A DNA stretch of 64,000 nucleotides from Luteibacter aegosomatis (lineage in GTDB: Bacteria > Pseudomonadota > Gammaproteobacteria > Xanthomonadales > Rhodanobacteraceae), in NCBI RefSeq assembly GCF_023078455.1, contig NZ_CP095740.1, forward strand, positions 3,398,001 through 3,462,000, read 5' to 3'. A program made the translations under genes and the position numbers. Position 1 is the stretch's first letter. Each line of letters opens with the position of its first letter. A model generated the notes under the pieces. It had not been told where the DNA came from. It did no database searches and worked only from the letters and a program-made list of their open reading frames with translations. Shown here one piece after another: positions 1 through 64,000 of the stretch.

Positions 1-2
1 AT

Positions 3-122
3 TGGACCATTGATGAGGAAGAATCATTCACCGATTATCTTCGCATTTGTCCACAAGCGAAGGATTCCGGCGAATGGGACTCAAAGGGAGGACAAGCAGA
101 CACTACGCCCTTCGTACATTGA
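3..122 (+). CDS. C-terminal end of an unidentified protein (partial, runs off the left edge)
   Basis: An open frame enters from the left edge and stops with TGA at 120-122, 33 bases before virD4. The 39 visible residues are acidic and Ser/Thr-rich, with the segment DEEESFTDYLRI near the start and TTPFVH at the end. Base composition here is clearly less GC-rich than in virD4 and the rest of the window, as is common for effector or immunity genes beside type IV secretion loci. No family can be assigned from so short a piece. A second frame is also open over most of this stretch, so the choice of frame is uncertain. Confidence 0.35.
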   Translation, partial: WTIDEEESFTDYLRICPQAKDSGEWDSKGGQADTTPFVH

Positions 123-155
123 TACCAAATAAAAGCTTCCGTTAAAGGTTCAATC

Positions 156-1838
156 ATGCAAAAAAACAGGGGATATTTGGCCGTCGGCCTGCTGATCGTC
201 GCGATCATCGTCGGCGAGTTCCTGGCTGGCTACTTCACGTTGGCCTTCATAGGAATGAAACAGACGCCGCTGGCATGGAACACCTTCATCAGCTACGCCC
301 GCGCGCTCGACCTCAAGGAAGTCCAACCCTACGTCTGGAAGATCAAGACCGCCGGCTTCATCGGCTTCCTGATCCCGCTCATCCTCTGGTGCGTGGCGGC
401 GTATTTCCTGTTCCGCTCGAAGAAGCAGTCGATGCACGGCGACGCCCGCTTCGCGTCCTCGGGTGACCTGCGCAGCAAGAAGATGCTCTCCCCCGCCCCC
501 AACGGCATCCTGGTGGGCAAGTTCAAGGGCGATCTCGTCCGCCTGCCGGGCCAGCAGTTCGTGATCCTCGCCGCGCCGACCCGCTCGGGCAAGGGCGTGG
601 GCGTGGTGATCCCGAACCTGCTCGACTACCAGGAATCGGTGGTCGTGCTGGACATCAAGCAGGAGAACTTCGACCTCACCAGCGGCTGGCGCGCCAGCCA
701 GGGGCAGGAGATCTACCTGTTCAACCCGTTCGCGGAGGATCGCCGCACGCACCGCTGGAACCCGCTGAGCTACGTCTCGAAAGACCCTGCGTTCCGCGTG
801 TCCGACCTCATGAGCATCGCCTCGATGCTCTACCCCGACGTTTCCGACGACCAGAAGTTCTGGGTGAGCCAGGCGCGCAACGCGTTCATGGCCTTTACGC
901 TCTATCTCTGCGAGAAGTGGGATCACGACGAGAAGAACGGCTTGCCGATGATCCTTCGCACCAAGCCGACGCTGGGCATGGTCTATCGCCTGTCGTCCGG
1001 CGACGGCACCGACCTGCGCGAGCTCTACACACGACTGTCGAAGGAGCCCTTCCTCAGCGGCAATGCGCAGTCCGCTTTCGCCAACCTGCTGTCGCAGGCG
1101 AACGAGACGTTCGCGTCGATCCTCGGCACCTTCAAGGAGCCTCTCAACGCCTGGATCAACCCGGTGCTCGACGCCGCCACCAGCGAGGACGACTTCCTGC
1201 TCACCGACGTACGCAAGAAGAAGATGACGATCTACATCGGCATCCTGCCCAACAAGCTGGCCGAAAGCCGTCTCATCGTGAACCTGTTCTTCAGCCAGCT
1301 CATCAACCTCAATACCAAGGAGCTGCCGCAGAACAACCCCGCACTGAAGCACCAGTGCCTGCTGCTGATGGACGAATTCACCTCGATCGGCAAGGTGGAA
1401 ATCATCGCCTCGGCGGTGTCGTACATGGCCGGCTACAACGTGCGCCTGCTGCCGATCATCCAGAGCATGGCCCAGCTCGACGCCGTCTACGGCAAGGACG
1501 TGTCGCGCACCGTCATCACCAACCATGCCCTGCAGATCGTCTACGCCCCGCGCGAGCAGCAGGACGCCAACGACTACTCGGAGATGCTCGGCTACACCAC
1601 GGTTCGCCGCGAGAACATCACCAAGAGCAAGAAGGGCGACGTGAGCCGCAGCCACACCGAGGAGAAGCGCGCCCTGATGCTGCCGCAGGAACTCAAGGCG
1701 ATGGGCACGGAGAAGGAAGTGTTCCTCTACGAGGGCATTCCCCATCCGGTGATGTGCGAGAAGATCCGGTACTACGAGGACAAGTACTTCACCTCGCGCC
1801 TGATGAAGAAGGTGGATGTGCCGCAACTGGCCGTCTGA
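156..1838 (+). CDS. virD4: Type IV secretion coupling ATPase VirD4/TraG
   Basis: The 560-residue protein has the layout of an inner-membrane coupling protein that delivers substrates to a type IV secretion channel. Two N-terminal membrane segments (about residues 8-32 and 67-87) precede a cytoplasmic TraD/TraG ATPase domain. The Walker A loop is APTRSGKGVGVV (Lys146) and Walker B is LLLMDEF (Asp406-Glu407). The length matches VirD4 of the xanthomonad antibacterial T4SS. The other vir genes are not in the window and presumably lie to the left. The ATG at 156 gives the natural membrane-anchored N-terminus. Whether the substrates are toxins or DNA cannot be told from this gene alone. A stem-loop follows the stop codon, so this is probably the last gene of its transcript. 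Confidence 0.93.
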   Translation: MQKNRGYLAVGLLIVAIIVGEFLAGYFTLAFIGMKQTPLAWNTFISYARALDLKEVQPYVWKIKTAGFIGFLIPLILWCVAAYFLFRSKKQSMHGDARFASSGDLRSKKMLSPAPNGILVGKFKGDLVRLPGQQFVILAAPTRSGKGVGVVIPNLLDYQESVVVLDIKQENFDLTSGWRASQGQEIYLFNPFAEDRRTHRWNPLSYVSKDPAFRVSDLMSIASMLYPDVSDDQKFWVSQARNAFMAFTLYLCEKWDHDEKNGLPMILRTKPTLGMVYRLSSGDGTDLRELYTRLSKEPFLSGNAQSAFANLLSQANETFASILGTFKEPLNAWINPVLDAATSEDDFLLTDVRKKKMTIYIGILPNKLAESRLIVNLFFSQLINLNTKELPQNNPALKHQCLLLMDEFTSIGKVEIIASAVSYMAGYNVRLLPIIQSMAQLDAVYGKDVSRTVITNHALQIVYAPREQQDANDYSEMLGYTTVRRENITKSKKGDVSRSHTEEKRALMLPQELKAMGTEKEVFLYEGIPHPVMCEKIRYYEDKYFTSRLMKKVDVPQLAV

Positions 1839-1853
1839 CCCGCGAAGCGGCGG

Positions 1854-1881
1854 CCGGTGACAAAAACGTCACCGGTCGTTT
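1854..1881 (+). terminator. Stem-loop after virD4, probable terminator
   Basis: A perfect 8-bp stem (CCGGTGAC at 1854-1861, GTCACCGG at 1868-1875) with loop AAAAAC lies 15 bases after the virD4 stop and is followed by TCGTTTCC. The trailing T-run is short, so termination may be inefficient. The same sequence is part of a two-copy repeat (second copy near 3913). Confidence 0.5.
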
Positions 1882-1896
1882 CCATCCCATCGTTTC
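1856..1896 (+). repeat. Stem-loop repeat, copy 1
   Basis: This 41-base stretch aligns with 3913-3952 at about 32 of 41 columns with a one-base gap. Both copies carry the GTGAC...CGTCA stem followed by CGGTC, TTTCCA and CCC. The two copies bracket the small secreted protein and MASE1 genes. Confidence 0.5.
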
Positions 1897-2183
1897 TGCC
1901 GCGTCACGGTGGGAAGCGGGCCACGGCGCCTTTGGCTGGGGTGGATGGTGTGTCAGGCCGAACAACTCCGCGTGCACCTGTGCCATGGCGCTCGACGAGT
2001 CCGCCCACAGCGTCACGGATGCTGAGCGCCTGTCAGCGGTAGCCCCACGACGGATGCATCCATGGGGCAGGCAGGCAAACGGGCTGGGTGGCCGTCCATG
2101 GCGGCCCGTTTACCCAAATTCGCATATGGCTGGTGGTGACCACGCGCTACGCTACCGGGCACCAAACCGACCATGGAGGTCTT

Positions 2184-2633
2184 ATGCACATCCGTCGCAC
2201 CCTGCCGTCCCTCTCGCTGCTCGCCGGGCTGCTTGCCGGCCCCGTCCTCGCCGCCGCTCCGCCGGCCACGGGACTCGGCCAATCGTGGCCGAACACCACC
2301 GATGTCAGCACCCATCCGAATTGGCATGTGTATGTGTTCGCGCGCGGTTCGACCCGATACATCCAGATCAACGACGCCCAAGGGGTGGTTCGGGGGGCCT
2401 TTGCCCGAACACCCTACAGCTTGGTCGGCCTGCCCATCGGCACCGACGCGGGCAACCTGTCGACCCCCGACGAACCCCTGCCACCCCCGGCGAGCCGCCA
2501 GTCGGTGCAGGTCTATCAGGGCGATGGCGTCCAGGCGTTTGTCGCGCCGCAGCCGGACGGTACAGCTCGCCTGATGCTGGTGTCGAGCGATTGCAAGGCC
2601 GATCCGATCAACTGCAACAAGGGCAGCCCCTGA
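2184..2633 (+). CDS. Small secreted protein of unknown function
   Basis: The 149-residue product starts with a typical Sec signal peptide (MHIRRTLPSL followed by SLLAGLLAGPVLAAA, cleavage near residue 24), so it should be periplasmic or secreted. The mature part has a GNLSTPDEPLPPP segment and two cysteines near the C-terminus (SSDCKADPINC) that could form a disulfide. I do not recognise a family. The start was chosen because ATG 2184 is preceded by GGAGGT at 2175-2180 and begins the signal peptide exactly. It converges with the MASE1 gene, leaving only 3 bases between the stops. Confidence 0.8.
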   Translation: MHIRRTLPSLSLLAGLLAGPVLAAAPPATGLGQSWPNTTDVSTHPNWHVYVFARGSTRYIQINDAQGVVRGAFARTPYSLVGLPIGTDAGNLSTPDEPLPPPASRQSVQVYQGDGVQAFVAPQPDGTARLMLVSSDCKADPINCNKGSP

Positions 2634-2636
2634 CGG

Positions 2637-3536
2637 TCAGCGCTCTCGTAGCAGCGGGTGGGCGGCAGGCTGGCGCTTGCCGCCCACCAACAACCCCGCG
2701 GACATGACGAAAGCCAAGACGACCTGGCAATGGATGACCGCCGGGTCGCGCACGACGTGGCTGGTCAGCGCCAAGGCAATGCTCGCACCCGTGCCGGCCA
2801 TCGCCGTGCCGCGCCACCCGTAACGCCACGCCATGGCGACCATCGGCAGGATCATCGCCAATCGCGCGAGTTGCTGGGCACCCGACGTCTCGCTGGTGTT
2901 GGCCAGCCAGGTCAAGGCGACCAGCACCGGCGCCACCCCCATGCATGTGTCCCGCACCAGCGGACTGCGCAGGACCGCCCATACCGAGGGCGTGACCCGC
3001 CACCGGTCCTGGAGCGCCAGGAGGGTCGGCACGAGGGTGAGACCGCCAAGGTAACCGCCGAGCATGTACGCGCTGAAACCGACCCAAAGCAACGGTCCAG
3101 GCGAGCCGTCGGTCGACAGGGCCATCAGGGCAATCCACAGGGAGGCCGTGTCGCGCACGGTACTCAGCGCCGCGCAGCACAGGGTCGCCGTGACGACGTA
3201 GCCCATGCACAGGCGACCGTCGGGGTCGCGCAATGCGCCCCAGCGGCGTAAAGGTTTCATGCCGGCCATGCAAACGACGATTTGCGGCACCGCGGCGGCC
3301 AGGGCCCAGGCAGGGCCGAAGTCGTCGATGCAGGCCAGGGCGTTTTCCAGCACGGGAAGGAACTCTCCCAGCGCGAGGGCGGGCCAAAGCCGCATCGGCA
3401 CCAGCAACAGGCAACACAGCCGAAAGCCGACCGTCAGCTCCCAATGGGCCAGGCTCAACGCGTAGGCAATCCGGTAAAAAGCGGCGTATGCGGCCGCCAC
3501 GGCAACGTGTTGTCCCCAGATTTTCCAGTGCTCCAT
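2637..3536 (-). CDS. Stand-alone MASE1-type integral membrane protein
   Basis: The 299-residue protein is almost entirely hydrophobic, with about eight predicted membrane segments. The overall pattern (VGFRLCCLLLVPMRLWPALALGE, PQIVVCMAGMKPLRRWG) fits the MASE1 sensory membrane domain. In most known proteins MASE1 is followed by a GGDEF, EAL or histidine-kinase domain. Here the chain ends shortly after the last membrane segment with a basic tail and no output domain is visible. The start at 3536 is preferred because GAGGG lies 8-9 bases upstream. A longer frame to 3632 exists but its extra N-terminus is hydrophilic and unlikely. Function is unknown. It may pair with a separate cytoplasmic partner. 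Confidence 0.75.
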   Translation of the reverse strand: MEHWKIWGQHVAVAAAYAAFYRIAYALSLAHWELTVGFRLCCLLLVPMRLWPALALGEFLPVLENALACIDDFGPAWALAAAVPQIVVCMAGMKPLRRWGALRDPDGRLCMGYVVTATLCCAALSTVRDTASLWIALMALSTDGSPGPLLWVGFSAYMLGGYLGGLTLVPTLLALQDRWRVTPSVWAVLRSPLVRDTCMGVAPVLVALTWLANTSETSGAQQLARLAMILPMVAMAWRYGWRGTAMAGTGASIALALTSHVVRDPAVIHCQVVLAFVMSAGLLVGGKRQPAAHPLLRER

Positions 3537-3569
3537 GCCAACCCTCACGCCATCCCCTTTAGCGTCCCT

Positions 3570-3700
3570 CATGACAGCGGCAAGGGTGGCAGAAACCGCT
3601 GGCAAAATCTCGCGATAAGCCGTGGGCGACAACCCAAATCATAGGCTGATGCCGAAAACGCACTGCGGTTGCTCTGGAGCGTACGAATCGTGCCACCGTC
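3570..3700 (-). pseudogene. Possible remnant of an AraC-type regulator C-terminus
   Basis: On the minus strand one frame reads SNRSAFSASAYDLG and the overlapping next frame continues GLSPTAYREILPA. Together they resemble the last helix region of AraC/XylS regulators (SAFSRAF...FG-SP-YR). Joining them needs one frameshift, and a stop lies just upstream in the second frame. The fragment would have no upstream domain. This is weak pattern matching and could be chance in GC-rich DNA. Confidence 0.15.
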
Positions 3701-3912
3701 TCCAACTCGACCGTGCACCCATGCCTTGACACCCGACTCGTCGATCGCACGCACAGTCCCCGGGACGATCGGCCCCAGCGACGTGCCGCGAGCGGTGATG
3801 GAACGCAGGCCTGCCGCCGTCAGTGCAAGTTTCAGCGTGTCCATCGTCTTCCATTGACCTGGCATCCGACTTCGAAAGGACGCCGCCGTGGGCACGCCTG
3901 GCGTTCCGCACA

Positions 3913-3952
3913 CGTGACGAAACGTCATCGGTCTTTTCCAACCCGTCACTTC
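3913..3952 (+). repeat. Stem-loop repeat, copy 2
   Basis: It carries the perfect palindrome TGACG-AAA-CGTCA (3915-3927) followed by TCGGTCTTTTCC. It aligns with 1856-1896. Unlike copy 1 it does not follow a plus-strand gene, so a pure terminator role does not explain it. Confidence 0.5.
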
Positions 3953-4016
3953 AGTCGTCGATCCACCCTTGCTTCAATGACGGGACCGTCTATCGAAACG
4001 ACCGGAGGATCCCATC

Positions 4017-4709
4017 ATGACCGCACGCAAGACCGCCCTGATCGTCGGCGCATCGAGGGGCCTCGGCCTAGCCCTCGCCGAGGAGTTCTGCACGCGGGGA
4101 TGGGAGGTCATCGCCACCTCCCGAGGCAAGGCGAGCGGACTTGACGAACTGCGCGCGCGTCATCCCGGCAAGCTGGAACATGAACACGTCGACATCGACG
4201 ACCTGGATACCGTGCGCGCGCTTCACGCCCGCCTGGACAAACGCAAACTCGACGTGCTGTTCGTCAATGCCGGCATCGCTAAAGCCAATGAGCTCACGCC
4301 GATCGACGTCGACGAGGCCGATTTCCTCGACATGATGCGCACCAATGCGCTGGCCCCGATGCGCGTGGTCGAGTTGTTCCACGATCAGGTCGATGCCGGC
4401 AAAGGCGTGATCGCCGTCATGTCGTCGGAGATCGGCAGCATCGGCAACGCGAACGGCTTCTGGGAGCTCTACAGCTCGAGCAAGGCGGCCCTGAACATGC
4501 TGCTGGCCTCGTTCCACGCGCGCCACCCCGGCGACCGGCGTGCCGTGCTGGCGGTGGCACCGGGCTGGGTACGCACGGACATGGGCACGCAGGATGCCAC
4601 GCTGGACATTTCCGACAGCATTCCCCTGGTGGTCGACGTGGTCGAGGCCAACGCGGGCAAGCCGGGCCTGCGCTTCGTCGATCGCCACGGTGCCGTCCTG
4701 CCCTGGTAA
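4017..4709 (+). CDS. Short-chain dehydrogenase/reductase (SDR family)
   Basis: This 230-residue cytoplasmic oxidoreductase has the classical SDR fold. The N-terminal cofactor loop is [15 protein letters not shown] (glycine-rich TGxxxGxG type), followed by NAG (VNAGIA) and the catalytic block with serine in MSSEIGSIG and the Tyr-x-x-x-Lys pair in [10 protein letters not shown]. The usual PG motif follows ([10 protein letters not shown]). The arginine after the second glycine suggests NADP(H) preference, by analogy with the family. Substrate is unknown. ATG 4017 has a good GGAGG ribosome-binding site. The gene is 100 bases upstream of mutS on the same strand but functionally unrelated. Confidence 0.88.
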
Positions 4710-4809
4710 GCGCGCCGGCACACCCGGACCGTCGCCGTTCCAACGACGGTATCATGTACGACCGGCCCGCCACGGTTGGCGGGCCTTCGGCATGGAACCT
4801 CGCAAAATC

Positions 4810-7395
4810 ATGGCTTTAGCAGAAGACATCTCGGCCGCCGCCGGGCATACGCCGTTCATGCGGCAGTACCTCGCGGCAAAGGCTGAGCATCCCGATATCC
4901 TGCTGTTCTTCCGGATGGGGGACTTCTACGAGCTGTTCTACGACGACGCCCGCAAGGCGGCGCGCCTGCTCGACATCACCCTCACCCAGCGCGGCCAGTC
5001 GGCCGGCGCGCCGATTCCCATGGCCGGCGTGCCCTATCACGCGGTGGAGGGATACCTCGCCCGCCTGGTGAAGCTGGGCGAATCCGTCGCCCTCTGCGAG
5101 CAGATCGGCGATCCGGCCACCTCGAAGGGGCCGGTGAAGCGCGAAGTGGTGCGCATCGTCACGCCGGGCACGGTGACCGACGCCGCGTTGATGGAAGAGC
5201 GCCGCGACAACCTTCTGCTGTCCATCGCCGCCGGCCCGAAGGGCTACGGCCTGGCCTGGGTGGACCTCTCCACCGGCCGCTTCCTGCTCACCGAGGTGGC
5301 TTCACCCGAAGGCCTCGCCGCCGAACTGGCCCGCCTGCAACCGGCCGAGACGCTGGTCAGCGAAGACGTGGCCTGGCCGAAGCTGGTCAGCACCCTGCCC
5401 GGCCTGCGCAAGCGCCAGCCCTGGCATTTCGACGGCGACGCGGCCACCCGCGAACTCTGCCGCTTCTTCAAGACGCGAGACCTGCGCGGCTTCGGCGTCG
5501 ATGCCCTGCCCCTGGCGGTCGCCGCCGCGGGCTGCCTGCTCGGCTACGTGGAAGAAACCCAGAAGAGCGCGTTGCCCCACCTCACCGGCATGGCGGTGGA
5601 GAACGCCAGCGAAACCATCGCGATGGATGCGGCCACACGGCGCAACCTCGAAATCGATACGCACCAGAGCGGCAACGTCGACAACACGCTGCTGGGCGTG
5701 CTCGACGAAACCGTCACCCCGATGGGTGCGCGCCTGCTGCGTCGCTGGCTCAACCGCCCGCTACGCGACCGCACGACGCTGCGCGGGCGGCACCAGGCCA
5801 TCGGAAGCCTCATCGACCACCGCCGCCACGGCAGCCTGCGCGAGCGCCTGCGCGGCGTGGGCGACCTCGAACGCATCCTCGCCCGCGTGGCGCTTCGCTC
5901 GGCGCGTCCGCGCGACCTCTCCACGCTGCGCGACGGCCTGGCCGCCGCACCCGCCCTGCGCGAAGACATCGCCGGTATCGACAGCCCGCTGCTGCACGCC
6001 CTCGTCGAGCGCATCGGCGATCACGCCGACACCGCCGCCCTGCTCGCCCGCGCCATCGTGCCGCAGCCGCCGGTGCTGCTGCGCGACGGCGGCGTGCTCG
6101 CCGAAGGCTACGACGACGAACTCGACGAGCTGCGCCGCCTCTCGACCAACGCGGACCAGTTCCTGGTCGACATGGAAGAGCGCGAAAAAGCCGCCAGCGG
6201 CATTCCGACGCTGAAGGTGGGCTACAACCGCGTGCACGGCTATTACATCGAGATCACCAAGGCGCAAGCCGACAAGGCACCGCAGCACTACACGCGCCGC
6301 CAGACAACGAAGAACGCCGAACGCTACATCACCGAAGAGCTCAAGCAGTTCGAAGACAAGGTGCTCTCGGCGAAGGAGCGCTCGCTGATGCGCGAACGCG
6401 CGCTCTACGAACTCCTGCTCGACAAGCTCATCGAGCGCCTGCCCGAACTGAAGACCGCCGCCTCGGCGATGGCCGAACTCGACGTCCTGGCCGACCTCGC
6501 CGAACGCGCCGAAACGCTCGACTGGGCCATGCCCGAACTCTCCGACGCGCCCGGCATCCGCATCGAACGCGGCCGCCACCCGGTCGTGGAGAAGGTGCGC
6601 GACGAACCGTTCGAGCCGAACGACCTGGTGCTCGACAAGGGCCGCCGCATGCTGGTGATCACCGGCCCGAACATGGGCGGCAAATCCACCTACATGCGCC
6701 AGAACGCGCTCATCGTGCTGCTCGCCCACGTGGGCAGCTACGTACCGGCTTCGTCGGCGGTCATCGGCCCCATCGACCGCATCTTCACCCGCATCGGCGC
6801 GGGCGACGATCTCTCGCGCGGCCAGTCCACCTTCATGGTGGAGATGAGCGAAACGGCGAACATCCTGCACAACGCCACCGATTGCAGCCTCGTGCTGATG
6901 GACGAGGTCGGCCGCGGCACCAGCACCTACGACGGCCTGTCGCTCGCCCGTGCCGCCGCCGTACACCTGGCTTCGGTCAGTTGCGCGTTCACGCTGTTCG
7001 CCACGCACTACTTCGAACTCACGGAGTTGGCGGGCGAATTCCGCACCATCGCCAACGTGCACCTGGATGCCGTGGAATACGGCGAGCAACTGGTGTTCAT
7101 GCATACGGTGAAGGACGGGCCGGCCAATCGCAGCTTCGGCCTGCAGGTGGCGGCGCTGGCCGGCTTGCCGAAGACGGTGATCGCCGATGCGCGCAGCTAC
7201 CTCGCCGCGCTCGAGCAGGGCCACGAGGTGACGGCGGCCGTCGCCGCCCCGCCCTCCCCGGCGCCTCAGATGGGCCTGTTCGCGCCGCCGTTGCCTTCGC
7301 CGGTGGAAGAAGCCCTGCGTGCCATCGACCCGGACGACCTGAGCCCGCGCGATGCGCTGGAGCAGATCTATAAGTTGCGGAAAATGCTGCGCTGA
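4810..7395 (+). CDS. mutS: DNA mismatch repair protein MutS
   Basis: The 861-residue protein recognises mismatches and small loops and starts methyl-directed repair with MutL. The mismatch-binding Phe-x-Glu motif sits in [12 protein letters not shown] near residues 35-45. The core and clamp domains follow. The C-terminal ABC-type ATPase has Walker [10 protein letters not shown] (residues 618-626), Walker [13 protein letters not shown] and the dimerisation tail. Length matches E. coli MutS (853). I place the start at ATG 4810. An in-frame ATG at 4792 would add six residues, and neither has a strong ribosome-binding site. There is no partner repair gene nearby. Confidence 0.97.
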
Positions 7396-7544
7396 AGCAT
7401 TGAGGCGCCCTATCGCCACGATCTGAACAATCGAATTCACTCGGGGGCGCGGGCTGCCTATAGTGGCGGCGCTTCCTCTTTCGATGCTTCAGGTTTCACG
7501 GGGCCTTACGACTCTCCATCTTCCGGTTCCGTGGCGTCCCCCGC

Positions 7545-7575
7545 CCCCATCCCGTGTCAGCAGCCCGGGATGGGG
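7545..7575. other. Inverted repeat in the mutS-hydrolase gap
   Basis: CCCCATCCC (7545-7553) and GGGATGGGG (7567-7575) form a 9-bp stem with a 13-base loop. It lies about 150 bases after mutS and 65 bases before the hydrolase start. There is no T-run, so it may be part of the hydrolase leader or a weak mutS terminator. Confidence 0.35.
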
Positions 7576-7639
7576 ATTGGGGGGCGGATTTCAGCCAAGA
7601 CGGTTTCCGGTTCCCACGACAGCATCGGCTTCCTTTTCC

Positions 7640-8581
7640 ATGGATACGCCGATGAAGATCCTGATCGCCGGCTGGCTCGCCCTGGCCCTCGCCACGACCG
7701 TTTCCGCCACGACCCCGGATCGTCTGTCGCCGGGCGATCACGTCGCCGACGTGGACGGCCTCCGTTTTCACTATCGCGTGGCGGGACACGGGCCGTTGCT
7801 CGTGGTGCAGGCACCCGGCTGGGGGATCGGCACGGACTACCTCGCCAACGGGCTGGCGCCGTTGCGGGCGCACTTCACGGTGCTGACATATGACCCGCGC
7901 GGCACCGGCGATTCGACGCCGGTGCGCGCGAACGAGCACCTGGGCAACCTCGACCTGGCGAACGACCTCGAACGGCTGCGCAAGTATTGGGGCCTTTCGA
8001 GGATGAACCTGCTGGGCCATTCCAACGGAAGCGCCATCGCCATCGTGTATGCGGAAACGCATCCGGCGCAGGTCGACAAGCTCGTGCTGGTCGGTTCACA
8101 ACTGCTCGGTTACACGGGGGATTCCGGTCCCGCCTACGATGCCGAGAAAGCGCGCAGGAAGGCATCCCCGGATTTCGCCTGGCTGCTCGCGCACATCGGA
8201 GACAAGGCGCCCTCCGACGACCAGGGATTCACCACCTATTTCCGCGAACGCGTGGGCTTTTACGTCTATGACCCCGGCAAGGACGCGCCGACCATCGTCC
8301 GCCAATTGACGAATACCATGTCGAGGTCGATGAATCGCGCGTTCGACGAGTCGCCCGCCGCGGACAAGGCACCGCCGCTGTCCGACCTGGGCAAGATCAC
8401 CGCGAAGACCCTGGTCGTGGAGGGCCGCCAGGATCCGGTATGCCCCCTGGCGGAATCGGAATTCCTGCGCGACGGCATCCACGGGGCCCGCCTCGTGGCC
8501 ATCGACCGGTCCGGGCACTTTCCGTGGGTCGAGCAGCCCGGTGCGTTCTTCGCGCCGGTGGAATCGTTCTTGTCCGAATGA
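7640..8581 (+). CDS. Exported alpha/beta-hydrolase
   Basis: The 313-residue protein starts with a signal peptide (MKILIAGWLALALATTVSA), placing it in the periplasm or outside. The mature part is a classical alpha/beta-hydrolase: oxyanion region VVQAPGWGIG, TYDPRGTGDS, nucleophile elbow LLGHSNGSA (Ser), acid in EGRQDPVCP and histidine in DRSGHFPWVEQPG. These are the family's catalytic triad positions. The sequence resembles proline-iminopeptidase-like and haloalkane-type hydrolases without fixing a substrate. Start is ATG 7640 or ATG 7652. The second begins the signal peptide directly. The stop abuts the stop of the next, convergent gene with no bases between. Confidence 0.85.
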   Translation: MDTPMKILIAGWLALALATTVSATTPDRLSPGDHVADVDGLRFHYRVAGHGPLLVVQAPGWGIGTDYLANGLAPLRAHFTVLTYDPRGTGDSTPVRANEHLGNLDLANDLERLRKYWGLSRMNLLGHSNGSAIAIVYAETHPAQVDKLVLVGSQLLGYTGDSGPAYDAEKARRKASPDFAWLLAHIGDKAPSDDQGFTTYFRERVGFYVYDPGKDAPTIVRQLTNTMSRSMNRAFDESPAADKAPPLSDLGKITAKTLVVEGRQDPVCPLAESEFLRDGIHGARLVAIDRSGHFPWVEQPGAFFAPVESFLSE

Positions 8582-9682
8582 TCAGCGTCCGGCTGGCGCG
8601 CTCACGCGAGCCATCAGCCATACCATGATCGCCGATGCGGCGAAGACGAAGAAACGAAAGCTGGCGGCGGGAAACAGGACAAGGTGGATAACGACGAAAA
8701 CCGCGGGCAGCACCAGCAGCCCGATGAAACGCGTGCGGTCCGCGAGTGCTTCGTCGGGTTGCCTGCCGAACCCTGCCACGAATATTCCCAGACCGTAGAT
8801 CGCCCCCTGGGGATGCATCGCCAGGCCCATCGCAGCCGTCACGTAGGGCCTCAGGTAATCGCCGAACGCATGCGACGGCGCGAGCGTCGCCGGGTAAGGC
8901 GACTTGTGGATGAACGACATGTTGAACAACGTGAGCCATCCGTAAGCGCCATGCGATACCGCCAGGTAGGTGGAAACCGCCACGGCCATCGCCACCGTGG
9001 CGCGCACGCGCGAGTAGTCGATGAAGGCGTGGGCGCATAACAAAGCCGAAAGCAGCACGAAATCCGTGCGCACCAGCGGCAGGACGGCAGCGACGACGAC
9101 AAGCCAGCCGCTGCGCCGGAGAAGCGCGAGCAAAGCCAATAGCGCGAACGCGCAGGCCATCGCATCGGGCGAGGAAAGGCTGGCGATGTCCAGCATCCCC
9201 GCCGGCACGGCGATCACCGGCACCGCCACGAGCGGGACGCCAACCTCACGGCACAGTGCCGCCAGCAACAGTACCGACAAGGCGGCGAATGCGGCGCTCA
9301 CCACGTGGGTCGCCTTCGGATAACCCATGCCGGTCGCCGCATGGATCGCACGCAGGGTCCGGACATACGCCACGCGAATCCGGTAGAACGGAAGCTGCTG
9401 AGACAGCGACACGGGGTCGGAAAACACGGTCCGCCGGTAGTCGTCCTGCTGGGTCATCAACTGGAACGTGGACGGATCGACGGCGGCGCCCAGGCTGTCG
9501 AACGTCACCCGGCTCAGATCGGCACCCCGGTGACCGTCCGCGCTTGACGCCGCGGCGACGTAGCCGATCAGGTCCCAGTTATTGGCCGGTCGGCAAAGGC
9601 CGAACGCCAACACCGCAAACATCGTGATGGCCGTGAACAACAGACCGAGCGCCTGTGGCCGCTTCGCGATCGTCCCACCCAT
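8582..9682 (-). CDS. Polytopic inner-membrane protein, possibly glycosyltransferase-like
   Basis: The 366-residue protein has about nine membrane segments and a long loop after the first one (about residues 32-100) containing WDLIGYVAA and a QQDDYRRTVF stretch. A first helix followed by a large outward-facing loop with acidic residues is the topology of GT-C/PMT-like integral membrane proteins. No clear catalytic DD or DE motif can be identified, so this is only a suggestion. The start at ATG 9682 is fixed by AGGAGG a few bases upstream. An upstream GTG at 9700 lies inside that site. It is not obviously in an operon. Confidence 0.65.
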   Translation of the reverse strand: MGGTIAKRPQALGLLFTAITMFAVLAFGLCRPANNWDLIGYVAAASSADGHRGADLSRVTFDSLGAAVDPSTFQLMTQQDDYRRTVFSDPVSLSQQLPFYRIRVAYVRTLRAIHAATGMGYPKATHVVSAAFAALSVLLLAALCREVGVPLVAVPVIAVPAGMLDIASLSSPDAMACAFALLALLALLRRSGWLVVVAAVLPLVRTDFVLLSALLCAHAFIDYSRVRATVAMAVAVSTYLAVSHGAYGWLTLFNMSFIHKSPYPATLAPSHAFGDYLRPYVTAAMGLAMHPQGAIYGLGIFVAGFGRQPDEALADRTRFIGLLVLPAVFVVIHLVLFPAASFRFFVFAASAIMVWLMARVSAPAGR

Positions 9683-9740
9683 GCCGGAACACCTCCTCAC
9701 CGTGAAGCGGTAGGTGCTTCTTGCGACGGCAAGCGTTGCC

Positions 9741-10139
9741 TCAGAGGGTTTTCTTCAGGTCCTGGATCAGGCGGCGGGAGCGCTTGTCGGGACGGGAGTC
9801 GGGGCGCAGCAGCGCCCCACCGGTCAGCCGGCGATCTTCGCGCTGGCGCTCGCGCTCGGCGAGGCTCTCTTCCGTTTCGGCGTAGAGCTTGCGGGCTTCC
9901 GGGGCCGGGCCGCGCTTTTCCGAGAGCGCCTGCACGATACAGGCGAGCCGTTCCTCGCCGCGGGTCACCCGCACGGTATCGCCGACGTGTACCGTCTTCG
10001 CCGGCTTGCAGGTGGTGCCGTTCAGCTCCACCTTGCCGCCGTCGATCGCCTGCTTGGCGAGGCTTCGGGTCTTGAAGAAACGCGCGGCCCAGAGCCACAC
10101 GTCGGCGCGAACGCCCGGTGTCGTTGCGTGTTCGGTCAT
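9741..10139 (-). CDS. hslR: S4-domain RNA-binding protein, Hsp15 (HslR) family
   Basis: The 132-residue basic protein opens with an S4 RNA-binding domain (VRADVWLWAARFFKTRSLAK, then GGKVELNG), the hallmark of ribosome-associated heat-shock protein Hsp15. E. coli Hsp15 binds 50S subunits with stalled nascent chains and helps recycle them. Residues 60-132 are a highly charged Arg/Lys/Glu tail ending in RLIQDLKKTL, also typical. ATG 10139 gives the expected start. The gene follows the AEC transporter gene with 39 bases between them, and the two may be cotranscribed. Confidence 0.85.
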   Translation of the reverse strand: MTEHATTPGVRADVWLWAARFFKTRSLAKQAIDGGKVELNGTTCKPAKTVHVGDTVRVTRGEERLACIVQALSEKRGPAPEARKLYAETEESLAERERQREDRRLTGGALLRPDSRPDKRSRRLIQDLKKTL

Positions 10140-10178
10140 GTGGCCAAGTGTGCGGCCGGTTCGCGGCAAACCCAAGCC

Positions 10179-11078
10179 TCAGGCCAGCATCAGATTGCCC
10201 AGCGGCACGGTGGCCAGCGACAGCAGGATGCCCGCGCCGAGCACGGTATTCGCCAGCCGAGGTTCCAGCCCGTGCTGGTCGGCGAGAATGGCGGCCGAGA
10301 TCATCGGCGCCATGGCCGCCTGCAGGACGCTGACGGTCAGCACCAGCCCCTCTATCCCCGTCGCACGTCCCAGGGCGAAGACGGCGAGTGGTGCCAGCAG
10401 GAGCTTCCAGCCGAGCCCCGCGACGAGCGGACCGACCTGTTCGCGACGCAAGTGGAGCTGGAATTGAAGACCCACCGAGAACAGGGCCAATGGCGTGAGG
10501 GTCTGGCCCACCTGCATCAGCAGACGGTCCACGGCGTCCGGCCAGCCCCCGGCGATACCGACGACCACGCCGGTGAGCAAGGCCAGGAACGCGGGAAACG
10601 TGAACACCCGGCGCAGGATGACGCTCGCACGGGTGCCCTTGCCCGAATACAGCGAAGCCACCGCGATGCCGCCCGCCGCGAGCAAGGGAAAACATCCCAT
10701 CTGGTCGGCGATCACGGCGATGGAAAGGCCCTCCTTGCCGTGCATGGCCTCCATCATCGGATAGCCCATGAACGAGGTGTTGCCCAGGCCACAGACAAGC
10801 GCCAGGCAACCGGTGCGCTGTCGTGACCAGCCGAGCACGCGACCCAGCGAGGCGAAGACGATCCATGCGCCGAAGAAGGTGACGTACATACCGGCGACCG
10901 GCAGCCAGAGATGCGCGTCGAACGTCACGCGTGGCACGAGGGCCAGCACGAGCGCCGGCAGGGCCACGTTGAGCACCCACCAGTTGATGCCGGGGACGAT
11001 GCCGTCGGGCAGGCTCGCGTAGCATCGGCAGAGGATGCCGAGGGCGAGGCAGGCGAAGAGGACAAGCAAGGCGGACAT
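10179..11078 (-). CDS. AEC family transporter (auxin efflux carrier type)
   Basis: The 299-residue protein has about ten membrane segments in two five-helix halves. Typical AEC features are the N-terminal NWWVLNVALPALV segment, the GLGNTSFMGYPM motif at about residues 96-107 and a C-terminal half with MAPMISAAILADQ. Bacterial members move small organic acids or similar metabolites out of or into the cell. Substrate cannot be predicted here. It lies upstream of hslR and downstream of a REP pair. The start is ATG 11078, with no strong ribosome-binding site. Confidence 0.85.
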   Translation of the reverse strand: MSALLVLFACLALGILCRCYASLPDGIVPGINWWVLNVALPALVLALVPRVTFDAHLWLPVAGMYVTFFGAWIVFASLGRVLGWSRQRTGCLALVCGLGNTSFMGYPMMEAMHGKEGLSIAVIADQMGCFPLLAAGGIAVASLYSGKGTRASVILRRVFTFPAFLALLTGVVVGIAGGWPDAVDRLLMQVGQTLTPLALFSVGLQFQLHLRREQVGPLVAGLGWKLLLAPLAVFALGRATGIEGLVLTVSVLQAAMAPMISAAILADQHGLEPRLANTVLGAGILLSLATVPLGNLMLA

Positions 11079-11124
11079 GGTCGGACGATAGCAAACGACG
11101 AACCCGGGGGCCGTCGCATCCCTT

Positions 11125-11200
11125 ATCGCGGACAGGGTCCGCTCCCACCCTCTGGTAGCTGGCTTGCTACCGAAGGGTGGGAGCGGACCCTGTCCGCGAT
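11125..11200. repeat. REP pair (BIME-like inverted repeat)
   Basis: Two inverted REP arms flank a short spacer: ATCGCGGACAGGGTCCGCTC onward at 11125, and the complementary CTACCGAAGGGTGGGAGCGG onward to 11200. Each arm holds an inner hairpin GCGGAC-AGG-GTCCGC preceded (on one strand) by GTGGGA, the architecture of Pseudomonas GGAG-type REPs. It lies between the AEC gene start and the htpG stop. Confidence 0.9.
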
Positions 11201-11217
11201 ACCCGCGAGGCGGGCAA

Positions 11218-13083
11218 TCAGCCCAGCAGCACGCGATTCATCCGCTGCACGAACGCCGCCGGATCGGACAGCTGCGCACCGGCCGTGATTTCGGCCTGCT
11301 CGAGCAGCAGACCGGCCAGGTCGGCGGCCTTCGCATCGTCGGACTCATCGGCAAGCCGCTTCACCAGCGGATGCGACGGATTGATTTCCAGTACCGGCTT
11401 CGAGTCCGGCACGTCCTGCCCGGCTTCGCGCAGCAGACGAGCCAGGTGGGGTGCCATCTCGAAATCCGACAGCGCCAGGCACGACGGCGAATCGGTAAGA
11501 CGAGCCGACACGCGAACGTCGCTCACGCGCTCGCCGAGGAGGTTCTTCGCCCGTTCCAGCAAGGGCGCGGCCTCGACGCTGGCCGCTTCCTGTTTCGCCT
11601 TGTCCGCCTCGTCCAGCGGGAAATCGCCCTTGGCGACGTTGCGCAGGCGCTTGCCGTCGTACTCGTTGAGATAGCCCAGCATCCACTCGTCGACCCGGTC
11701 GAACATGAGCAGCACTTCGATGCCCTTGGCCTTCAACGCCTCGAGCTGCGGACTGCCCGCGGCGGCGGCGAAGCTGTCGGCGGTGACGTACCAGATGGCG
11801 TCCTGGCCCACCACCATGCGGCCGACGTAGTCGTCGAACGACACCGTCTTCGCCGCGCCTTCGCCCTTGGTCGAAGCGAAGCGCAGCAGCTTCGCGATGC
11901 GTTCGCGGTTGGACGCGTCCTCGACGATGCCTTCCTTCAGCGTATTGCCGAAGCTGTTGAGGAACGTGGCGAACTTCTCCGGCTCGTCGCGCGAGAGCTT
12001 GTCGAGCAGGTCGAGCACGCGCTTGACGCAGGCGGCCTTGATCTTCTCCAGCTGGCGATTGTGCTGGAGGATTTCGCGGCTCACGTTGAGCGGCAGGTCG
12101 TCCGCATCGACCACGCCACGCACGAAGCGCAGGTAGTTCGGCAGCAGCTCTTCAGCCGCGTCCATGATGAAGACACGCTTGATGTAGAGCTTCAATCCCT
12201 TGCGCTCGTCGCGACCGCCCATCATCAGGTCGAACGGCGGCTGCTCGGGCACGTAGAGCAGCGTGGTGAAGCTCTGGCTGCCTTCCACGCGGTTATGCGT
12301 CCAGGCCAGCGGATCGTTGAAATCGTGTCCGAGCGCCTTGTAGAAGCTCTTGTACTCGTCGTCGGTGATCTCGGTCCTGGCGCGCGTCCACAACGCCGAG
12401 GCGGAGTTGATGGTTTCCCAGTCGGTCGGATCGGGCTTGCCGTCCTTCTCCTGCGGCATGCGGATCGGGAAGGCCACGTGGTCGGAATACTTGGTGACCA
12501 GTGAACGCAACTGCCAGCGCTTGAGGAATTCGTCCTCGCCGTCCTTCAGATGGAGCACCACGGTGGTGCCGCGTTCGGTGACGTTGGCGTCTTCCAGCGA
12601 GTACTCGCCCTTGCCGTCGCTTTCCCAGCGCACGCCCGCCTCGGTGGGCTGGCCCGCGCGGCGGGTGATGACGGTGACCCTGTCGGCGACCACGAAGGCG
12701 GAGTAGAAGCCCACGCCGAACTGGCCGATCAGGCGCGCGTCGGCCTTCTGTTCGCCGGAAAGGGCCTCGAGGTAGCGGCGGGTGCCCGAGCTGGCGATGG
12801 TGCCGATGTTGGCCACCACTTCATCCCGGCTCATGCCGATGCCGTTGTCGCGGACGCTGATGGTGCGCGCCTCGGGATCCCAGGAGATCTGGATGCGCAG
12901 GTCGGCGTCGTCCGCGGTGAGGCTGGCATCGGCCAGCGCTTCGAACCGCAGCTTGTCGCAGGCGTCGGAGGCATTGGAGATCAGCTCGCGCAGGAAGATT
13001 TCCTTGTGCGAGTAGAGGGAATGGGTCACCAGGTGCAGGACCTGGGCGACCTCGGCTTCGAACTTACGGGTTTCCTGGCTCAC
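11218..13083 (-). CDS. htpG: Molecular chaperone HtpG (Hsp90)
   Basis: The 621-residue cytosolic ATP-dependent chaperone matches the usual bacterial Hsp90 length. The N-terminal GHKL ATPase has ELISNASDACDKLR (catalytic Glu, Mg-binding Asn), DNGIGMS and GQFGVGFYSAF. The middle domain contains LYIKRVFIMD and LPLNVSREILQ. The C-terminal dimerisation domain ends at NRVLLG. It lacks the eukaryotic MEEVD tail, as expected. The ATG at 13083 begins the standard MSQETRKFEAEV N-terminus. No sigma-32 promoter could be identified with confidence upstream. Confidence 0.97.
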   Translation of the reverse strand: MSQETRKFEAEVAQVLHLVTHSLYSHKEIFLRELISNASDACDKLRFEALADASLTADDADLRIQISWDPEARTISVRDNGIGMSRDEVVANIGTIASSGTRRYLEALSGEQKADARLIGQFGVGFYSAFVVADRVTVITRRAGQPTEAGVRWESDGKGEYSLEDANVTERGTTVVLHLKDGEDEFLKRWQLRSLVTKYSDHVAFPIRMPQEKDGKPDPTDWETINSASALWTRARTEITDDEYKSFYKALGHDFNDPLAWTHNRVEGSQSFTTLLYVPEQPPFDLMMGGRDERKGLKLYIKRVFIMDAAEELLPNYLRFVRGVVDADDLPLNVSREILQHNRQLEKIKAACVKRVLDLLDKLSRDEPEKFATFLNSFGNTLKEGIVEDASNRERIAKLLRFASTKGEGAAKTVSFDDYVGRMVVGQDAIWYVTADSFAAAAGSPQLEALKAKGIEVLLMFDRVDEWMLGYLNEYDGKRLRNVAKGDFPLDEADKAKQEAASVEAAPLLERAKNLLGERVSDVRVSARLTDSPSCLALSDFEMAPHLARLLREAGQDVPDSKPVLEINPSHPLVKRLADESDDAKAADLAGLLLEQAEITAGAQLSDPAAFVQRMNRVLLG

Positions 13084-13192
13084 GGTGCCGTTCCTTCAGG
13101 TTGGGACAGAACCGTAATTATGGGGGTGCGTGGGGGTGCAAAAAAGGTGTTTTCGGGTACGGCCATGCGCCCGAGGTCGCGGTACCCCGAAT

Positions 13193-13219
13193 AAAAAGGC
13201 CGCCCGGAGGCGGCCTTTT
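13193..13219 (-). terminator. Intrinsic terminator of htpX
   Basis: On the minus strand, AAAAGGCCGCC and GGCGGCCTTTT form an 11-bp stem with a 4-base loop, followed by five T residues. It sits 4 bases after the htpX stop. The mirrored A-run on the other side could let it act in both directions. Confidence 0.9.
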
Positions 13220-13222
13220 CGA

Positions 13223-14113
13223 TCAGCGGGCGTTCTGCAACGCCGCGATGCGCTCCTCGATGGGCGGGTGGCTCATGAACAGGCGCTTGAAGCCCGAAGC
13301 GAGGTGACCGGAGATACCGAAGGCCTGGATGGTCTGCGGCAGGGTGGTGTCGCCATGGTTGCCCGACAGGCGCTGCAGGGCCGAGATCATCGAGCCGCGG
13401 CCGGCCAGGCTGGCGCCCGCGGCATCGGCGCGGAACTCGCGCCAGCGGGAGAACCACATGACGATCATCGAGGCGAACAGGCCGAAGACGATCTGCAGGA
13501 TCATCACGGTGACGAAATAGCCGATGCCGCCTTCGCCCTCGCGGTCGCGACCGCCACTGAGCCAGCTGTCGACCACCCGACCCACGACGCGGGCCAGCAC
13601 GATCACCAGCGTGTTGAGCACGCCCTGGATCAGGGTGAGCGTGACCATGTCGCCGTTCGCGACATGGCCGATCTCATGGCCGAGCACGGCCGACACCTGC
13701 TCGCGGTCCATCTGCTGGAGCAGCCCCGTGCTCACCGCCACGAGGGCGTTGTTGCGGGTCATGCCGGTGGCGAACGCGTTCATCTCCGGCGCGTCGTACA
13801 CGGCCACCTCGGGCATGCCGATGCCGGCCTTGTCCGCGTGGCGGCGCACCGTCTCGAGGAGCCAGCGTTCGGTCTCGTTGGCCGGCTGCTCGATCACCCG
13901 GGCGCCGGTGGACATCTTGGCCGTCCACTTGGAGATCGCCAGCGAAATGAAGGCACCGCCCATGCCGAAGACGGCGGCGAAGACGATCAGCCCACCCAGG
14001 CCCATGCCGCGCTGTGCCGCCCACTGGTCGATGCCGAGCAGGTGGCAGACGGCCGAAAGCAGGAAGATGACCGCGAGGTTGGTGGCGACGAACAAAGCAA
14101 TGCGTTTGAACAT
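13223..14113 (-). CDS. htpX: Membrane metalloprotease HtpX
   Basis: The 296-residue inner-membrane zinc protease takes part in membrane protein quality control alongside FtsH. Two N-terminal membrane helices (about residues 5-25 and 36-60) precede the M48 domain. The zinc motif HEIGH occupies residues 146-150 and the third ligand is in WREFRADAAG. Two more hydrophobic stretches lie between them. The start at ATG 14113 begins MFKRIALFVATN, the standard HtpX N-terminus. The gene is next to htpG but has its own terminator, so the two stress genes are separate transcripts. Confidence 0.96.
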   Translation of the reverse strand: MFKRIALFVATNLAVIFLLSAVCHLLGIDQWAAQRGMGLGGLIVFAAVFGMGGAFISLAISKWTAKMSTGARVIEQPANETERWLLETVRRHADKAGIGMPEVAVYDAPEMNAFATGMTRNNALVAVSTGLLQQMDREQVSAVLGHEIGHVANGDMVTLTLIQGVLNTLVIVLARVVGRVVDSWLSGGRDREGEGGIGYFVTVMILQIVFGLFASMIVMWFSRWREFRADAAGASLAGRGSMISALQRLSGNHGDTTLPQTIQAFGISGHLASGFKRLFMSHPPIEERIAALQNAR

Positions 14114-14283
14114 GATGTTTTCTCTCACGGCGGCTGGCTATAGGGCGCCGCCCGGGGGAAGTTTTCGGGGCGAAGGCTGAACGATTCAATGGCCGGCTCG
14201 CCTTCCACCGCGCGAAGGCCCGTGCGGCGCCCTTCGCGCGTGAGCGGCTTGCCCTACACTGTCCGCCTTGCGCGATCTACGTC

Positions 14284-15186
14284 TTGAGAAACGTCTCATC
14301 CTTGGTTTCGTCGACCGTCTACCGTGGCCGCTTCGCCCCCTCGCCGACCGGCGCGCTGCATTTCGGCTCGCTGGTGGCGGCCGTCGGGAGCTGGCTGGTG
14401 GCGCGACACGCCGGAGGACGCTGGCTGCTACGCGTGGAGGACATCGATCCGCCGCGCGAGGTTCCGGGCTCCGCCCCCTCCATTCTCCGGACGCTGGAGG
14501 CATTCGGCATGCGGGCCGACGAGCCGGTGGTCTACCAGTCGCACCGCCACGCGGCGTACCAGGCCGCCTTCGACCGGCTTCGCGAGCGCGACCTCGTGTT
14601 TCCCTGCTGGTGCAGCCGCGCCGAACTGGCCGCGCACGGCGGCATGCATCGCGACGGCCGGTGCGTCGCCCCGCCCGACCCTTCGCGACCTCCCGCCTGG
14701 CGCCTGCGCACGCCGGACGAGACCATCCGCTGGGCCGACGACCTGCAGGGCCCGCAGGCGGAAAACCTCCGCGAGTCGGCTGGCGATTTCGTGATTCGTC
14801 GCGTGGAAGGCTTGTGGGCCTACCAGCTAGCCTGTGTGGTGGACGACGCCGCACAGGACATCACCCACGTGGTACGCGGTGCCGACCTGCTCGACTCCAC
14901 GGCCCGGCAGATTCACCTCCAGCATCTTCTCGGCCTGCCGACGCCCGGTTACCTGCATCTGCCGCTGGTGCTGGATGCCGACGGTCGCAAGCTGTCCAAG
15001 TCCGCGTCGGCCCTGCCGGTGGACCCCGCCGATCCCCTGCCTGCCCTTCGCCGGGCGCTGGACCGGCTCGGCGTGGACGTGCCGGAAGGGCCGACCACGC
15101 CGGAAAGCCTGCTGGCCGCCGCGATCGATACGTTCGATCCTGCGTCGCTTCGCCGCAGTAGTCTTGGGCAGGCGACGGCGTTATAA
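14284..15186 (+). CDS. gluQ: Glutamyl-Q tRNA(Asp) synthetase (GluQRS)
   Basis: The roughly 300-residue enzyme is a truncated GluRS paralogue that attaches glutamate to the queuosine base of tRNA-Asp. The HIGH-like signature is in FAPSPTGALHFGSL, the zinc-binding cysteines are in FPCWCSRAEL and DGRC, and the KMSKS-like loop is KLSKSASALPV. The anticodon-binding domain of full GluRS is absent, as expected. No ATG starts the frame. TTG codons at 14284 and 14302 are the available starts. The 14302 one begins closer to the conserved YRGRFAPSPTG. queA, needed for queuosine, is elsewhere in the window (30.6 kb). Confidence 0.92.
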   Translation: MRNVSSLVSSTVYRGRFAPSPTGALHFGSLVAAVGSWLVARHAGGRWLLRVEDIDPPREVPGSAPSILRTLEAFGMRADEPVVYQSHRHAAYQAAFDRLRERDLVFPCWCSRAELAAHGGMHRDGRCVAPPDPSRPPAWRLRTPDETIRWADDLQGPQAENLRESAGDFVIRRVEGLWAYQLACVVDDAAQDITHVVRGADLLDSTARQIHLQHLLGLPTPGYLHLPLVLDADGRKLSKSASALPVDPADPLPALRRALDRLGVDVPEGPTTPESLLAAAIDTFDPASLRRSSLGQATAL

Positions 15187-15236
15187 GAATCGATTGCCCG
15201 CGAGGCGGGCTCCACACGAAGGCATAAAGGGTTGGG

Positions 15237-15989
15237 ATGAAGCACGGCATTACGCAACGCACCGCACTGGTCACCGGCGGTACCGGCGGCATCGGTACGG
15301 CGATCGTGCGATACCTCGCCCAGCAGGGCCACCGCGTGGCCACCAATTACCGCGACGAGGCGAGGGCGGCGGCGTGGCGCGAGGACATGATCCGCGACGG
15401 CATCGACGTGACCATGGTGCCGGGCGACGTCGCCGACCCCGTGTCGGCGGCCGCCATGATCCGTGCCGTGGAAGAGCGCGTCGGCCCGGTGGAGATCCTC
15501 GTCAACAATGCCGGCATCACGCGCGACACCACGTTCCACAAGATGGATTACCAGCAGTGGACCGAGGTGGTGAACACCAACCTCAACGCCTGCTTCAACG
15601 TGACCCGGCCGGTCATCGAGGGCATGCGCTCGCGGCAGTGGGGCCGCATCGTGCAGATCAGCTCGATCAACGGCCAGAAAGGCCAGTACGGGCAGGCCAA
15701 CTACGCGGCGGCGAAGGCCGGCGTGCACGGCTTCACCATCTCGCTGGCCCAAGAGAACGCGCGGTTCGGCATCACGGTGAACACGGTGTCGCCGGGTTAT
15801 GTGGCCACCGACCTGGTGATGGCCGTGCCGGAGGATATCCGCGCGAAGATCGTTTCCCAGATTCCCGTCGGACGCCTGGGACGCCCCGAGGAAATCGCGC
15901 ACGCGGTGGCTTTCCTCACCTCCGAGGACTCCGGCTGGATCACCGGCTCCAACCTCGCCATCAATGGCGGGCATTACATGGGGTGGTAG
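15237..15989 (+). CDS. phbB: Acetoacetyl-CoA reductase (PhbB/PhaB type SDR)
   Basis: The 250-residue cytosolic NADPH-dependent reductase converts acetoacetyl-CoA to 3-hydroxybutyryl-CoA for polyhydroxybutyrate synthesis. The cofactor loop is VTGGTGGIGTAI. The stretch NNAGITRDTTFHKMDYQQW, the catalytic Ser/Tyr/Lys in SSINGQKGQYGQANYAAAK and NTVSPGYVATD are typical of PhaB rather than FabG. No polymerase (phaC) or thiolase gene is adjacent, so the pathway is inferred from the family only. It lies 50 bases downstream of gluQ. ATG 15237 follows GGTTGG. Confidence 0.87.
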   Translation: MKHGITQRTALVTGGTGGIGTAIVRYLAQQGHRVATNYRDEARAAAWREDMIRDGIDVTMVPGDVADPVSAAAMIRAVEERVGPVEILVNNAGITRDTTFHKMDYQQWTEVVNTNLNACFNVTRPVIEGMRSRQWGRIVQISSINGQKGQYGQANYAAAKAGVHGFTISLAQENARFGITVNTVSPGYVATDLVMAVPEDIRAKIVSQIPVGRLGRPEEIAHAVAFLTSEDSGWITGSNLAINGGHYMGW

Positions 15990-15995
15990 CCCCCG

Positions 15996-16011
15996 TTCGC
16001 GGACAGGGTCC
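15996..16011. repeat. Truncated single REP arm
   Basis: TTCGCGGACAGGGTCC matches the outer part of the REP arms seen elsewhere in the window. The match ends exactly at the stop codon of the minus-strand catalase-family gene (16011-16013). The rest of the arm, GCTCCCACCC...GGTAG, is missing. Confidence 0.7.
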
Positions 16012-17126
16012 TACGGGGTGTCGAGTTTCAATTCATCGAGCGACGTCGGTTCGCGAATCGCCACCCCGTTGTGGTGCGCCCGGAACTTGGCCATGTCCAG
16101 ATAGGCCCAGCGGCGGGCGCGCATCACCGAGCCCAGCGGCCGGTGGGCCGTCACGCCATGCCATGGACTGAATGCCAGCCGGTCGTCGATGGCCGCGTGG
16201 CGCTCCTGGTTCCATGCCGACTGCGGCGGAACCACGATACGCGCCACGTCGATATAGGGGCTCGTCTCCTCCGGCCACGCCACCGACGCGTCTTCGATGG
16301 GCATGCTCTGCGGGTCGGTGTAGAACTGGACACGCAGGTCCCACTCGCCGCCCTGCGTCGCGAAATGCTCGATCATGGCTTCGCGCAGGCCGTTCGGACG
16401 TCCGCTCAGGTCGACTGCCGCGTCGGTCAACGCCGTGAGGTTGGGCGAATGCGGCGCCACGGACACTTTCACCACGTAATCGCCGAAGCGCAGCGGCGCC
16501 TGGCTGTAATAGGTGTCTCCCAACGGATGGGTTTCCGGTTGGCCGCCGAGGGTCAGCAGCGTGGCGCTCTTGCCGCCGAAGGCCTCGATCACGCGTTCGG
16601 CGCCCCGCAGGATGGCCGACAGGGCCTTCTTCGCGCCCTCGGCCCGATCCGTGGTGGCTGCGATCGGTTTCAGCCTGGCGGCGAATTTCTTCGCCGTCGA
16701 GGCGTTGAACGCGGGGGAGTTCACCATGACGAAGTCCTGCGTCGCGGCGTCCCGGCTATCGGGCAGCCGCTCGCCGTCGACGTTCAGGATCTTCACCGCC
16801 ATGCCGCGCGGCGTGGAGACGTTGTCGTCGAGGATATCGCCCGGCACGGTCGACAGGCGCATCACCAGGGGGTAGCGACCAGGCCGGGCGAAGATGCCCT
16901 GGGCCAGTTCGCGGGGCAGGTCGTCCGGCACGATCATCTCGCCGGTGAGCAGCGCGTGGCTTTTCGCGTGCACGGAGCGGTTCGCATGCCCCTCGTGCCT
17001 GAGCGTGGTCTGGTTGATCTCGGTGAGGGTGTGGATCAACTCCTCGACCGTCTTCTCCTCGTCCGGACCGATCTCCTCCAGCCTGTCGTCATAGGGAATC
17101 GGCGCGGGATGGAGAGACAGGGGCAT
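16011..17126 (-). CDS. Catalase-fold heme protein (catalase family, not KatA/KatE)
   Basis: The 371-residue protein is shorter than typical catalases (about 480). It keeps heme-catalase landmarks: the distal histidine region RHEGHANRSVHAKSHA, the following PLVMRLSTVPGD, DFVMVNSPAF, and a proximal segment with RARRWAYLDMAKFRAHHN, where the tyrosine would ligate heme. Family members of this size include SrpA-type catalase-like proteins and fatty-acid peroxide enzymes, so peroxidase, catalase or hydroperoxide activity are all possible. No signal peptide is visible. ATG 17126 is preceded by GAGG. The longer frame to 17156 lacks such support. Confidence 0.85.
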   Translation of the reverse strand: MPLSLHPAPIPYDDRLEEIGPDEEKTVEELIHTLTEINQTTLRHEGHANRSVHAKSHALLTGEMIVPDDLPRELAQGIFARPGRYPLVMRLSTVPGDILDDNVSTPRGMAVKILNVDGERLPDSRDAATQDFVMVNSPAFNASTAKKFAARLKPIAATTDRAEGAKKALSAILRGAERVIEAFGGKSATLLTLGGQPETHPLGDTYYSQAPLRFGDYVVKVSVAPHSPNLTALTDAAVDLSGRPNGLREAMIEHFATQGGEWDLRVQFYTDPQSMPIEDASVAWPEETSPYIDVARIVVPPQSAWNQERHAAIDDRLAFSPWHGVTAHRPLGSVMRARRWAYLDMAKFRAHHNGVAIREPTSLDELKLDTP

Positions 17127-17228
17127 GGCACGGCCTCGGGGGGATGTCGAGGGCATCGTGCAACCGTGGATGTGAACGTTCGGTGGCTGGGTATCGTGGT
17201 TTTTCCGAAGGGGTACAAGGCCCGGGGG

Positions 17229-18899
17229 CTACATCAGCTTATAGCTGAAGGTGAGGTTCCAGCGTTTTTCCCGCGTATTGCTCTCGGGCGGTTTATCCCC
17301 CGTCGGCTTCGCCAGCGCGAAGTCGATCGAATAGTGTTTCGAGTCCGATACACGCAGGCCGACGGCCGCCGAATCCAGCTTGTCGATCAGCGGCCGCGCA
17401 CCGTTCAGATAGACGCGGGCGCTCTGATAGGCCACGTAAGGCACGATCGACTTGATCCAGGACAGCCCCGGGACGAAGGCCCGGTTCACCTCCACCGACG
17501 CGGCCCAACCGCTGTCGCCCGCCGCGTCGCCCGGGTCGTAGGCGTAGGCGTAGCTCGGGCCGCCGAAGTTGATCTGCTCGGTGGACGGCAGGGTGTCGTC
17601 GCTGTACTGGCCGGTCATGCGCAGCACCGTGCCGAACTTGTGCGCCCACTGCTCCGACCACGATCCGCTCATCATGTACCGGGTGAACGACACGTCGGGC
17701 AACGTCGTCGCGACGCCGCCGGCGACGTTGGTGAGCGCACGCGAATAGGCCCCCAACGAATCGAAGCCGTGCGCCGCGGCGACGCTGAACTGCACGGTGC
17801 GCTTCGGCGCCACGCGCAACCAGGCCAGTTCGGCATTGAGCACGCGCACGCTGGACTGCAAGGCGATCATGACGCCCGTGTCGACGTTGCGATAACGATC
17901 GTCCTGCTTCGAGCCGTAGATCCCCATCGTCAGGTTCAGGCGCTTCGTGTTGGTGAGCACGAGGGGATAGATGGTCGAGAGCGCAAGGCGATCCGCCGTG
18001 ATGCGATGATCGATGTACGAAGGCAGCTGGTTGTTGTCGGTATCCGGGGTGCCCCAGAACCGGCTGGCGTCCACCCTGCCCTGCCACCCCCGCGATCCGA
18101 TCGGCTCAAGCCAGCCGGCGGCATAGAAGCGCTGGCCCCCGCCGTTCGGAAACAGCGTGGAAAGGCTCAGCTGCTCGCCCAGGGGCGTCGCGCCGTTCTC
18201 GAGCACGTTGAACACGCCCTGCGTCCCGGGATGGTTGAAATCCAGTCCATAGCTCACGTCGTAGCGCTGCCGCTTGACGCTCAGGTCGAGGCTCGTCGCG
18301 CCGTCGGTGGTGGTCGGCGGAGGCACGTTCGCCCCCACCTGCACGCCCGGCAACTGGCCGAGCAACTGCGTGTAACGTTCGAACGTCTCCTGCCGCAAGG
18401 GACGTTCGCCCATCACGTGGTTCGCCATGGCGCGGATGCGATTTTCCATGTTGCCGGCGTCGCCGGTGATCTTGACCTCGGCGACGTAGCCCTCCACCGC
18501 GGTGATCTTCACCACGCCGTTGGAGAACGTCTGCGCGGGCACGAAAGCGAACGAGAGCGCGTAGCCCTTGTCCTTGTACATCGCCGTGACCTTGTTTGCC
18601 GTCTCGATGAGGTCGCGCACGGTGACGGACTTGCCGCGCATCGGCGCGAAGAGATCGGCCACGGCGGAGAAAGGAATCGACTTCACGCCGGTCACGTCGA
18701 AACGCGACGGCGTGACGTGCGTAGCGAGCAAGGCCTCCATCGCCTGTGTCGGCGCCTGCACGTTGACCTGCACCGAGGGCGCCTGCTTCGGCGTTTCCGC
18801 GCGGGGAAGGGTCTGCAAGGGGTTGGCGGGGACGCGCACCTGGGCGGGCGCGGAGCACACGACGGTCATGCCGAGTAGGCACCCGAACCATCGATTCAT
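17229..18899 (-). CDS. TpsB/FhaC-type outer-membrane transporter (ShlB family)
   Basis: The 556-residue protein belongs to the Omp85-like two-partner secretion transporters. A signal peptide (MNRWFGCLLGMTVVCSAPAQ) is followed by a Pro-rich linker, POTRA regions (FDVTGVKSIPFSAVADLF; AVEGYVAEVKITG, about residues 60-190), and a 16-strand-type barrel of about 350 residues ending in WNLTFSYKLM. TpsB proteins export a large partner carrying an N-terminal TPS domain. None is present nearby. The upstream gene on the same strand instead encodes a glycine-rich lipoprotein. A terminator hairpin lies between the two, so coupling is by neighbourhood only. Confidence 0.9.
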   Translation of the reverse strand: MNRWFGCLLGMTVVCSAPAQVRVPANPLQTLPRAETPKQAPSVQVNVQAPTQAMEALLATHVTPSRFDVTGVKSIPFSAVADLFAPMRGKSVTVRDLIETANKVTAMYKDKGYALSFAFVPAQTFSNGVVKITAVEGYVAEVKITGDAGNMENRIRAMANHVMGERPLRQETFERYTQLLGQLPGVQVGANVPPPTTTDGATSLDLSVKRQRYDVSYGLDFNHPGTQGVFNVLENGATPLGEQLSLSTLFPNGGGQRFYAAGWLEPIGSRGWQGRVDASRFWGTPDTDNNQLPSYIDHRITADRLALSTIYPLVLTNTKRLNLTMGIYGSKQDDRYRNVDTGVMIALQSSVRVLNAELAWLRVAPKRTVQFSVAAAHGFDSLGAYSRALTNVAGGVATTLPDVSFTRYMMSGSWSEQWAHKFGTVLRMTGQYSDDTLPSTEQINFGGPSYAYAYDPGDAAGDSGWAASVEVNRAFVPGLSWIKSIVPYVAYQSARVYLNGARPLIDKLDSAAVGLRVSDSKHYSIDFALAKPTGDKPPESNTREKRWNLTFSYKLM

Positions 18900-18970
18900 G
18901 GAAACTCCCTGCGAGCGATGCCGGACTTCACCCTAGCCGGGCGATATCGAAGACGATGCGCGTTTACGGA

Positions 18971-19000
18971 AAACGGGCGGTACGTTGCGTACCGCCCGTT
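18971..19000 (-). terminator. Terminator after the glycine-rich lipoprotein gene
   Basis: A perfect 12-bp stem (AACGGGCGGTAC at 18972-18983, GTACCGCCCGTT at 18989-19000) with loop GTTGC is followed on the minus strand by TTTTCC. It lies 10 bases past the lipoprotein stop and before the TpsB gene. Partial read-through into TpsB is possible. Confidence 0.8.
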
Positions 19001-19009
19001 CGCTTTCCA

Positions 19010-20716
19010 TCAGCGCCGCTTGCCGCCCAACGCATTGCCGAGGCCGTTGAGCAGGCCCTCGACTGGGTTGGTCTGGGCGCTGCCGCCGCTACCGCCGGTC
19101 GTGTTGGTCACGGTCGACACGGTATTCGTCACGCCACTCACCACCCCGCTGACGAGACCGCTCACCGGGTTCTGGCTCGCACCGCCGGTACCACCACTGG
19201 CCGCACCGCCGACCGCCGCGACCGTGCCCGTCACGCCGTTCACCAGGCCGCCGACGAGACCGCCGCCCGCGCCCGACTGGCCCGAGATACCGGTCGCGTC
19301 CGCCACCGTGTTGACGAGGTTATTGACTGGATTGGTGATAGCAGAGACCGGACTCGTCGGTGAAGTCACCGCCGCGACGGTCTCACCCGCCTTGCCGACC
19401 AGGCCCACCACCGGGTTGGTCACCGGGGAGAGCGCCGCTAGCGGGCTAGAGGGGTTCGTGAGGTTGCCGACCAGGCCGGCCGCGCCGTCGAGCGCGGCGT
19501 TTACGCCCGCGCCCGTGTTGGCGATGGTGGCGTTGGTGCCCCCCGCTTTCCCCAGGCCGCTGTTGAGCGCACCGCTGACGCCGGCGAGCGTACTGCCCGT
19601 ATCCTGCACGGCCTGACCCGCGAGCGTCGTCAGGCTACCAAGCTGACCTGGCACCTGCGCTCCCGACACGTCCTTGCCGAGGTTGGTAACCCCCTGGGCG
19701 ACGCCACCGGTGAGGCCACCCGCCGCCGTTCCGGTCGCCGCGACGAGATTGCCGGATGCGATCGGCGACGTGCTGTTTCCTACGGACGAGGCGATCGGGT
19801 TCAGTACGTCGCTCACCGTCTGTGTCAGCGAGTCGCCTACGCCCGTACCGAACGCACCACCGAGTTGGTCGCCCAGGTGATCGACGCCATCGCCGATCTT
19901 GCCGACCAACGAACCGGCCGCCGACGTGATGGGAGCGATGGGCGTGCCGCCACCGACGGTGGCCACGCCGTCGCCGAGGTCCTGCACCGCGGCGCCCGTG
20001 TAATTCACCACGTTGCCGAGGCTGCCGGCCGTGGTGCCGACGGGATTGTCGATGTTGCCGGTCTGGCCGAGGCCGCTGCTCAGGCCGTTGCCGAGCGCCG
20101 TCACGGCCTGGCCCAGATCGTCGACGACGTTGCCCGCGGAAGCCGTCAGGCCGCCGGTCCCGCCAAGCGCGGTCACGGCCGGAATCTGGGTACCCACGCC
20201 GGAGACGGTACCGCCGACGGAGGAGACGATGTTGCCGAGGCCGGTGCTCACGGCGCCGACGGCGTTGCTGGCCGGCGTGGGCGTACCGCCACCGCTGCCG
20301 CCGCCACCGTTGTCTCCGCCGCCTCCGTTTCCGCCGCCGCCATTGTCACCGCCGCCGGTGCCGCCTCCATTTCCGCCGCCACCGCCACCGTTGCCACCGC
20401 CGCCCGTGCCGCCGCCACCGGTATCGCCACCGCCACCGCCAGCGCCGGTCCCCCCGGTGCCGCCCCCATTATTGCCGCCGCCCGAGCCGCCTGTATTGTC
20501 GCCGCCCGAATTGTTGCCGCCGCCGGTGCCGCCCCCGTTATCGCCCGCACCGCCACCGTTGTCGCCGGCGCCGCCCGGGTTCACGGTGGTGCCGCCACCG
20601 CCACCCGAATGCGTCGAACCATGGCCGCTGCAGGCGGTGATCGACACCATCGCCGCGAGCATGCAGCTCGCGAGCACGGTGCGTGAAAGAGTCCTGCCGA
20701 AAGTCTTCTCGCCCAT
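19010..20716 (-). CDS. Glycine-rich repetitive lipoprotein, collagen-like type
   Basis: The 568-residue protein carries a lipoprotein signal with lipobox SITAC (Cys29). Residues about 35-150 are almost only Gly, Asn, Asp and Thr (GGGTGG, GGDNGG runs). The rest is a low-complexity series of Val/Leu/Gly/Asn-rich pseudo-repeats of about 25-35 residues (LGNVV, AGLVG, PVSGLVSGVV). No TPS or adhesin domain is recognisable. Such proteins are often annotated as collagen-like triple-helix-repeat proteins beside ShlB/FhaC genes. The start at ATG 20716 is fixed by GGGGAGATCGAA just before it. Surface exposure is inferred, not shown. Confidence 0.8.
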   Translation of the reverse strand: MGEKTFGRTLSRTVLASCMLAAMVSITACSGHGSTHSGGGGGTTVNPGGAGDNGGGAGDNGGGTGGGNNSGGDNTGGSGGGNNGGGTGGTGAGGGGGDTGGGGTGGGGNGGGGGGNGGGTGGGDNGGGGNGGGGDNGGGGSGGGTPTPASNAVGAVSTGLGNIVSSVGGTVSGVGTQIPAVTALGGTGGLTASAGNVVDDLGQAVTALGNGLSSGLGQTGNIDNPVGTTAGSLGNVVNYTGAAVQDLGDGVATVGGGTPIAPITSAAGSLVGKIGDGVDHLGDQLGGAFGTGVGDSLTQTVSDVLNPIASSVGNSTSPIASGNLVAATGTAAGGLTGGVAQGVTNLGKDVSGAQVPGQLGSLTTLAGQAVQDTGSTLAGVSGALNSGLGKAGGTNATIANTGAGVNAALDGAAGLVGNLTNPSSPLAALSPVTNPVVGLVGKAGETVAAVTSPTSPVSAITNPVNNLVNTVADATGISGQSGAGGGLVGGLVNGVTGTVAAVGGAASGGTGGASQNPVSGLVSGVVSGVTNTVSTVTNTTGGSGGSAQTNPVEGLLNGLGNALGGKRR

Positions 20717-20866
20717 TTCGATCTCCCCGAACGCAGCAGCGTTCCGTATGAGCCCCTGCCTAGGAGCGACACCCGGACTGAGACCCACGTCACAGCCTTG
20801 GACCCATCTAAGTCCGCTGGGGAAAGATCGATTACGCAAAATTGGCAGGCAAAACGACTTCCGTTA

Positions 20867-20909
20867 GGCCAAATCGGCCAAACATGAAAACATGTCGTGA
20901 CAGTGTCAA
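20867..20909 (-). promoter_or_regulatory. Promoter and operator-like palindromes of the glycine-rich lipoprotein gene
   Basis: On the minus strand a perfect -35 hexamer TTGACA (20909-20904) is followed after 17 bases by CATGTT (20886-20881) as a weak -10. The palindrome ACATG-AAAA-CATGT spans 20882-20895, between and over the -10. A second one, GGCC-AAATC-GGCC (20867-20879), covers the expected start of transcription. These positions suit repressor binding, which is an inference. The leader to the start codon would be about 155 bases. Confidence 0.5.
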
Positions 20910-21040
20910 AAAGCTTTGATTTAGATCGAGAAAAGCTTAGTTTTTGATCGAAGCGACGTGTATTTGACGGCCTCGGCCATTGCCCGCTGCGGCACCGGCC
21001 TGCGCGGAGGCGTCGAGGTCCCCTTCTGGCGGATCCGCAT

Positions 21041-21064
21041 AAAAAAACGCCCCGCGAGGGGCGT
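21041..21064 (-). terminator. Terminator of the chemotaxis operon
   Basis: ACGCCCC-TCGC-GGGGCGT type stem (21047-21064) followed on the minus strand by seven T residues (21041-21047). It lies 10 bases after the STAS gene and closes the run of chemotaxis genes. Confidence 0.92.
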
Positions 21065-21074
21065 TTCCGTGACT

Positions 21075-21380
21075 TCAATGCACGGTGAAAAGCTTATCGA
21101 AGCCGGCGATGCGCAGCGTGTTGCGCAACTGCGCGCTGGCGTTGACCAGGCGGATCTCCGCGCGGTCGCCGCCGGCGTGTTCGCGAAGGAGCATCAGCAT
21201 GCCCAGCGCGGAGCTGTCCATGGTATTGACCTCTTCCAGGTCGAGCACGTAACTGCGCGCGGCGGGCACGTCACCCAGGCACACGTCGTGGAAGGCGCGA
21301 TGGATGGAGAAGTCGAAGCGATCGCCCAGGTGGAGCGTGAGCGTGCCCTGTTCGGTATCGTGGTGGACGTTGATGGCCAT
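21075..21380 (-). CDS. STAS-domain protein (anti-sigma-antagonist type)
   Basis: This 101-residue single-domain protein has the STAS fold of SpoIIAA-like antagonists. The conserved segment VNTMDSSALGMLMLLREHAG contains the serine that is phosphorylated in regulatory STAS proteins. It is the last gene of the chemotaxis run, 11 bases after the MCP-like gene. A second STAS gene opens the run at 30.5 kb. No anti-sigma kinase of the SpoIIAB/RsbW type is in the window, so the partner is unknown. CheA-like or MCP partners are possible, as inferred from position. Confidence 0.88.
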   Translation of the reverse strand: MAINVHHDTEQGTLTLHLGDRFDFSIHRAFHDVCLGDVPAARSYVLDLEEVNTMDSSALGMLMLLREHAGGDRAEIRLVNASAQLRNTLRIAGFDKLFTVH

Positions 21381-21391
21381 GATGGAATCCC

Positions 21392-22570
21392 TCAGAACAG
21401 GTCGATGTCGCCGGCGGCCATGGACTGCTGCAACGCAGGGCCGCGCGAGCGCAGGCGGGCGCGTTCGCGCTGCTCGGCCAGGCGGGCGCGCACGCGCTGG
21501 GCGCGGGCATTCAGTTCGCTGGCGTCGGCCGGCACGCAGGCCAGTTCTTCGATGTCGCGCGTGCAGTCGGCGGTGATTTCCTGCAGTTCCACCAGGCGCG
21601 TGCGCGTCTGGTGCAGGAGCTGGCTGAGGATGTCCTCGAACTGCAGCGAGCGGATGGTGGTGGAAACGTCGTTGCCCAGGCCGCGGTTGATGGTGGCGGC
21701 CTCGTCCGCGGCGGCGCTGGTGCGCGCGTTCGACTCGGTGATGCTCGACATCATGTCGTCGATATCGCCCTTGGCCTGCAAGGCCACGTTCATATCCTGC
21801 GAGGCCATGTGGCCGACCAGTTCACGCAGGTGTTCCATCGCGGTGCGCGAGCGCTCCACGTGGGTGCCGATCTTCTCGTTGAACTGGTTGCTGTGCTGGG
21901 CGAGGTTGCGGATCTCACCCGCTACCACCGCGAAGCCGCGGCCGGATTCGCCCGCGCGCGCCGCTTCGATGGCGGCGTTGAGCGCCAGCAGGTTGGTTTC
22001 CTCGGCGATGGTGTTCACGTTCTTCAGCAGCGCGAACACGGCGTCCATTTCCTTCGCCATGCCATCGATGCGGTAGACGATGCGCAGGCTCTCACGGGAG
22101 AGCTGCACGATGAGGCCCACGAAATGTTCTAGCAGCCCGGCCGTGCGGGAGGCGAAGTCCTGCACCGAGATGCCCTTGCCGCCGCTCTCGATGATCTCGC
22201 TGAGCAGCTTCTGCTGCTTGCCGGTCTTCTGCGACAGGCCGTTGAAGCCGCCACCGAGTTCGGCCACGGCGTCGCGCAGCAGGTCGAGCGCCTGGTTCAG
22301 CTCGCGGCTGGCGTGGCCGAGTTCGTCGACGATGGCGCTGCGCACGTCTTCCATCGCCTCGCGCACCGAGGCCTCGTCGCTGGACGCGGTGTTGAGCACC
22401 ACTTCCACCTCGGGCAACGGCGCCGGGCGCAGGGCGATGGCGATCCACGTGGCGGCCAGCAGCGCCACCACGACGGGAGCGACCCAGGCCGCGTGGAACA
22501 CCAGGACCAGGAGCAGCGCCACGACGCTGGCGGCGAAGCCGATGCTGCGTTCGTTCTTGGGAATGACCAT
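21392..22570 (-). CDS. Membrane-anchored MCP-like signalling protein without sensor domain
   Basis: The 392-residue protein begins with two closely spaced membrane helices (about residues 10-27 and 29-47) with almost no periplasmic loop, so it has no extracellular ligand domain. The MCP signalling hairpin follows, with tip [20 protein letters not shown] and [15 protein letters not shown]. Usual tips read QTN where this one reads ETN. After the hairpin comes an unusual C-terminal part ([20 protein letters not shown], then an Arg/Glu-rich helix) that recalls CheZ-like helical segments. The last residues are GDIDLF, similar to the CheD tail (GEVELF). It may report an internal or membrane signal. 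It lies 17 bases after cheB. Confidence 0.85.
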
Positions 22571-22587
22571 GATGGAAGTCTCGTTCT

Positions 22588-23685
22588 TCAGGTGCCGACG
22601 CGGGCGGCGGCGGAAACGGGTGTATGGGCCAGTTCGAGCAGGCGGGCGGCGATCGCGTCCAGCGGAAGCATCTCGGCGGCGGCACCGGCCTTCCAGGCGG
22701 CGCCGGGCATGCCCCACACCACCGAGCTGGCTTCGTCCTGGACGAGCGTGGGCGCACCGCTCTCCTTCAATTCGCCCAGGCCGCGCGCGCCGTCGTCGCC
22801 CATGCCGGTGAGCAGGCAGCCGATGGTGGCGGCGCCGACGCTGGCGGCCATGGAACGGAACAGCACGTCCACCGAGGGCTTGTGCCGGTTCACCGGCGGG
22901 CCGTCGTGCAGGCGGCAGACGTGGCGGGCGCCGTCCCACATCACCAACAGGTGCTGGCTGCCGGGGGCGATGTAGACGTGGCCGGCCTGTATGGGCTGGC
23001 CGTCGCGGGCCTCGCACACCTTCATCGCCGAGCAGGTGTCCATGCGCGCCGCGAAGGGGCCGCTGAAGGCGGCGGGGATGTGCTGGGTGATCACGATGGG
23101 CGGCGCCGTGGGCGGCATCGCCTCGAGCACCACGCGGATCGCCTCGGTGCCGCCGGTGGAGGCGCCGATGGCGATGATGCGCGTGCCGCCGCGCGTACCC
23201 GGCGTCTGCGCGCGCGGCAGCACGGCATCGGCGGACAGGCGCGGCGCCACGTCGAGCCGGGTGACGGTCGAACGCTCGCGCGGCTTCGCGCCGGCGGCGA
23301 GACGAACCTTGGCGCAGATCTCCGGCGCATGCTCCATGAAGGTGTTGGCCAGGTCGGCGGCGGGCTTGGTGAAGAAATCCACCGCGCCCAGTTCCAGCGC
23401 GCGCAGGGTCACGTCGGCGCCTTTCTCGGTCAGCGTGGACACCATCACCACCGGCATCGGCCGCAGGCGCATCAGGTTCTCGAGGAAGGTCAGGCCGTCC
23501 ATGCGCGGCATCTCGACGTCGAGCGTGAGCACGTCGGGGTTGAGCGCCTTGATCTTCTCGCGCGCGATCAGCGGGTCCGGCGCGGCGCCCACCACTTCGA
23601 TGCCCGGATCGGACTCGAGCATGGTGGTCAGCACCTTACGGACCAGGGCCGAATCGTCGACGATGAGGACGCGTACTTTCTGCAT
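22588..23685 (-). CDS. cheB: Chemotaxis methylesterase/deamidase CheB
   Basis: The 365-residue response regulator removes methyl groups from receptors. The receiver domain has the acidic pair in LIVDDSA and the phosphorylated Asp56 in [12 protein letters not shown]. The linker is Arg-rich. The C-terminal esterase has catalytic serine in [13 protein letters not shown], histidine in ITQHIP and aspartate in [12 protein letters not shown]. It is downstream of cheD with 72 bases between. ATG 23685 gives the standard [13 protein letters not shown] start. Confidence 0.96.
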
Positions 23686-23757
23686 GGGCTCTCGCCGCTG
23701 GGTTGCTGGACATCCTCGTCGGCGGGCCGACCGGATCATGAATCGCGAAATGGAGCG

Positions 23758-24417
23758 TCAGAACAGCTCCACCTCTCCCTTTATCGGATCGTCGGCCAAT
23801 CGCTTGAGGTATCGCTTCTCGCGATCGGCCAGATGGGTGTCGTGCGTGGCGCGCAACTGGCGCACGCGCACCCGTCCGCTCACCGGGAAGAACTGCACGT
23901 GGCGCGGGTAGATGTCGCCCACGTCGGCCGCGCAGAGCTTCAGCTTTTCGGTGGCGATGTAACGCTGCACGAAGGCGATGTTGCGCTGGCCGATGTCGGT
24001 CATGGTGGACAGCACGCGGCCGCCGCCGAAGATCTTCACTTCGAGGTCGTCGCGCCGACCGCCCGCCTTGAGGATCGCATTGATCAGCTGTTCCATCGCG
24101 TCGTTGCCGTAACGCGCGGCGCGGCCGACGGTGGAACTCCAGCTGTCGCGCTCGCCGGCGGGCTCGGGCAGCATGAAGTGGTTCATGCCACCGATGCGCC
24201 GCTTCGTGTCGCGCACGCAGGCCGACACGCACGAGCCGAGCACGGTGGAGATCATCTCTTCCTGCGTGCTCACGTAGAACTCGCCGGGCAGGATCTTCAC
24301 CGTGACCACTTCCTGGGCGGGATCCCAGAAGCGGCGCAGGTGCTCGAATCCCGGCAACACGCTCTTGGGATCGAAACCGGCGAAGGTGCGCGGCAGCGCG
24401 ACGGCGGTGTCGCTCAT
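23758..24417 (-). CDS. cheD: Chemoreceptor glutamine deamidase CheD
   Basis: The 219-residue enzyme deamidates receptor glutamines and can bind CheC-type phosphatases. The catalytic cysteine is in VLGSCVSACVRD, the histidine in GGMNHFMLPE, and the typical KIFGGGRVL and NIAFVQRYI segments are present. It is slightly longer than B. subtilis CheD (166) because of an N-terminal extension (residues 1-45) and a C-terminal tail ending KGEVELF. The start codon overlaps the cheR stop (ATGA), so the two are translationally coupled. Confidence 0.95.
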   Translation of the reverse strand: MSDTAVALPRTFAGFDPKSVLPGFEHLRRFWDPAQEVVTVKILPGEFYVSTQEEMISTVLGSCVSACVRDTKRRIGGMNHFMLPEPAGERDSWSSTVGRAARYGNDAMEQLINAILKAGGRRDDLEVKIFGGGRVLSTMTDIGQRNIAFVQRYIATEKLKLCAADVGDIYPRHVQFFPVSGRVRVRQLRATHDTHLADREKRYLKRLADDPIKGEVELF

Positions 24418-25283
24418 GTACGTTTCCGGTAGACCGTGCGGCCGATCAGGTCGAAGTCGTCGGACAGTCCATACATGGATTCCGAATGACCCAGGAACAG
24501 GTAGCCGCGGCTTTCCAGCATGCCGGCGTAACGGGAGAACAGTCGCTGCTTCGTCGGCTTGTCGAAATAGATGACGACGTTGCGACAGAAGATGGCGTCG
24601 AACTTGCCCTGCATGGGCCATTCGTGGAGCAGGTTGAGCGGCTGGATGGTCACCAGCTCGCGCAGGCGCGGGTGCACGCGGGCATAGCCGTCGTAGCTCC
24701 CCTCGCCGCGCTGGAACCAGCGCTTGCGGCGTGCTTCGCTCACGCCGCCCAGGCGGTCCACCGGGTACACGCCCTTGCGCGCGGTTTCCAGCGCCTGCGG
24801 CGAGAGGTCGGTGGCGAGGATCTTGGCGTCGATGGTCGTGCCCGTGCGCTCGAGCGCCTCGGCCAGCACCATCGCCAGGGCATACGGTTCTTCGCCGGTG
24901 GAACAGCCCGCCGACCAGATGCGCAGGCGGCCGCCACGCTTTTCGTCGAACCAGCGCGGCAGCAGTTCGTCCACGAGCAGGTCGTAGTGGTGCATCTCGC
25001 GGAAGAACGAGGTGACGTTGGTGCTGATGCAACTGGCCAGTTCGCCCAGCTCGGAGGCCGGATCGCGACGCAGCAGGTCGCAATAGGCGGCGAAACCGGA
25101 CAGGTTCAGCGCGCGCAGGCGTCGCAGCAGACGGCCCTGCACGAGCTGGCGCTTGTGCTCGCCCAGCGAGATGCCGCACTGCTGCAACACGAACTCACGC
25201 AGGAAACCGAACTCGGCGTCGCCGAGGCTGGGTCCTTGGGCGCCCGCCGCGGCGGCATCGCCGTTGTCGACGAGCGCGTTCAT
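24414..25283 (-). CDS. cheR: Chemotaxis methyltransferase CheR
   Basis: The 289-residue SAM-dependent enzyme methylates receptor glutamates. The N-terminal all-helical domain contains the Arg-rich stretch GRLLRRLRALNL. The SAM-binding motif is LRIWSAGCSTGEEPYALAM, and IFCRNVVIYFDK plus LGHSESMYGL complete the signature. It sits 3 bases after the MCP gene and overlaps cheD by 4 bases. The receptor just upstream ends in VWKEF, a plausible CheR docking pentapeptide. Confidence 0.97.
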   Translation of the reverse strand: MNALVDNGDAAAAGAQGPSLGDAEFGFLREFVLQQCGISLGEHKRQLVQGRLLRRLRALNLSGFAAYCDLLRRDPASELGELASCISTNVTSFFREMHHYDLLVDELLPRWFDEKRGGRLRIWSAGCSTGEEPYALAMVLAEALERTGTTIDAKILATDLSPQALETARKGVYPVDRLGGVSEARRKRWFQRGEGSYDGYARVHPRLRELVTIQPLNLLHEWPMQGKFDAIFCRNVVIYFDKPTKQRLFSRYAGMLESRGYLFLGHSESMYGLSDDFDLIGRTVYRKRT

Positions 25284-25286
25284 CGA

Positions 25287-26999
25287 TCAGAACTCCTTCC
25301 ACACCGCCGCGTCGGCCGACTCGGCCGGACGCGAGGCACGCGGAGCCGGCGCGGGCGCCGTTTCGCGCACGGAAGCGAACAGGGTCTCCATCTCGACCTG
25401 GGTGGCATCCTTGCGCGGCGCGCGGGCGGCCGTGGCCTGGCCGCTCACCTGGAAGAAAGACACCTGGCGGCTCAGCTCGGTGGCCTGCTCGTGCATCGCG
25501 CGGGCGGCCGCGGCGGATTCCTCGACCAGCGCGGCGTTCTGCTGGGTCATTTCGTCCATCTGCAGCACGGCGTGGTTCACCTGGTCGATGCCGGCCGACT
25601 GCTCGGAGCTGGCGGCGGCGATCTCGGCGACGATGTCGGTCACCTTCTTCACGCTGTCGACGATCTCGGCCAACGCCTTGCCCGACTGGTCGACCAGTTC
25701 GGAGCCGGCCTTCACCTTGCTGGCGCTGTCGTTGATGAGGCCCTTGATCTCCTTTGCCGCACCCGCCGAACGCTGCGCGAGGTTGCGCACCTCGGTGGCC
25801 ACCACGGCGAAGCCGCGGCCCTGCTCACCGGCACGCGCGGCTTCCACGGCGGCGTTGAGCGCGAGCAGGTTGGTCTGGAAGGCGATCTCGTCGATGAGGC
25901 TGACGATGTCGGAAATCTTCTTCGACGAAGCGTTGATCTCGCGCATGGCGACGACGGTCTGCGCCACCACCTCACCGCCCTTCTCCGCCTGCTCGCGGGC
26001 ACCGCGGGCGAGCTGGTTGGCGTGGCTGGCGTTCTCGGCGTTCTGCTTCACGGTGGAGGTCATTTCCTCCATCGACGAGGCGGTTTCCTCCAGGCTGGAG
26101 GCCTGTTCCTGCGTGCGCTGGGAAAGATCGTCGTTGCCGCGCGAGATCTGCTGCGCGGCGGTGCTGACCGAGGTGGAACCGTGGCGCACCTCGGTGACGA
26201 TCGCGGCGAGGCGATCGTCCATGCTGCGGAAGGCCGACTGCAGTTGGCCCAGCTCGTCCTGGCGGGTCACCTGGATGTCGTGGCCGAGCTTGCCGGCGGC
26301 GATCTCGTGGGCCACCGCCACCGTCTGCGACAGCGTGCGCAGGATCGAACGGATGACCAGCACGGCGATGACGAGGCAGATGGCCAGGCCGATCACCAGT
26401 GAGGTGATCGACAGCGCGCGGATCGTCCGGTACTGCGCGGATTCCTTCTCGAAGATGGCCTGGGCTTCCTTGCGCTTGCCCTCGATGAGGCTGCTCAACT
26501 GCGCTTGGCGGTCCATCAGCAACGGACGCACCTGCAGTTCGAGCACGTCGGAGGCGCCCTGGTCACCCTCCTTCAGGGCATCGACCATGTCGTTCTTGGA
26601 CTGCACGTAGTCGTCGTTCGTGGCCTGCCACTTGTCGTAGGCCTTCTTGATGTCGGCGGACATCGGCACCTTGCGGAACTCGGCCTTGCGGGCGTCGAGG
26701 TCGGCCTGGTACTTCTCGAACTCGGCGATCTTCTGCTTCACCTGGTCGGGATTGCCCACCTTGGCCGCGGCCTCGCCGAGCACGATGAAGGAGAGCAGCG
26801 ACTGCGTATTCACGCGGCTGAGCAGTTCGGAGGGCACCAGCTCCTCCTCGTAGATCTGGCGCATGCCTTCGTTCTGGAAGTGCATCGCACCCAGGCCCAC
26901 CGCCGCGCCACCGAAGAGCATCAGCGTGAGCAGGCCGAGCACGCCGTACAGGCGACCGCGAACGGTCAGGGCGGGAATCTTAAAGCTGAACTTCTTCAT
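25287..26999 (-). CDS. Methyl-accepting chemotaxis protein with C-terminal pentapeptide
   Basis: The 570-residue receptor has an N-terminal membrane helix (about residues 12-35), a periplasmic four-helix-bundle domain (about 36-182), a second helix (about 185-210), HAMP, and the cytoplasmic signalling domain. Methylation helix text is [19 protein letters not shown]. The tip is [20 protein letters not shown] and [18 protein letters not shown]. The chain ends after a flexible Pro/Ala-rich linker in VWKEF, which fits the x-W-x-x-F pattern of CheR/CheB tethering tails such as NWETF in E. coli Tar. Ligand unknown. ATG 26999 is preferred over 27017 because it begins the Lys-rich inside segment. Confidence 0.95.
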
Positions 27000-27083
27000 C
27001 ACGGTTCCAATCGTCAAGGTGCGACAAGGGCGATCCGGGCTTTACACGCCGAACGGGGCCCCTCCCCGCCGGCATGCCCATGC

Positions 27084-27593
27084 TCAGGCGACGGCTTTCG
27101 CTTCCTGGGACGCCAGGGCGGCTTCCAGCATCTGCGCGTCCTGCGGTTGCAGCAGGCGATCCACGTCGAGGAGCAGCACCATGCGCTCACCGACGGAGGT
27201 CAGTCCCTTCAGATATTCGGTATCGACGGTGGTGCCCATGTCGGGTACCGGACGGATGCCGTCCGGCGCGACCTCGACCACGTCGGAAACGGCATCGACC
27301 ACGATGCCGAACTGGCGGCCGGCCACCATCACGATCACGCAGACGGTGGTGGCGGTGTATTCCTCGCGGGCCAGGCCGAAGCGCAGGCGCAGGTCGAGCA
27401 CCGGCACGATGGCGCCACGCAGGTTGAGCACGCCGAGCACGTAGGACGGCGCCTGGGGGATGCGGGTCACCGGCGTCCAGCCGCGGATCTCGCGCACGGC
27501 GAGGATGTCGACGCCGTATTCCTCGTTGCCGAGGTTCACGGTCAGGTACTGGGCGGCCTCGGCGACGGAGGCGATGCTGGCTGGCTGGTTCAT
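27084..27593 (-). CDS. cheW: Chemotaxis coupling protein CheW
   Basis: This 169-residue single-domain SH3-like adaptor links the receptors to CheA. It contains the CheW core: QYLTVNLGNEEYGVDILAVR, VLGVLNLRGAIVPVLDLRLR and VVDAVSDVVEV, with the NLRG motif intact. It is separated from the preceding cheA by a gap containing a perfect REP-type inverted repeat. Its stop is 84 bases before the MCP start. Confidence 0.96.
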   Translation of the reverse strand: MNQPASIASVAEAAQYLTVNLGNEEYGVDILAVREIRGWTPVTRIPQAPSYVLGVLNLRGAIVPVLDLRLRFGLAREEYTATTVCVIVMVAGRQFGIVVDAVSDVVEVAPDGIRPVPDMGTTVDTEYLKGLTSVGERMVLLLDVDRLLQPQDAQMLEAALASQEAKAVA

Positions 27594-27819
27594 GTCGTTC
27601 CCACGGCGGATCGGATCGGGCAGTGGCCCCCTTCGTTAGGGGGTATCGGCCGGATTCGTGGCGACTTGAGGGCGCGCTTGCCGGAAAAACTCCTAGGTAC
27701 CCGCGGACCGCGGTGACCTGGATTCGCCGATACGATCGGCTCCCACCCCTCCGGTAGGTGACGACGTCGCTACCGGAGGGGTGGGAGCCGATCGTATCGG
27801 CGAATCGAGTTGGCCCCGG
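27594..27819. repeat. REP pair, second sequence class, between cheA and cheW
   Basis: The core, 27721-27806, is a perfect 37-bp inverted repeat around a 12-base loop (27758-27769). The arms read GATTCGCCGATACGATCGGC and then TCCCACCCCTCCGGTAG. The inner hairpin is GCCGAT-ACG-ATCGGC, where the other REPs have GCGGAC-AGG-GTCCGC, so both sides of the stem change together. It interrupts the chemotaxis run and may affect mRNA stability or segmental expression. Confidence 0.9.
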
Positions 27820-29778
27820 TCAGGCCGCCTTGCGGCGTGCCTGCATGCGCACCAGGCCGGTGACGTCGGTGATGAGCGCCACGGCGCCGTCGGGGAGGAT
27901 GGTGGCGCCGGAGATGCCCACCACGCGACGGTAATTGGCTTCCAGCGACTTCACCACGGCCTGCTGCTGGCCGATCAGCTCGTCGACGAACAGGCCGATG
28001 CGCGTGCCCTCGGCCTCCACCACGATGACGATGCCCTGGTCCACCGACAGGCGCTCGCCGTCGCAGCCGAACACGTCGAACAGGCGCACGATGGGCAGCC
28101 ATTCGTCGCGGAAGCGGAACAGCTCGCCGCCACCGACCACGCTGCGCACGAGATCGGCCTTGACCTGCACCGACTCCACGATGGACACGAGCGGCACGAT
28201 GTAGGTTTCGCTCCCCACGGCGGCGGTGAGGCCGTCGATGATGGCCAGCGTCAACGGCAAGGTGATGGTGAACGTGGTGCCCTTGCCGTGCACGCTGCGG
28301 ATGTTCACCGTGCCACCCAGATCCATCACGTTGCGGCGGACCACGTCCATGCCCACGCCACGACCGGAGAGATCGGTGGTGGTCGCGGCCGTGGAGAAGC
28401 CCGCCTCGAAGATCAGTTCGGCCACGGCATCGTCGGACATGCCCTCGCCCGACGCGATGATGCCGCGCTGCACGGCCTTGGCCACGATGGCGTCGCGATT
28501 GAGGCCCGCGCCGTCGTCGGCCACTTCCACCACGATGGAGCCTCCGCGATGGAACGCCTCCATGCGCAAGGTGCCGGTGTCGGACTTGCCGGCCGCCGTG
28601 CGCTTGGCGGGCACTTCCAGGCCGTGGTCGATGGCGTTGCGCACGAGATGGACCAGCGGATCGCCGATCTTCTCGAGCACGGTCTTGTCCAGCTCGGTGG
28701 TTTCGCCGCGCAGGTCGAGCACCACCTTCTTGTCGAGCTTCTGCGCCAGGTCGCGCACGAGACGCGGGAAGCGGTTGAACACCGTGCTGATCGGCAGCAT
28801 GCGGATGCTCATCACGCTTTCCTGCAGTTCGCGCGTGTGGCGCGCGAGCTGGGCCAGGCCGTGGCGGAACATCTCCAACCGGGCCTCGCCGACACCCTCG
28901 TTGAACTGGCTGAGCATGGCCTGGGTGATGACGAGTTCGCCCACCAGGTTGATCAGCATGTCGATCTTTTCGATGCCGACGCGAACCGAGCTGGCCTCGC
29001 TGTTGGCGGCCACCTCGCGTACGGCGCGCGGCGCAACGGGTGCCGCCGGTGCGGCCACCGGAGCCGGCGCGGCCACGCGTGGCGTCACCGTGAGCTCGCA
29101 ATCGCCGTCCACCCAGTCGAACACGCCTTCGACGGCGGCGCGTTTGGCGCCGGCATCGAGACGCAGCGTGTAGGCCAGGTACGAGGCGGTCGGGTCCATG
29201 TCGGCCAGCGACGGCAGCTTCGACGCGTCCACCGTGGTGGCGAGCGGGCCGAGGGCTTCCAGTTCGCGGAACATGCGCGCCGGGTCGTTGCCGGTCTTGA
29301 GCAGGTAATCGAAGGGACGGAATGCGATGTCCCATCCCTCGATGGCTTCCGCGGGCGCGGCCGCCTTCGTGGCGACCGGCGCCGCCGCGCCGCCGACCAT
29401 GGCCGACAGCTCGGCCAGCAGCGACTGGCTTTCGGCGGTGGCGCCGGGCTGGCCCGCCATCTGCAGCGAGAGCATGTCGCGGATGACGTCACCCGAACGC
29501 AGCAGCAGCTCCACGACGGCCTTTTCCATCGGACGGCGGCCGCTGCGGACCTCGTCCATCAGGTTTTCGGCCACGTGCGTGAAAGCCGCCACGTCGGCGA
29601 AACCGAAGGTGGCCGCACCGCCCTTGATCGAATGGGCGGCGCGGAACACCACGTTGATCAGCTCCGGATCGTCGGCACCCTCGTCCAACGCGAGGAGCGC
29701 CTGCTCCATGGCGTCGAGACCGTCGAGGCTCTCTTCGTGGAACGCCTTGTGGAATTGCGCCAGATCGACTTTGGACAT
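27820..29778 (-). CDS. cheA: Chemotaxis histidine kinase CheA
   Basis: The 652-residue kinase receives receptor signals and phosphorylates CheY and CheB. An N-terminal Hpt domain has the phosphorylated histidine in AAHSIKGGAATFGF (His49). A second region (about 130-250) resembles the regulator-binding part, followed by an Ala/Pro linker. The dimerisation and ATPase domains follow with HLVRNAIDHGLE (N-box), DDGAGLN and GRGVGMDVVRRN (G-boxes). The C-terminal CheW-like domain ends near QARRKAA. It starts 40 bases after the cheY stop. Confidence 0.97.
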   Translation of the reverse strand: MSKVDLAQFHKAFHEESLDGLDAMEQALLALDEGADDPELINVVFRAAHSIKGGAATFGFADVAAFTHVAENLMDEVRSGRRPMEKAVVELLLRSGDVIRDMLSLQMAGQPGATAESQSLLAELSAMVGGAAAPVATKAAAPAEAIEGWDIAFRPFDYLLKTGNDPARMFRELEALGPLATTVDASKLPSLADMDPTASYLAYTLRLDAGAKRAAVEGVFDWVDGDCELTVTPRVAAPAPVAAPAAPVAPRAVREVAANSEASSVRVGIEKIDMLINLVGELVITQAMLSQFNEGVGEARLEMFRHGLAQLARHTRELQESVMSIRMLPISTVFNRFPRLVRDLAQKLDKKVVLDLRGETTELDKTVLEKIGDPLVHLVRNAIDHGLEVPAKRTAAGKSDTGTLRMEAFHRGGSIVVEVADDGAGLNRDAIVAKAVQRGIIASGEGMSDDAVAELIFEAGFSTAATTTDLSGRGVGMDVVRRNVMDLGGTVNIRSVHGKGTTFTITLPLTLAIIDGLTAAVGSETYIVPLVSIVESVQVKADLVRSVVGGGELFRFRDEWLPIVRLFDVFGCDGERLSVDQGIVIVVEAEGTRIGLFVDELIGQQQAVVKSLEANYRRVVGISGATILPDGAVALITDVTGLVRMQARRKAA

Positions 29779-29818
29779 GGGAGAAACCTGGAGTGACCGG
29801 AACGAACGGGGTATCGGA

Positions 29819-30181
29819 TCAGCCGAGCACGCGGGCGACGGTCGCCAGCAGCTGGTCGGGGTCGAACGGCTTGACGAGCCAGCCGGTGGCGCCGGCGGCC
29901 TTGCCTTCCATCTTCTTCTCGGGGTTGGATTCGGTGGTGAGCATGAGGATCGGCACGCCGCTGTAACCGCCCATCGTGCGCATCTCGCGCACCATCGAGA
30001 TGCCGTCCATCACCGGCATGTTCACGTCGGCCAGCACGAGGTCGAACTTGTGCACGCCCGCCTGGTCGAGCGCCGCGCGGCCGTTGTCGGCCTCTTCGAC
30101 GTCATGGCCGGCGCCACGCAGGGTGAAGGCCACCATGCTGCGCATGGAAGCCGAGTCGTCTACCGCGAGAATCTTTGCCAT
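29819..30181 (-). CDS. cheY: Chemotaxis response regulator CheY
   Basis: The 120-residue single receiver domain has the acidic pair in LAVDDSASMR, the phosphorylated Asp52 in LVLADVNMPVMDG, a conserved threonine in MLTTES and the lysine in WLVKPFDPDQ. No output domain is attached. It lies between a STAS gene (10 bases upstream) and cheA (40 bases downstream). Its target (flagellar switch or other) cannot be told from the window. Confidence 0.95.
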   Translation of the reverse strand: MAKILAVDDSASMRSMVAFTLRGAGHDVEEADNGRAALDQAGVHKFDLVLADVNMPVMDGISMVREMRTMGGYSGVPILMLTTESNPEKKMEGKAAGATGWLVKPFDPDQLLATVARVLG

Positions 30182-30191
30182 CGGTGCACCT

Positions 30192-30506
30192 TCAGTTCAC
30201 GCCGGCACGGGCCGGCAGTTCAATCAATTCGCTAAGGCCCAGCACGGCGACGCCGCGATGGAGGGAATCGCTCGCGCCGCTCCAGCGGACGGCGAGGCCG
30301 GCCGCGCGGGCGTCGCGCGAAAAGGCGGCCAGCACCTGCAGGCCCGCCGTGTCGATCTGGTTCACGGCCGAGCCGTCGATGTCCACCGGCTTGCCGGCGG
30401 TCAGCGCCGCCAGCAGGGTGTCGCGCAGCGCGGGCGCCGCGCCGATGCGCAGGTCCGCGTCGAGCGCAAGCGTACCAGCCGTGTTCTTGGAGGATTTGCC
30501 AGCCAT
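30192..30506 (-). CDS. STAS-domain protein at the head of the chemotaxis operon
   Basis: The 104-residue protein shows a STAS/MlaB-like pattern: LALDADLRIGAAPALRDTLL, then VDIDGSAVNQIDTAGLQVLAAF, the region that carries the phosphorylatable Ser/Thr in this family. Here that position reads IDTAG, a threonine. It is first in the operon, 10 bases before cheY. Together with the last gene it means two STAS proteins bracket the chemotaxis genes. ATG 30506 is preceded by GGAGGATTTGCC-like sequence, a few bases out. Confidence 0.85.
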   Translation of the reverse strand: MAGKSSKNTAGTLALDADLRIGAAPALRDTLLAALTAGKPVDIDGSAVNQIDTAGLQVLAAFSRDARAAGLAVRWSGASDSLHRGVAVLGLSELIELPARAGVN

Positions 30507-30583
30507 CGTCCTACCCTTGTGCCCCCGGGGCCCGTTGCCCGGGGAGGCGTTCGTGAGGCTTATCGGCCCTCGTCCGCAAACCT

Positions 30584-31621
30584 TTAGGCCGGGGCTTTCG
30601 GCGGCAGGATCAGCATGGCGTCGCCGTAGGAGAAGAAGCGGTAGCGTTGCAGCACCGCGTAGCGATAGGCGTCGAGGATGGCCTCCTTGCCCGCGAGGGC
30701 CGAGACCAGCATCAGCAGGGTGGACTGGGGCAGGTGGAAGTTGGTGATCAGGGCGTCGATGCTGGTGATGCGGTAGCCCGGGAAGATGAAGATCTGCGTC
30801 TCCCCGGCGAACGGCCTCAGCACGCCGTCGACCGTGGCGCTTTCCAGCGCGCGCACCACCGTGGTGCCCACCGCGATCACGCGGCCGCCCGCCTCGCGGG
30901 TGGCGCGGATCTTTTCCACCAGCGAGGCGCCCACGTTGAGCCATTCGCGATGCATCACGTGGTCGCGCACGTCGTCGGCGCGCATGGGCTGGAAGGTACC
31001 CGCGCCGACGTGCAGGGTGACGTAGCCGAAATCGACGCCCTTCCCGCGGAGCTGGTCCAGCAGGGCCTCGTCGAAATGCAGGCCCGCCGTGGGCGCGGCC
31101 ACCGCGCCCGGCTCGCGGGCGAACACGGTCTGGTAACGGTCCTTGTCTTCCTCGCCGGCGCCGCGTTCGATGTAGGGCGGCAACGGCATTTCGCCGAGGC
31201 GCGAGAGGATGCGCTCCAGCGGCTCGTCCCCCTCGAAACGCAGCTTGAAGAACTCGCCCTCGCGGCCGAGCACGGTAATGAGGCTGCCGTCGGCCAGCAC
31301 GATGCGGCCGCCTTCCTTGGGCTTCTTGCTCACCCCGAGCTGGGCGCGCGCCTCGTGGGCCCCCGTGACCCGCTCGATCAGGATCTCCACCGCGCCGCCG
31401 GATTCCTTGTTGCCGTAAAGGCGCGCCGGCAGCACGCGGGTGTCGTTGAACACCAGCAGGTCGCCCGGCCGGACGAGGTCGGGCAGTTCGTGGAACTTGC
31501 GATTGGCCTTGCTGCCCGCCGCGACGTCGACCACCAACAGGCGGCTACCCGACCGCCGCGCCAGGGGCGCCTGCGCGATGAGGTCGGACGGCAGGTCGAA
31601 GTCGAAATCGGATTTCTTCAC
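30584..31621 (-). CDS. queA: S-adenosylmethionine:tRNA ribosyltransferase-isomerase QueA
   Basis: The 345-residue enzyme adds the epoxy-cyclopentane part of queuosine using the ribose of SAM. Family signatures are DFDLPSDLIAQAPL at the N-terminus, VFNDTRVLPARL, TAGLHFDEALL and GAGTFQPMR. Length is normal (E. coli 356). In many gammaproteobacteria queA precedes tgt-yajC-secDF. Here tgt is not adjacent, and the next gene on the same strand is the STAS/che operon 77 bases on. ATG 31621 begins the typical MKKSDFDFDLP. Confidence 0.97.
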   Translation of the reverse strand: MKKSDFDFDLPSDLIAQAPLARRSGSRLLVVDVAAGSKANRKFHELPDLVRPGDLLVFNDTRVLPARLYGNKESGGAVEILIERVTGAHEARAQLGVSKKPKEGGRIVLADGSLITVLGREGEFFKLRFEGDEPLERILSRLGEMPLPPYIERGAGEEDKDRYQTVFAREPGAVAAPTAGLHFDEALLDQLRGKGVDFGYVTLHVGAGTFQPMRADDVRDHVMHREWLNVGASLVEKIRATREAGGRVIAVGTTVVRALESATVDGVLRPFAGETQIFIFPGYRITSIDALITNFHLPQSTLLMLVSALAGKEAILDAYRYAVLQRYRFFSYGDAMLILPPKAPA

Positions 31622-31680
31622 GAAAGCGGGGCCGGTGATGCTGGAAGGCGGGGATTATCCCCCAATCGGCGACCGGCCAC

Positions 31681-31714
31681 CTACCGAAGGGGTGGGAGCG
31701 GACCCTGTCCGCGA
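31681..31714. repeat. REP arm, CTACC-first orientation
   Basis: CTACCGAAGGGGTGGGAGCG onward through GACCCTGTCCGCGAA. It lies between the queA start and the response regulator stop. Its inverted partner is at 31819-31854, about 104 bases away, in the opposite topology from the close pairs elsewhere. Confidence 0.85.
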
Positions 31715-31818
31715 ACCCTCGGGGGCGGCTTGGGACAAAAGGGCTTTGCGGTGATTTTGCGGGTGTTTACAGCTCGCACGATCGCCGGAAGGCCTCTTTC
31801 GCCACAGCTATGGCGGGG

Positions 31819-31854
31819 GTTCGCGGACAGGGTCCGCTCCCGCCCCCTTCGGTA
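31819..31854. repeat. REP arm, GGTAG-last orientation
   Basis: TTCGCGGACAGGGTCCGCTC then CCGCCCCCTTCGGTAG. Inverted partner of 31681-31714. The DNA between the two shows no gene or hairpin. Confidence 0.85.
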
Positions 31855-31884
31855 GCGAGGTTTCAGCGAGCGCTGACCCTTTCG

Positions 31885-32487
31885 TTACAGCCAGCCTTTC
31901 TGCCGGGCCAGCCGATAGGCCTCGATGCGGTTGGCCGCACCCAACTTGCCGATGGCCTCGGAAAGGTAATTGCGCACCGTGCCGTGGGAGAGGTTGAGTT
32001 GGGCGCCGATCTCGCTGGCCGAACTACCCTCGCCCGCCAGGCGCAGTACCTGGCGCTCGCGGTCGTTCAGCGGATCGGCCTCCGACCAGGCTTCCAGCGC
32101 CAGTTGCGGATCGATGGCCCGACCGCCCCGGTGAACGACGCGCAGCGCTTCGGCGAGCCCCTCGGCGGGCGCGTCCTTCAGCAGGTAGCCGCTCACGCCC
32201 GCATCCAGCGCGCGGCGCAGGAAGCCCGGGCGGGCGAAGGTGGTGACGATCACCACCTTCACCGGCAACTCGTGGCGATGCACGCGCTGCGCGATTTCCA
32301 GACCCGTGAGGCCGGGCATTTCGATGTCGGTGACCAGCACGTCGGGCTTGAGCCGTTGCAGCTCGCGCCACGCGGTTTCGCCGTCCGGTGCCGAGCCGAG
32401 CACCTCGATGTCGGATTCGAGATTGAGCAGTGCCGACAACGCGCCGCGCACCATGGCCTGGTCTTCGGCAAGCAGCACGCGGATCAT
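31885..32487 (-). CDS. DesR/NarL-type response regulator
   Basis: This 200-residue transcription factor has a receiver domain (LLAEDQAMVRGAL, phosphorylated Asp54 in VLVTDIEMPG, GYLLKDAPAE) and a LuxR-type DNA-binding helix-turn-helix (LNDRERQVLRLAGEGSSASE, LSHGTVRNYLSEAIGKL). The start overlaps the upstream kinase stop by 4 bases (ATGA), so kinase and regulator are coupled. By analogy with B. subtilis desKR and yvfTU it probably regulates the ABC exporter genes in the same operon. Confidence 0.92.
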   Translation of the reverse strand: MIRVLLAEDQAMVRGALSALLNLESDIEVLGSAPDGETAWRELQRLKPDVLVTDIEMPGLTGLEIAQRVHRHELPVKVVIVTTFARPGFLRRALDAGVSGYLLKDAPAEGLAEALRVVHRGGRAIDPQLALEAWSEADPLNDRERQVLRLAGEGSSASEIGAQLNLSHGTVRNYLSEAIGKLGAANRIEAYRLARQKGWL

Positions 32488-33620
32488 GCGGCGGACTCCG
32501 TCAGCACCGGCGCGAGCATGACGCCGACGGTGAGCGTGGTGCCCTGCTTCGCCGGCGAGTCGATGGCGAGCGTACCGCCGATCTGCCGCACGCGTTCGCG
32601 CATGCCCGAGACGCCGTTGCCATGCGCGGCGAGGCCGCCGCGCCCGTTGTCGCTGATCCGCATCGAGAAATCCTTGCCGTTCCGGGTGATGTCCACGCGC
32701 GCCGTGCTGGCCTGCGAGTGGCGATGGATGTTGGTGACCGCTTCCCTCAGCACGAGGGCCAGCGAGGCCTGCACGGACTCGGGAAGGTCGAGCCGTTCGG
32801 GCAACGAGGTTTGCAGCGTGATGCCGGACGCTTCGAGCATGACCCGCGCCGACACCAGTTCGCTGGCCAGGTCACCCGCGCGCAGGCCGGTGACGGCGCT
32901 GCGTACTTCACCCAGCGTATGCCGGGCGACGCGTTCCACTTCGTCCATTTCCTGCTGCGCGCGTGCCGGATCGACCAGCGCCAGGCGCTTGGCCAGTTCG
33001 GACTTCAGGGTGATGAGCGAGAGCGTATGACCGAGCAGGTCGTGCAAGTCGCGACCGATGCGCTCGCGCTCGGCCAGCGTGGCCAGTCGCCGAACCTCGG
33101 CTTGCGACAGTCGCAGTTCCAGGTCGCGGCGAACCGAACGCACGTAGAGGTAATTGCTCGTACCGCCGGCGATACCGGCGAGGGCCACGACGAGGATGTG
33201 CACGGCCGGAATGCCGAACCACGCCCACCACACGCAGGCGAGCAGCGTGGCCGCGGCCGTCGCGCCGAGCCATAGGCGCGGCCGGGCGGCGAAGGCCAGC
33301 AAGGCGAGGCCGATGGCGACGTGGCCGATCGCCACGCCGTTGACCGGCCACACCGCGAATCCCGTGGCCACGATGGCGAGCGCGTTGAACGGTATGCGCC
33401 GGAGCGGCCCGAGGAACACGCCGGCGTAGCACGCCAGATACACGACGACGGAGAGAAGCGTGGGTGCGAACCACCGCCACGAAAACGCGGAAACGACCAG
33501 CGGCGCCTGGACCAGGGCGAACAGCCAGCCCAACTGCAGGCCGGCCTGCCAACGCAGGTAGATCGGCGAATGCAGGCTGCCGAGCAACGAGTCCCGTGGC
33601 GGCGGCGGCAGGCGTATCAC
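32484..33620 (-). CDS. DesK-type sensor histidine kinase 1
   Basis: The 378-residue membrane kinase has about five or six membrane helices (residues 30-165) and a HisKA_3 dimerisation helix with the phosphorylated histidine in ERIGRDLHDLLGHTLSLITL. The ATPase has REAVTNIHRHSQAS, ISDNGRGG and GVSGMRERVRQIGG. The start is GTG 33620, overlapping the stop of the second kinase (GTGA). An ATG-less start in this overlap fits translational coupling. The signal may be membrane state, as for DesK. Confidence 0.9.
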   Translation of the reverse strand: MIRLPPPPRDSLLGSLHSPIYLRWQAGLQLGWLFALVQAPLVVSAFSWRWFAPTLLSVVVYLACYAGVFLGPLRRIPFNALAIVATGFAVWPVNGVAIGHVAIGLALLAFAARPRLWLGATAAATLLACVWWAWFGIPAVHILVVALAGIAGGTSNYLYVRSVRRDLELRLSQAEVRRLATLAERERIGRDLHDLLGHTLSLITLKSELAKRLALVDPARAQQEMDEVERVARHTLGEVRSAVTGLRAGDLASELVSARVMLEASGITLQTSLPERLDLPESVQASLALVLREAVTNIHRHSQASTARVDITRNGKDFSMRISDNGRGGLAAHGNGVSGMRERVRQIGGTLAIDSPAKQGTTLTVGVMLAPVLTESAA

Positions 33621-34819
33621 GACGCGATCCGATCGGCTTCGATCGTCGACGCACGCGCGATGCGTTCGGCGGCAAGCAGGGGTACGGCGACCTGCAGCCG
33701 GGTGCCCTTGCCGCGCTCGGATTCGATGCGCAGCGTTCCGCCGAGCGCCTTCACGCGCTCGCGCATGCCGCAAAGGCCATTGCCCTCGGTATCGACGCCA
33801 CCGCGACCGTTGTCGGCGATGCACAACGTGAGCACGTCTTTTTCCACGGCGACCTTCGCCTCGGCCACGGTGGCCTGCGCGTGGCGGTGGATGTTGGTGA
33901 CCGCCTCCCGGAGAACGAGGGCCAGTCCGGCCTCCATGCGTTCGGGCAAGGCGGGCACGTCGGTCACGTAATCGAAGCTCACCATCGAGGCATTGAGCAT
34001 AAGGCGTGCGGACGCGAGTTCGGCGGCAAGGCCCGTCGCCCGGATACCGGTGACCGCCGAACGCACCTCGGCCAGCGCGTGTCTCGCGATGCCCTCGGCC
34101 TCTTCCATCTCCCGGCGGGCCGCATCCACGTCGCGATCGATGAGGCGACGCGACAGCTCGAGCTTCAGCGTGATCAGCGACAGGGTGTGCCCGAGCAGGT
34201 CGTGCAGGTCGCGGCCGATGCGCTCGCGCTCGGCGGTGGCGGCGAGACGGCGCACCTCGTCGTGAGAGAGCTTCAGCTCGGCGTCGTGCTTCGCGCTGGC
34301 CCGGTAGAACAGGTTCAACGTGCCCACGGACACCGAGATGAGCGTGAGGAAGGCCATCGCCTGCCACGGCCAGCCGACGGCCCACCGGGCGACGGCGCAA
34401 AACGCCACCAGCACGACGGCCATGCGCAGGTAGGCCATTCGCGCCGACGTGTTCAGTCCGACGAACGAGGAGGCGTAGACGATGAAGCAGGCGCCTCCGC
34501 CATGCCCCGCCCACAGGCAGTCCAGCCCGAGCAGGGCGATGGCCACGGCGAACAGGGGCGCCTGCCTCACCGGTCGGGTCAAGATGCACCAATAGAGGAA
34601 CAGGAACGTGGGAAACGACAGCAGCGTGATTTCGAGCCAGCGCGCCGGCAGCGGATCGCTACCCAGGAGGTCGACGAAAAAGTAGATCGTCCAGATCAGG
34701 TGGAACAGGTTCGCCGCCCGATGCCTCGGCTTCTCCCCGAAGCGCACCCACAGCGAATCCGGCGTCGGTTCGAACCACGAGCGGGCCATGGATATGTCCG
34801 TTGAAAGGCGTGGCTTCAT
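33617..34819 (-). CDS. DesK-type sensor histidine kinase 2 (tandem paralogue)
   Basis: The 400-residue kinase is clearly paralogous to the next one: same HisKA_3 text (ERIGRDLHDLLGHTLSLITL), same ATPase motifs (REAVTNIHRHAQAT, IADNGRGG, LCGMRERVKALGG). Its membrane part differs (about residues 35-165), so it may sense something else. Both kinases keep histidine and ATP-binding residues and share one regulator gene. It begins 6 bases after the permease stop. ATG 34819. Confidence 0.9.
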   Translation of the reverse strand: MKPRLSTDISMARSWFEPTPDSLWVRFGEKPRHRAANLFHLIWTIYFFVDLLGSDPLPARWLEITLLSFPTFLFLYWCILTRPVRQAPLFAVAIALLGLDCLWAGHGGGACFIVYASSFVGLNTSARMAYLRMAVVLVAFCAVARWAVGWPWQAMAFLTLISVSVGTLNLFYRASAKHDAELKLSHDEVRRLAATAERERIGRDLHDLLGHTLSLITLKLELSRRLIDRDVDAARREMEEAEGIARHALAEVRSAVTGIRATGLAAELASARLMLNASMVSFDYVTDVPALPERMEAGLALVLREAVTNIHRHAQATVAEAKVAVEKDVLTLCIADNGRGGVDTEGNGLCGMRERVKALGGTLRIESERGKGTRLQVAVPLLAAERIARASTIEADRIAS

Positions 34820-34825
34820 GCTACT

Positions 34826-35608
34826 TCAACCGTGGCGACGCAGGCGACGGGCGGCGATGGCGACGAAGGCCACCGTGAAGACCAGCAGCACCAGGACGTG
34901 CGTCGCCAGACCGCCCTCGCCCAGCCCCACCGCCGCCAGCGCCAGCCGGTCGAGGTGATAGGCCGGCCACAGCGGCGCGATCGAGCGCAGCGTCTCCGGC
35001 ATCATCGACAACGGGAACCACAGGCCGGATAGGAACGCCATCGGCAGGTAGACGAGGTTGACGATGCCCGGCGCGCCCTGCCCTTTCACCAGCGTACCGA
35101 CCAGCAGGCCAAGCGCGCAGAACGGCAGGACGCCGACGATCTCGACGAGGTAGAACGCGGCGATGCGCGACGGCGGCATCGGCACGTGTGCGGCGAACAC
35201 CGCCAGCAGGAGCAACAGCGTGGCGACGATGGCGGCGACCAGCAGGGCCATGCACATCTTGCCGGCGAGGTAGGCGCCCGGCGGCATGGGCAGCGCCCGC
35301 TTGAGCGTGAGCAGGCCGGTATCGCGCTCCAGCGCCAGCGACACGCCGAAACCGAACAGACCCGGCGCCATCACGCCGAAGGTGCCGTACGACGCGAGCA
35401 GGTAGCGCGCCGCGTCGGGACCGTTGCCGTGCGCCAGCACGATGCCGAACATGACGTAGAACACCGAGGGGAAAAGCAGCGTCGGCAAGAGGAAGCCGGG
35501 GTTGCGCAGGTAACGCACGCACTCGGCGCGCGCTTCCTGCACGTAGGCGTTGAACAGGCGCCCCGCGCCCATCGCGGGAACGGCGGTGCTTTCGATGACG
35601 GCACTCAT
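34826..35608 (-). CDS. ABC-2 type exporter permease
   Basis: The 260-residue protein has an N-terminal cytoplasmic stretch and six membrane helices, with the ABC-2 signature pattern LVYLPMAFLSGLWFPLSMMP near residues 180-200. It pairs with the ATPase encoded immediately upstream, whose stop overlaps its ATG (ATGA at 35605-35608). Such exporters move drugs, peptides or lipids. The DesK/DesR neighbours suggest a membrane-stress-related substrate, which is an inference. Confidence 0.92.
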   Translation of the reverse strand: MSAVIESTAVPAMGAGRLFNAYVQEARAECVRYLRNPGFLLPTLLFPSVFYVMFGIVLAHGNGPDAARYLLASYGTFGVMAPGLFGFGVSLALERDTGLLTLKRALPMPPGAYLAGKMCMALLVAAIVATLLLLLAVFAAHVPMPPSRIAAFYLVEIVGVLPFCALGLLVGTLVKGQGAPGIVNLVYLPMAFLSGLWFPLSMMPETLRSIAPLWPAYHLDRLALAAVGLGEGGLATHVLVLLVFTVAFVAIAARRLRRHG

Positions 35609-36522
35609 GCGGCCTCCAGGGCGGTATCCGCGATGTCGTCGCGGGTGATGTCGGCGAAAGCCTCGGCGAGGCTCGCGCGCTGCACTTCCAGTTCGGTCAG
35701 GTCGGCATCCTCGGCGAGCAACCGGCGCACGGTGGCTTCCGCGCGCGTGGTGGCGATCGTCAGCCGCCCCTCGTGGACGCTCGCGGACACCACGCCCGGC
35801 CACCGCCAGACGGCGTCGGCGCCCACGCTCGTCACGCAACGCACGCGGCAGGTGGCCACGCGGGCACGCAAGGCATCGACCGTACCCTCGGAAATCACCC
35901 GGCCCTTCGCGACCACGCAGACGCGGTCGGCCAACGCTTCGGCTTCTTCGAGGTAATGCGTCGTCAGCACCACCGCGCACCCGTCCGACACGAGGCGACG
36001 GATCGCCTGCCATAGCGATTGCCGGGCCGCGAGGTCCATGCCCACGGTAGGCTCGTCGAGAAAAAGCAGCTCCGGCTTGCCCGCCAGCGCCATGGCGAAC
36101 TGCACCCGGCGCTGCTGGCCACCCGAAAGCGCTTCGTAGCGACGTCCGAGCAGGTCGTCGACCCCGGCCAGCGCGGCGCATTCGGCCAGCGAGCGCGGAT
36201 CGGGGTAATAGCTGGCGGTAAGGCGCAGCAGCTCGCCCACCTTCAGCGTGGGCGGCAGGCTGGCCGATTGCAGCATCACGCCGATGCGGCGGCGCGCCTC
36301 GATGTCCTGCGGGTCGCGGCCGAACAGGGTGGCGCGCCCTTCGTCGGCGCGGTGCAGGCCCAGCAGCAGGCCGATGGCGGTGCTCTTGCCCGCCCCGTTC
36401 GGACCGAGCAAGGCCACCAGTTCCCCGCGGTGGATATCGAGATCGATGCGCTCCAGCGCCTTGACCGCGCCGTAGCGCTTGGAAACCTGTTCTAGCCTGG
36501 CAATGCGGGTATCGTCGTTCAT
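35605..36522 (-). CDS. ABC exporter ATP-binding subunit
   Basis: The 305-residue ATPase has Walker A LLGPNGAGKSTAIGL, Q-loop MLQSASLPPTL, signature ALSGGQQRRVQFAMAL, Walker B LLFLDEPTVGMD and H-loop LTTHYLEEAE. The C-terminal extension (about 220-305) is typical of DrrA/NodI-type exporters. It is the first gene of a five-gene operon (ATPase, permease, kinase 2, kinase 1, regulator), similar in order to B. subtilis yvfRSTU. ATG 36522 is preceded by an AAGGAGGG-like site. Confidence 0.94.
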   Translation of the reverse strand: MNDDTRIARLEQVSKRYGAVKALERIDLDIHRGELVALLGPNGAGKSTAIGLLLGLHRADEGRATLFGRDPQDIEARRRIGVMLQSASLPPTLKVGELLRLTASYYPDPRSLAECAALAGVDDLLGRRYEALSGGQQRRVQFAMALAGKPELLFLDEPTVGMDLAARQSLWQAIRRLVSDGCAVVLTTHYLEEAEALADRVCVVAKGRVISEGTVDALRARVATCRVRCVTSVGADAVWRWPGVVSASVHEGRLTIATTRAEATVRRLLAEDADLTELEVQRASLAEAFADITRDDIADTALEAA

Positions 36523-36594
36523 GGGTGCCCTCCTTGCGTTGCAACATATTCGCGCGCAACCCCTTGGCGGCAGTCGCTTGCGTCATTGTGCGGA

Positions 36595-36610
36595 TGTGAC
36601 AAGCGTCATC
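36595..36610 (+). promoter_or_regulatory. Possible Clp/CRP-type operator
   Basis: TGTGA-CAAGCG-TCATC matches the CRP/Clp pattern TGTGA-N6-TCACA on the left half and three of five bases on the right half. It lies 157 bases upstream of the aminotransferase and about 75 bases upstream of the ABC operon start, so it could serve either. Confidence 0.3.
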
Positions 36611-36751
36611 CCGGGGGTTACGCGCATAAAAACCGCATGCTATGCTCGTTCAATAAACCCTTTATTTATATGCACTTAGCTACCACTTTGGGCATATGGA
36701 CGAAAGGAAGAAACGGCAGCATCCGCGTCATTCGAATTACGAGGAGTGGTT

Positions 36752-38248
36752 ATGGACGTCATCGGCCTTCTGCGCGAATTGCGCGATTTCGGCGGCAAGC
36801 AGCGCACCCTGGGCCTGCCCGATGCCACCGTGGAGCGTTTCGCACGCGAAGACGCGACGCTGGTGCGCGCCGTGGAAGAAGCCCTGGCCTATCACCGCGG
36901 CCTGCGTGACGGCATGGCCGATGTCCTGCGCATGGACGAATCCGAGCAGATCCATCACCTGCAGTCGGCCCTGGTCAACTTCTATCCCGACGACGGCGTG
37001 AATCCCTACGTACCGGCCGCCGCGCGCGGTCCGTGGATCGTCACGCTCAAGGGTGCGGTGCTTCACGACAACGGCGGCTACGGCATGCTCGGCTTCGGCC
37101 ACAACCCGGAGCACATCCTCGAAGCGATGTCCCGTCCGCAGGTGATGGCCAACGTGATGACGGCCAATGTCTCGCAGCTTCGCCTTTCCGATGCGTTGCG
37201 CCGGGAGATCGGCCGCACCCGCGGAGGCAGCCCGTATTCGCACTTCCTGTGCCTGAATTCCGGTTCGGAATCGGTGACGCTGGCCGGCCGCATCGCCGAC
37301 GTCAACGCGCGCCTGATGACCGATCCGGGTGCGCGCCATGCCGGCCGCACGATCAAGCGTCTCGCGGTGAAGGGGGCATTCCACGGTCGCACCGAGCGCC
37401 CCGCCATCTACTCGGATTCGTCGCGCCGCAACTACCAACAGCACCTGGCGAGCTTCCGCAACGAGGACACGCTGCTCACCGTCGAACCGTACAACGTGGC
37501 GCAGTTGAAGGCCGTGTTCGCCGAAGCCGAGCAGAAAGGCTGGTTCATCGAGGCGATGTTCCTCGAGCCGGTGATGGGCGAAGGCGATCCCGGCCGTGCG
37601 CTCACGCCGGAGTTCTACGCCGCCGCGCGCGAGCTGACCCGTGAACACGGCACCGTGTTGCTGGTGGATTCCATCCAGGCCGGCCTGCGCGCGCACGGCG
37701 TGCTGTCCATCGTGGACTACCCGGGTTTCGAAGGGCTCGAGGCGCCGGACATGGAAACCTTCTCCAAGGCGCTCAACGCCGGCCAGTATCCGTTGTCGGT
37801 GCTGGCGGTGTCCGCGCGCGTGGCGGGGCTCTATCGCAAGGGCATCTACGGCAACACCATGACCGCCAACCCGCGCGCGCTCGACGTGGCCGTGGCGACG
37901 ATGCACGAACTCACCGACGACGTGCGCCGCAACATCGTCGAACGCGGCAAGGAATTCGTGCAGAAGCTCGAGGTGCTGAAGAACGAACTGGGCGGCCTCA
38001 TCACCAAGGTGCAGGGCACGGGGTTGTTGTTCTCCTGCGAACTGGCACCCGAGTTCAAGTGCTTCGGCGAAGGCTCGACCGAGGAATACATGCGCGAGCG
38101 CGGCGTCGGCGTGATCCACGGCGGCGCGAATTCGCTGCGTTTCACGCCGCATTTCCGCGTGACGAGCGCCGAGGTCGATCTCATCGTCGAGGAAGTGCGG
38201 CATGCGCTGACCGAGGGACCGCGGCGGAGCGAATCCAAGGCCGCTTGA
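36752..38248 (+). CDS. Class-III PLP-dependent aminotransferase
   Basis: This 498-residue cytosolic enzyme has the class-III aminotransferase fold. Recognisable elements are GYGMLGFGHNPEHI near residues 108-122, SGSESVTLAGR (cofactor phosphate loop), KGAFHGRTERPA, LLVDSIQAGLRAHG (the Asp that binds the pyridine nitrogen, in place of the common DEVQ-x-G) and the likely PLP lysine in ETFSKALNAGQYPL (about residue 339). The substrate is unknown. The N-terminal 90 residues are an extension over typical 400-450-residue members. ATG 36752 has GAGGAG 5 bases upstream. Confidence 0.88.
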   Translation: MDVIGLLRELRDFGGKQRTLGLPDATVERFAREDATLVRAVEEALAYHRGLRDGMADVLRMDESEQIHHLQSALVNFYPDDGVNPYVPAAARGPWIVTLKGAVLHDNGGYGMLGFGHNPEHILEAMSRPQVMANVMTANVSQLRLSDALRREIGRTRGGSPYSHFLCLNSGSESVTLAGRIADVNARLMTDPGARHAGRTIKRLAVKGAFHGRTERPAIYSDSSRRNYQQHLASFRNEDTLLTVEPYNVAQLKAVFAEAEQKGWFIEAMFLEPVMGEGDPGRALTPEFYAAARELTREHGTVLLVDSIQAGLRAHGVLSIVDYPGFEGLEAPDMETFSKALNAGQYPLSVLAVSARVAGLYRKGIYGNTMTANPRALDVAVATMHELTDDVRRNIVERGKEFVQKLEVLKNELGGLITKVQGTGLLFSCELAPEFKCFGEGSTEEYMRERGVGVIHGGANSLRFTPHFRVTSAEVDLIVEEVRHALTEGPRRSESKAA

Positions 38249-38268
38249 GCGCATCGCTAAACCGTTCT

Positions 38269-38375
38269 CAAGGCGCTGGGTTCCTGCCTTCGCAGGAACG
38301 ACGTGAGGTGGTTTGACACGCAGCGGTCGATCTTTCGGCTCGTCGTTCCTGCGAAGGCAGGAACCCAGCGCCTTG
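38269..38375. repeat. Long inverted repeat with nested hairpins
   Basis: Perfect 35-bp arms (38269-38303 and 38341-38375) flank a 37-base loop. Each arm contains the smaller hairpin TTCCTGC-CTTC-GCAGGAA and the words GGCGCTGGG and GGAACGACG. This is a different repeat family from the REPs. A diverged relative is seen at 53919-53947. It lies just after the aminotransferase stop and may also end transcription. Confidence 0.85.
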
Positions 38376-38521
38376 CATCCGGTTTTGGCGAGACGGCAAT
38401 GCGGTTTTTCGAGCCGAAGGCGCGTAGGCCCACGCATTCACGCCGGCAAACGAACCGACCGCCGAGAAAAGTCGTAAGCTCCCCTCCGCCGGATTGGCCC
38501 GGCCTCACGTAGGGGTTCGTC

Positions 38522-38827
38522 ATGCGTATGCAGATTCGTGTCCTCGCCGTTTCCGCCTTTTTCGCCTTCGCCGGGGCCGCCTTCGCCGCCCAGGATATGC
38601 CCGCGAAGAAGGATCTCACTCCCCAGCAGCAGCGCATGAGCACCTGCAACGGCCAGGCGGCCGGCAAGAAGGGTGACGAGCGCAAGGCCTTCATGAGCAG
38701 TTGCCTCAAGGGCGAGCAGCCGGCCAAGATGACCCAGCAGGACAAGATGAAGAAGTGCAACGCGGATGCCGCAGGCAAGAAGGGCGATGAGCGCAAGGCG
38801 TTCATGAGCAACTGCCTCAAGGGTTGA
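38522..38827 (+). CDS. psiF: PsiF-repeat protein, exported
   Basis: The 101-residue protein has a signal peptide ([16 protein letters not shown], cleavage after AFA near residue 23) and two copies of the PsiF repeat, each with a [19 protein letters not shown] pattern (residues about 38-65 and 74-101). PsiF of E. coli is phosphate-starvation induced but its function is unknown. Each repeat holds two cysteines, so disulfides in the periplasm are likely. No Pho box could be identified upstream. Confidence 0.92.
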
Positions 38828-38844
38828 TGCGTTCGCTCCGCATG

Positions 38845-38921
38845 ATTCGCGGACAGGGTCCGCTCCCACCCTCCGTTGGAAACGCCGCTACCGAAGGGTG
38901 GGAGCGGACCTTGTCCGCGAT
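38845..38921. repeat. REP pair between psiF and upp
   Basis: Left arm TTCGCGGACAGGGTCCGCTC onward; right arm CTACCGAAGGGTGGGAGCGG onward with one change (CTTGTCCGC). It follows the psiF stop by 18 bases and could act as its terminator-like structure. A TACAAT -10-like hexamer for upp follows at 38939-38944. Confidence 0.9.
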
Positions 38922-38972
38922 GGCGTTTGCGGCCGCATTACAATGGGCCGAACTCATCGAATCGGCCGCCCC

Positions 38973-39611
38973 ATGAAAATCGTCGAAGTCCGCCACCCCC
39001 TCATCCAGCACAAGCTCGGCCTCATGCGCCTTGCCGGGATCAGCACCAAGGAGTTCCGCGAGCTGGCCTCGGAAGTGGCCGCCCTGCTCACGTACGAAGC
39101 CACGGCCGACCTGGAGACGGAAATCAAGACGGTCGACGGCTGGGCCGGCCCGGTCGAGGTCACCCACATCAAGGGCAAGAAGGTCACCATCGTGCCGATC
39201 CTGCGCGCGGGACTGGGCATGCTCACCGGCGTGCTGGAGATGATCCCCGCCGCGCGCGTGAGCGTGGTGGGCCTGCAGCGCGACGAGGAAACCCTCGAAC
39301 CGGTCACCTATTACGAGAAGCTCACCGGCGGCATGGACGAGCGCACGGCGATCATCGTCGATCCCATGCTCGCCACGGCGGGCACGCTGGTGGCCACCGT
39401 GGACATGCTCAAGGCCGCTGGCGCCAAGCGCATCAAGGGCCTGTTCCTCGTGGCGGCGCCCGAGGGCCTGAAGCGCATCGAGGCGGCCCACCCCGACATC
39501 GAGATCTACGTCGCCTCCATCGACGAGCGCCTGAACGAGCTGGGCTACATCCTCCCCGGCCTGGGCGATGCCGGCGACAAGATCTTCGGCACCAAGCAAA
39601 AATCCGCCTGA
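38973..39611 (+). CDS. upp: Uracil phosphoribosyltransferase
   Basis: The 212-residue salvage enzyme makes UMP from uracil and PRPP. The N-terminal [18 protein letters not shown], the PILRAGLGM loop, the PRPP-binding [10 protein letters not shown] loop and the uracil-binding C-terminal [18 protein letters not shown] are all present. Length is normal (E. coli 208). No uraA permease is adjacent. ATG 38973 begins the standard MKIVEVRHP. Confidence 0.97.
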
Positions 39612-39620
39612 GCTGCCGGA

Positions 39621-39643
39621 TGTGTCACATCCGCCTGTCACAT
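39621..39643 (+). promoter_or_regulatory. Direct-repeat motif upstream of the secreted nuclease
   Basis: TGTCACAT occurs twice (39623-39630 and 39636-39643), 13 bases apart, about 110 bases before the nuclease start. The first copy is part of TGTGTCACA, resembling a Clp/CRP half-site. The spacing (13) differs from the 11-base period of a Pho box. A binding site is suspected but no regulator can be named. Confidence 0.35.
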
Positions 39644-39753
39644 AGCTGGGGCACACTCGCCCAGCGGGCCTGACAGGGGGAACACCGCGCCAGCACATGG
39701 CGGGTGCTTCGGGTCGCGTACAACCTACGAAACTCGAAGGGGAATACACGACT

Positions 39754-42489
39754 ATGCGTTCGACCACGTCACGGCGCGCCCTCTGGGCGGCGCTGGCCGG
39801 CTTTGTCTCCGTCGTGCCGCTCCATGCGGCCGACCTGTCGATCACCCAGTTCCGCGTCCGCGGCCCCGCCGGGGGCAACGACGAATTCGTCGAAGTGCAG
39901 AACGGCGGCAGCGCCCCGCTCGACGTTTCGGGCTTCAAGCTCAACGCATCGAACGCCACCGGCGTCACCGGCACGCGCTTTACCTTTCCCGGCGGCGTGA
40001 CGATCCAGCCGGGCTGCTTCGTGCTGCTGGGCAACAAGACCAGCCCGGGCTATTCCGGCGCCGTCCCCGCCGACTTCACCTACGCCACCGGCATCACCGA
40101 CGACGGCGGCCTCGCCCTGCTGGATACCGCGGGCAACGTGCTCGACCAGGTGGGCCTGAGCGCCGGTTCGGCCTACAAGCTCGGCACGCCGCTGGCCTCG
40201 CTCGGCAGCGGCAACGCCGACCAGGGTTACCTGCGCAAGACCACCGGCGGCGGCCTGCCGCAGGCCACGGGCGACAACTCGGCCGACTGGGTGAAGGTAG
40301 CCCCGACCACGCCGCACAACGCCGCCTCGGCCTGCGTGGCCCAGGGGCCGAGCCTGTCGATCGCCGACGCTTCGGTGAGCCTGCGCAACGCCGACGACGT
40401 GAAGATGCCCTTCACCGTGACGCTGAGCCAACCCCAGGCCGCCGACGTCTCCGTGCACGCCGCCACCGCCGATGACACCGCCACGGTGGCGGCCGGCGAC
40501 TACGACGCCGTCGACGCCACGGTGACCGTCCCCGCCGGGCAGACCACGGCAAGCTTCGACGTGAACGTGCACGGCGCGAAGGCGGCCGGCCCGGACAAGG
40601 CGTTCAAGGTGAACCTCTCCGGTGCCACCGGCGACGTCACCCTGGCGAAAGCCTCGGCCATCGGCGCGATCCTCAACGAAATCCCGGTCACGGCCGAGAT
40701 CTGGCAGATCACGGGCCACGACCAGGTGTCGCCACTGCTGGGCAAGCGCGTGTCCACCACGGGCAACGTGGTGACGGCGGTGGGTCCGCAGGGCTTCACC
40801 ATCCAGACGCCCGACCATCGCGCCGATGCCGATGCCCTCACCTCGAACGGCATCTACGTGTTCACCGGCGCGCCGCCGGCGGTGAAGTCCGGCGACGTGG
40901 TGAACGTGGATGCCACGGTCGACAACTTCTTCAACCTGCCCGAGCTGAAGGACGCCACGGTCGTCACGACGATGCACGGTGCGCGCTTGCCGAAGGCCGT
41001 GGTGTTCGACGACAAGGTGCCGTCGCACGACCCGAACCATCTCTCGTGCGGCCCGACCAACTTCCAGTGTTACGTCGGGATGCGCGTGGCCATCGACAAC
41101 GGCACGATCACCACGGGCAACCTGCGCTTCAGCGGCGAACCGTTCGCCGAGGTGTACATCACCACCGACGGTAACCGCTCGCTGCGCCAGCCGGGCGTGC
41201 GCTTCACCGTGCCGGTGCCCGACGGCGTGAACCTGCCGAACTGGAACGGCAACCCGCAGGTGCTGAAGATGAACACCGCCGACTTCGGCGCCGTGGCCGC
41301 CGATACGCCGTTCAATGCGGGCACCACGTTCCGCGCCGAAGGCGTGATCTCCTACGCATTCGGTGCGTACACCTTCATCCCCAGCAAGATCACCATCAAG
41401 AAGGCGGCAACGCTGCCGCGTCCCGTGGACGCGCGTCCGTTCTATGCCGTGCGCGTGGGCGCGCTGAATACCGAGCGCTTCTGCGACACGGAGTTCAATA
41501 CCACGTTCACCTGCTCGGGCGGCGACACCGAACCCACCGCCGACGAGGTGAAGCTGAAGACGCAGCGCCTGTCGGCCTACATCGGCGGCGTGCTGAAGCT
41601 GCCGGACATCCTCTCGGTGGAAGAGGTCAAGAGCCTCGCCGTGCTGCAGGGTCTCGCCAAGCAACTGGGTGACGACTACCCGGCCCAGTACGAAGCCTTC
41701 CTCCAGCCGGGCCACGATCCCAGCGGCATCAACGTGGGCTTCCTCGTGCGCACCGACCGCGTGCACGTGGTGGACGTGCATCAGCTCGACGCCGACGCCA
41801 CCTGGGACGACCAAGGCAGCACGTCGTTCCTGCATGACCATCCGCCGCTGCTGCTCACGGCCGACGTGCCGTCGATCGTCGGCCGCATGCGCGTCAACGT
41901 GATCTCGGTGCACCCGAAGGCCCGCCAGAACGTGGACAAGGCCGGCAGCGCCGCCGATCGCGACCGCCGGAAGCGCTTCCTGCAGGCCGTGTCGCTGGCC
42001 AAGCAGGTGCAGATCCTGCAGACCGACCGCAAGAACCTCGTCGCGCCGCTGCTGGTGGTGGGCGACTTCAACGCCTATCCCTTCAGCGACGGCTTCACCG
42101 ACGTGGTGGGCCTGGTTTCCGGCAAATATGACGACAGCCAGAACCTGCTCAAGCTCGGCAAGAACCTGGTCAAGCCCACGCTATGGAACGCCGTGGATTC
42201 GGTGCCCGAGAACGACCGCTATTCGTTCCTGTTCACCGAGAACTTCGGCAACATCCAGGGTCAGGCGCCGCGTTCGGTGCCGACGCACCAGGTCCTGGAC
42301 AACGCGTTGCTCAACACGGTGGCCCGCGGCCTGTTCCTGAACATGCGGTTCGGTCGCGGCAACCTCGACGCGCCGGTGCAGACGCTGGACGACTCGGCGA
42401 AGGAGACGGGCGTGAAGAAGGCGATCGGCTCGTCCGACCATGACGGATTCGTGGTGGACATGCTGGCGTTGCCGACGATCGTCCTGTGA
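39754..42489 (+). CDS. Secreted multidomain nuclease (lamin-tail plus endonuclease/exonuclease/phosphatase)
   Basis: The 911-residue protein has a signal peptide (residues 1-25, ending PLHA), a lamin-tail-like beta domain (about 27-140), a Calx-beta-like stretch (about 205-310), an OB-like region (about 315-420), and a C-terminal endonuclease/exonuclease/phosphatase domain (about 570-908). In that domain LLVVGDFNAYPFSD (Asp/Asn) and SSDHDGFVVDM (Asp-His) are the usual catalytic sites. The layout is that of extracellular DNases such as ExeM of Shewanella, used for nutrient DNA or biofilm release. Two disulfide-ready cysteine pairs are visible (CGPTNFQC, CDTEFNTTFTC). ATG 39754 follows AAGGGG. 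Confidence 0.88.
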   Translation: MRSTTSRRALWAALAGFVSVVPLHAADLSITQFRVRGPAGGNDEFVEVQNGGSAPLDVSGFKLNASNATGVTGTRFTFPGGVTIQPGCFVLLGNKTSPGYSGAVPADFTYATGITDDGGLALLDTAGNVLDQVGLSAGSAYKLGTPLASLGSGNADQGYLRKTTGGGLPQATGDNSADWVKVAPTTPHNAASACVAQGPSLSIADASVSLRNADDVKMPFTVTLSQPQAADVSVHAATADDTATVAAGDYDAVDATVTVPAGQTTASFDVNVHGAKAAGPDKAFKVNLSGATGDVTLAKASAIGAILNEIPVTAEIWQITGHDQVSPLLGKRVSTTGNVVTAVGPQGFTIQTPDHRADADALTSNGIYVFTGAPPAVKSGDVVNVDATVDNFFNLPELKDATVVTTMHGARLPKAVVFDDKVPSHDPNHLSCGPTNFQCYVGMRVAIDNGTITTGNLRFSGEPFAEVYITTDGNRSLRQPGVRFTVPVPDGVNLPNWNGNPQVLKMNTADFGAVAADTPFNAGTTFRAEGVISYAFGAYTFIPSKITIKKAATLPRPVDARPFYAVRVGALNTERFCDTEFNTTFTCSGGDTEPTADEVKLKTQRLSAYIGGVLKLPDILSVEEVKSLAVLQGLAKQLGDDYPAQYEAFLQPGHDPSGINVGFLVRTDRVHVVDVHQLDADATWDDQGSTSFLHDHPPLLLTADVPSIVGRMRVNVISVHPKARQNVDKAGSAADRDRRKRFLQAVSLAKQVQILQTDRKNLVAPLLVVGDFNAYPFSDGFTDVVGLVSGKYDDSQNLLKLGKNLVKPTLWNAVDSVPENDRYSFLFTENFGNIQGQAPRSVPTHQVLDNALLNTVARGLFLNMRFGRGNLDAPVQTLDDSAKETGVKKAIGSSDHDGFVVDMLALPTIVL

Positions 42490-42524
42490 GGTGACTCCGG
42501 GCATCCGGTTTCGGCCGGACGCCT

Positions 42525-42600
42525 ATCGCGGACAGGGTCCGCTCCCACCCTCCGGTAGGAAGCCTGCTATCGAAGGGTGGGAGCGGACCCTGTCCGCGAT
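42525..42600. repeat. REP pair between the nuclease and proline iminopeptidase genes
   Basis: ATCGCGGACAGGGTCCGCTC onward and its inverted arm ending CCTGTCCGCGAT, with one change in the CTATC position (CTACC elsewhere). It fills the gap between two convergent genes. Confidence 0.9.
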
Positions 42601-42606
42601 TTTCTT

Positions 42607-43599
<993 letters not shown>

Positions 43600-43641
43600 C
43601 TAGCGGGGCCAGCCCGGCAACGCCACCGACACGACCGTTCG

Positions 43642-45024
43642 CTACAGCAACTTGCCCGGATTCATGACGCCGTTGGGGTCCCAAACGGCCTTGATGCCGC
43701 GCATGAGGGTGATCTCCTCGGGCGACCTCACGCTCGACAGCCAGGGCTTCTTGACCAGGCCGATGCCGTGCTCGGCCGAGATGCTGCCCCCGTGGCGGCG
43801 CAAGGTCTCCACCAGCATCGAGGTGACGTGCTCGCACTGGGCCACGAAGGTGTCGTTATCGAGATCGGCCGGTTTCAGCACGTTGATGTGCAGGTTGCCG
43901 TCGCCGATGTGGCCGAACCAGACCACCTCGACATCCGGGTATTCGGCCGCGAGCAGGTGCTGCATGTCGTCCATGAAGGCAGGGACGGCGGCTATCCGCA
44001 CCGACACGTCGTTCTTGTAGGGGCGATGCCGGGCGAGGCTTTCGGTGATGCCCTCGCGCAGCCGCCACAGCGACGCGGCCTGCGCCTCGCTGGACGCGAT
44101 CACGCCGTCGACGACCCAGCCCTCCCCTACGCACAGCTCGAAGAAAGCCATCGCCGCGTCCTTCGCCGCCTCGTCGTCCGCGTCGAACTCGGTCACCACG
44201 TAGAACGGATGCACGGTGTCGAAGGGATCCTGGCCGCCGTGCGCCTTGACGTGCGCGAGCGCGCGATCGGTGAAGAACTCGAAGGCTTCCAGGCGAAGGC
44301 GGTGGCGTGCTTCCGCGAACACCTTCATCAGGGCATCCATGGCCGGCACGGCCAGCAGCATGACCTGCGTCTCCGGCGGCGGCGAGGTGAGCCACAGCGT
44401 GGCCTCCACGACGATGCCCAGGGTGCCTTCCGAGCCGATCACCAGATGCCGAAGATCGTACCCGGAGGCGTTCTTGACCAGACCCCGGTTGAGGTCGAGC
44501 AGTTCGCCGTGCCCCGTCACCACCTTGAGCCCCGCCACCCACTGGCGGGTGTTGCCGTAGCGGATCACGCGGATGCCGCCGGCATTGGTCGCGATATTGC
44601 CGCCGATCTGGCAGGAACCGCGCGCCGCGAAGTCCACCGGATACATGAGACGGTGCTCGCGCGCGGCGTTCTGCACCGCTTCGAGCGCGATGCCCGGCTG
44701 CACGGTGAGCGTGCGGTCGATGGGATCGAATCCGAGTACCTTGTTCATCCGGTCGAGGCTGACGACCAGCTCACCCCGGGCGGCCACGGCACCGCCGGAA
44801 AGGCCCGTGCGCCCGCCGGAAGGCACGATCGCCACGCCCGCACCGTTCGCCCAGCGGACGATGGACTGCACCTCGGCGATGTCGGCCGGGAACGCCACGG
44901 CCATCGGCGCGGGCGTCCATCGCCGCGTCCAGTCGCGGCCGTGGTGTTCGAGATCGCCGGCGTCGATCGACAGCTTGAGTCCCGGCAGGAGGCCGGCGAG
45001 CTCGGTCAGACGAGGGTCGGTCAT
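43642..45024 (-). CDS. FAD-linked D-2-hydroxyglutarate dehydrogenase-like oxidoreductase
   Basis: The 460-residue flavoprotein has an N-terminal PCMH-type FAD domain (IVPSGGRTGLSGGAV, CQIGGNIATNAGGIRVIRYG, GSEGTLGIVVEATL) and a C-terminal GlcD-like domain with HIGDGNLHINVL and AEHGIGLVKK, the metal/substrate region. Its gene is divergent from serA. In Pseudomonas a homologous dehydrogenase next to serA recycles D-2-hydroxyglutarate made by SerA's side reaction and drives serine synthesis. The same role is likely here by position and family. ATG 45024 is preferred. The longer frame starts at 45081. Confidence 0.87.
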   Translation of the reverse strand: MTDPRLTELAGLLPGLKLSIDAGDLEHHGRDWTRRWTPAPMAVAFPADIAEVQSIVRWANGAGVAIVPSGGRTGLSGGAVAARGELVVSLDRMNKVLGFDPIDRTLTVQPGIALEAVQNAAREHRLMYPVDFAARGSCQIGGNIATNAGGIRVIRYGNTRQWVAGLKVVTGHGELLDLNRGLVKNASGYDLRHLVIGSEGTLGIVVEATLWLTSPPPETQVMLLAVPAMDALMKVFAEARHRLRLEAFEFFTDRALAHVKAHGGQDPFDTVHPFYVVTEFDADDEAAKDAAMAFFELCVGEGWVVDGVIASSEAQAASLWRLREGITESLARHRPYKNDVSVRIAAVPAFMDDMQHLLAAEYPDVEVVWFGHIGDGNLHINVLKPADLDNDTFVAQCEHVTSMLVETLRRHGGSISAEHGIGLVKKPWLSSVRSPEEITLMRGIKAVWDPNGVMNPGKLL

Positions 45025-45144
45025 AGGGACGTCCAGACATCGGGTGCCCCAGCGTGCCAGCGTCGGGCGGTGCGCGTCCATCGTCCCTTTTCGTAGGAGG
45101 CATCTGGCATAGTGGGTTTCCCCCTCCAGGACCGGTCACGCCCC

Positions 45145-46380
45145 ATGAAGCGCACGTCGTACCCGAAAGAAGACATCAAGGTGCTGCTGCTCGAGGGGGT
45201 CAGCCGGAGCGCGCTGGAGACGTTCAGACAGGCCGGATACTCGCAGATCGAGTTCCACGAGAAGTCGCTGCCGGACGACGAGCTGCGCGAGCGCATCGCC
45301 GACGCGCACATCGTGGGCATCCGCTCGCGCACCCACCTCACCGCCGAGGTGCTGGCCGAGGCCCGCCGCCTGATCGCGGTGGGCTGTTTCTGCATCGGCA
45401 CCAACCAGGTCGATGCCGCCGCGGCCGAGCGGCTGGGCGTGCCGGTGTTCAACGCGCCCTACTCCAATACGCGAAGCGTGGCCGAGCTGGTCATCGCCGA
45501 AACGATCATGCTGGTGCGCCGCATCCCCGAGAAGAACGCCGAATGCCATCGCGGCGGCTGGTCGAAGTCGGCCGCCGGCAGCTTCGAGGTGCGCGACAAG
45601 GTGCTGGGCATCGTCGGCTACGGCCACATCGGCACCCAGGTGGGCGTACTCGCCGAGTCCCTGGGCATGCGGGTGATCTTCCACGATGTCGAGCCCAAGC
45701 TCTCCCTCGGCAACGCACGCCCGGCGGCCAGCCTCGACGACCTGCTCGAGCGGGCCGACGTGGTCACCCTGCACGTGCCGGAAACGGCGCAGACGAAGAA
45801 CATGATCGGCGCCGCCGAGCTGGCCCGCATGCGCCCCGGCGCCATGCTGGTGAACGCCTCCCGCGGCACCGTGGTCGACATCGACGCCCTGGCGGCCGCC
45901 CTCCAGTCGAAGCACCTGGCGGGTGCCGCCGTCGACGTCTTTCCGGTGGAACCCAAGGGCAACGGCGATCCGTTCGTCTCACCCCTGGTGGGCATGGACA
46001 ACGTGATCCTCACCCCCCACGTGGGCGGCAGCACGGCCGAGGCGCAGGAAAACATCGGCATCGAGGTGGCGTCCAAGCTGGTGCGCTACAGCGACAACGG
46101 CAGCACGCTCTCGGCGGTGAACTTCCCCGAGGTGTCCCTGCCCGGCCATCCCACCAGCCGCCGTCTCCTGCACATCCACCGCAACATCCCCGGCGTGCTT
46201 TCCCAGGTGAACGACGTGTTCTCCCGGGCGGCGGTGAACATCGACGGACAGTACCTGCAGACCTCTCCGCAGGTCGGCTACGTGGTGATCGACGTGACCA
46301 CCACCGAGGAGCGCGCCGCCGCCCTGCGCAACGAGCTGGCGGCCATCGAAGGCACGCTCAAGGCACGGGTTCTCTACTGA
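45145..46380 (+). CDS. serA: D-3-phosphoglycerate dehydrogenase
   Basis: The 411-residue enzyme starts serine synthesis. It has substrate and NAD domains (GIVGYGHIGTQVGVLAES; the catalytic Arg in VNASRGTVVD; Glu in VFPVEPKG; His in LTPHVGGSTAEAQEN) and a C-terminal ACT domain (about 335-411) for serine feedback, as in E. coli SerA (410). It is transcribed away from the D-2-hydroxyglutarate dehydrogenase gene with 120 bases between. Its 3' end overlaps the convergent PAS-GGDEF gene by 23 bases. ATG 45145. Confidence 0.97.
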   Translation: MKRTSYPKEDIKVLLLEGVSRSALETFRQAGYSQIEFHEKSLPDDELRERIADAHIVGIRSRTHLTAEVLAEARRLIAVGCFCIGTNQVDAAAAERLGVPVFNAPYSNTRSVAELVIAETIMLVRRIPEKNAECHRGGWSKSAAGSFEVRDKVLGIVGYGHIGTQVGVLAESLGMRVIFHDVEPKLSLGNARPAASLDDLLERADVVTLHVPETAQTKNMIGAAELARMRPGAMLVNASRGTVVDIDALAAALQSKHLAGAAVDVFPVEPKGNGDPFVSPLVGMDNVILTPHVGGSTAEAQENIGIEVASKLVRYSDNGSTLSAVNFPEVSLPGHPTSRRLLHIHRNIPGVLSQVNDVFSRAAVNIDGQYLQTSPQVGYVVIDVTTTEERAAALRNELAAIEGTLKARVLY

Positions 46381-47323
46381 CCGCGTCGTCGGACACCACG
46401 CGCGCACGACCCCGTTCCTTCGCCAGGTAGAGGCGGCGGTCGGCGACGTCGATGAACGGATTCACCTCGTCGTGCTCCTTCGGCACGATGGTGTTCACGC
46501 CCGCGCTCAGGGTGAGTCGGCGGCCGGGGCCGATGCCCGCGTGCGGGACCAGTGCCTTGTCGACGAGGTCGAGGCAACGCCAGGCCTGCGCCATGGCCGT
46601 GCCCTCGTCGGTGTCCGGCAGCAGCAGCACGAACTCCTCGCCGCCGAAGCGGCACAGCAGGTCGCGCGGTCCGCGCAGGATGCCGGTGAGCGCCTTCGCG
46701 ACGCGCTTGAGGCACTCGTCGCCCTCGAGATGGCCGTAGTGGTCGTTGTATTGCTTGAAGTAGTCGATATCCAGCACCACCACCGACAACGGCTGGCGCA
46801 GGCGACGCGCCTCGCGCCACTCCACGTCCATCACCTTGTCGAAACGTCGGCGATTGGCCACGCCGGTCAGACCGTCCTTGTAGGACAGCTCTTCCAGTTC
46901 GCGCTGCATGTCGAGCAGCTTTTCCTCGGTGCGCTTGCGCTCGCTGATGTCGAACATGAACCCGATCAGCGCATTGGGCGTGCCGTCGGGATTGCGCACC
47001 ACGTGCACCACGTCGCGGATCCAGACGAACTGGCCGTCCTTGCGCAGTGCGCGATAGTCGGCCTCGTGATCGATGCCGGCCTGCGACTGCGACACGCAGA
47101 AGTTGAACACCCACTCGCGGTCTTCCGGATGGATACGGTCGGACCAGTCCTGCACGGTGGCCCAGGATTGCGGCGACCAGCCGAGCAGTTCCTCGATCTG
47201 CGGCCCGATGTAGGCGAAGCGCAGCGTCGCCCAGTCGATCTTCCACGGAATGGCCCGCGTGGATTCGAGCAGGGTCTTGTAGACCCCCGGCTCTTCGTTG
47301 AGGATCTCGTCTTCAATGCTCAT
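46358..47323 (-). CDS. PAS-domain diguanylate cyclase
   Basis: The 321-residue soluble protein has a PAS domain (about residues 15-125, with IGPQIEELLGWSPQSW and a PAC motif DGQFVWIRDVVHVV), a short coiled linker, and a GGDEF domain with DGLTGVANRRRFD and active site RFGGEEFVLLLPD. It should make cyclic-di-GMP. The residues where the inhibitory I-site (RxxD) would lie read GPRD, so product inhibition at the canonical site is probably missing. The start at 47323 lies inside the 3' end of the upstream gene (11-base overlap), giving translational coupling. Confidence 0.9.
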   Translation of the reverse strand: MSIEDEILNEEPGVYKTLLESTRAIPWKIDWATLRFAYIGPQIEELLGWSPQSWATVQDWSDRIHPEDREWVFNFCVSQSQAGIDHEADYRALRKDGQFVWIRDVVHVVRNPDGTPNALIGFMFDISERKRTEEKLLDMQRELEELSYKDGLTGVANRRRFDKVMDVEWREARRLRQPLSVVVLDIDYFKQYNDHYGHLEGDECLKRVAKALTGILRGPRDLLCRFGGEEFVLLLPDTDEGTAMAQAWRCLDLVDKALVPHAGIGPGRRLTLSAGVNTIVPKEHDEVNPFIDVADRRLYLAKERGRARVVSDDAVSREPVP

Positions 47324-48641
47324 GGATGGCTTGCATGGCGGTCGAAAGGGGAGCGTCCGTGGCGCGGGCATGGAGCTGGAGCAGGTTTGCCGGCTCGTCG
47401 TAGTCGATGCGAACGCCCGCACGCAGGTCACGGCGCATCAGGCGGATCATGGTGTCCACGACGGCGTCGTCGTACGTCGCCGGCGCCTCGCCCGTGACTT
47501 CCGCCAGGCGGCCGCGCACCGGTTCGGCGTCGCTCACCACCGGACAGATACGATAGCGATAACGGCCACCGATGCGCTCCGGAGGGAGGTCCATGAAGCG
47601 TTCGTCGATCTGGCGGAACGAACTCAGCGATAACCGGTAGGCGTTGTTGCCCAGGACCGGCAGGTCGTCCGGTACCGGTCCGTCCTCGTCGAGCACCTGG
47701 AGGCTCGTCGCCAGGGGCAATAGTTCCTTCATGCGGAACATGCCGTCGATTTCGCGGTTCTTCACGCGGGCAAGGTTGGCCAGCAGCTCGCCCAGGGAGG
47801 CGTGTCCGATCACGGCCGCCTGCTTGGGCAGGCCACCCCAGGCGCCGTCGGCGCCGTTGAGCAGGGCTTCGATCATGGAGGCGTTTTCGAAGCCGCCGCC
47901 TGCGTGCAGGTGCACGAGGATCTTCATCCCCTCGGGCAGGATCGCGCGTGCGGCGGCAACGTAGGCGCCCACCTGGAACGGCATGTAGGTGCCGCGATCG
48001 TCCTCCATGGTGATGCCTTCGATCGGGAGGCTACCGATCAGTTCGAGCACGTCGAAGGTGTCGTCGGGCGTTTCGGCAAACGCATCGCAACCGTCCACGA
48101 TATTGATGAAGATGCGCGGCGGACCGCCGTTCTCGCCTCTCACGTTGTCGATCAGCCACTGCACGCTCGCTGGGATGCTGCGCTTGAGCGTGTCCAGGTC
48201 GTACATCTTGGCCATGCCGAACGGGCTCAGGTAGATCTCGTGGACCGTGTTCGGCACGCCGTAGTCGCGGAGTTTCACCTGCGAGGGATCCGGCGTGAAG
48301 CGGCCGTCGGCACCGACCAGGCCGATGGCGGTGAAGGCGAAGCATCCGCGCAGATCGGCGCCGGTGTCGCGCAGCTTGCGCATGAAATCGTCGTCGACCT
48401 CGGGTTCGTCGGGTATCGCGTAGTCGAGCGTGCCCAGCGAGATGTTCTCGAAACCGAACTCGCGCAGGCGCGGCAGGATAGCCATCTTTTCGTCGAGGGT
48501 CTGGCCGACGCGCGAGCCTACCGGGTTCTCGCGCAAGGAAAGATCGATCAGGAAAGGCTTGATTCCGGCGAGCAGGTCGATCTTGTCCTGCGCCGCTTTC
48601 AGGGCCGCATGGGCGCGGCCGCGGGCATCGGTTGAAGACAT
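47313..48641 (-). CDS. DRE-TIM (HMGL-like) barrel enzyme of unknown reaction
   Basis: The 442-residue protein has the pyruvate-carboxyltransferase/HMGL fold. The first strand motif is LIDLSLRENPVG, matching the DxTLRD/E signature, and the metal H-x-H is in ILVHLHAGGG (usual form HxHND). A barrel-end motif is GGLPKQAAVIGHASLGELLA. Metal ligands are thus kept, while the surrounding residues differ from isopropylmalate synthase, citramalate synthase and HMG-CoA lyase, so the substrate is open. The C-terminal 130 residues have no name. It is translationally coupled to the PAS-GGDEF gene. ATG 48641 follows a GGGGGAA site. Confidence 0.75.
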   Translation of the reverse strand: MSSTDARGRAHAALKAAQDKIDLLAGIKPFLIDLSLRENPVGSRVGQTLDEKMAILPRLREFGFENISLGTLDYAIPDEPEVDDDFMRKLRDTGADLRGCFAFTAIGLVGADGRFTPDPSQVKLRDYGVPNTVHEIYLSPFGMAKMYDLDTLKRSIPASVQWLIDNVRGENGGPPRIFINIVDGCDAFAETPDDTFDVLELIGSLPIEGITMEDDRGTYMPFQVGAYVAAARAILPEGMKILVHLHAGGGFENASMIEALLNGADGAWGGLPKQAAVIGHASLGELLANLARVKNREIDGMFRMKELLPLATSLQVLDEDGPVPDDLPVLGNNAYRLSLSSFRQIDERFMDLPPERIGGRYRYRICPVVSDAEPVRGRLAEVTGEAPATYDDAVVDTMIRLMRRDLRAGVRIDYDEPANLLQLHARATDAPLSTAMQAIHEH

Positions 48642-48679
48642 CGTTTTTTCCCCCGGAAGCGGCATCCGCAACGAAAACC

Positions 48680-48705
48680 GTCTGCCGGTCTATCGGCCGG
48701 CAGAC
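48680..48705 (-). promoter_or_regulatory. Leader hairpin of the DRE-TIM gene
   Basis: GTCTGCCGG and CCGGCAGAC (9 bp, 8-base loop) are followed on the minus strand by GGTTTTCG, 39 bases before the start codon. It could be an attenuator or a weak terminator inside the leader. No leader peptide could be recognised. Confidence 0.4.
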
Positions 48706-48862
48706 TTCATACTTGAGAACGGAGGCCCAGGGGAAATGTGAAGACGTTGCCGGAACTTTCCTCGCGGACTGAACAACTTGGGCTCGCCTGGCCGAATCGG
48801 CTCAGTCATGGGCGCCAAGGCCCGCCCGAGGGATCGATCCATGGACCGCGGAGCGGCCAAAG

Positions 48863-48892
48863 AAAAAGGCGTCCCCGACGGGACGCCTTTTT
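48863..48892 (-). terminator. Bidirectional terminator after tRNA-Pro
   Basis: AAAAAGGCGTCCC (48863-48875) and GGGACGCCTTTTT (48880-48892) form a 13-bp stem with loop CGAC. It follows the tRNA end by 6 bases on the minus strand and has T-runs in both directions. Confidence 0.93.
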
Positions 48893-48898
48893 GAATAA

Positions 48899-48975
48899 TG
48901 GTCGGGGTGGCGAGATTCGAACTCGCGACCACTACACCCCCAGCGTAGTGCGCTACCAGGCTGCGCTACACCCCG
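48899..48975 (-). tRNA. tRNA-Pro (anticodon GGG)
   Basis: The 77-base cloverleaf includes an encoded CCA end. The acceptor stem is CGGGGTG with CACCCCG, the D-arm is GCGC-AGCCTGGTA-GCGC, the anticodon arm CTACG-CTGGGGG-TGTAG places GGG at positions 34-36 and the T-arm contains GTTCGAATC. GGG reads CCC and CCU codons. It follows merR at a distance and has its own -10-like hexamer (TACAAT on the minus strand at 48987-48992). Confidence 0.97.
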
Positions 48976-48986
48976 ACGAGCTGACG

Positions 48987-48992
48987 ATTGTA
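48987..48992 (-). promoter_or_regulatory. -10 hexamer of the tRNA-Pro promoter
   Basis: TACAAT on the minus strand, 11 bases before the mature tRNA 5' end. The matching -35 region is weak, around GCTTCCGC. Confidence 0.5.
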
Positions 48993-49023
48993 ACAGCTTC
49001 GATGCCGCCAGCGGAAGCGCCGG

Positions 49024-49380
49024 TCAGCGACGAAGCAGGGTAAGTACCTCTTCGAGTTCGAGTCGAACCTGGCGCACGATCTGGTGCGACATGCTCGCCT
49101 CCATACGGGCCTGGGGGCCTTCGAGGCGGGCACGGGCGCCCGTGATGGTGAACCCCTCGTCGTAAAGCAACGAACGGATCTGCCGGATCATGAGCACGTC
49201 ATGGCGCTGGTAATAACGACGGTTGCCGCGACGCTTGACCGGCTTGAGGGCGGGAAACTCCTGCTCCCAGTAGCGAAGCACGTGCGGCTTGACGCCGCAA
49301 AGCTCGCTGACCTCACCGATGGTGAAGTAGCGCTTTGCCGGGATCGCCGGAAGTTCGGTGTTATTCCCTGGATCCAGCAT
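49024..49380 (-). CDS. MerR-family transcription regulator beside ihfA
   Basis: The 118-residue protein has a MerR winged helix-turn-helix ([41 protein letters not shown]) and a short C-terminal coiled-coil. There is no metal-binding or drug-binding domain. A MerR gene of this type commonly lies directly after ihfA in gammaproteobacteria. Its role is unknown. Its start overlaps the ihfA end by 20 bases. Confidence 0.92.
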
Positions 49381-49660
49381 AGCCCTCGACTCTTACCTTG
49401 AGTTTCTGGCCGGGGCGGAAGGTGACTACCCGCCGGGCCGAGATGGGGATTTCTTCGCCGGTCTTCGGATTGCGACCGGGCCGCTGATTCTTCTGGCGCA
49501 GGTCGAAGTTGCCGAAGCCCGACAGCTTGACCTGCTCGCCCTTCTCGAGCGCCTCGCGCACGACCTCGAAGTACGCGTCCACGAATTCCTTGGCCTCGCG
49601 CTTGTTGAGGCCTACGTCGAGGAAAAGCCGCTCGGCCATTTCCGCCTTGGTCAGCGCCAT
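49361..49660 (-). CDS. ihfA: Integration host factor alpha subunit
   Basis: The 99-residue DNA-bending protein pairs with IhfB. Family text is [39 protein letters not shown] and the beta-arm [19 protein letters not shown] with the Pro that intercalates. It is the gene after pheT, with only one base between pheT stop and ihfA start, as in E. coli pheST-ihfA. ATG 49660 has GAGGATGAG before it. Confidence 0.97.
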
Positions 49661-49661
49661 C

Positions 49662-52043
49662 TCATCCTCGCATTCTTGCCTTGCATGTTTTCTCCAATGC
49701 CCCCACCGCTTCTGCCACGCGAGCGTCGGCATCTTCGTCGGTAAGGGTGCGTGAAGCGTCCTGTAAAATCAAGCCCATAGCGAGACTCTTTCGCCCTTCC
49801 TCGATTCCCTTGCCCGCATAGCGGTCGAACAGGCGGATCTCCCTCAGCGTCTCGCCCAGGGCCTCGCGCACGGCGGCCTCGACGCTGGCCCAGGTCACCT
49901 CCTCGGGCAACTCCACGGCGACGTCCCGGCGCACGGCGGGGAAACGGGCCACGCGCGTCGCACTGGGCAAACGGCGCGCCAGCAACGGCTCGAGCGCCAC
50001 CTCCATCACGTGCACGTCGGTGCCGAGGTCGAGCGCCTTGGCCAGCGCCGGATGCAATGCGCCGATGAAACCGGCCGGGCGGCCGTCACGCAGCACGCGG
50101 GCGCCCCGGCCGGGGTGCAGCCACGACGGCAGGCCGGCGGTATCCACCGACCAGCGGGCCGGTTCGCCGGTACGGGCGATCAGCGCATCGAGATCGCCCT
50201 TGAGGTCGAAGAAATCGACCGGACGCGAGGACTCGCCCCACTGCTCGGCACGAGCGCTCCCGGAAGCGACCACGGCGACGCGATCGATCTCGTCGGGGGC
50301 GCCTCCCGTGGCGTGGAAGCTCCGGGCCACCTCGAACAGGCGCACGCGCTCCTGCTGACGGGCGCTGTTGTAGCGCAGCGCCTCGACCAGGCCGGGCAGC
50401 AGCGAGGTGCGCATCACGGCCAGGTCGGCCGATAGCGGGTTGGCCAACGGCACCCACGCGGCGTCGACGCCCCAGGTCCTGAGCAGGTCGGCGTTGACGA
50501 ACGACAGCGTCACCGCCTCGAAATAGCCGCGCGCCACGAGCTGGTCGCGCAGTTGCATCGCGGACAGTCGCGCTTCCGGCTCGGGCTCGAGGGCGATCTT
50601 GCCCGCGGGCGTGGTGGTGGGAATGCGCTCGTAACCATGGATGCGGGCGACCTCCTCGATGAGGTCTTCCTCGCGCTCGATGTCGAAACGGCTGCTGGGC
50701 GGGGTGATCCGCCAGCCGTCGGCGACTTCTTCCACCGTCATGCCCAACGCGGTAAAGATGCGCGAGACCTCGCTCGCGGCCACCTCGATACCGAGCACGC
50801 GGCGCAGGCGCGCATGGCGCAGCAGCACGGGCGCGTGCTCGCGGAGGTCTTCGCTCCGCTCGGCGACGACGATCGGCCCCGCCTTGCCACCGGCGATGCC
50901 CAGCAACAGCTCCGTGGCACGCTCCAGGGCGCGACGGGGAAGCGCGGGATCGACGCCTCGCTCGAAACGATGCGATGCGTCGGTATGCAGGCCGAGCTTG
51001 CGCGCGCGCCCCATGATCGCCGACGGCGCGAAATGCGCCGCCTCGAGGAACACGTTGCGGGTCGTGTCGGTAAAGCGCGAATCGAAACCGCCCATGACGC
51101 CGGCGACGGCGAGCGGACGAGCCTCGTCGGCAATGACCACGAACGAGGGGTCGAGCTTCGCCTCGTTGCCGTCGAGCAGCTTGAGGGTTTCGCCCTGCGC
51201 GGCGTGACGGACGACGATCGACCCGGTGAGCTTGTCGTCGTCGAACGCATGCATCGGCTGGCCCAACTCGAGCATCACGTACTGGGTGATGTCGACCACG
51301 GCGCCGATCGGACGGATGCCCGCGCGACGCAAACGCTCGGCCAGCCACAGCGGCGAGGGCGCGCTCGCGTCGATGCCTTCGATCACGCGGCCGAGGTAAC
51401 GCGGCGCATCGGCACCGGCCTCGAGCCTCACCGTCCGCGTGGCGGCCGACGTCACCGCCGCCTCGCCCACGCCGATGGACTTCACCCGGCTGCCGAACAG
51501 CGCGGCCACGTCGTGCGCGAGGCCGTTGAGGCCGAGCACGTCGGGACGGTTCGGAGTGACCTTCAGCTCGATGCTGGCATCGGGCAAGCCGAGATACGCG
51601 GCCAACGACTGGCCCAGCGGCGCGTCGGACGGCAGTTCGAGCAGACCCGAGGCGTCGGCGTCGATGCCCAGCTCCTTCGCGGAACAGAGCATGCCGAAGG
51701 ATTCGACGCCGCGCAGCTTGGCCGCCTTGATCTGGATACCGCCCGGCAACGTGGCGCCGACGGTGGCCAGCGGCACGCGGATGCCTACGCGGGCGTTGGG
51801 GGCGCCACAGACGATCTGCAGCGGTGCGCCCTGCCCCGTGCTCACGGTGCAGACCTGCAGGCGATCGGCCTCGGGATGCTTCATCGCCGCGACGATCTCG
51901 GCGACGACGACGCCGTCGAGGTTCTCGCCCAGCGGCGTGACGTCTTCGACTTCGAGGCCGGCCATGGTGAGGGCATGCACGAGCGCGGCGCGGTCCGCGT
52001 CGACGGTCACCAGCTCACGCAACCAGTTTTCGGAGAATTTCAT
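49662..52043 (-). CDS. pheT: Phenylalanyl-tRNA synthetase beta subunit
   Basis: The 793-residue subunit works with PheS as an alpha2beta2 enzyme. It has the N-terminal tRNA-binding domain (about residues 40-150), the B3/B4 editing domain, B5, and a C-terminal anticodon-binding FDX-ACB domain (about 700-793, [16 protein letters not shown]). Length matches E. coli PheT (795). It follows pheS by 30 bases. Confidence 0.97.
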
Positions 52044-52073
52044 GGGAGCGACTCGTTGAACGGGGTGGGCGGA

Positions 52074-53084
<1,011 letters not shown>

Positions 53085-53094
53085 TCAGGCATAC

Positions 53095-53129
53095 AAAAAA
53101 AGATGGGGAGAAGGCAAGGCCTTCTCCCC
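53095..53129 (-). terminator. Terminator/attenuator between rplT and pheS
   Basis: GGGGAGAAGGC and GCCTTCTCCCC form a perfect 11-bp stem with a 3-base loop, followed after ATC by seven T residues (53095-53101). A second hairpin (CGCGCGG and CCGCGCG) lies upstream, between the rplT stop and this one. In E. coli pheST is controlled by a Phe leader peptide. A convincing Phe-rich leader is not seen here, so the regulating signal is open. Confidence 0.85.
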
Positions 53130-53178
53130 ACGTTATCCATCATCGCGCGGCAGGTGTTACCGCGCGTGGTAAAGCGGA

Positions 53179-53538
53179 TTACGCAGCCAGACTGGCCTTG
53201 GCCTTCTCTGCGATCGCGCCAAACGCCTTGATGTCGTGCACGGCGAGGTCGGCGAGGACCTTGCGGTCGACCGAGATGTTGGCCTTGGCCAGACCGTTGA
53301 TCAGACGGCTGTACGACAGACCGAACTGACGGGCGGCGGCGTTGATACGGACGATCCACAACGCGCGGAACTGGCGCTTGCGCTGCTTGCGGCCGATGTA
53401 CGCGTACTGACCGGCCTTGATGACGGCCTGGTTGGCTACGCGGAAGACCTTGCGGCGGGCGTTGTAGTAACCCTTGGCACGGCCGATGATTTTCTTGTGA
53501 CGACGACGGGCGGTAACACCGCGCTTAACACGAGCCAT
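53179..53538 (-). CDS. rplT: 50S ribosomal protein L20
   Basis: The 119-residue rRNA-binding protein shows the full L20 sequence ([38 protein letters not shown]). L20 is known to repress its own operon in several bacteria. It follows rpmI by 13 bases. Confidence 0.98.
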
Positions 53539-53551
53539 TTCTTAGTCTCCC

Positions 53552-53749
53552 TTAGAGATACGGCAACATGCGAGCCACACCCTTGGTGTCGCACGCCTTG
53601 ACGTGGTTGGGAGCGCGCAGGCCGCGCTTACGCTTGGTCGACTTCTTCGTCAGGATGTGCGACTTGAAGGCGTGACCGGCCTTGAACTTGCCCGAAGCGG
53701 TCTTGCGAAAACGCTTCGCGGCCGCCCGGTTGGTCTTGATCTTGGGCAT
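53552..53749 (-). CDS. rpmI: 50S ribosomal protein L35
   Basis: The 65-residue basic protein matches L35 throughout ([31 protein letters not shown]). A TATAAT promoter about 115 bases upstream would let rpmI-rplT be made apart from thrS-infC. Confidence 0.97.
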
Positions 53750-53864
53750 CGGAATGCTCCGTATCTACGGTTGCTGACTGATCCGGCGGCGGGGCCTCGC
53801 GGCGCCTGCGCTTTCCTTCCTGCCGGGGACGGTGATCGGCCCATCCTTGCGGGCCGAGCCGGCG

Positions 53865-53870
53865 ATTATA
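53865..53870 (-). promoter_or_regulatory. Promoter -10 for rpmI-rplT
   Basis: A perfect TATAAT on the minus strand in an AT-rich stretch (TTGAAATTTCACGATTTGTG precedes it). The -35 is not well placed: TTGAAA gives a 14-base spacer. Transcription would start near 53858, giving a leader of about 110 bases that could bind L20. Confidence 0.6.
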
Positions 53871-54069
53871 CACAAATCGTGAAATTTCAACACTCGGCCA
53901 TGGCGAGGCATCCCCTACCCGTCATTCCCGCGAACGCAGGAATCCGGAGCCCCCGTGTCGAGACTGGCGGAGGAGCCGGAGCGAAAAAACCGTAGGAGGC
54001 TCGTCGCGACAACCTGCTGTCATGCGCCGGGCCCCGCGTACGCAGGAGCGGCGTCTCAGCCAGATATGA

Positions 54070-54093
54070 GAACGGCGCCCTGGGGCGCCGTTC
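54070..54093 (-). terminator. Hairpin after infC
   Basis: GAACGGCGCC and GGCGCCGTTC (10-bp perfect stem, 4-base loop) followed by TCTCATAT on the minus strand, 8 bases past the infC stop. The T-run is poor, so it may be a partial terminator or a processing barrier. Confidence 0.6.
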
Positions 54094-54100
54094 GGGACGA

Positions 54101-54628
54101 TCAGATCTTCTTCTTCGGGCCGATCATCATGACCATCTGCCGGCCTTCGAGGCGGGGGAAGGATTCCACCACGCCGTCTTCGCCGATGTCGGCCTGGATC
54201 TTCCTGGCAAGGTTCTGGCCGAGGTCCTGGTGGGACATCTCACGGCCGCGGAAGCGGATCGTGACCTTCACCTTGTCGCCTTCCTCGAGGAACTCGCGCA
54301 TCTTGCGCAGCTTGATGTCGTAGTCGCCCACGTCGGTCACGGGACGGAACTTCACTTCCTTGATTTCGACCTGCTTCTGTTTCTTCTTGGCGGCCTGGGC
54401 CTTCTTCTGGGCTTCGAACTTGAACTTGCCGAAATCCATGATCTTGCAGACCGGCGGATCGCCGTTCGGCTGGATTTCGACGAGGTCGAGACCGTCCTCC
54501 TCGGCGCGGCGGATGGCCTCACGGGTATCCATGATGCCCAACTGCTCGCCCTCGGGACCCAGCACGCGCACTTTGGGCACGCGGATCTCGTTGTTCTTGC
54601 GATTGCCCTTGTTATCGGTCGTAGCGAT
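54101..54628 (-). CDS. infC: Translation initiation factor IF-3
   Basis: The 175-residue factor has N- and C-terminal domains joined by a Lys-rich linker (KKAQAAKKKQKQVEIKEVKF). The natural N-terminus (TTDNKGNRKNNEIRVPKV) requires an ATC start at 54628, preceded by GGAGG at 8 bases. An internal GTG at 54580 would remove 16 conserved residues. E. coli infC uses AUU, and IF-3 rejects such codons, giving autoregulation. An AUC start here supports the same feedback. It starts 45 bases after the thrS stop. Confidence 0.95.
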   Translation of the reverse strand: MATTDNKGNRKNNEIRVPKVRVLGPEGEQLGIMDTREAIRRAEEDGLDLVEIQPNGDPPVCKIMDFGKFKFEAQKKAQAAKKKQKQVEIKEVKFRPVTDVGDYDIKLRKMREFLEEGDKVKVTIRFRGREMSHQDLGQNLARKIQADIGEDGVVESFPRLEGRQMVMMIGPKKKI

Positions 54629-54673
54629 AACGCTATCCTCCAGAAGAATGAACCCTATGGCGAGCCCGTGCCT

Positions 54674-56575
54674 TCAGCGACGGGCCTCTGCCTCCAGTTT
54701 CGCGGCGAAGTCGGCCACCGGCATGCTGCCGAGGTCTTCGCCACCGCGAGTACGTACGGAAACGGTACCCTGCTCCTTCTCGCGGTCACCGACCACGATG
54801 AGGTAGGGCACTTTCTGCATCGTATGCTGCCGGATTTTATATCCGACCTTTTCGTTGCGCAAATCGGCATCCACCCTGAAGCCTTGTCCAACAAGGGCTT
54901 GCGTGACCTCACGCACATAATCGGCCTGAGCGTCGGTAATACCGAACACGACGGCCTGAATGGGGGCGAGCCACGGCGGAAGCAAGCCCGCGTGATGCTC
55001 GATGAGAATGCCGATGAAACGCTCCATCGAACCGACGATGGCCCGGTGAAGCATGACGGGGTGCTGACGCTGGCTGTTTTCGTCCACATACTCGGCGCCG
55101 AGGCGCTCGGGCATCATGAAATCCACCTGCATCGTGCCGACCTGCCAGGTACGGCCGATCGAATCCTTCATATGGTACTCGATCTTGGGGCCATAGAAGG
55201 CGCCCTCGCCCGGGAGTTCTTCCCACGTCACCCCGGCCGCGGACAGCGCCTTGCGCAGGGCGTCCTCCGCCTTGTCCCAGACTTCCTCGGCGCCGATGCG
55301 CTTTTCGGGGCGCAGGGCGATCTTCATGGCGATGTCCTCGAACCCGAAGTCCGAGTAGACCTGCATGGCCTGCTGGTGGAAGGCGGCCACTTCCTCCTCG
55401 ATCTGCGCCGGGGTGCAGAAGATATGGCCGTCGTCCTGGGTAAAGGCGCGCACGCGCATGATGCCGTGCAGCGCGCCCGAGGGTTCGTTACGGTGGCAGC
55501 CGCCGAACTCGCCGTAGCGGATCGGCAGGTCGCGATAGCTGTGCAGGTTGGCGTTGAAGATCTGCACGTGGCCTGGGCAGTTCATCGGCTTGAGCGCGTA
55601 GGTGCGCTTTTCCGACTCGGTGAAGAACATGTTCTCGTGGTAGTTGTCCCAATGGCCGGACTTCTTCCACAGGCTCACGTCCATGATCTGCGGCCCGCGC
55701 ACTTCCTGGTAGCCGCTCTTGCGGTACACGCCGCGCACGTACTGCTCCACTACCTGCCAGATGGCCCAACCCTTGGGATGCCAGAAGACCATGCCCGGGG
55801 CCTCTTCCTGCTGGTGGAAGAGGTCGAGCTCCTTGGCGATGCGGCGGTGGTCGCGCTTCTCGGCCTCCTCGAGCTGGACGAGGTAGGCTTTCAGGTCCTT
55901 GTCGTTGAGCCACGACGTGCCGTAGATGCGGCTGAGCATCTCGTTGTTGGAATCGCCGCGCCAATAGGCGCCCGCCACCTTCATGAGCTTGAACGCGCGC
56001 AGCTTGCCGGTGTTGGACACGTGCGGGCCGCGGCACAGGTCGGTGAACTCGCCCTGGGTATAGAGCGACAGCTCTTCGCCGGCCGGGATCGACTCGATGA
56101 TCTGCGCCTTGTATTCCTCACCCAGGTCACGGAAGAAACGGATCGCCTCGTCGCGGCTCTTCACCGAGCGCGTGACGGGGATCTGCTCCTTGACGATCTT
56201 CTCCATCTCGGCCTGGATGGCGTCCAGGTCGTCGGGCGTGAAGGGACGCTCGTAGGCGAAGTCGTAATAGAAGCCGTTGTCGATGACCGGGCCGATGGTG
56301 ACCTGCGCGCCGGGGAACAGGCGCTGCACGGCCTGGCCGAGAAGGTGCGCCGTGGAATGGCGCAGGATGTCCAGGGCCTCGGGGCTCTTTTCCGTGACGA
56401 TTTCCAGCGAGGCATCGCGATCGATGGTGAAGCTCGCATCGACCAGTTTGCCGTCCACCTTGCCGGCGAGGGTGGCCTTGGCGAGGCCCGCGCCGATCGA
56501 GGCGGCGACGTCCTGCACGGACACGGGGTGGTCGAAGGGGCGCTGGCTGCCGTCGGGGAGCGTGATCTGGATCAT
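54674..56575 (-). CDS. thrS: Threonyl-tRNA synthetase
   Basis: The 633-residue class-II synthetase has the TGS domain (1-60), the editing domain ([23 protein letters not shown]), the catalytic domain with zinc ligands in MNCPGHV, DDGHIFC and [13 protein letters not shown], and the anticodon domain ([13 protein letters not shown]). Length is close to E. coli ThrS (642). Upstream lies a promoter, a Thr-rich leader peptide and a terminator, suggesting attenuation. ATG 56575. Confidence 0.98.
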
Positions 56576-56597
56576 GGGAACGGATTTCCGGACAAAC

Positions 56598-56619
56598 AAA
56601 AAGGGCGCCAGGCGCCCTT
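56598..56619 (-). terminator. Attenuator terminator in the thrS leader
   Basis: AAGGGCG and CGCCCTT form the stem around CCTGG, followed by TTTTTGTTTG on the minus strand. It lies 23 bases before the thrS start and 30 bases after the leader peptide. The left arm (CGAAGGGCG, 56621-56613) can instead pair with CGTCTTCG (56637-56630), giving a possible antiterminator. Confidence 0.88.
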
Positions 56620-56648
56620 CGGATGGAGACGAAGACGTGGCGGTGGAA

Positions 56649-56675
56649 TCAGGTTGAGCAGGTCGTAGTCCGCAT
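56649..56675 (-). CDS. Threonine-rich leader peptide of thrS
   Basis: The eight-residue reading frame encodes MRTTTCST with codons ACT, ACG, ACC and ACC for threonine, then TGA. Half the residues are Thr. It lies downstream of a good promoter and 30 bases upstream of an intrinsic terminator, exactly as a transcription-attenuation leader should. Low charged tRNA-Thr would stall the ribosome on it and favour read-through into thrS. The ribosome-binding site is weak (GAGTG). This is an inference from sequence. Confidence 0.75.
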
Positions 56676-56731
56676 GTCGCACACTCGGCCGGCGTTGCCG
56701 CGGGCCACCCTCGTCTCGTGGATGCCGGCAA

Positions 56732-56760
56732 AAACTAGTTCAGCCCTCGCGCCGTGTCAA
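56732..56760 (-). promoter_or_regulatory. Promoter of thrS
   Basis: TTGACA (56760-56755) and TAGTTT (56737-56732) are separated by 17 bases on the minus strand. Transcription would begin near 56726, giving a leader of about 150 bases. It is divergent from the epimerase gene, whose own -10-like TACAAT is at 56774-56779 on the plus strand. Confidence 0.75.
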
Positions 56761-56773
56761 CGGCACGCTCCAT

Positions 56774-56779
56774 TACAAT
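56774..56779 (+). promoter_or_regulatory. -10 hexamer upstream of the epimerase gene
   Basis: TACAAT 29 bases before the epimerase start codon. No good -35 is visible at the expected distance. The site lies just beyond the -35 of the divergent thrS promoter. Confidence 0.4.
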
Positions 56780-56808
56780 GGGGTTTTCCCCTCCTCGGGC
56801 AAGCCCCC

Positions 56809-57816
56809 ATGCGCATCCTGGTCACCGGCAGTGCCGGCTTCGTCGGCGCGGCCCTCACCGAACGCCTGCTGGCACGCGGCGACACGGTGCTCGGCCTCGA
56901 CAACCACAACGACTACTACGACCCGGCCCTGAAAGAGGCCCGGCTGGCCCGTTTCGCCAGCCATCCCGCCTACACGCACCTACGGGCCGATCTCGCCGAG
57001 CAGGCCGCCGTGGACAGGGCCTTCGCGGACTTCGTGCCCGAGCGCGTGGTCAACCTGGCCGCGCAGGCCGGCGTGCGCTATTCGCTCACCCACCCCCACG
57101 CCTATGTGCAGAGCAATCTGGTCGGCTTCGTGAACGTGCTCGAGGCCTGCCGACGCCACGAAGTGGCCCATCTGGTGTATGCGTCGTCCAGCTCGGTCTA
57201 CGGCGCCAACCGGAAGATGCCCTTCGCCGTGGAAGACGCGGTGGACCATCCCGTGAGCCTCTACGCGGCCACCAAGAAATCCAACGAGCTGATGGCGCAC
57301 ACGTACAGCCACCTGTTCGGCCTGCCGACCACGGGGCTGCGCTTCTTCACGGTGTACGGGCCGTGGGGCCGTCCGGATATGTCGCCGATCCTGTTCGCCA
57401 GCCGCATCCTGCGCGGCGAGCCCATCGACGTGTTCAACCACGGACAGCACAGCCGCGACTTCACCTATATCGACGACATCGTCGAGGGCGTGATCCGCAC
57501 CCTCGACCATCCCGCGCGCCCCGATCCGTCGTACGACCCGACGATGCCGAATCCCGGCACGTCGTCGGCGCCGTATCGCGTCTACAACATCGGTAACGAC
57601 GAACCGGTGCAGTTGCTCGATTTCATCGGCTTGCTCGAGAAGCACCTCGGACGCAGCGTCGAGAAGAATCTGCTGCCGATGCAGCCGGGCGACGTACCGG
57701 ACACGTGGGCCGACGTGTCGGCACTGCGGCGCGACGTGGGGTATGCCCCGTCGACGCCGGTGGATGAGGGGGTACGGCGGTTCGCGGAGTGGTACAAGGG
57801 TTTCTACAAGCATTGA
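56809..57816 (+). CDS. NAD-dependent nucleotide-sugar epimerase (UDP-glucuronate 4-epimerase type)
   Basis: The 335-residue extended SDR protein has VTGSAGFVGAALTERLL at the N-terminus, the DNHNDYYDPALKEARLARF segment typical of UDP-glucuronate epimerases (CapI/WbpP-like), SSSSVYG and the catalytic Tyr-x-x-x-Lys in SLYAATKKSNE. It should supply UDP-galacturonate for surface polysaccharide or LPS, by family analogy. It is not in a sugar gene cluster here. It converges with recD, with a REP pair between. Confidence 0.9.
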   Translation: MRILVTGSAGFVGAALTERLLARGDTVLGLDNHNDYYDPALKEARLARFASHPAYTHLRADLAEQAAVDRAFADFVPERVVNLAAQAGVRYSLTHPHAYVQSNLVGFVNVLEACRRHEVAHLVYASSSSVYGANRKMPFAVEDAVDHPVSLYAATKKSNELMAHTYSHLFGLPTTGLRFFTVYGPWGRPDMSPILFASRILRGEPIDVFNHGQHSRDFTYIDDIVEGVIRTLDHPARPDPSYDPTMPNPGTSSAPYRVYNIGNDEPVQLLDFIGLLEKHLGRSVEKNLLPMQPGDVPDTWADVSALRRDVGYAPSTPVDEGVRRFAEWYKGFYKH

Positions 57817-57822
57817 CGCTCC

Positions 57823-57898
57823 ATCGCGGACAGGGTCCGCCCCCAACCTGCGGTAGTCGCCTCTCTACCGAAGGGTGGGAGCGGCCCCTGTCCGCGAT
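57823..57898. repeat. REP pair between the epimerase gene and recD
   Basis: ATCGCGGACAGGGTCCGC then CCCCAACCTGCGGTAG in the left arm, CTACCGAAGGGTGGGAGCGG then CCCCTGTCCGCGAT in the right arm. The left arm has lost part of its match to the right one (CCAACCTG versus GGGTGGGA). Confidence 0.88.
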
Positions 57899-57903
57899 GG
57901 GCG

Positions 57904-59778
57904 TCAGAGCAGGCGACGGAGCAAACCGGATGCCCGCTTCGTTTTCCTGCCGACGGCATACGCCACGATGTCGCCTCCTGCCAGCAGCGTGAAATGCGTC
58001 CGCGCACGGGTCACGCCCGTATAGAGCAACTCCCGCGTCAGCACCGGTGAGGGCTCTGCCGGCAACGCCAGGGCGGTGTGCTCGAACTCGGAGCCCTGCG
58101 ATTTGTGCACCGTCATCGCATACACCGTGTCGACGGCGGCCAGTCGGCTGGGCACGACGAAGCGCACGCGCTCACGGCCGTGCTCATCCAGCAAGCCGAA
58201 AGCCACGCGCAAGGCCATGCCGCCCTGCCCGTCGGGAATCCACAACGTAACGCCGACATCGCCGTTCATCAGCCCCAGCGCGTAGTCGTTGCGGGTGACC
58301 ATCACCGGGCGGCCTTCGTACCAGTCGCGCCCCGCATCGACGTAGCCGCGCTCGACCAGTCCCCGCGCGATGCGCTCGTTCTGCCCCACGACGCCGTGAT
58401 CGCCGTGGCGGGACGCGCAGAGCAACTGGAAGCGCGCATGGGCACGCAATGCCCGGGAGCCCCATGCCTCGAAGGAAGCGAAAGGCGCGTCGGCCGCGGG
58501 CCGTTCGCGTTCGATCCAGTCGAACCAGGCACGATAGCCCGGCGCCCCGTCCCGTCCTTCGATGGCGAGCGTCGCGATGGCCGCCGCCGAAGGCGCATGC
58601 ATGGCGATGTCACCCATGGACGACTCGAACGCGCGGCGGGCCGCCGCCGGGTCGCCGCGGTTGATCGCCGAAGCGAGTTCACCGATGCCGCTTTTCGCGC
58701 CGAAACGGTGGCTGTGCCGCAGCATCACCACGCGCTGGTCGAGGGCTCGGGCATCCCCGTCGCGCCAGGGCGACACGTCCATGCCGCAGACGGCGGCGAG
58801 CCAGCGCCAGGTGTCGGCGTCATAGTGCCCCGCATCGGCACGGGCGCAGAGATCGCCCAGTACGGCACCGGCCTCCACGGACGACAGCTGGTCCTTGTCG
58901 CCCAACAGCACCAGGCGCGCCCCGGCGGGCAGGGCATCGAGCGTCGCGGCCATGAGTTCGAGGTCGATCATCGACGCTTCGTCGATCACGAGCACGTCGA
59001 GGTGGAGGGGATCGTCGCGATCGTGACGGAACGCGCGGCTGTCGGGACGGCTGCCGAGCAACCGGTGCAAGGTGGCGACCTCGGCGGGAATCGCCTGCTT
59101 CACCGCCGGATCGACGTCCAGTCGCTCGATCTGCCCCGCGATGGAGGCATTGAGACGGGCCGCCGCCTTGCCGGTCGGTGCGGCCAGTCGGATACGCAGT
59201 CGCGGCTCGCCACGGCGATGGGCCAGGGTCTGCCACAGACCGAGCAGTCGCACCACCGTGGTGGTCTTGCCCGTGCCGGGGCCGCCGGTGATCACGGTGA
59301 AGGTACCGCGGGCGGCGACGGCGCAGGCGATCTTCTGCCAATCGGGCGTACCGCCGTCGCCGGGAAAAAGGCGCGACAGCTCGTCTTTCAGTTCGACGGG
59401 CGTATCGGCCGGCGCCAGGCGGCCCACGATGGCCTCGGCCACGCGAACCTCGTCGCGCCAGAACCGGCGCAGGTAAAGCAGCCCGCCATCCCATACCAGC
59501 GGCGCGGCGGGATCGCCCGCCGGACCCGCCACCAGGGGCGAGCCCGTGAGCCAGTCCGTCGCGTCGACGAGCCAGGGCTCCATCTGCCCGAGCGCCTCGA
59601 CATCGATGCAGATATGGCCGTCGCCCAACTCGCGGCTCGCGAGCGCGGCAGCCGCGAGTACACGCGGTCCCGCCGACGCGTCGAGCGTCGCCAGGAAACG
59701 CGCGAAGGCGCGGTCGATGGGACGCAGGCGCCCTTCTTCCACGGCGACGTCGAGCCAGGTGTCGATGTCGAGGCTCAT
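57904..59778 (-). CDS. recD: Exodeoxyribonuclease V alpha subunit RecD
   Basis: The 624-residue 5'-3' helicase of RecBCD has Walker A ITGGPGTGKTTTVVRLLGL (about residues 163-180), Walker B LDVLVIDEASMIDLELM, GDKDQLSSVEAGAVLGD, and the C-terminal MTVHKSQGSEFEHTALALP and ELLYTGVTRAR motifs. Its start overlaps the recB stop (ATGA). Order recC-recB-recD on one strand, without ptrA. Length matches E. coli RecD (608). Confidence 0.96.
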   Translation of the reverse strand: MSLDIDTWLDVAVEEGRLRPIDRAFARFLATLDASAGPRVLAAAALASRELGDGHICIDVEALGQMEPWLVDATDWLTGSPLVAGPAGDPAAPLVWDGGLLYLRRFWRDEVRVAEAIVGRLAPADTPVELKDELSRLFPGDGGTPDWQKIACAVAARGTFTVITGGPGTGKTTTVVRLLGLWQTLAHRRGEPRLRIRLAAPTGKAAARLNASIAGQIERLDVDPAVKQAIPAEVATLHRLLGSRPDSRAFRHDRDDPLHLDVLVIDEASMIDLELMAATLDALPAGARLVLLGDKDQLSSVEAGAVLGDLCARADAGHYDADTWRWLAAVCGMDVSPWRDGDARALDQRVVMLRHSHRFGAKSGIGELASAINRGDPAAARRAFESSMGDIAMHAPSAAAIATLAIEGRDGAPGYRAWFDWIERERPAADAPFASFEAWGSRALRAHARFQLLCASRHGDHGVVGQNERIARGLVERGYVDAGRDWYEGRPVMVTRNDYALGLMNGDVGVTLWIPDGQGGMALRVAFGLLDEHGRERVRFVVPSRLAAVDTVYAMTVHKSQGSEFEHTALALPAEPSPVLTRELLYTGVTRARTHFTLLAGGDIVAYAVGRKTKRASGLLRRLL

Positions 59779-62700
59779 GCGCGCCCTCCGTCGAACAACA
59801 CGTCGAGCGCATCGATCATCGCCTTCGTCGGCCGCTCCACGTGCACGCCGTGGCCGTCGCCGTCGACGCCGCGCAGGTAGAGATACACGGCGCCGCCGAC
59901 ATGGCGGTCGTAATCGTAATCGTGGCCCAATCGGGAACGAAGCAAGCGATGCAGCGCGAGCAGGTAGAGCGCGTATTGCAGTTCGTAGCGCGATCCCAGG
60001 ATCGAGCGGCGCATCGCCGCAGGCGTATAGGCACGCTCATCGGTACCCAGCCAGTTCGACTTGTAGTCGATCACGTACCAGCGCCCTTCGTGTTCCACGA
60101 TGAGATCGATGAACCCCTTGAGCATGCCGTTCACGCGATCGGACGACAAGGCCATGCGAGGTTCGCCGTCCAGGGTGTGCTCGCGCACGATGCGATCCAG
60201 CGCCAGGGTATCCACGTGGCGCGCCTCGAAAAGGAATTCGAGTTCGGCACGGTAGCGCGACGGGTCGCCCAGCGCGGCGAGCGCGAAGGCATCGCCGCCG
60301 GGCAAGGCCAGCGGCGTGTGAAGCAGGGACTGCAGCCATGCATGGAGTACGTCGATCCAGTGCGTCCAGCCCTGGCGTTCGCAACGGCGCGCGATCATGT
60401 CGCGCAGCCGCGCGGGGTCCGCGGCGATGGCGGAAAAGCCCTCTTCCGCGATCCATTCGAGCAGGTCGTGCAGGAACGTGCCTGCGTCCGCGCCGCGCGG
60501 AAAGCCGTGGATCGTCTCGGCACGCAAGGGCTCCACCACCGCTTCGGCGTCGTATTCCACGATGACGTCGTCGGCCGCCGTCTCCGGCGCCACCGCCTCG
60601 TCGTAGCGCAGACCGCTGTAGCTGGCGATGCGCCACGGCTCGGCACGCACGGCCACCGGCACGCGCGCCGGCGACGGCCGCGAATCGACCCGCGGCGGCG
60701 AGTAGCGATCGTCGGACGGCGCGGGCATGTACTCCACGGCGATCGCCTCGCTATCGCCCGCCATGCGTCGCAGGAGGCCCTCCAGCATGCCGTTGTCGAT
60801 TTCGGCACCGCCCGCCAGCAGGTGGCCGAACGCCGAACGATGCACCTGCGGTTTGCGCGCCGCGTTGTAGCAGACCGGCGCGACGCCCATCCAGCACGCA
60901 TGGCGCGCACGGGTCATGGCGACGTAGAGCAGGCGCAGGTCTTCCTGCAGCGCCGCCCGCTCGGCGGCTTCCTTCGCCTCGCGAACCGCATCGCCCGCGG
61001 CATCGTTGCTGGCGGAGAGCAATTCGATCCGCGAGCCCTCGCCGTCGTGGTAGCGATAGCCCTGTCCCGCGCGCAGGCCGCCCGCGCCACAGACGAAGGG
61101 CAGGAATACCAGCGGGTATTCCAGCCCCTTGGATTTGTGGATGGTCACCACCTTCACCAGGTCGTCGTCGCTCTCCAGGCGCACGATCTGCTCGTCGCCG
61201 GTATGGCCGGCACGATCGGCGATGCGCTCGGCGAGATGACGGATGAGCGCCTGCTCGCCTTCGATGGTCGACGCCGCCTGCTGCAACAGCTCGGCCAGGT
61301 GCAGCAGGTTGGTGAGGCTGCGCTCACCCCCCTTCGCGCCGAGCAGGCGCCCGGGCAGGTCGAAATCGTGCAGCAGGCGATGCAGCATCGCCAGCACGCC
61401 CGACTTCCGCCAGACCTCGCGCAAGGCGAAGAATTGCTGGCCACGCCGCTCCCAGTGGCCCTCGTCGGTGTTGAGCCGTTCCAGCTCGCCGTAACCGAGG
61501 TCCAGCGTGCGCGTCGCCAGCGCGGCGCGCATCGCCGTGTCGGACGAAGGCTCCGCCACCGCGCGCAACCAGAACGACACGTCGACGGCCTCGACGCTGT
61601 CGAGTACCGAATCGCGATCGGAAAGAAAGACACTGCGCACGTCGCGCGCATCCAGCGCATCGCGGATTTCCCGTGCCTCGTTGTGGCTGCGCACGAGGAT
61701 GGCGATGTCGGCGGGCACGAGCGCCTGCAGGCGACCGTCATCCGTCAGGAATCCGCAGCGTCCTACCTTCGCCGCCTCCAGCAGGCGCACGATCCCGCTC
61801 GCGCAGGCGGCGGCCATCTGGTCGCGATAGGCGCGCACGCCGATCGGCGCCTCGTCGTCGAGCAGCCAGAAGCGGAGGGCCGGTTGCGCTTCGCCGTCGA
61901 ACACGAAACGCTCCGCCCTGCCCCGCGCCTTCACCGGCACGAATGGCAGGCCGCGATCGGCGAAATGAAACGCGCCGGTCGCGTGCGATTCGGCATGGGC
62001 GAACACGGCATTCACCGCCTCGACCATGCCCAGGCTGGAGCGATGGTTGGTATCCAGGCCGTAATGCGGGGACCGTGCGTGCGTGCGCGCAGCGAGGTAC
62101 GTGTGGATGTCGGCGCCGCGGAAGGCGTAGATCGCCTGCTTGGGATCGCCGATAAGCAGCAGGCCCGTATCCGGCGCGTTCGCGTAGACCGCCTGGAAGA
62201 TACGGTACTGCAGCGGGTCGGTATCCTGGAATTCGTCGATGAGCGCCAGCGGATATTGCTGCCGGATCGTCGCCCCCAGGGTGTCGCCCGAGGGCGACGC
62301 CAGCGCCGCATCCAGCCTCAGCAGCAGGTCGTCGAAGCCGATCTGCGCACGGCGGCGCTTCTGCGCGGCGAAACGCTCGCGCACCCACGGGAGGGCATCG
62401 GCGAGGATCGCGTGGCGCACGTCGACCTTGCCCGCTTGCCATTCGTTCCAGTGCTCCAGCGCGGCGAACGCCGGATGCTCCGGGCGCGCCTTGCCCTTGC
62501 CCGTGGCCTTGGCCAGGCGCGACAGGCCATAGCGCGCGATGTCGAAGCCGGCGGCGTCGCGCGTCGCCGCCCAACGGCGCATCGCGGCCATGTCGGCGGG
62601 CATGCGGTCGGGCTTGTACCAACCGTTGTGCAGCACCTTGTCGCGCACCGCCTCGACGAGGATCCCCTCGATGCGCTCCGCGTCGGCCAGCCATGACGCG

Positions 62701-63422
62701 GCGGCGGCGTCGAGACGACGGCGGTCCTCCTCGTCCCATGCACGACGCCGATCGATGACATCGCCGATCGCCGCACCGTCGGCCAGCGGCTCGCCATTGA
62801 CGCGCAACGCGGCCTCGCCGCCGAACAACAGCGGCCTGAGGTCCGACAACAAGGCGTCCGGCGTGGTCCATGCTTCCAGCACGGGCGCCAGTCCGGCCTC
62901 ATCGAGTGGATAGAACGCCTGTCGCCAGTAGTCGCGCACGCCGTCGGCAAGCAGTTCGGTCTCGTCCGGCTCCAGGGTCTCCGCGAACGCATGGCCACTG
63001 CCGAAGGCGTGCTGGACCAGCATGCGCTGGCTCCAGCCGTGGATGGTGAAGATCGCCGCCTCGTCCATCCATTGGGCGGCCAGTTCGAGACGGCGCGCGC
63101 AGGCGGCATGCGAGTCGGCGGGAAGACCGGCGAGCAGTCCCCCGAGGAAGGCGTCGCCTCCGCGCCCCTGGCGGAAAGCGCGCGAAGCCTCCACCAGCCG
63201 CGCGCGGATGCGCTCGCGCAGTTCCTGCGTGGCCGCCTCCGTGAAGGTCACCACCAGCACCTGCGGCGGCAACAGCGGCTGCGCCATGCCGTGACCCAGC
63301 ACCGCGCGCACGTAGAGCGCGGCGATGGTCCAGGTCTTGCCGGTGCCGGCGCTGGCCTCGATGAGGCGCACGCCGTCCAGCGGCATGTCCAGCGGATTCA
63401 ACGTCTCCACGGCGGCGTTCAT
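59775..63422 (-). CDS. recB: Exodeoxyribonuclease V beta subunit RecB
   Basis: The 1215-residue 3'-5' helicase and nuclease has Walker A IEASAGTGKTWTIAALYV (about residues 22-40), ALIDEFQDTDPLQYRIF, GDPKQAIYAFRGAD, VTIHKSKGLEYPLVFLPF, RLLYVAMTRARHA, and the C-terminal nuclease motif with GRWYVIDYKSNWLG (about residues 1110-1125). The Asp-Tyr-Lys triad needed for DNA cutting is present. ATG 63422 is chosen because it overlaps the recC stop. The longer frame N-terminus overlaps recC and is Arg-rich, so false. Confidence 0.96.
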   Translation of the reverse strand: MNAAVETLNPLDMPLDGVRLIEASAGTGKTWTIAALYVRAVLGHGMAQPLLPPQVLVVTFTEAATQELRERIRARLVEASRAFRQGRGGDAFLGGLLAGLPADSHAACARRLELAAQWMDEAAIFTIHGWSQRMLVQHAFGSGHAFAETLEPDETELLADGVRDYWRQAFYPLDEAGLAPVLEAWTTPDALLSDLRPLLFGGEAALRVNGEPLADGAAIGDVIDRRRAWDEEDRRRLDAAAASWLADAERIEGILVEAVRDKVLHNGWYKPDRMPADMAAMRRWAATRDAAGFDIARYGLSRLAKATGKGKARPEHPAFAALEHWNEWQAGKVDVRHAILADALPWVRERFAAQKRRRAQIGFDDLLLRLDAALASPSGDTLGATIRQQYPLALIDEFQDTDPLQYRIFQAVYANAPDTGLLLIGDPKQAIYAFRGADIHTYLAARTHARSPHYGLDTNHRSSLGMVEAVNAVFAHAESHATGAFHFADRGLPFVPVKARGRAERFVFDGEAQPALRFWLLDDEAPIGVRAYRDQMAAACASGIVRLLEAAKVGRCGFLTDDGRLQALVPADIAILVRSHNEAREIRDALDARDVRSVFLSDRDSVLDSVEAVDVSFWLRAVAEPSSDTAMRAALATRTLDLGYGELERLNTDEGHWERRGQQFFALREVWRKSGVLAMLHRLLHDFDLPGRLLGAKGGERSLTNLLHLAELLQQAASTIEGEQALIRHLAERIADRAGHTGDEQIVRLESDDDLVKVVTIHKSKGLEYPLVFLPFVCGAGGLRAGQGYRYHDGEGSRIELLSASNDAAGDAVREAKEAAERAALQEDLRLLYVAMTRARHACWMGVAPVCYNAARKPQVHRSAFGHLLAGGAEIDNGMLEGLLRRMAGDSEAIAVEYMPAPSDDRYSPPRVDSRPSPARVPVAVRAEPWRIASYSGLRYDEAVAPETAADDVIVEYDAEAVVEPLRAETIHGFPRGADAGTFLHDLLEWIAEEGFSAIAADPARLRDMIARRCERQGWTHWIDVLHAWLQSLLHTPLALPGGDAFALAALGDPSRYRAELEFLFEARHVDTLALDRIVREHTLDGEPRMALSSDRVNGMLKGFIDLIVEHEGRWYVIDYKSNWLGTDERAYTPAAMRRSILGSRYELQYALYLLALHRLLRSRLGHDYDYDRHVGGAVYLYLRGVDGDGHGVHVERPTKAMIDALDVLFDGGRA

Positions 63423-64000
63423 GCCGGCTCCACGCGCAGGGCGGACAGGAAATCCCGGTAAGGCGCCAGGTGTTCGGCGAAACCGGCACCCGCCAACGCG
63501 TCGAAATCCGGCCAGGCGCGCGCAAGGTAAGGATCGCCGTCCACCTCGCCGCGCATGCGGTCGCTCAGGCCTTCGTAGGCGGCCCGCGCGCGCCGGGGGG
63601 CGTCGTCGACATCCCCCGCCAGCCACGCGAGCGCCGTACGCACCGCGACGGGAAGCGGCCGGGCCATGCCTTCGCGCCATTCGTTCAACAGGACGGCGAG
63701 CATCGCCCGCGCCTCATGCGCGTCGATCGGCGACATGACGACGGTCGCATCGGGACCGACGTAGCGGGTTTCCACGGGCATCCCCGCCGCCTGGGCGACG
63801 AGGTGATCGATCCACGGCATCACGAGACGATGCGCGCGCGGCGAGCCGTCGGCATCGAGTACGCCCGACGGCGACGGCAACAGGGCCGCGAGATGCCCCT
63901 CGGCATCCGCGCGCAGGTCGGACGGCCAGTCTTCGATGACGATGCCGTCGATATCCAGGCGGATTTCGCGCTTGCCGGCGTCGAGGGGCCAGGCCCTGCG
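63419..64000 (-). CDS. recC: Exodeoxyribonuclease V gamma subunit RecC, C-terminal part
   Basis: The frame is open from the right edge to the TGA at 63419, overlapping the recB start by 4 bases. The visible 193 residues (GKREIRLDIDGIVIEDWPSD, RLVMPWIDHLVAQAAG, YEGLSDRMRGEVDGDPYLAR, YRDFLSALR) match the RecC end, with the WIDHL region typical. The N-terminal two-thirds lie beyond the window. Confidence 0.92.
   Translation of the reverse strand, partial: RRAWPLDAGKREIRLDIDGIVIEDWPSDLRADAEGHLAALLPSPSGVLDADGSPRAHRLVMPWIDHLVAQAAGMPVETRYVGPDATVVMSPIDAHEARAMLAVLLNEWREGMARPLPVAVRTALAWLAGDVDDAPRRARAAYEGLSDRMRGEVDGDPYLARAWPDFDALAGAGFAEHLAPYRDFLSALRVEPA

Follow-up and report, generated by a model that had tools for sequence, protein, structure and literature searches.

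The thrS gene of Luteibacter aegosomatis is very probably controlled by a transcription attenuator, in which translation of a short leader peptide would sense the charging of Thr-tRNA. This reading of the DNA derives from a window of 64,000 nucleotides (the whole stretch analyzed, in whose coordinates all positions are given), where thrS, named from its translation as the gene for threonyl-tRNA synthetase (ThrRS), occupies positions 54674-56575 of the minus strand, with its ATG at 56575. It is followed at 49662-54580 of the minus strand by frames whose translations resemble infC, rplT, pheS and pheT; all run in the same direction, so that the attenuator may reach beyond thrS. Upstream of the leader lies a divergent neighbor (plus strand, from ~56809), epimerase-like in our own reading of the frame. 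Judged by thrS, the closest named genome is a Luteibacter (95%).

The elements of the leader are all on the minus strand. A -35-like TTGACA (56755-56760) and a -10-like TAGTTT (56732-56737), the latter a weak match, are separated by a 17-nt spacer. Segment A (GAGACGAGGGTGGC, 56704-56717) includes an SD-like GGTGG, which forms part of a conserved AGGTGG, and is followed by a hairpin, termed P1 (GGCCCGCG-GCAA-CGCCGGCC, 56687-56706), located between the SD-like motif and the leader ATG. A possible second, bulged SD, GAGTGTG (56680-56686), is conserved as GAG-N-GTG, although the search motif included its last bases; its calculated duplex with the anti-SD is weaker than that of the upstream GGGTGG segment (-5.8 versus -7.4 kcal/mol). 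The leader frame (ATG CGG ACT ACG ACC TGC TCA ACC TGA, 56649-56675) encodes MRTTTCST, with threonine at codons 3-5 (ACT ACG ACC, 56661-56669) and a fourth Thr codon, ACC, at 56654-56652. Segment C (GCCACGTCTTCGTCTC, 56626-56641), the proposed alternative partner of both A and the left side of the terminator, precedes the intrinsic terminator (GAAGGGCGCCTGGCGCCCTTTTTG, 56597-56620), which has a stem at 56620-56600 (9 pairs, 3-nt loop) and a T tract to 56598. The order of small frame, T-run terminator and thrS, as described in the first-pass annotation, was thus confirmed in the minus-strand sequence and by a terminator scan.

The distribution of the leader core was analyzed with a covariance model (R1), which was searched in 299 genomes of the order Xanthomonadales at E values up to 0.001. 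Matches were found in 151 of the genomes, and by hand count these comprised 70 of the 76 genomes of the window's own family (f1), along with 78 from family f2 and three from other families; misses within f2 are uncountable, since 128 unmatched genomes are unlisted. Each genome carried a single match except G027 and G207, where a second, weak match (~25 bits) was taken as chance; that of G207 sits inside a long open frame. For loci L121-L140 and L161-L240, the position before thrS was established only where the thrS homology search placed thrS. Of the six unmatched f1 genomes, five have a different leader, namely MTRIFDILD (with a single Thr), MTRTSTLH, MTRTSAH, MTRTFAH or MTRVNTAS, and in one (L258) no Thr leader was seen by eye before thrS. 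In a set of 110 thrS loci obtained from thrS homology searches (30 plus 80 named), the same leader core occurred upstream of thrS in 56 (53 distinct). A 57th core match (L095) was located at thrS itself and was dropped as spurious.

The leader frame and its Thr codons were compared across 144 distinct leaders, from 154 found by motifs that cover positions -7 to +3 or -9 to +3 of the leader ATG. The frame has eight codons in 125 of them; the others have seven (8 leaders), six (6), nine (3), twelve (1) or five (1). Threonine is encoded at codon 3 in all 144 and at codon 4 in 128, and codon 3 is ACT in 138. The conservation of codon 3 in this set is partly selected, since a hit with AC at this codon was preferred in the -9 to +3 part whenever several were available and the loci of that part were chosen by R1, which contains the codon. 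The 56 loci mentioned above, defined by thrS homology and a motif at -7 to +3, were selected without regard to codon 3; Thr is present there in 56 of 56, as ACT in 55. ACT is otherwise a rare codon, used for 30 of the 1336 threonines that thrS encodes in L001-L076 and for 2 of 152 in seven frames of the window, while codon 4 is closer to normal usage (ACC 87, ACG 32, ACA 7, ACT 2). Among the 125 eight-codon frames, Thr occupies codon 5 in 39, codon 8 in 21, and codons 6 and 7 in a single frame apiece. The conserved signal therefore consists of codons 3 and 4, and the run of three threonines, which had been expected to be conserved as a whole, is partly the window's own.

A promoter scan of 56550-56850 gave no site at its threshold, owing to the poor -10 sequence TAGTTT; the proposed promoter is nevertheless present as sequence, and the arrangement TTGA[CT]...TANNNT recurs in 12 of 23 leaders of the Luteibacter group, in 9 of 50 other own-family leaders and in 8 of 71 leaders of f2, with none in the control segments of each set. 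The terminator scan of the same region detected a single site, that of the leader, where 0.2 would be expected in shuffles. Behind the leader frame, a terminator-like hairpin was detected in 132 of the 144 distinct leaders, mostly 20-30 nt beyond the stop codon. The absence of the frame or the terminator from related genomes had been named at the outset as an observation that would speak against attenuation; both are widely present. The finder reported no terminator in the 12 remaining leaders (L049, L053, L060, L064, L076, L138, L139, L166, L168, L170, L197 and L203), most of which are from the Lysobacteraceae/Xanthomonas family, and in leaders of that family without a found terminator the control may differ or be in decay. 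In L170 a hairpin with a T tract is visible by eye, an apparent miss by the finder.

Threonine also stands out when all residues are treated alike. In a first control, ATG frames of 5-25 codons that end close before a terminator were examined for two identical residues in a row, in the 110 of 130 upstream regions with a terminator, close relatives being counted singly. Threonine scored in 66 loci, Arg in 11, Ser in 6 and every other residue in at most 2. In a second control, a residue was required at least twice and in at least 20 percent of the frame, using distinct upstream regions and taxon groups assigned from record titles. Threonine was then found in 22 of 32 named Xanthomonadales (next, Pro, 3), in 21 of 35 Burkholderiales (Arg 19), in 16 of 20 upstream regions from other families of the order (next residue, 2) and in 30 of 30 own-family relatives (Arg 19). 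The Arg scores arise because many leaders read MRTTR or MTPRT. Under the rule of the second control, 10 of the 32 named Xanthomonadales and 14 of the 35 Burkholderiales had no Thr leader before thrS, and the same was true of L149, L150, L159 and L160 among the 20 regions from the order. The remaining named loci scored 0 of 13 for Thr (Halomonas-like, Alcanivorax, Marinobacterium, Rhodocyclaceae, Azospira, Methylophilaceae, and vaguely or doubtfully labeled bins).

Differently built Thr leaders precede thrS in other families of the order and in the Burkholderiales. They include MCQQATTTTTP, MNVSFRTTT, MKTTTKN and MTRTTQLITRTID, and, in the Burkholderiales, MTPRTTTKYWE or MTPRTLTETTSERR. Leaders of the MRTTTMAIH type directly follow GAGGTGGCAC, and those of the MTRTDSPA type follow GGAG-hairpin-ACGATCACC. 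A second leader type before thrS, observed in L045, L141, L142, L259 and L261-L264, consists of GGAG, CGTA, a hairpin, ACGATCACC and ATGACGCGA; by eye, its hairpin stem varies in step (GTTC/GAAC, GTCC/GGAC, GCCC/GGGC). Both leader types occur within one genus of the window's own family (G026 versus G235, G272 and G275). In L147 and L148, AGGTGG is positioned 3 nt before the ATG, with no hairpin, which supports AGGTGG as the leader ribosome-binding site in the window's type.

Hairpin P1 and the bases around the leader ATG are strongly conserved. In the 53 distinct sequences, 97.8% of the cells of P1 are paired and three of its seven pairs are changed on both sides, a result that was equaled in 0 of 500 shuffles; the loop is GNRA in 82 of the 144 leaders. 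The linear distance from AGGTG to the ATG has a median of 31 nt (measured in 120 of the 144). In the window, the spacing between the SD-like motif and the ATG is 30 nt, and by our own count it would be 11 nt with P1 closed.

Such conservation of P1 and of the bases around the ATG exceeds what is expected of an ordinary attenuator leader, and it is an argument for an alternative reading, in which control is constitutive or mainly translational, ThrRS or another protein recognizes the core as an RNA operator, and the small frame is incidental. E. coli thrS, which is under a ThrRS-bound operator, offers a model for such an arrangement. We consider this reading improbable, as Thr codons recur in leaders that lack this core, both in other families and in the Burkholderiales, the residue controls single out threonine, a terminator-like hairpin lies behind the frame in the great majority of leaders, and no anticodon-like loop was seen by eye in P1. 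The same Thr codons and terminators, together with threonine as the outlier residue, support the classical amino-acid attenuation logic that had been proposed for this leader, insofar as sequence comparison can speak to it.

Attenuation further calls for alternative pairings, for which the evidence is uneven. The frame, the Thr codons, the terminator and P1 are conserved among the leaders, and covariation was detected between A and C in the window's own family and between C and the terminator loop in the sister family f2. The default fold of the window's leader combines the A:C pairing, P1 and the terminator, and would result in termination. The whole-leader fold has an unremarkable energy (z -1.19, a level reached by 27 of 200 shuffles), so that it is the conservation of the leader that exceeds chance, the fold by itself being within it. 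For A:C in the own family, segments paired with their own partners gave -15.0 kcal/mol as against -13.6 for permuted partners, and 0 of 5000 permutations were as good; within subgroups the values were 2 of 5000 in Luteibacter and, more weakly, 77 of 5000 among the remaining members of the family. Swaps and shuffles on broad segments gave mean z values of -1.77 (Luteibacter) and -1.21 (rest of the family), whereas f2 gave no sign of A:C (mean z -0.21; own partners beat the median swap in a fraction of 0.53). Both of the mutually exclusive folds of the first-pass annotation can be drawn, but its pairing of GGTGG with CCACC (56646-56642) is specific to the window. Conservation instead points to GCCAC (56641-56637) as the partner of GGTGGC, and the relatives in Luteibacter keep CGCCACG.

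The pairing of C with the left side of the terminator (C:D) can be formed with at least five pairs in 71 of 71 own-family leaders and in 47 of 49 leaders of f2. In f2, the terminator loop and the post-stop segment C matched their own partners better than others (-6.50 versus -5.46, 0 of 5000; own better in 32 of 42 leaders), as exemplified by CGAGG/CCTCG, CAAGG/CCTTG and ACAAGG/CCTTGT. In the own family, C with the terminator side gave 60 of 5000 in a wide test (1913 and 1190 of 5000 in two subgroups alone), and C with the terminator foot gave 3 of 5000 in a restricted test; the swap and shuffle test of C:D on broad segments was near zero. None of these permutation tests takes relatedness into account; they were run in several versions, and the narrower ones were devised post hoc after the alignments had been viewed. 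The folding energy of the antiterminator was no better than that of shuffles in three groups (mean z -0.33, -0.16 and -0.46), and RNAalifold returned no structure from the gappy f2 post-stop alignment. The stem covariation that had been anticipated across relatives is thus found for P1, for A:C in the own family and for C with the terminator loop in f2, but A:C is unsupported in f2 and C:D is null within the own-family subgroups.

The latter result, together with the antiterminator energies, could be accommodated by an arrangement in which the terminator only sets a basal level of read-through and the Thr codons slow translation of the leader, with no mutually exclusive folds. We regard this as slightly less probable still than a protein-bound operator, given the A:C permutation results in the own family and in Luteibacter, the covariation of the f2 loop with C and the spacing of mostly 20-30 nt between stop codon and terminator. 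A start of thrS further upstream, which would make the leader region coding, can be set aside almost completely: the thrS frame is open up to a TTG at 56731 in the window, but the length of this open frame ranges between 637 and 787 aa in full-length matches of the 633-aa query, and the distance from leader to thrS varies from 94 to 282 nt among relatives.

In the attenuation mechanism that we favor, transcription would start ~50 nt before the leader ATG, judging from the position of the -10 element. A ribosome would bind AGGTGG, be held near the start codon by P1 and begin the putative eight-codon frame. With enough Thr-tRNA, it would reach the stop codon and leave, C would pair back with A, and the terminator would form. 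When Thr-tRNA is short, the ribosome would wait at Thr codons 3-4, on or near its binding site, such that A would be occupied and C available to the left side of the terminator as a pairing partner; no terminator would form and thrS would be transcribed. We infer both that the waiting ribosome masks A and that the response runs in this direction.

The geometry places a demand on this mechanism. A ribosome usually covers ~15 nt either way, and with codon 3 or 4 in the A site its footprint would span ~56686-56657, which leaves both A and C free. The A:C pairing could then form around the ribosome, and read-through requires that A be masked. An ordinary footprint at codon 3 falls short of A; the SD bridged by P1 would supply the masking. 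At the stop codon the ribosome would reach only ~56639, the start of C, so that release and A:C pairing probably outweigh the masking of C. More tentatively, the ribosome-binding site of the leader may itself be the switch strand, with Thr codons 3-4 (including the rare ACT) halting a starved ribosome before it lets go, so that the attenuator would read the occupancy of its initiation site and not how far along the leader a ribosome has stopped. As part of the same doubtful proposal, this logic would have arisen on more than one occasion, as the second leader type also has a hairpin between GGAG and ATG.

Leader-peptide transcription attenuation is a known kind of control, and pheST provides a known case for a synthetase gene. 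The classical leader attenuators, those of E. coli trp, his and thr, share with the present leader a short frame containing codons for the sensed residue, a terminator before the gene and alternative pairings. They differ from it in that the frame here has eight codons with two conserved, start-proximal Thr codons, the order is SD-hairpin-AUG, and control is exerted on a synthetase gene, where the classical leaders govern biosynthetic operons. E. coli pheM-pheST likewise combines leader-peptide attenuation with an aminoacyl-tRNA synthetase gene, with Phe instead of Thr; we know of no conserved hairpin between its SD and start. In E. coli thrS, ThrRS binds its own mRNA and blocks translation. 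The gene and the feedback on ThrRS supply are the same as proposed here, whereas in the present case a leader frame and a terminator precede thrS. Passages of one publication mention the self-regulation of ThrRS (PMC2965389).

In agreement with the initial statement that none was known for this group, no prior description of a proteobacterial Thr leader on thrS was found in the open-access literature, most subscription papers being outside the scope of the search. The nearest parallel is thrL-thrS of Streptomyces lividans, for which a Thr-dependent leader peptide before thrS is weakly claimed in passages of PMC8079986. According to those passages, that leader differs in having 18 aa (MKRVRPFLETTPGFVPAR), two Thr and a leaderless start, and its authors consider termination unclear (PMC8079986). 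A precedent for a bridged leader ribosome site is provided by phage T4 genes 38 and 25, in which an intervening hairpin brings SD and AUG closer together (in gene 25 the spacing falls from 27 to 11 nt, compared with 30 to 11 nt here); these are phage genes, and the relevant passages of the paper do not mention attenuation (PMC3014915). What appears to be new is a probable Thr leader attenuator on thrS in proteobacteria, with the unusual details of an SD-ATG hairpin, the rare ACT at codon 3 and covarying post-stop pairings.

If this interpretation is right, the synthetase would probably be self-adjusting: a shortage of loaded tRNA would cause the stop to be skipped and more ThrRS to be made. 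For a large group of proteobacteria, leader translation would then replace the E. coli textbook picture of thrS control, in which ThrRS binds its mRNA. With infC, a ribosomal protein gene and pheST following thrS, the supply of Thr-tRNA may have an effect on initiation factor 3 and PheRS as well. Two features lend themselves to concrete tests, the fixed rare codon ACT and the bridged ribosome site, and the several differently built Thr leaders on thrS constitute a natural series for how attenuators arise and are replaced.

At the gathering score, Rfam 15, whose families we take to include T-box, the Thr leader of thrABC and others, detected only one tRNA in the window, and only four tRNAs in 11 related loci; its best match to the leader region was an sRNA on the other strand (E=4). 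A simple frame scan next to the two homoserine dehydrogenase genes of the same genome found no Thr leader. The Halomonas-like and Marinobacterium loci L073, L084, L093 and L106, which have no Thr leader, share by eye a motif ending in CACCACT shortly before the start codon, perhaps an operator of the E. coli type. A tRNA gene precedes the thrS leader in several families (by Rfam match in L041 and L054, and by eye in L142-L148), and this position suggests that tRNA gene and leader share a transcript there.
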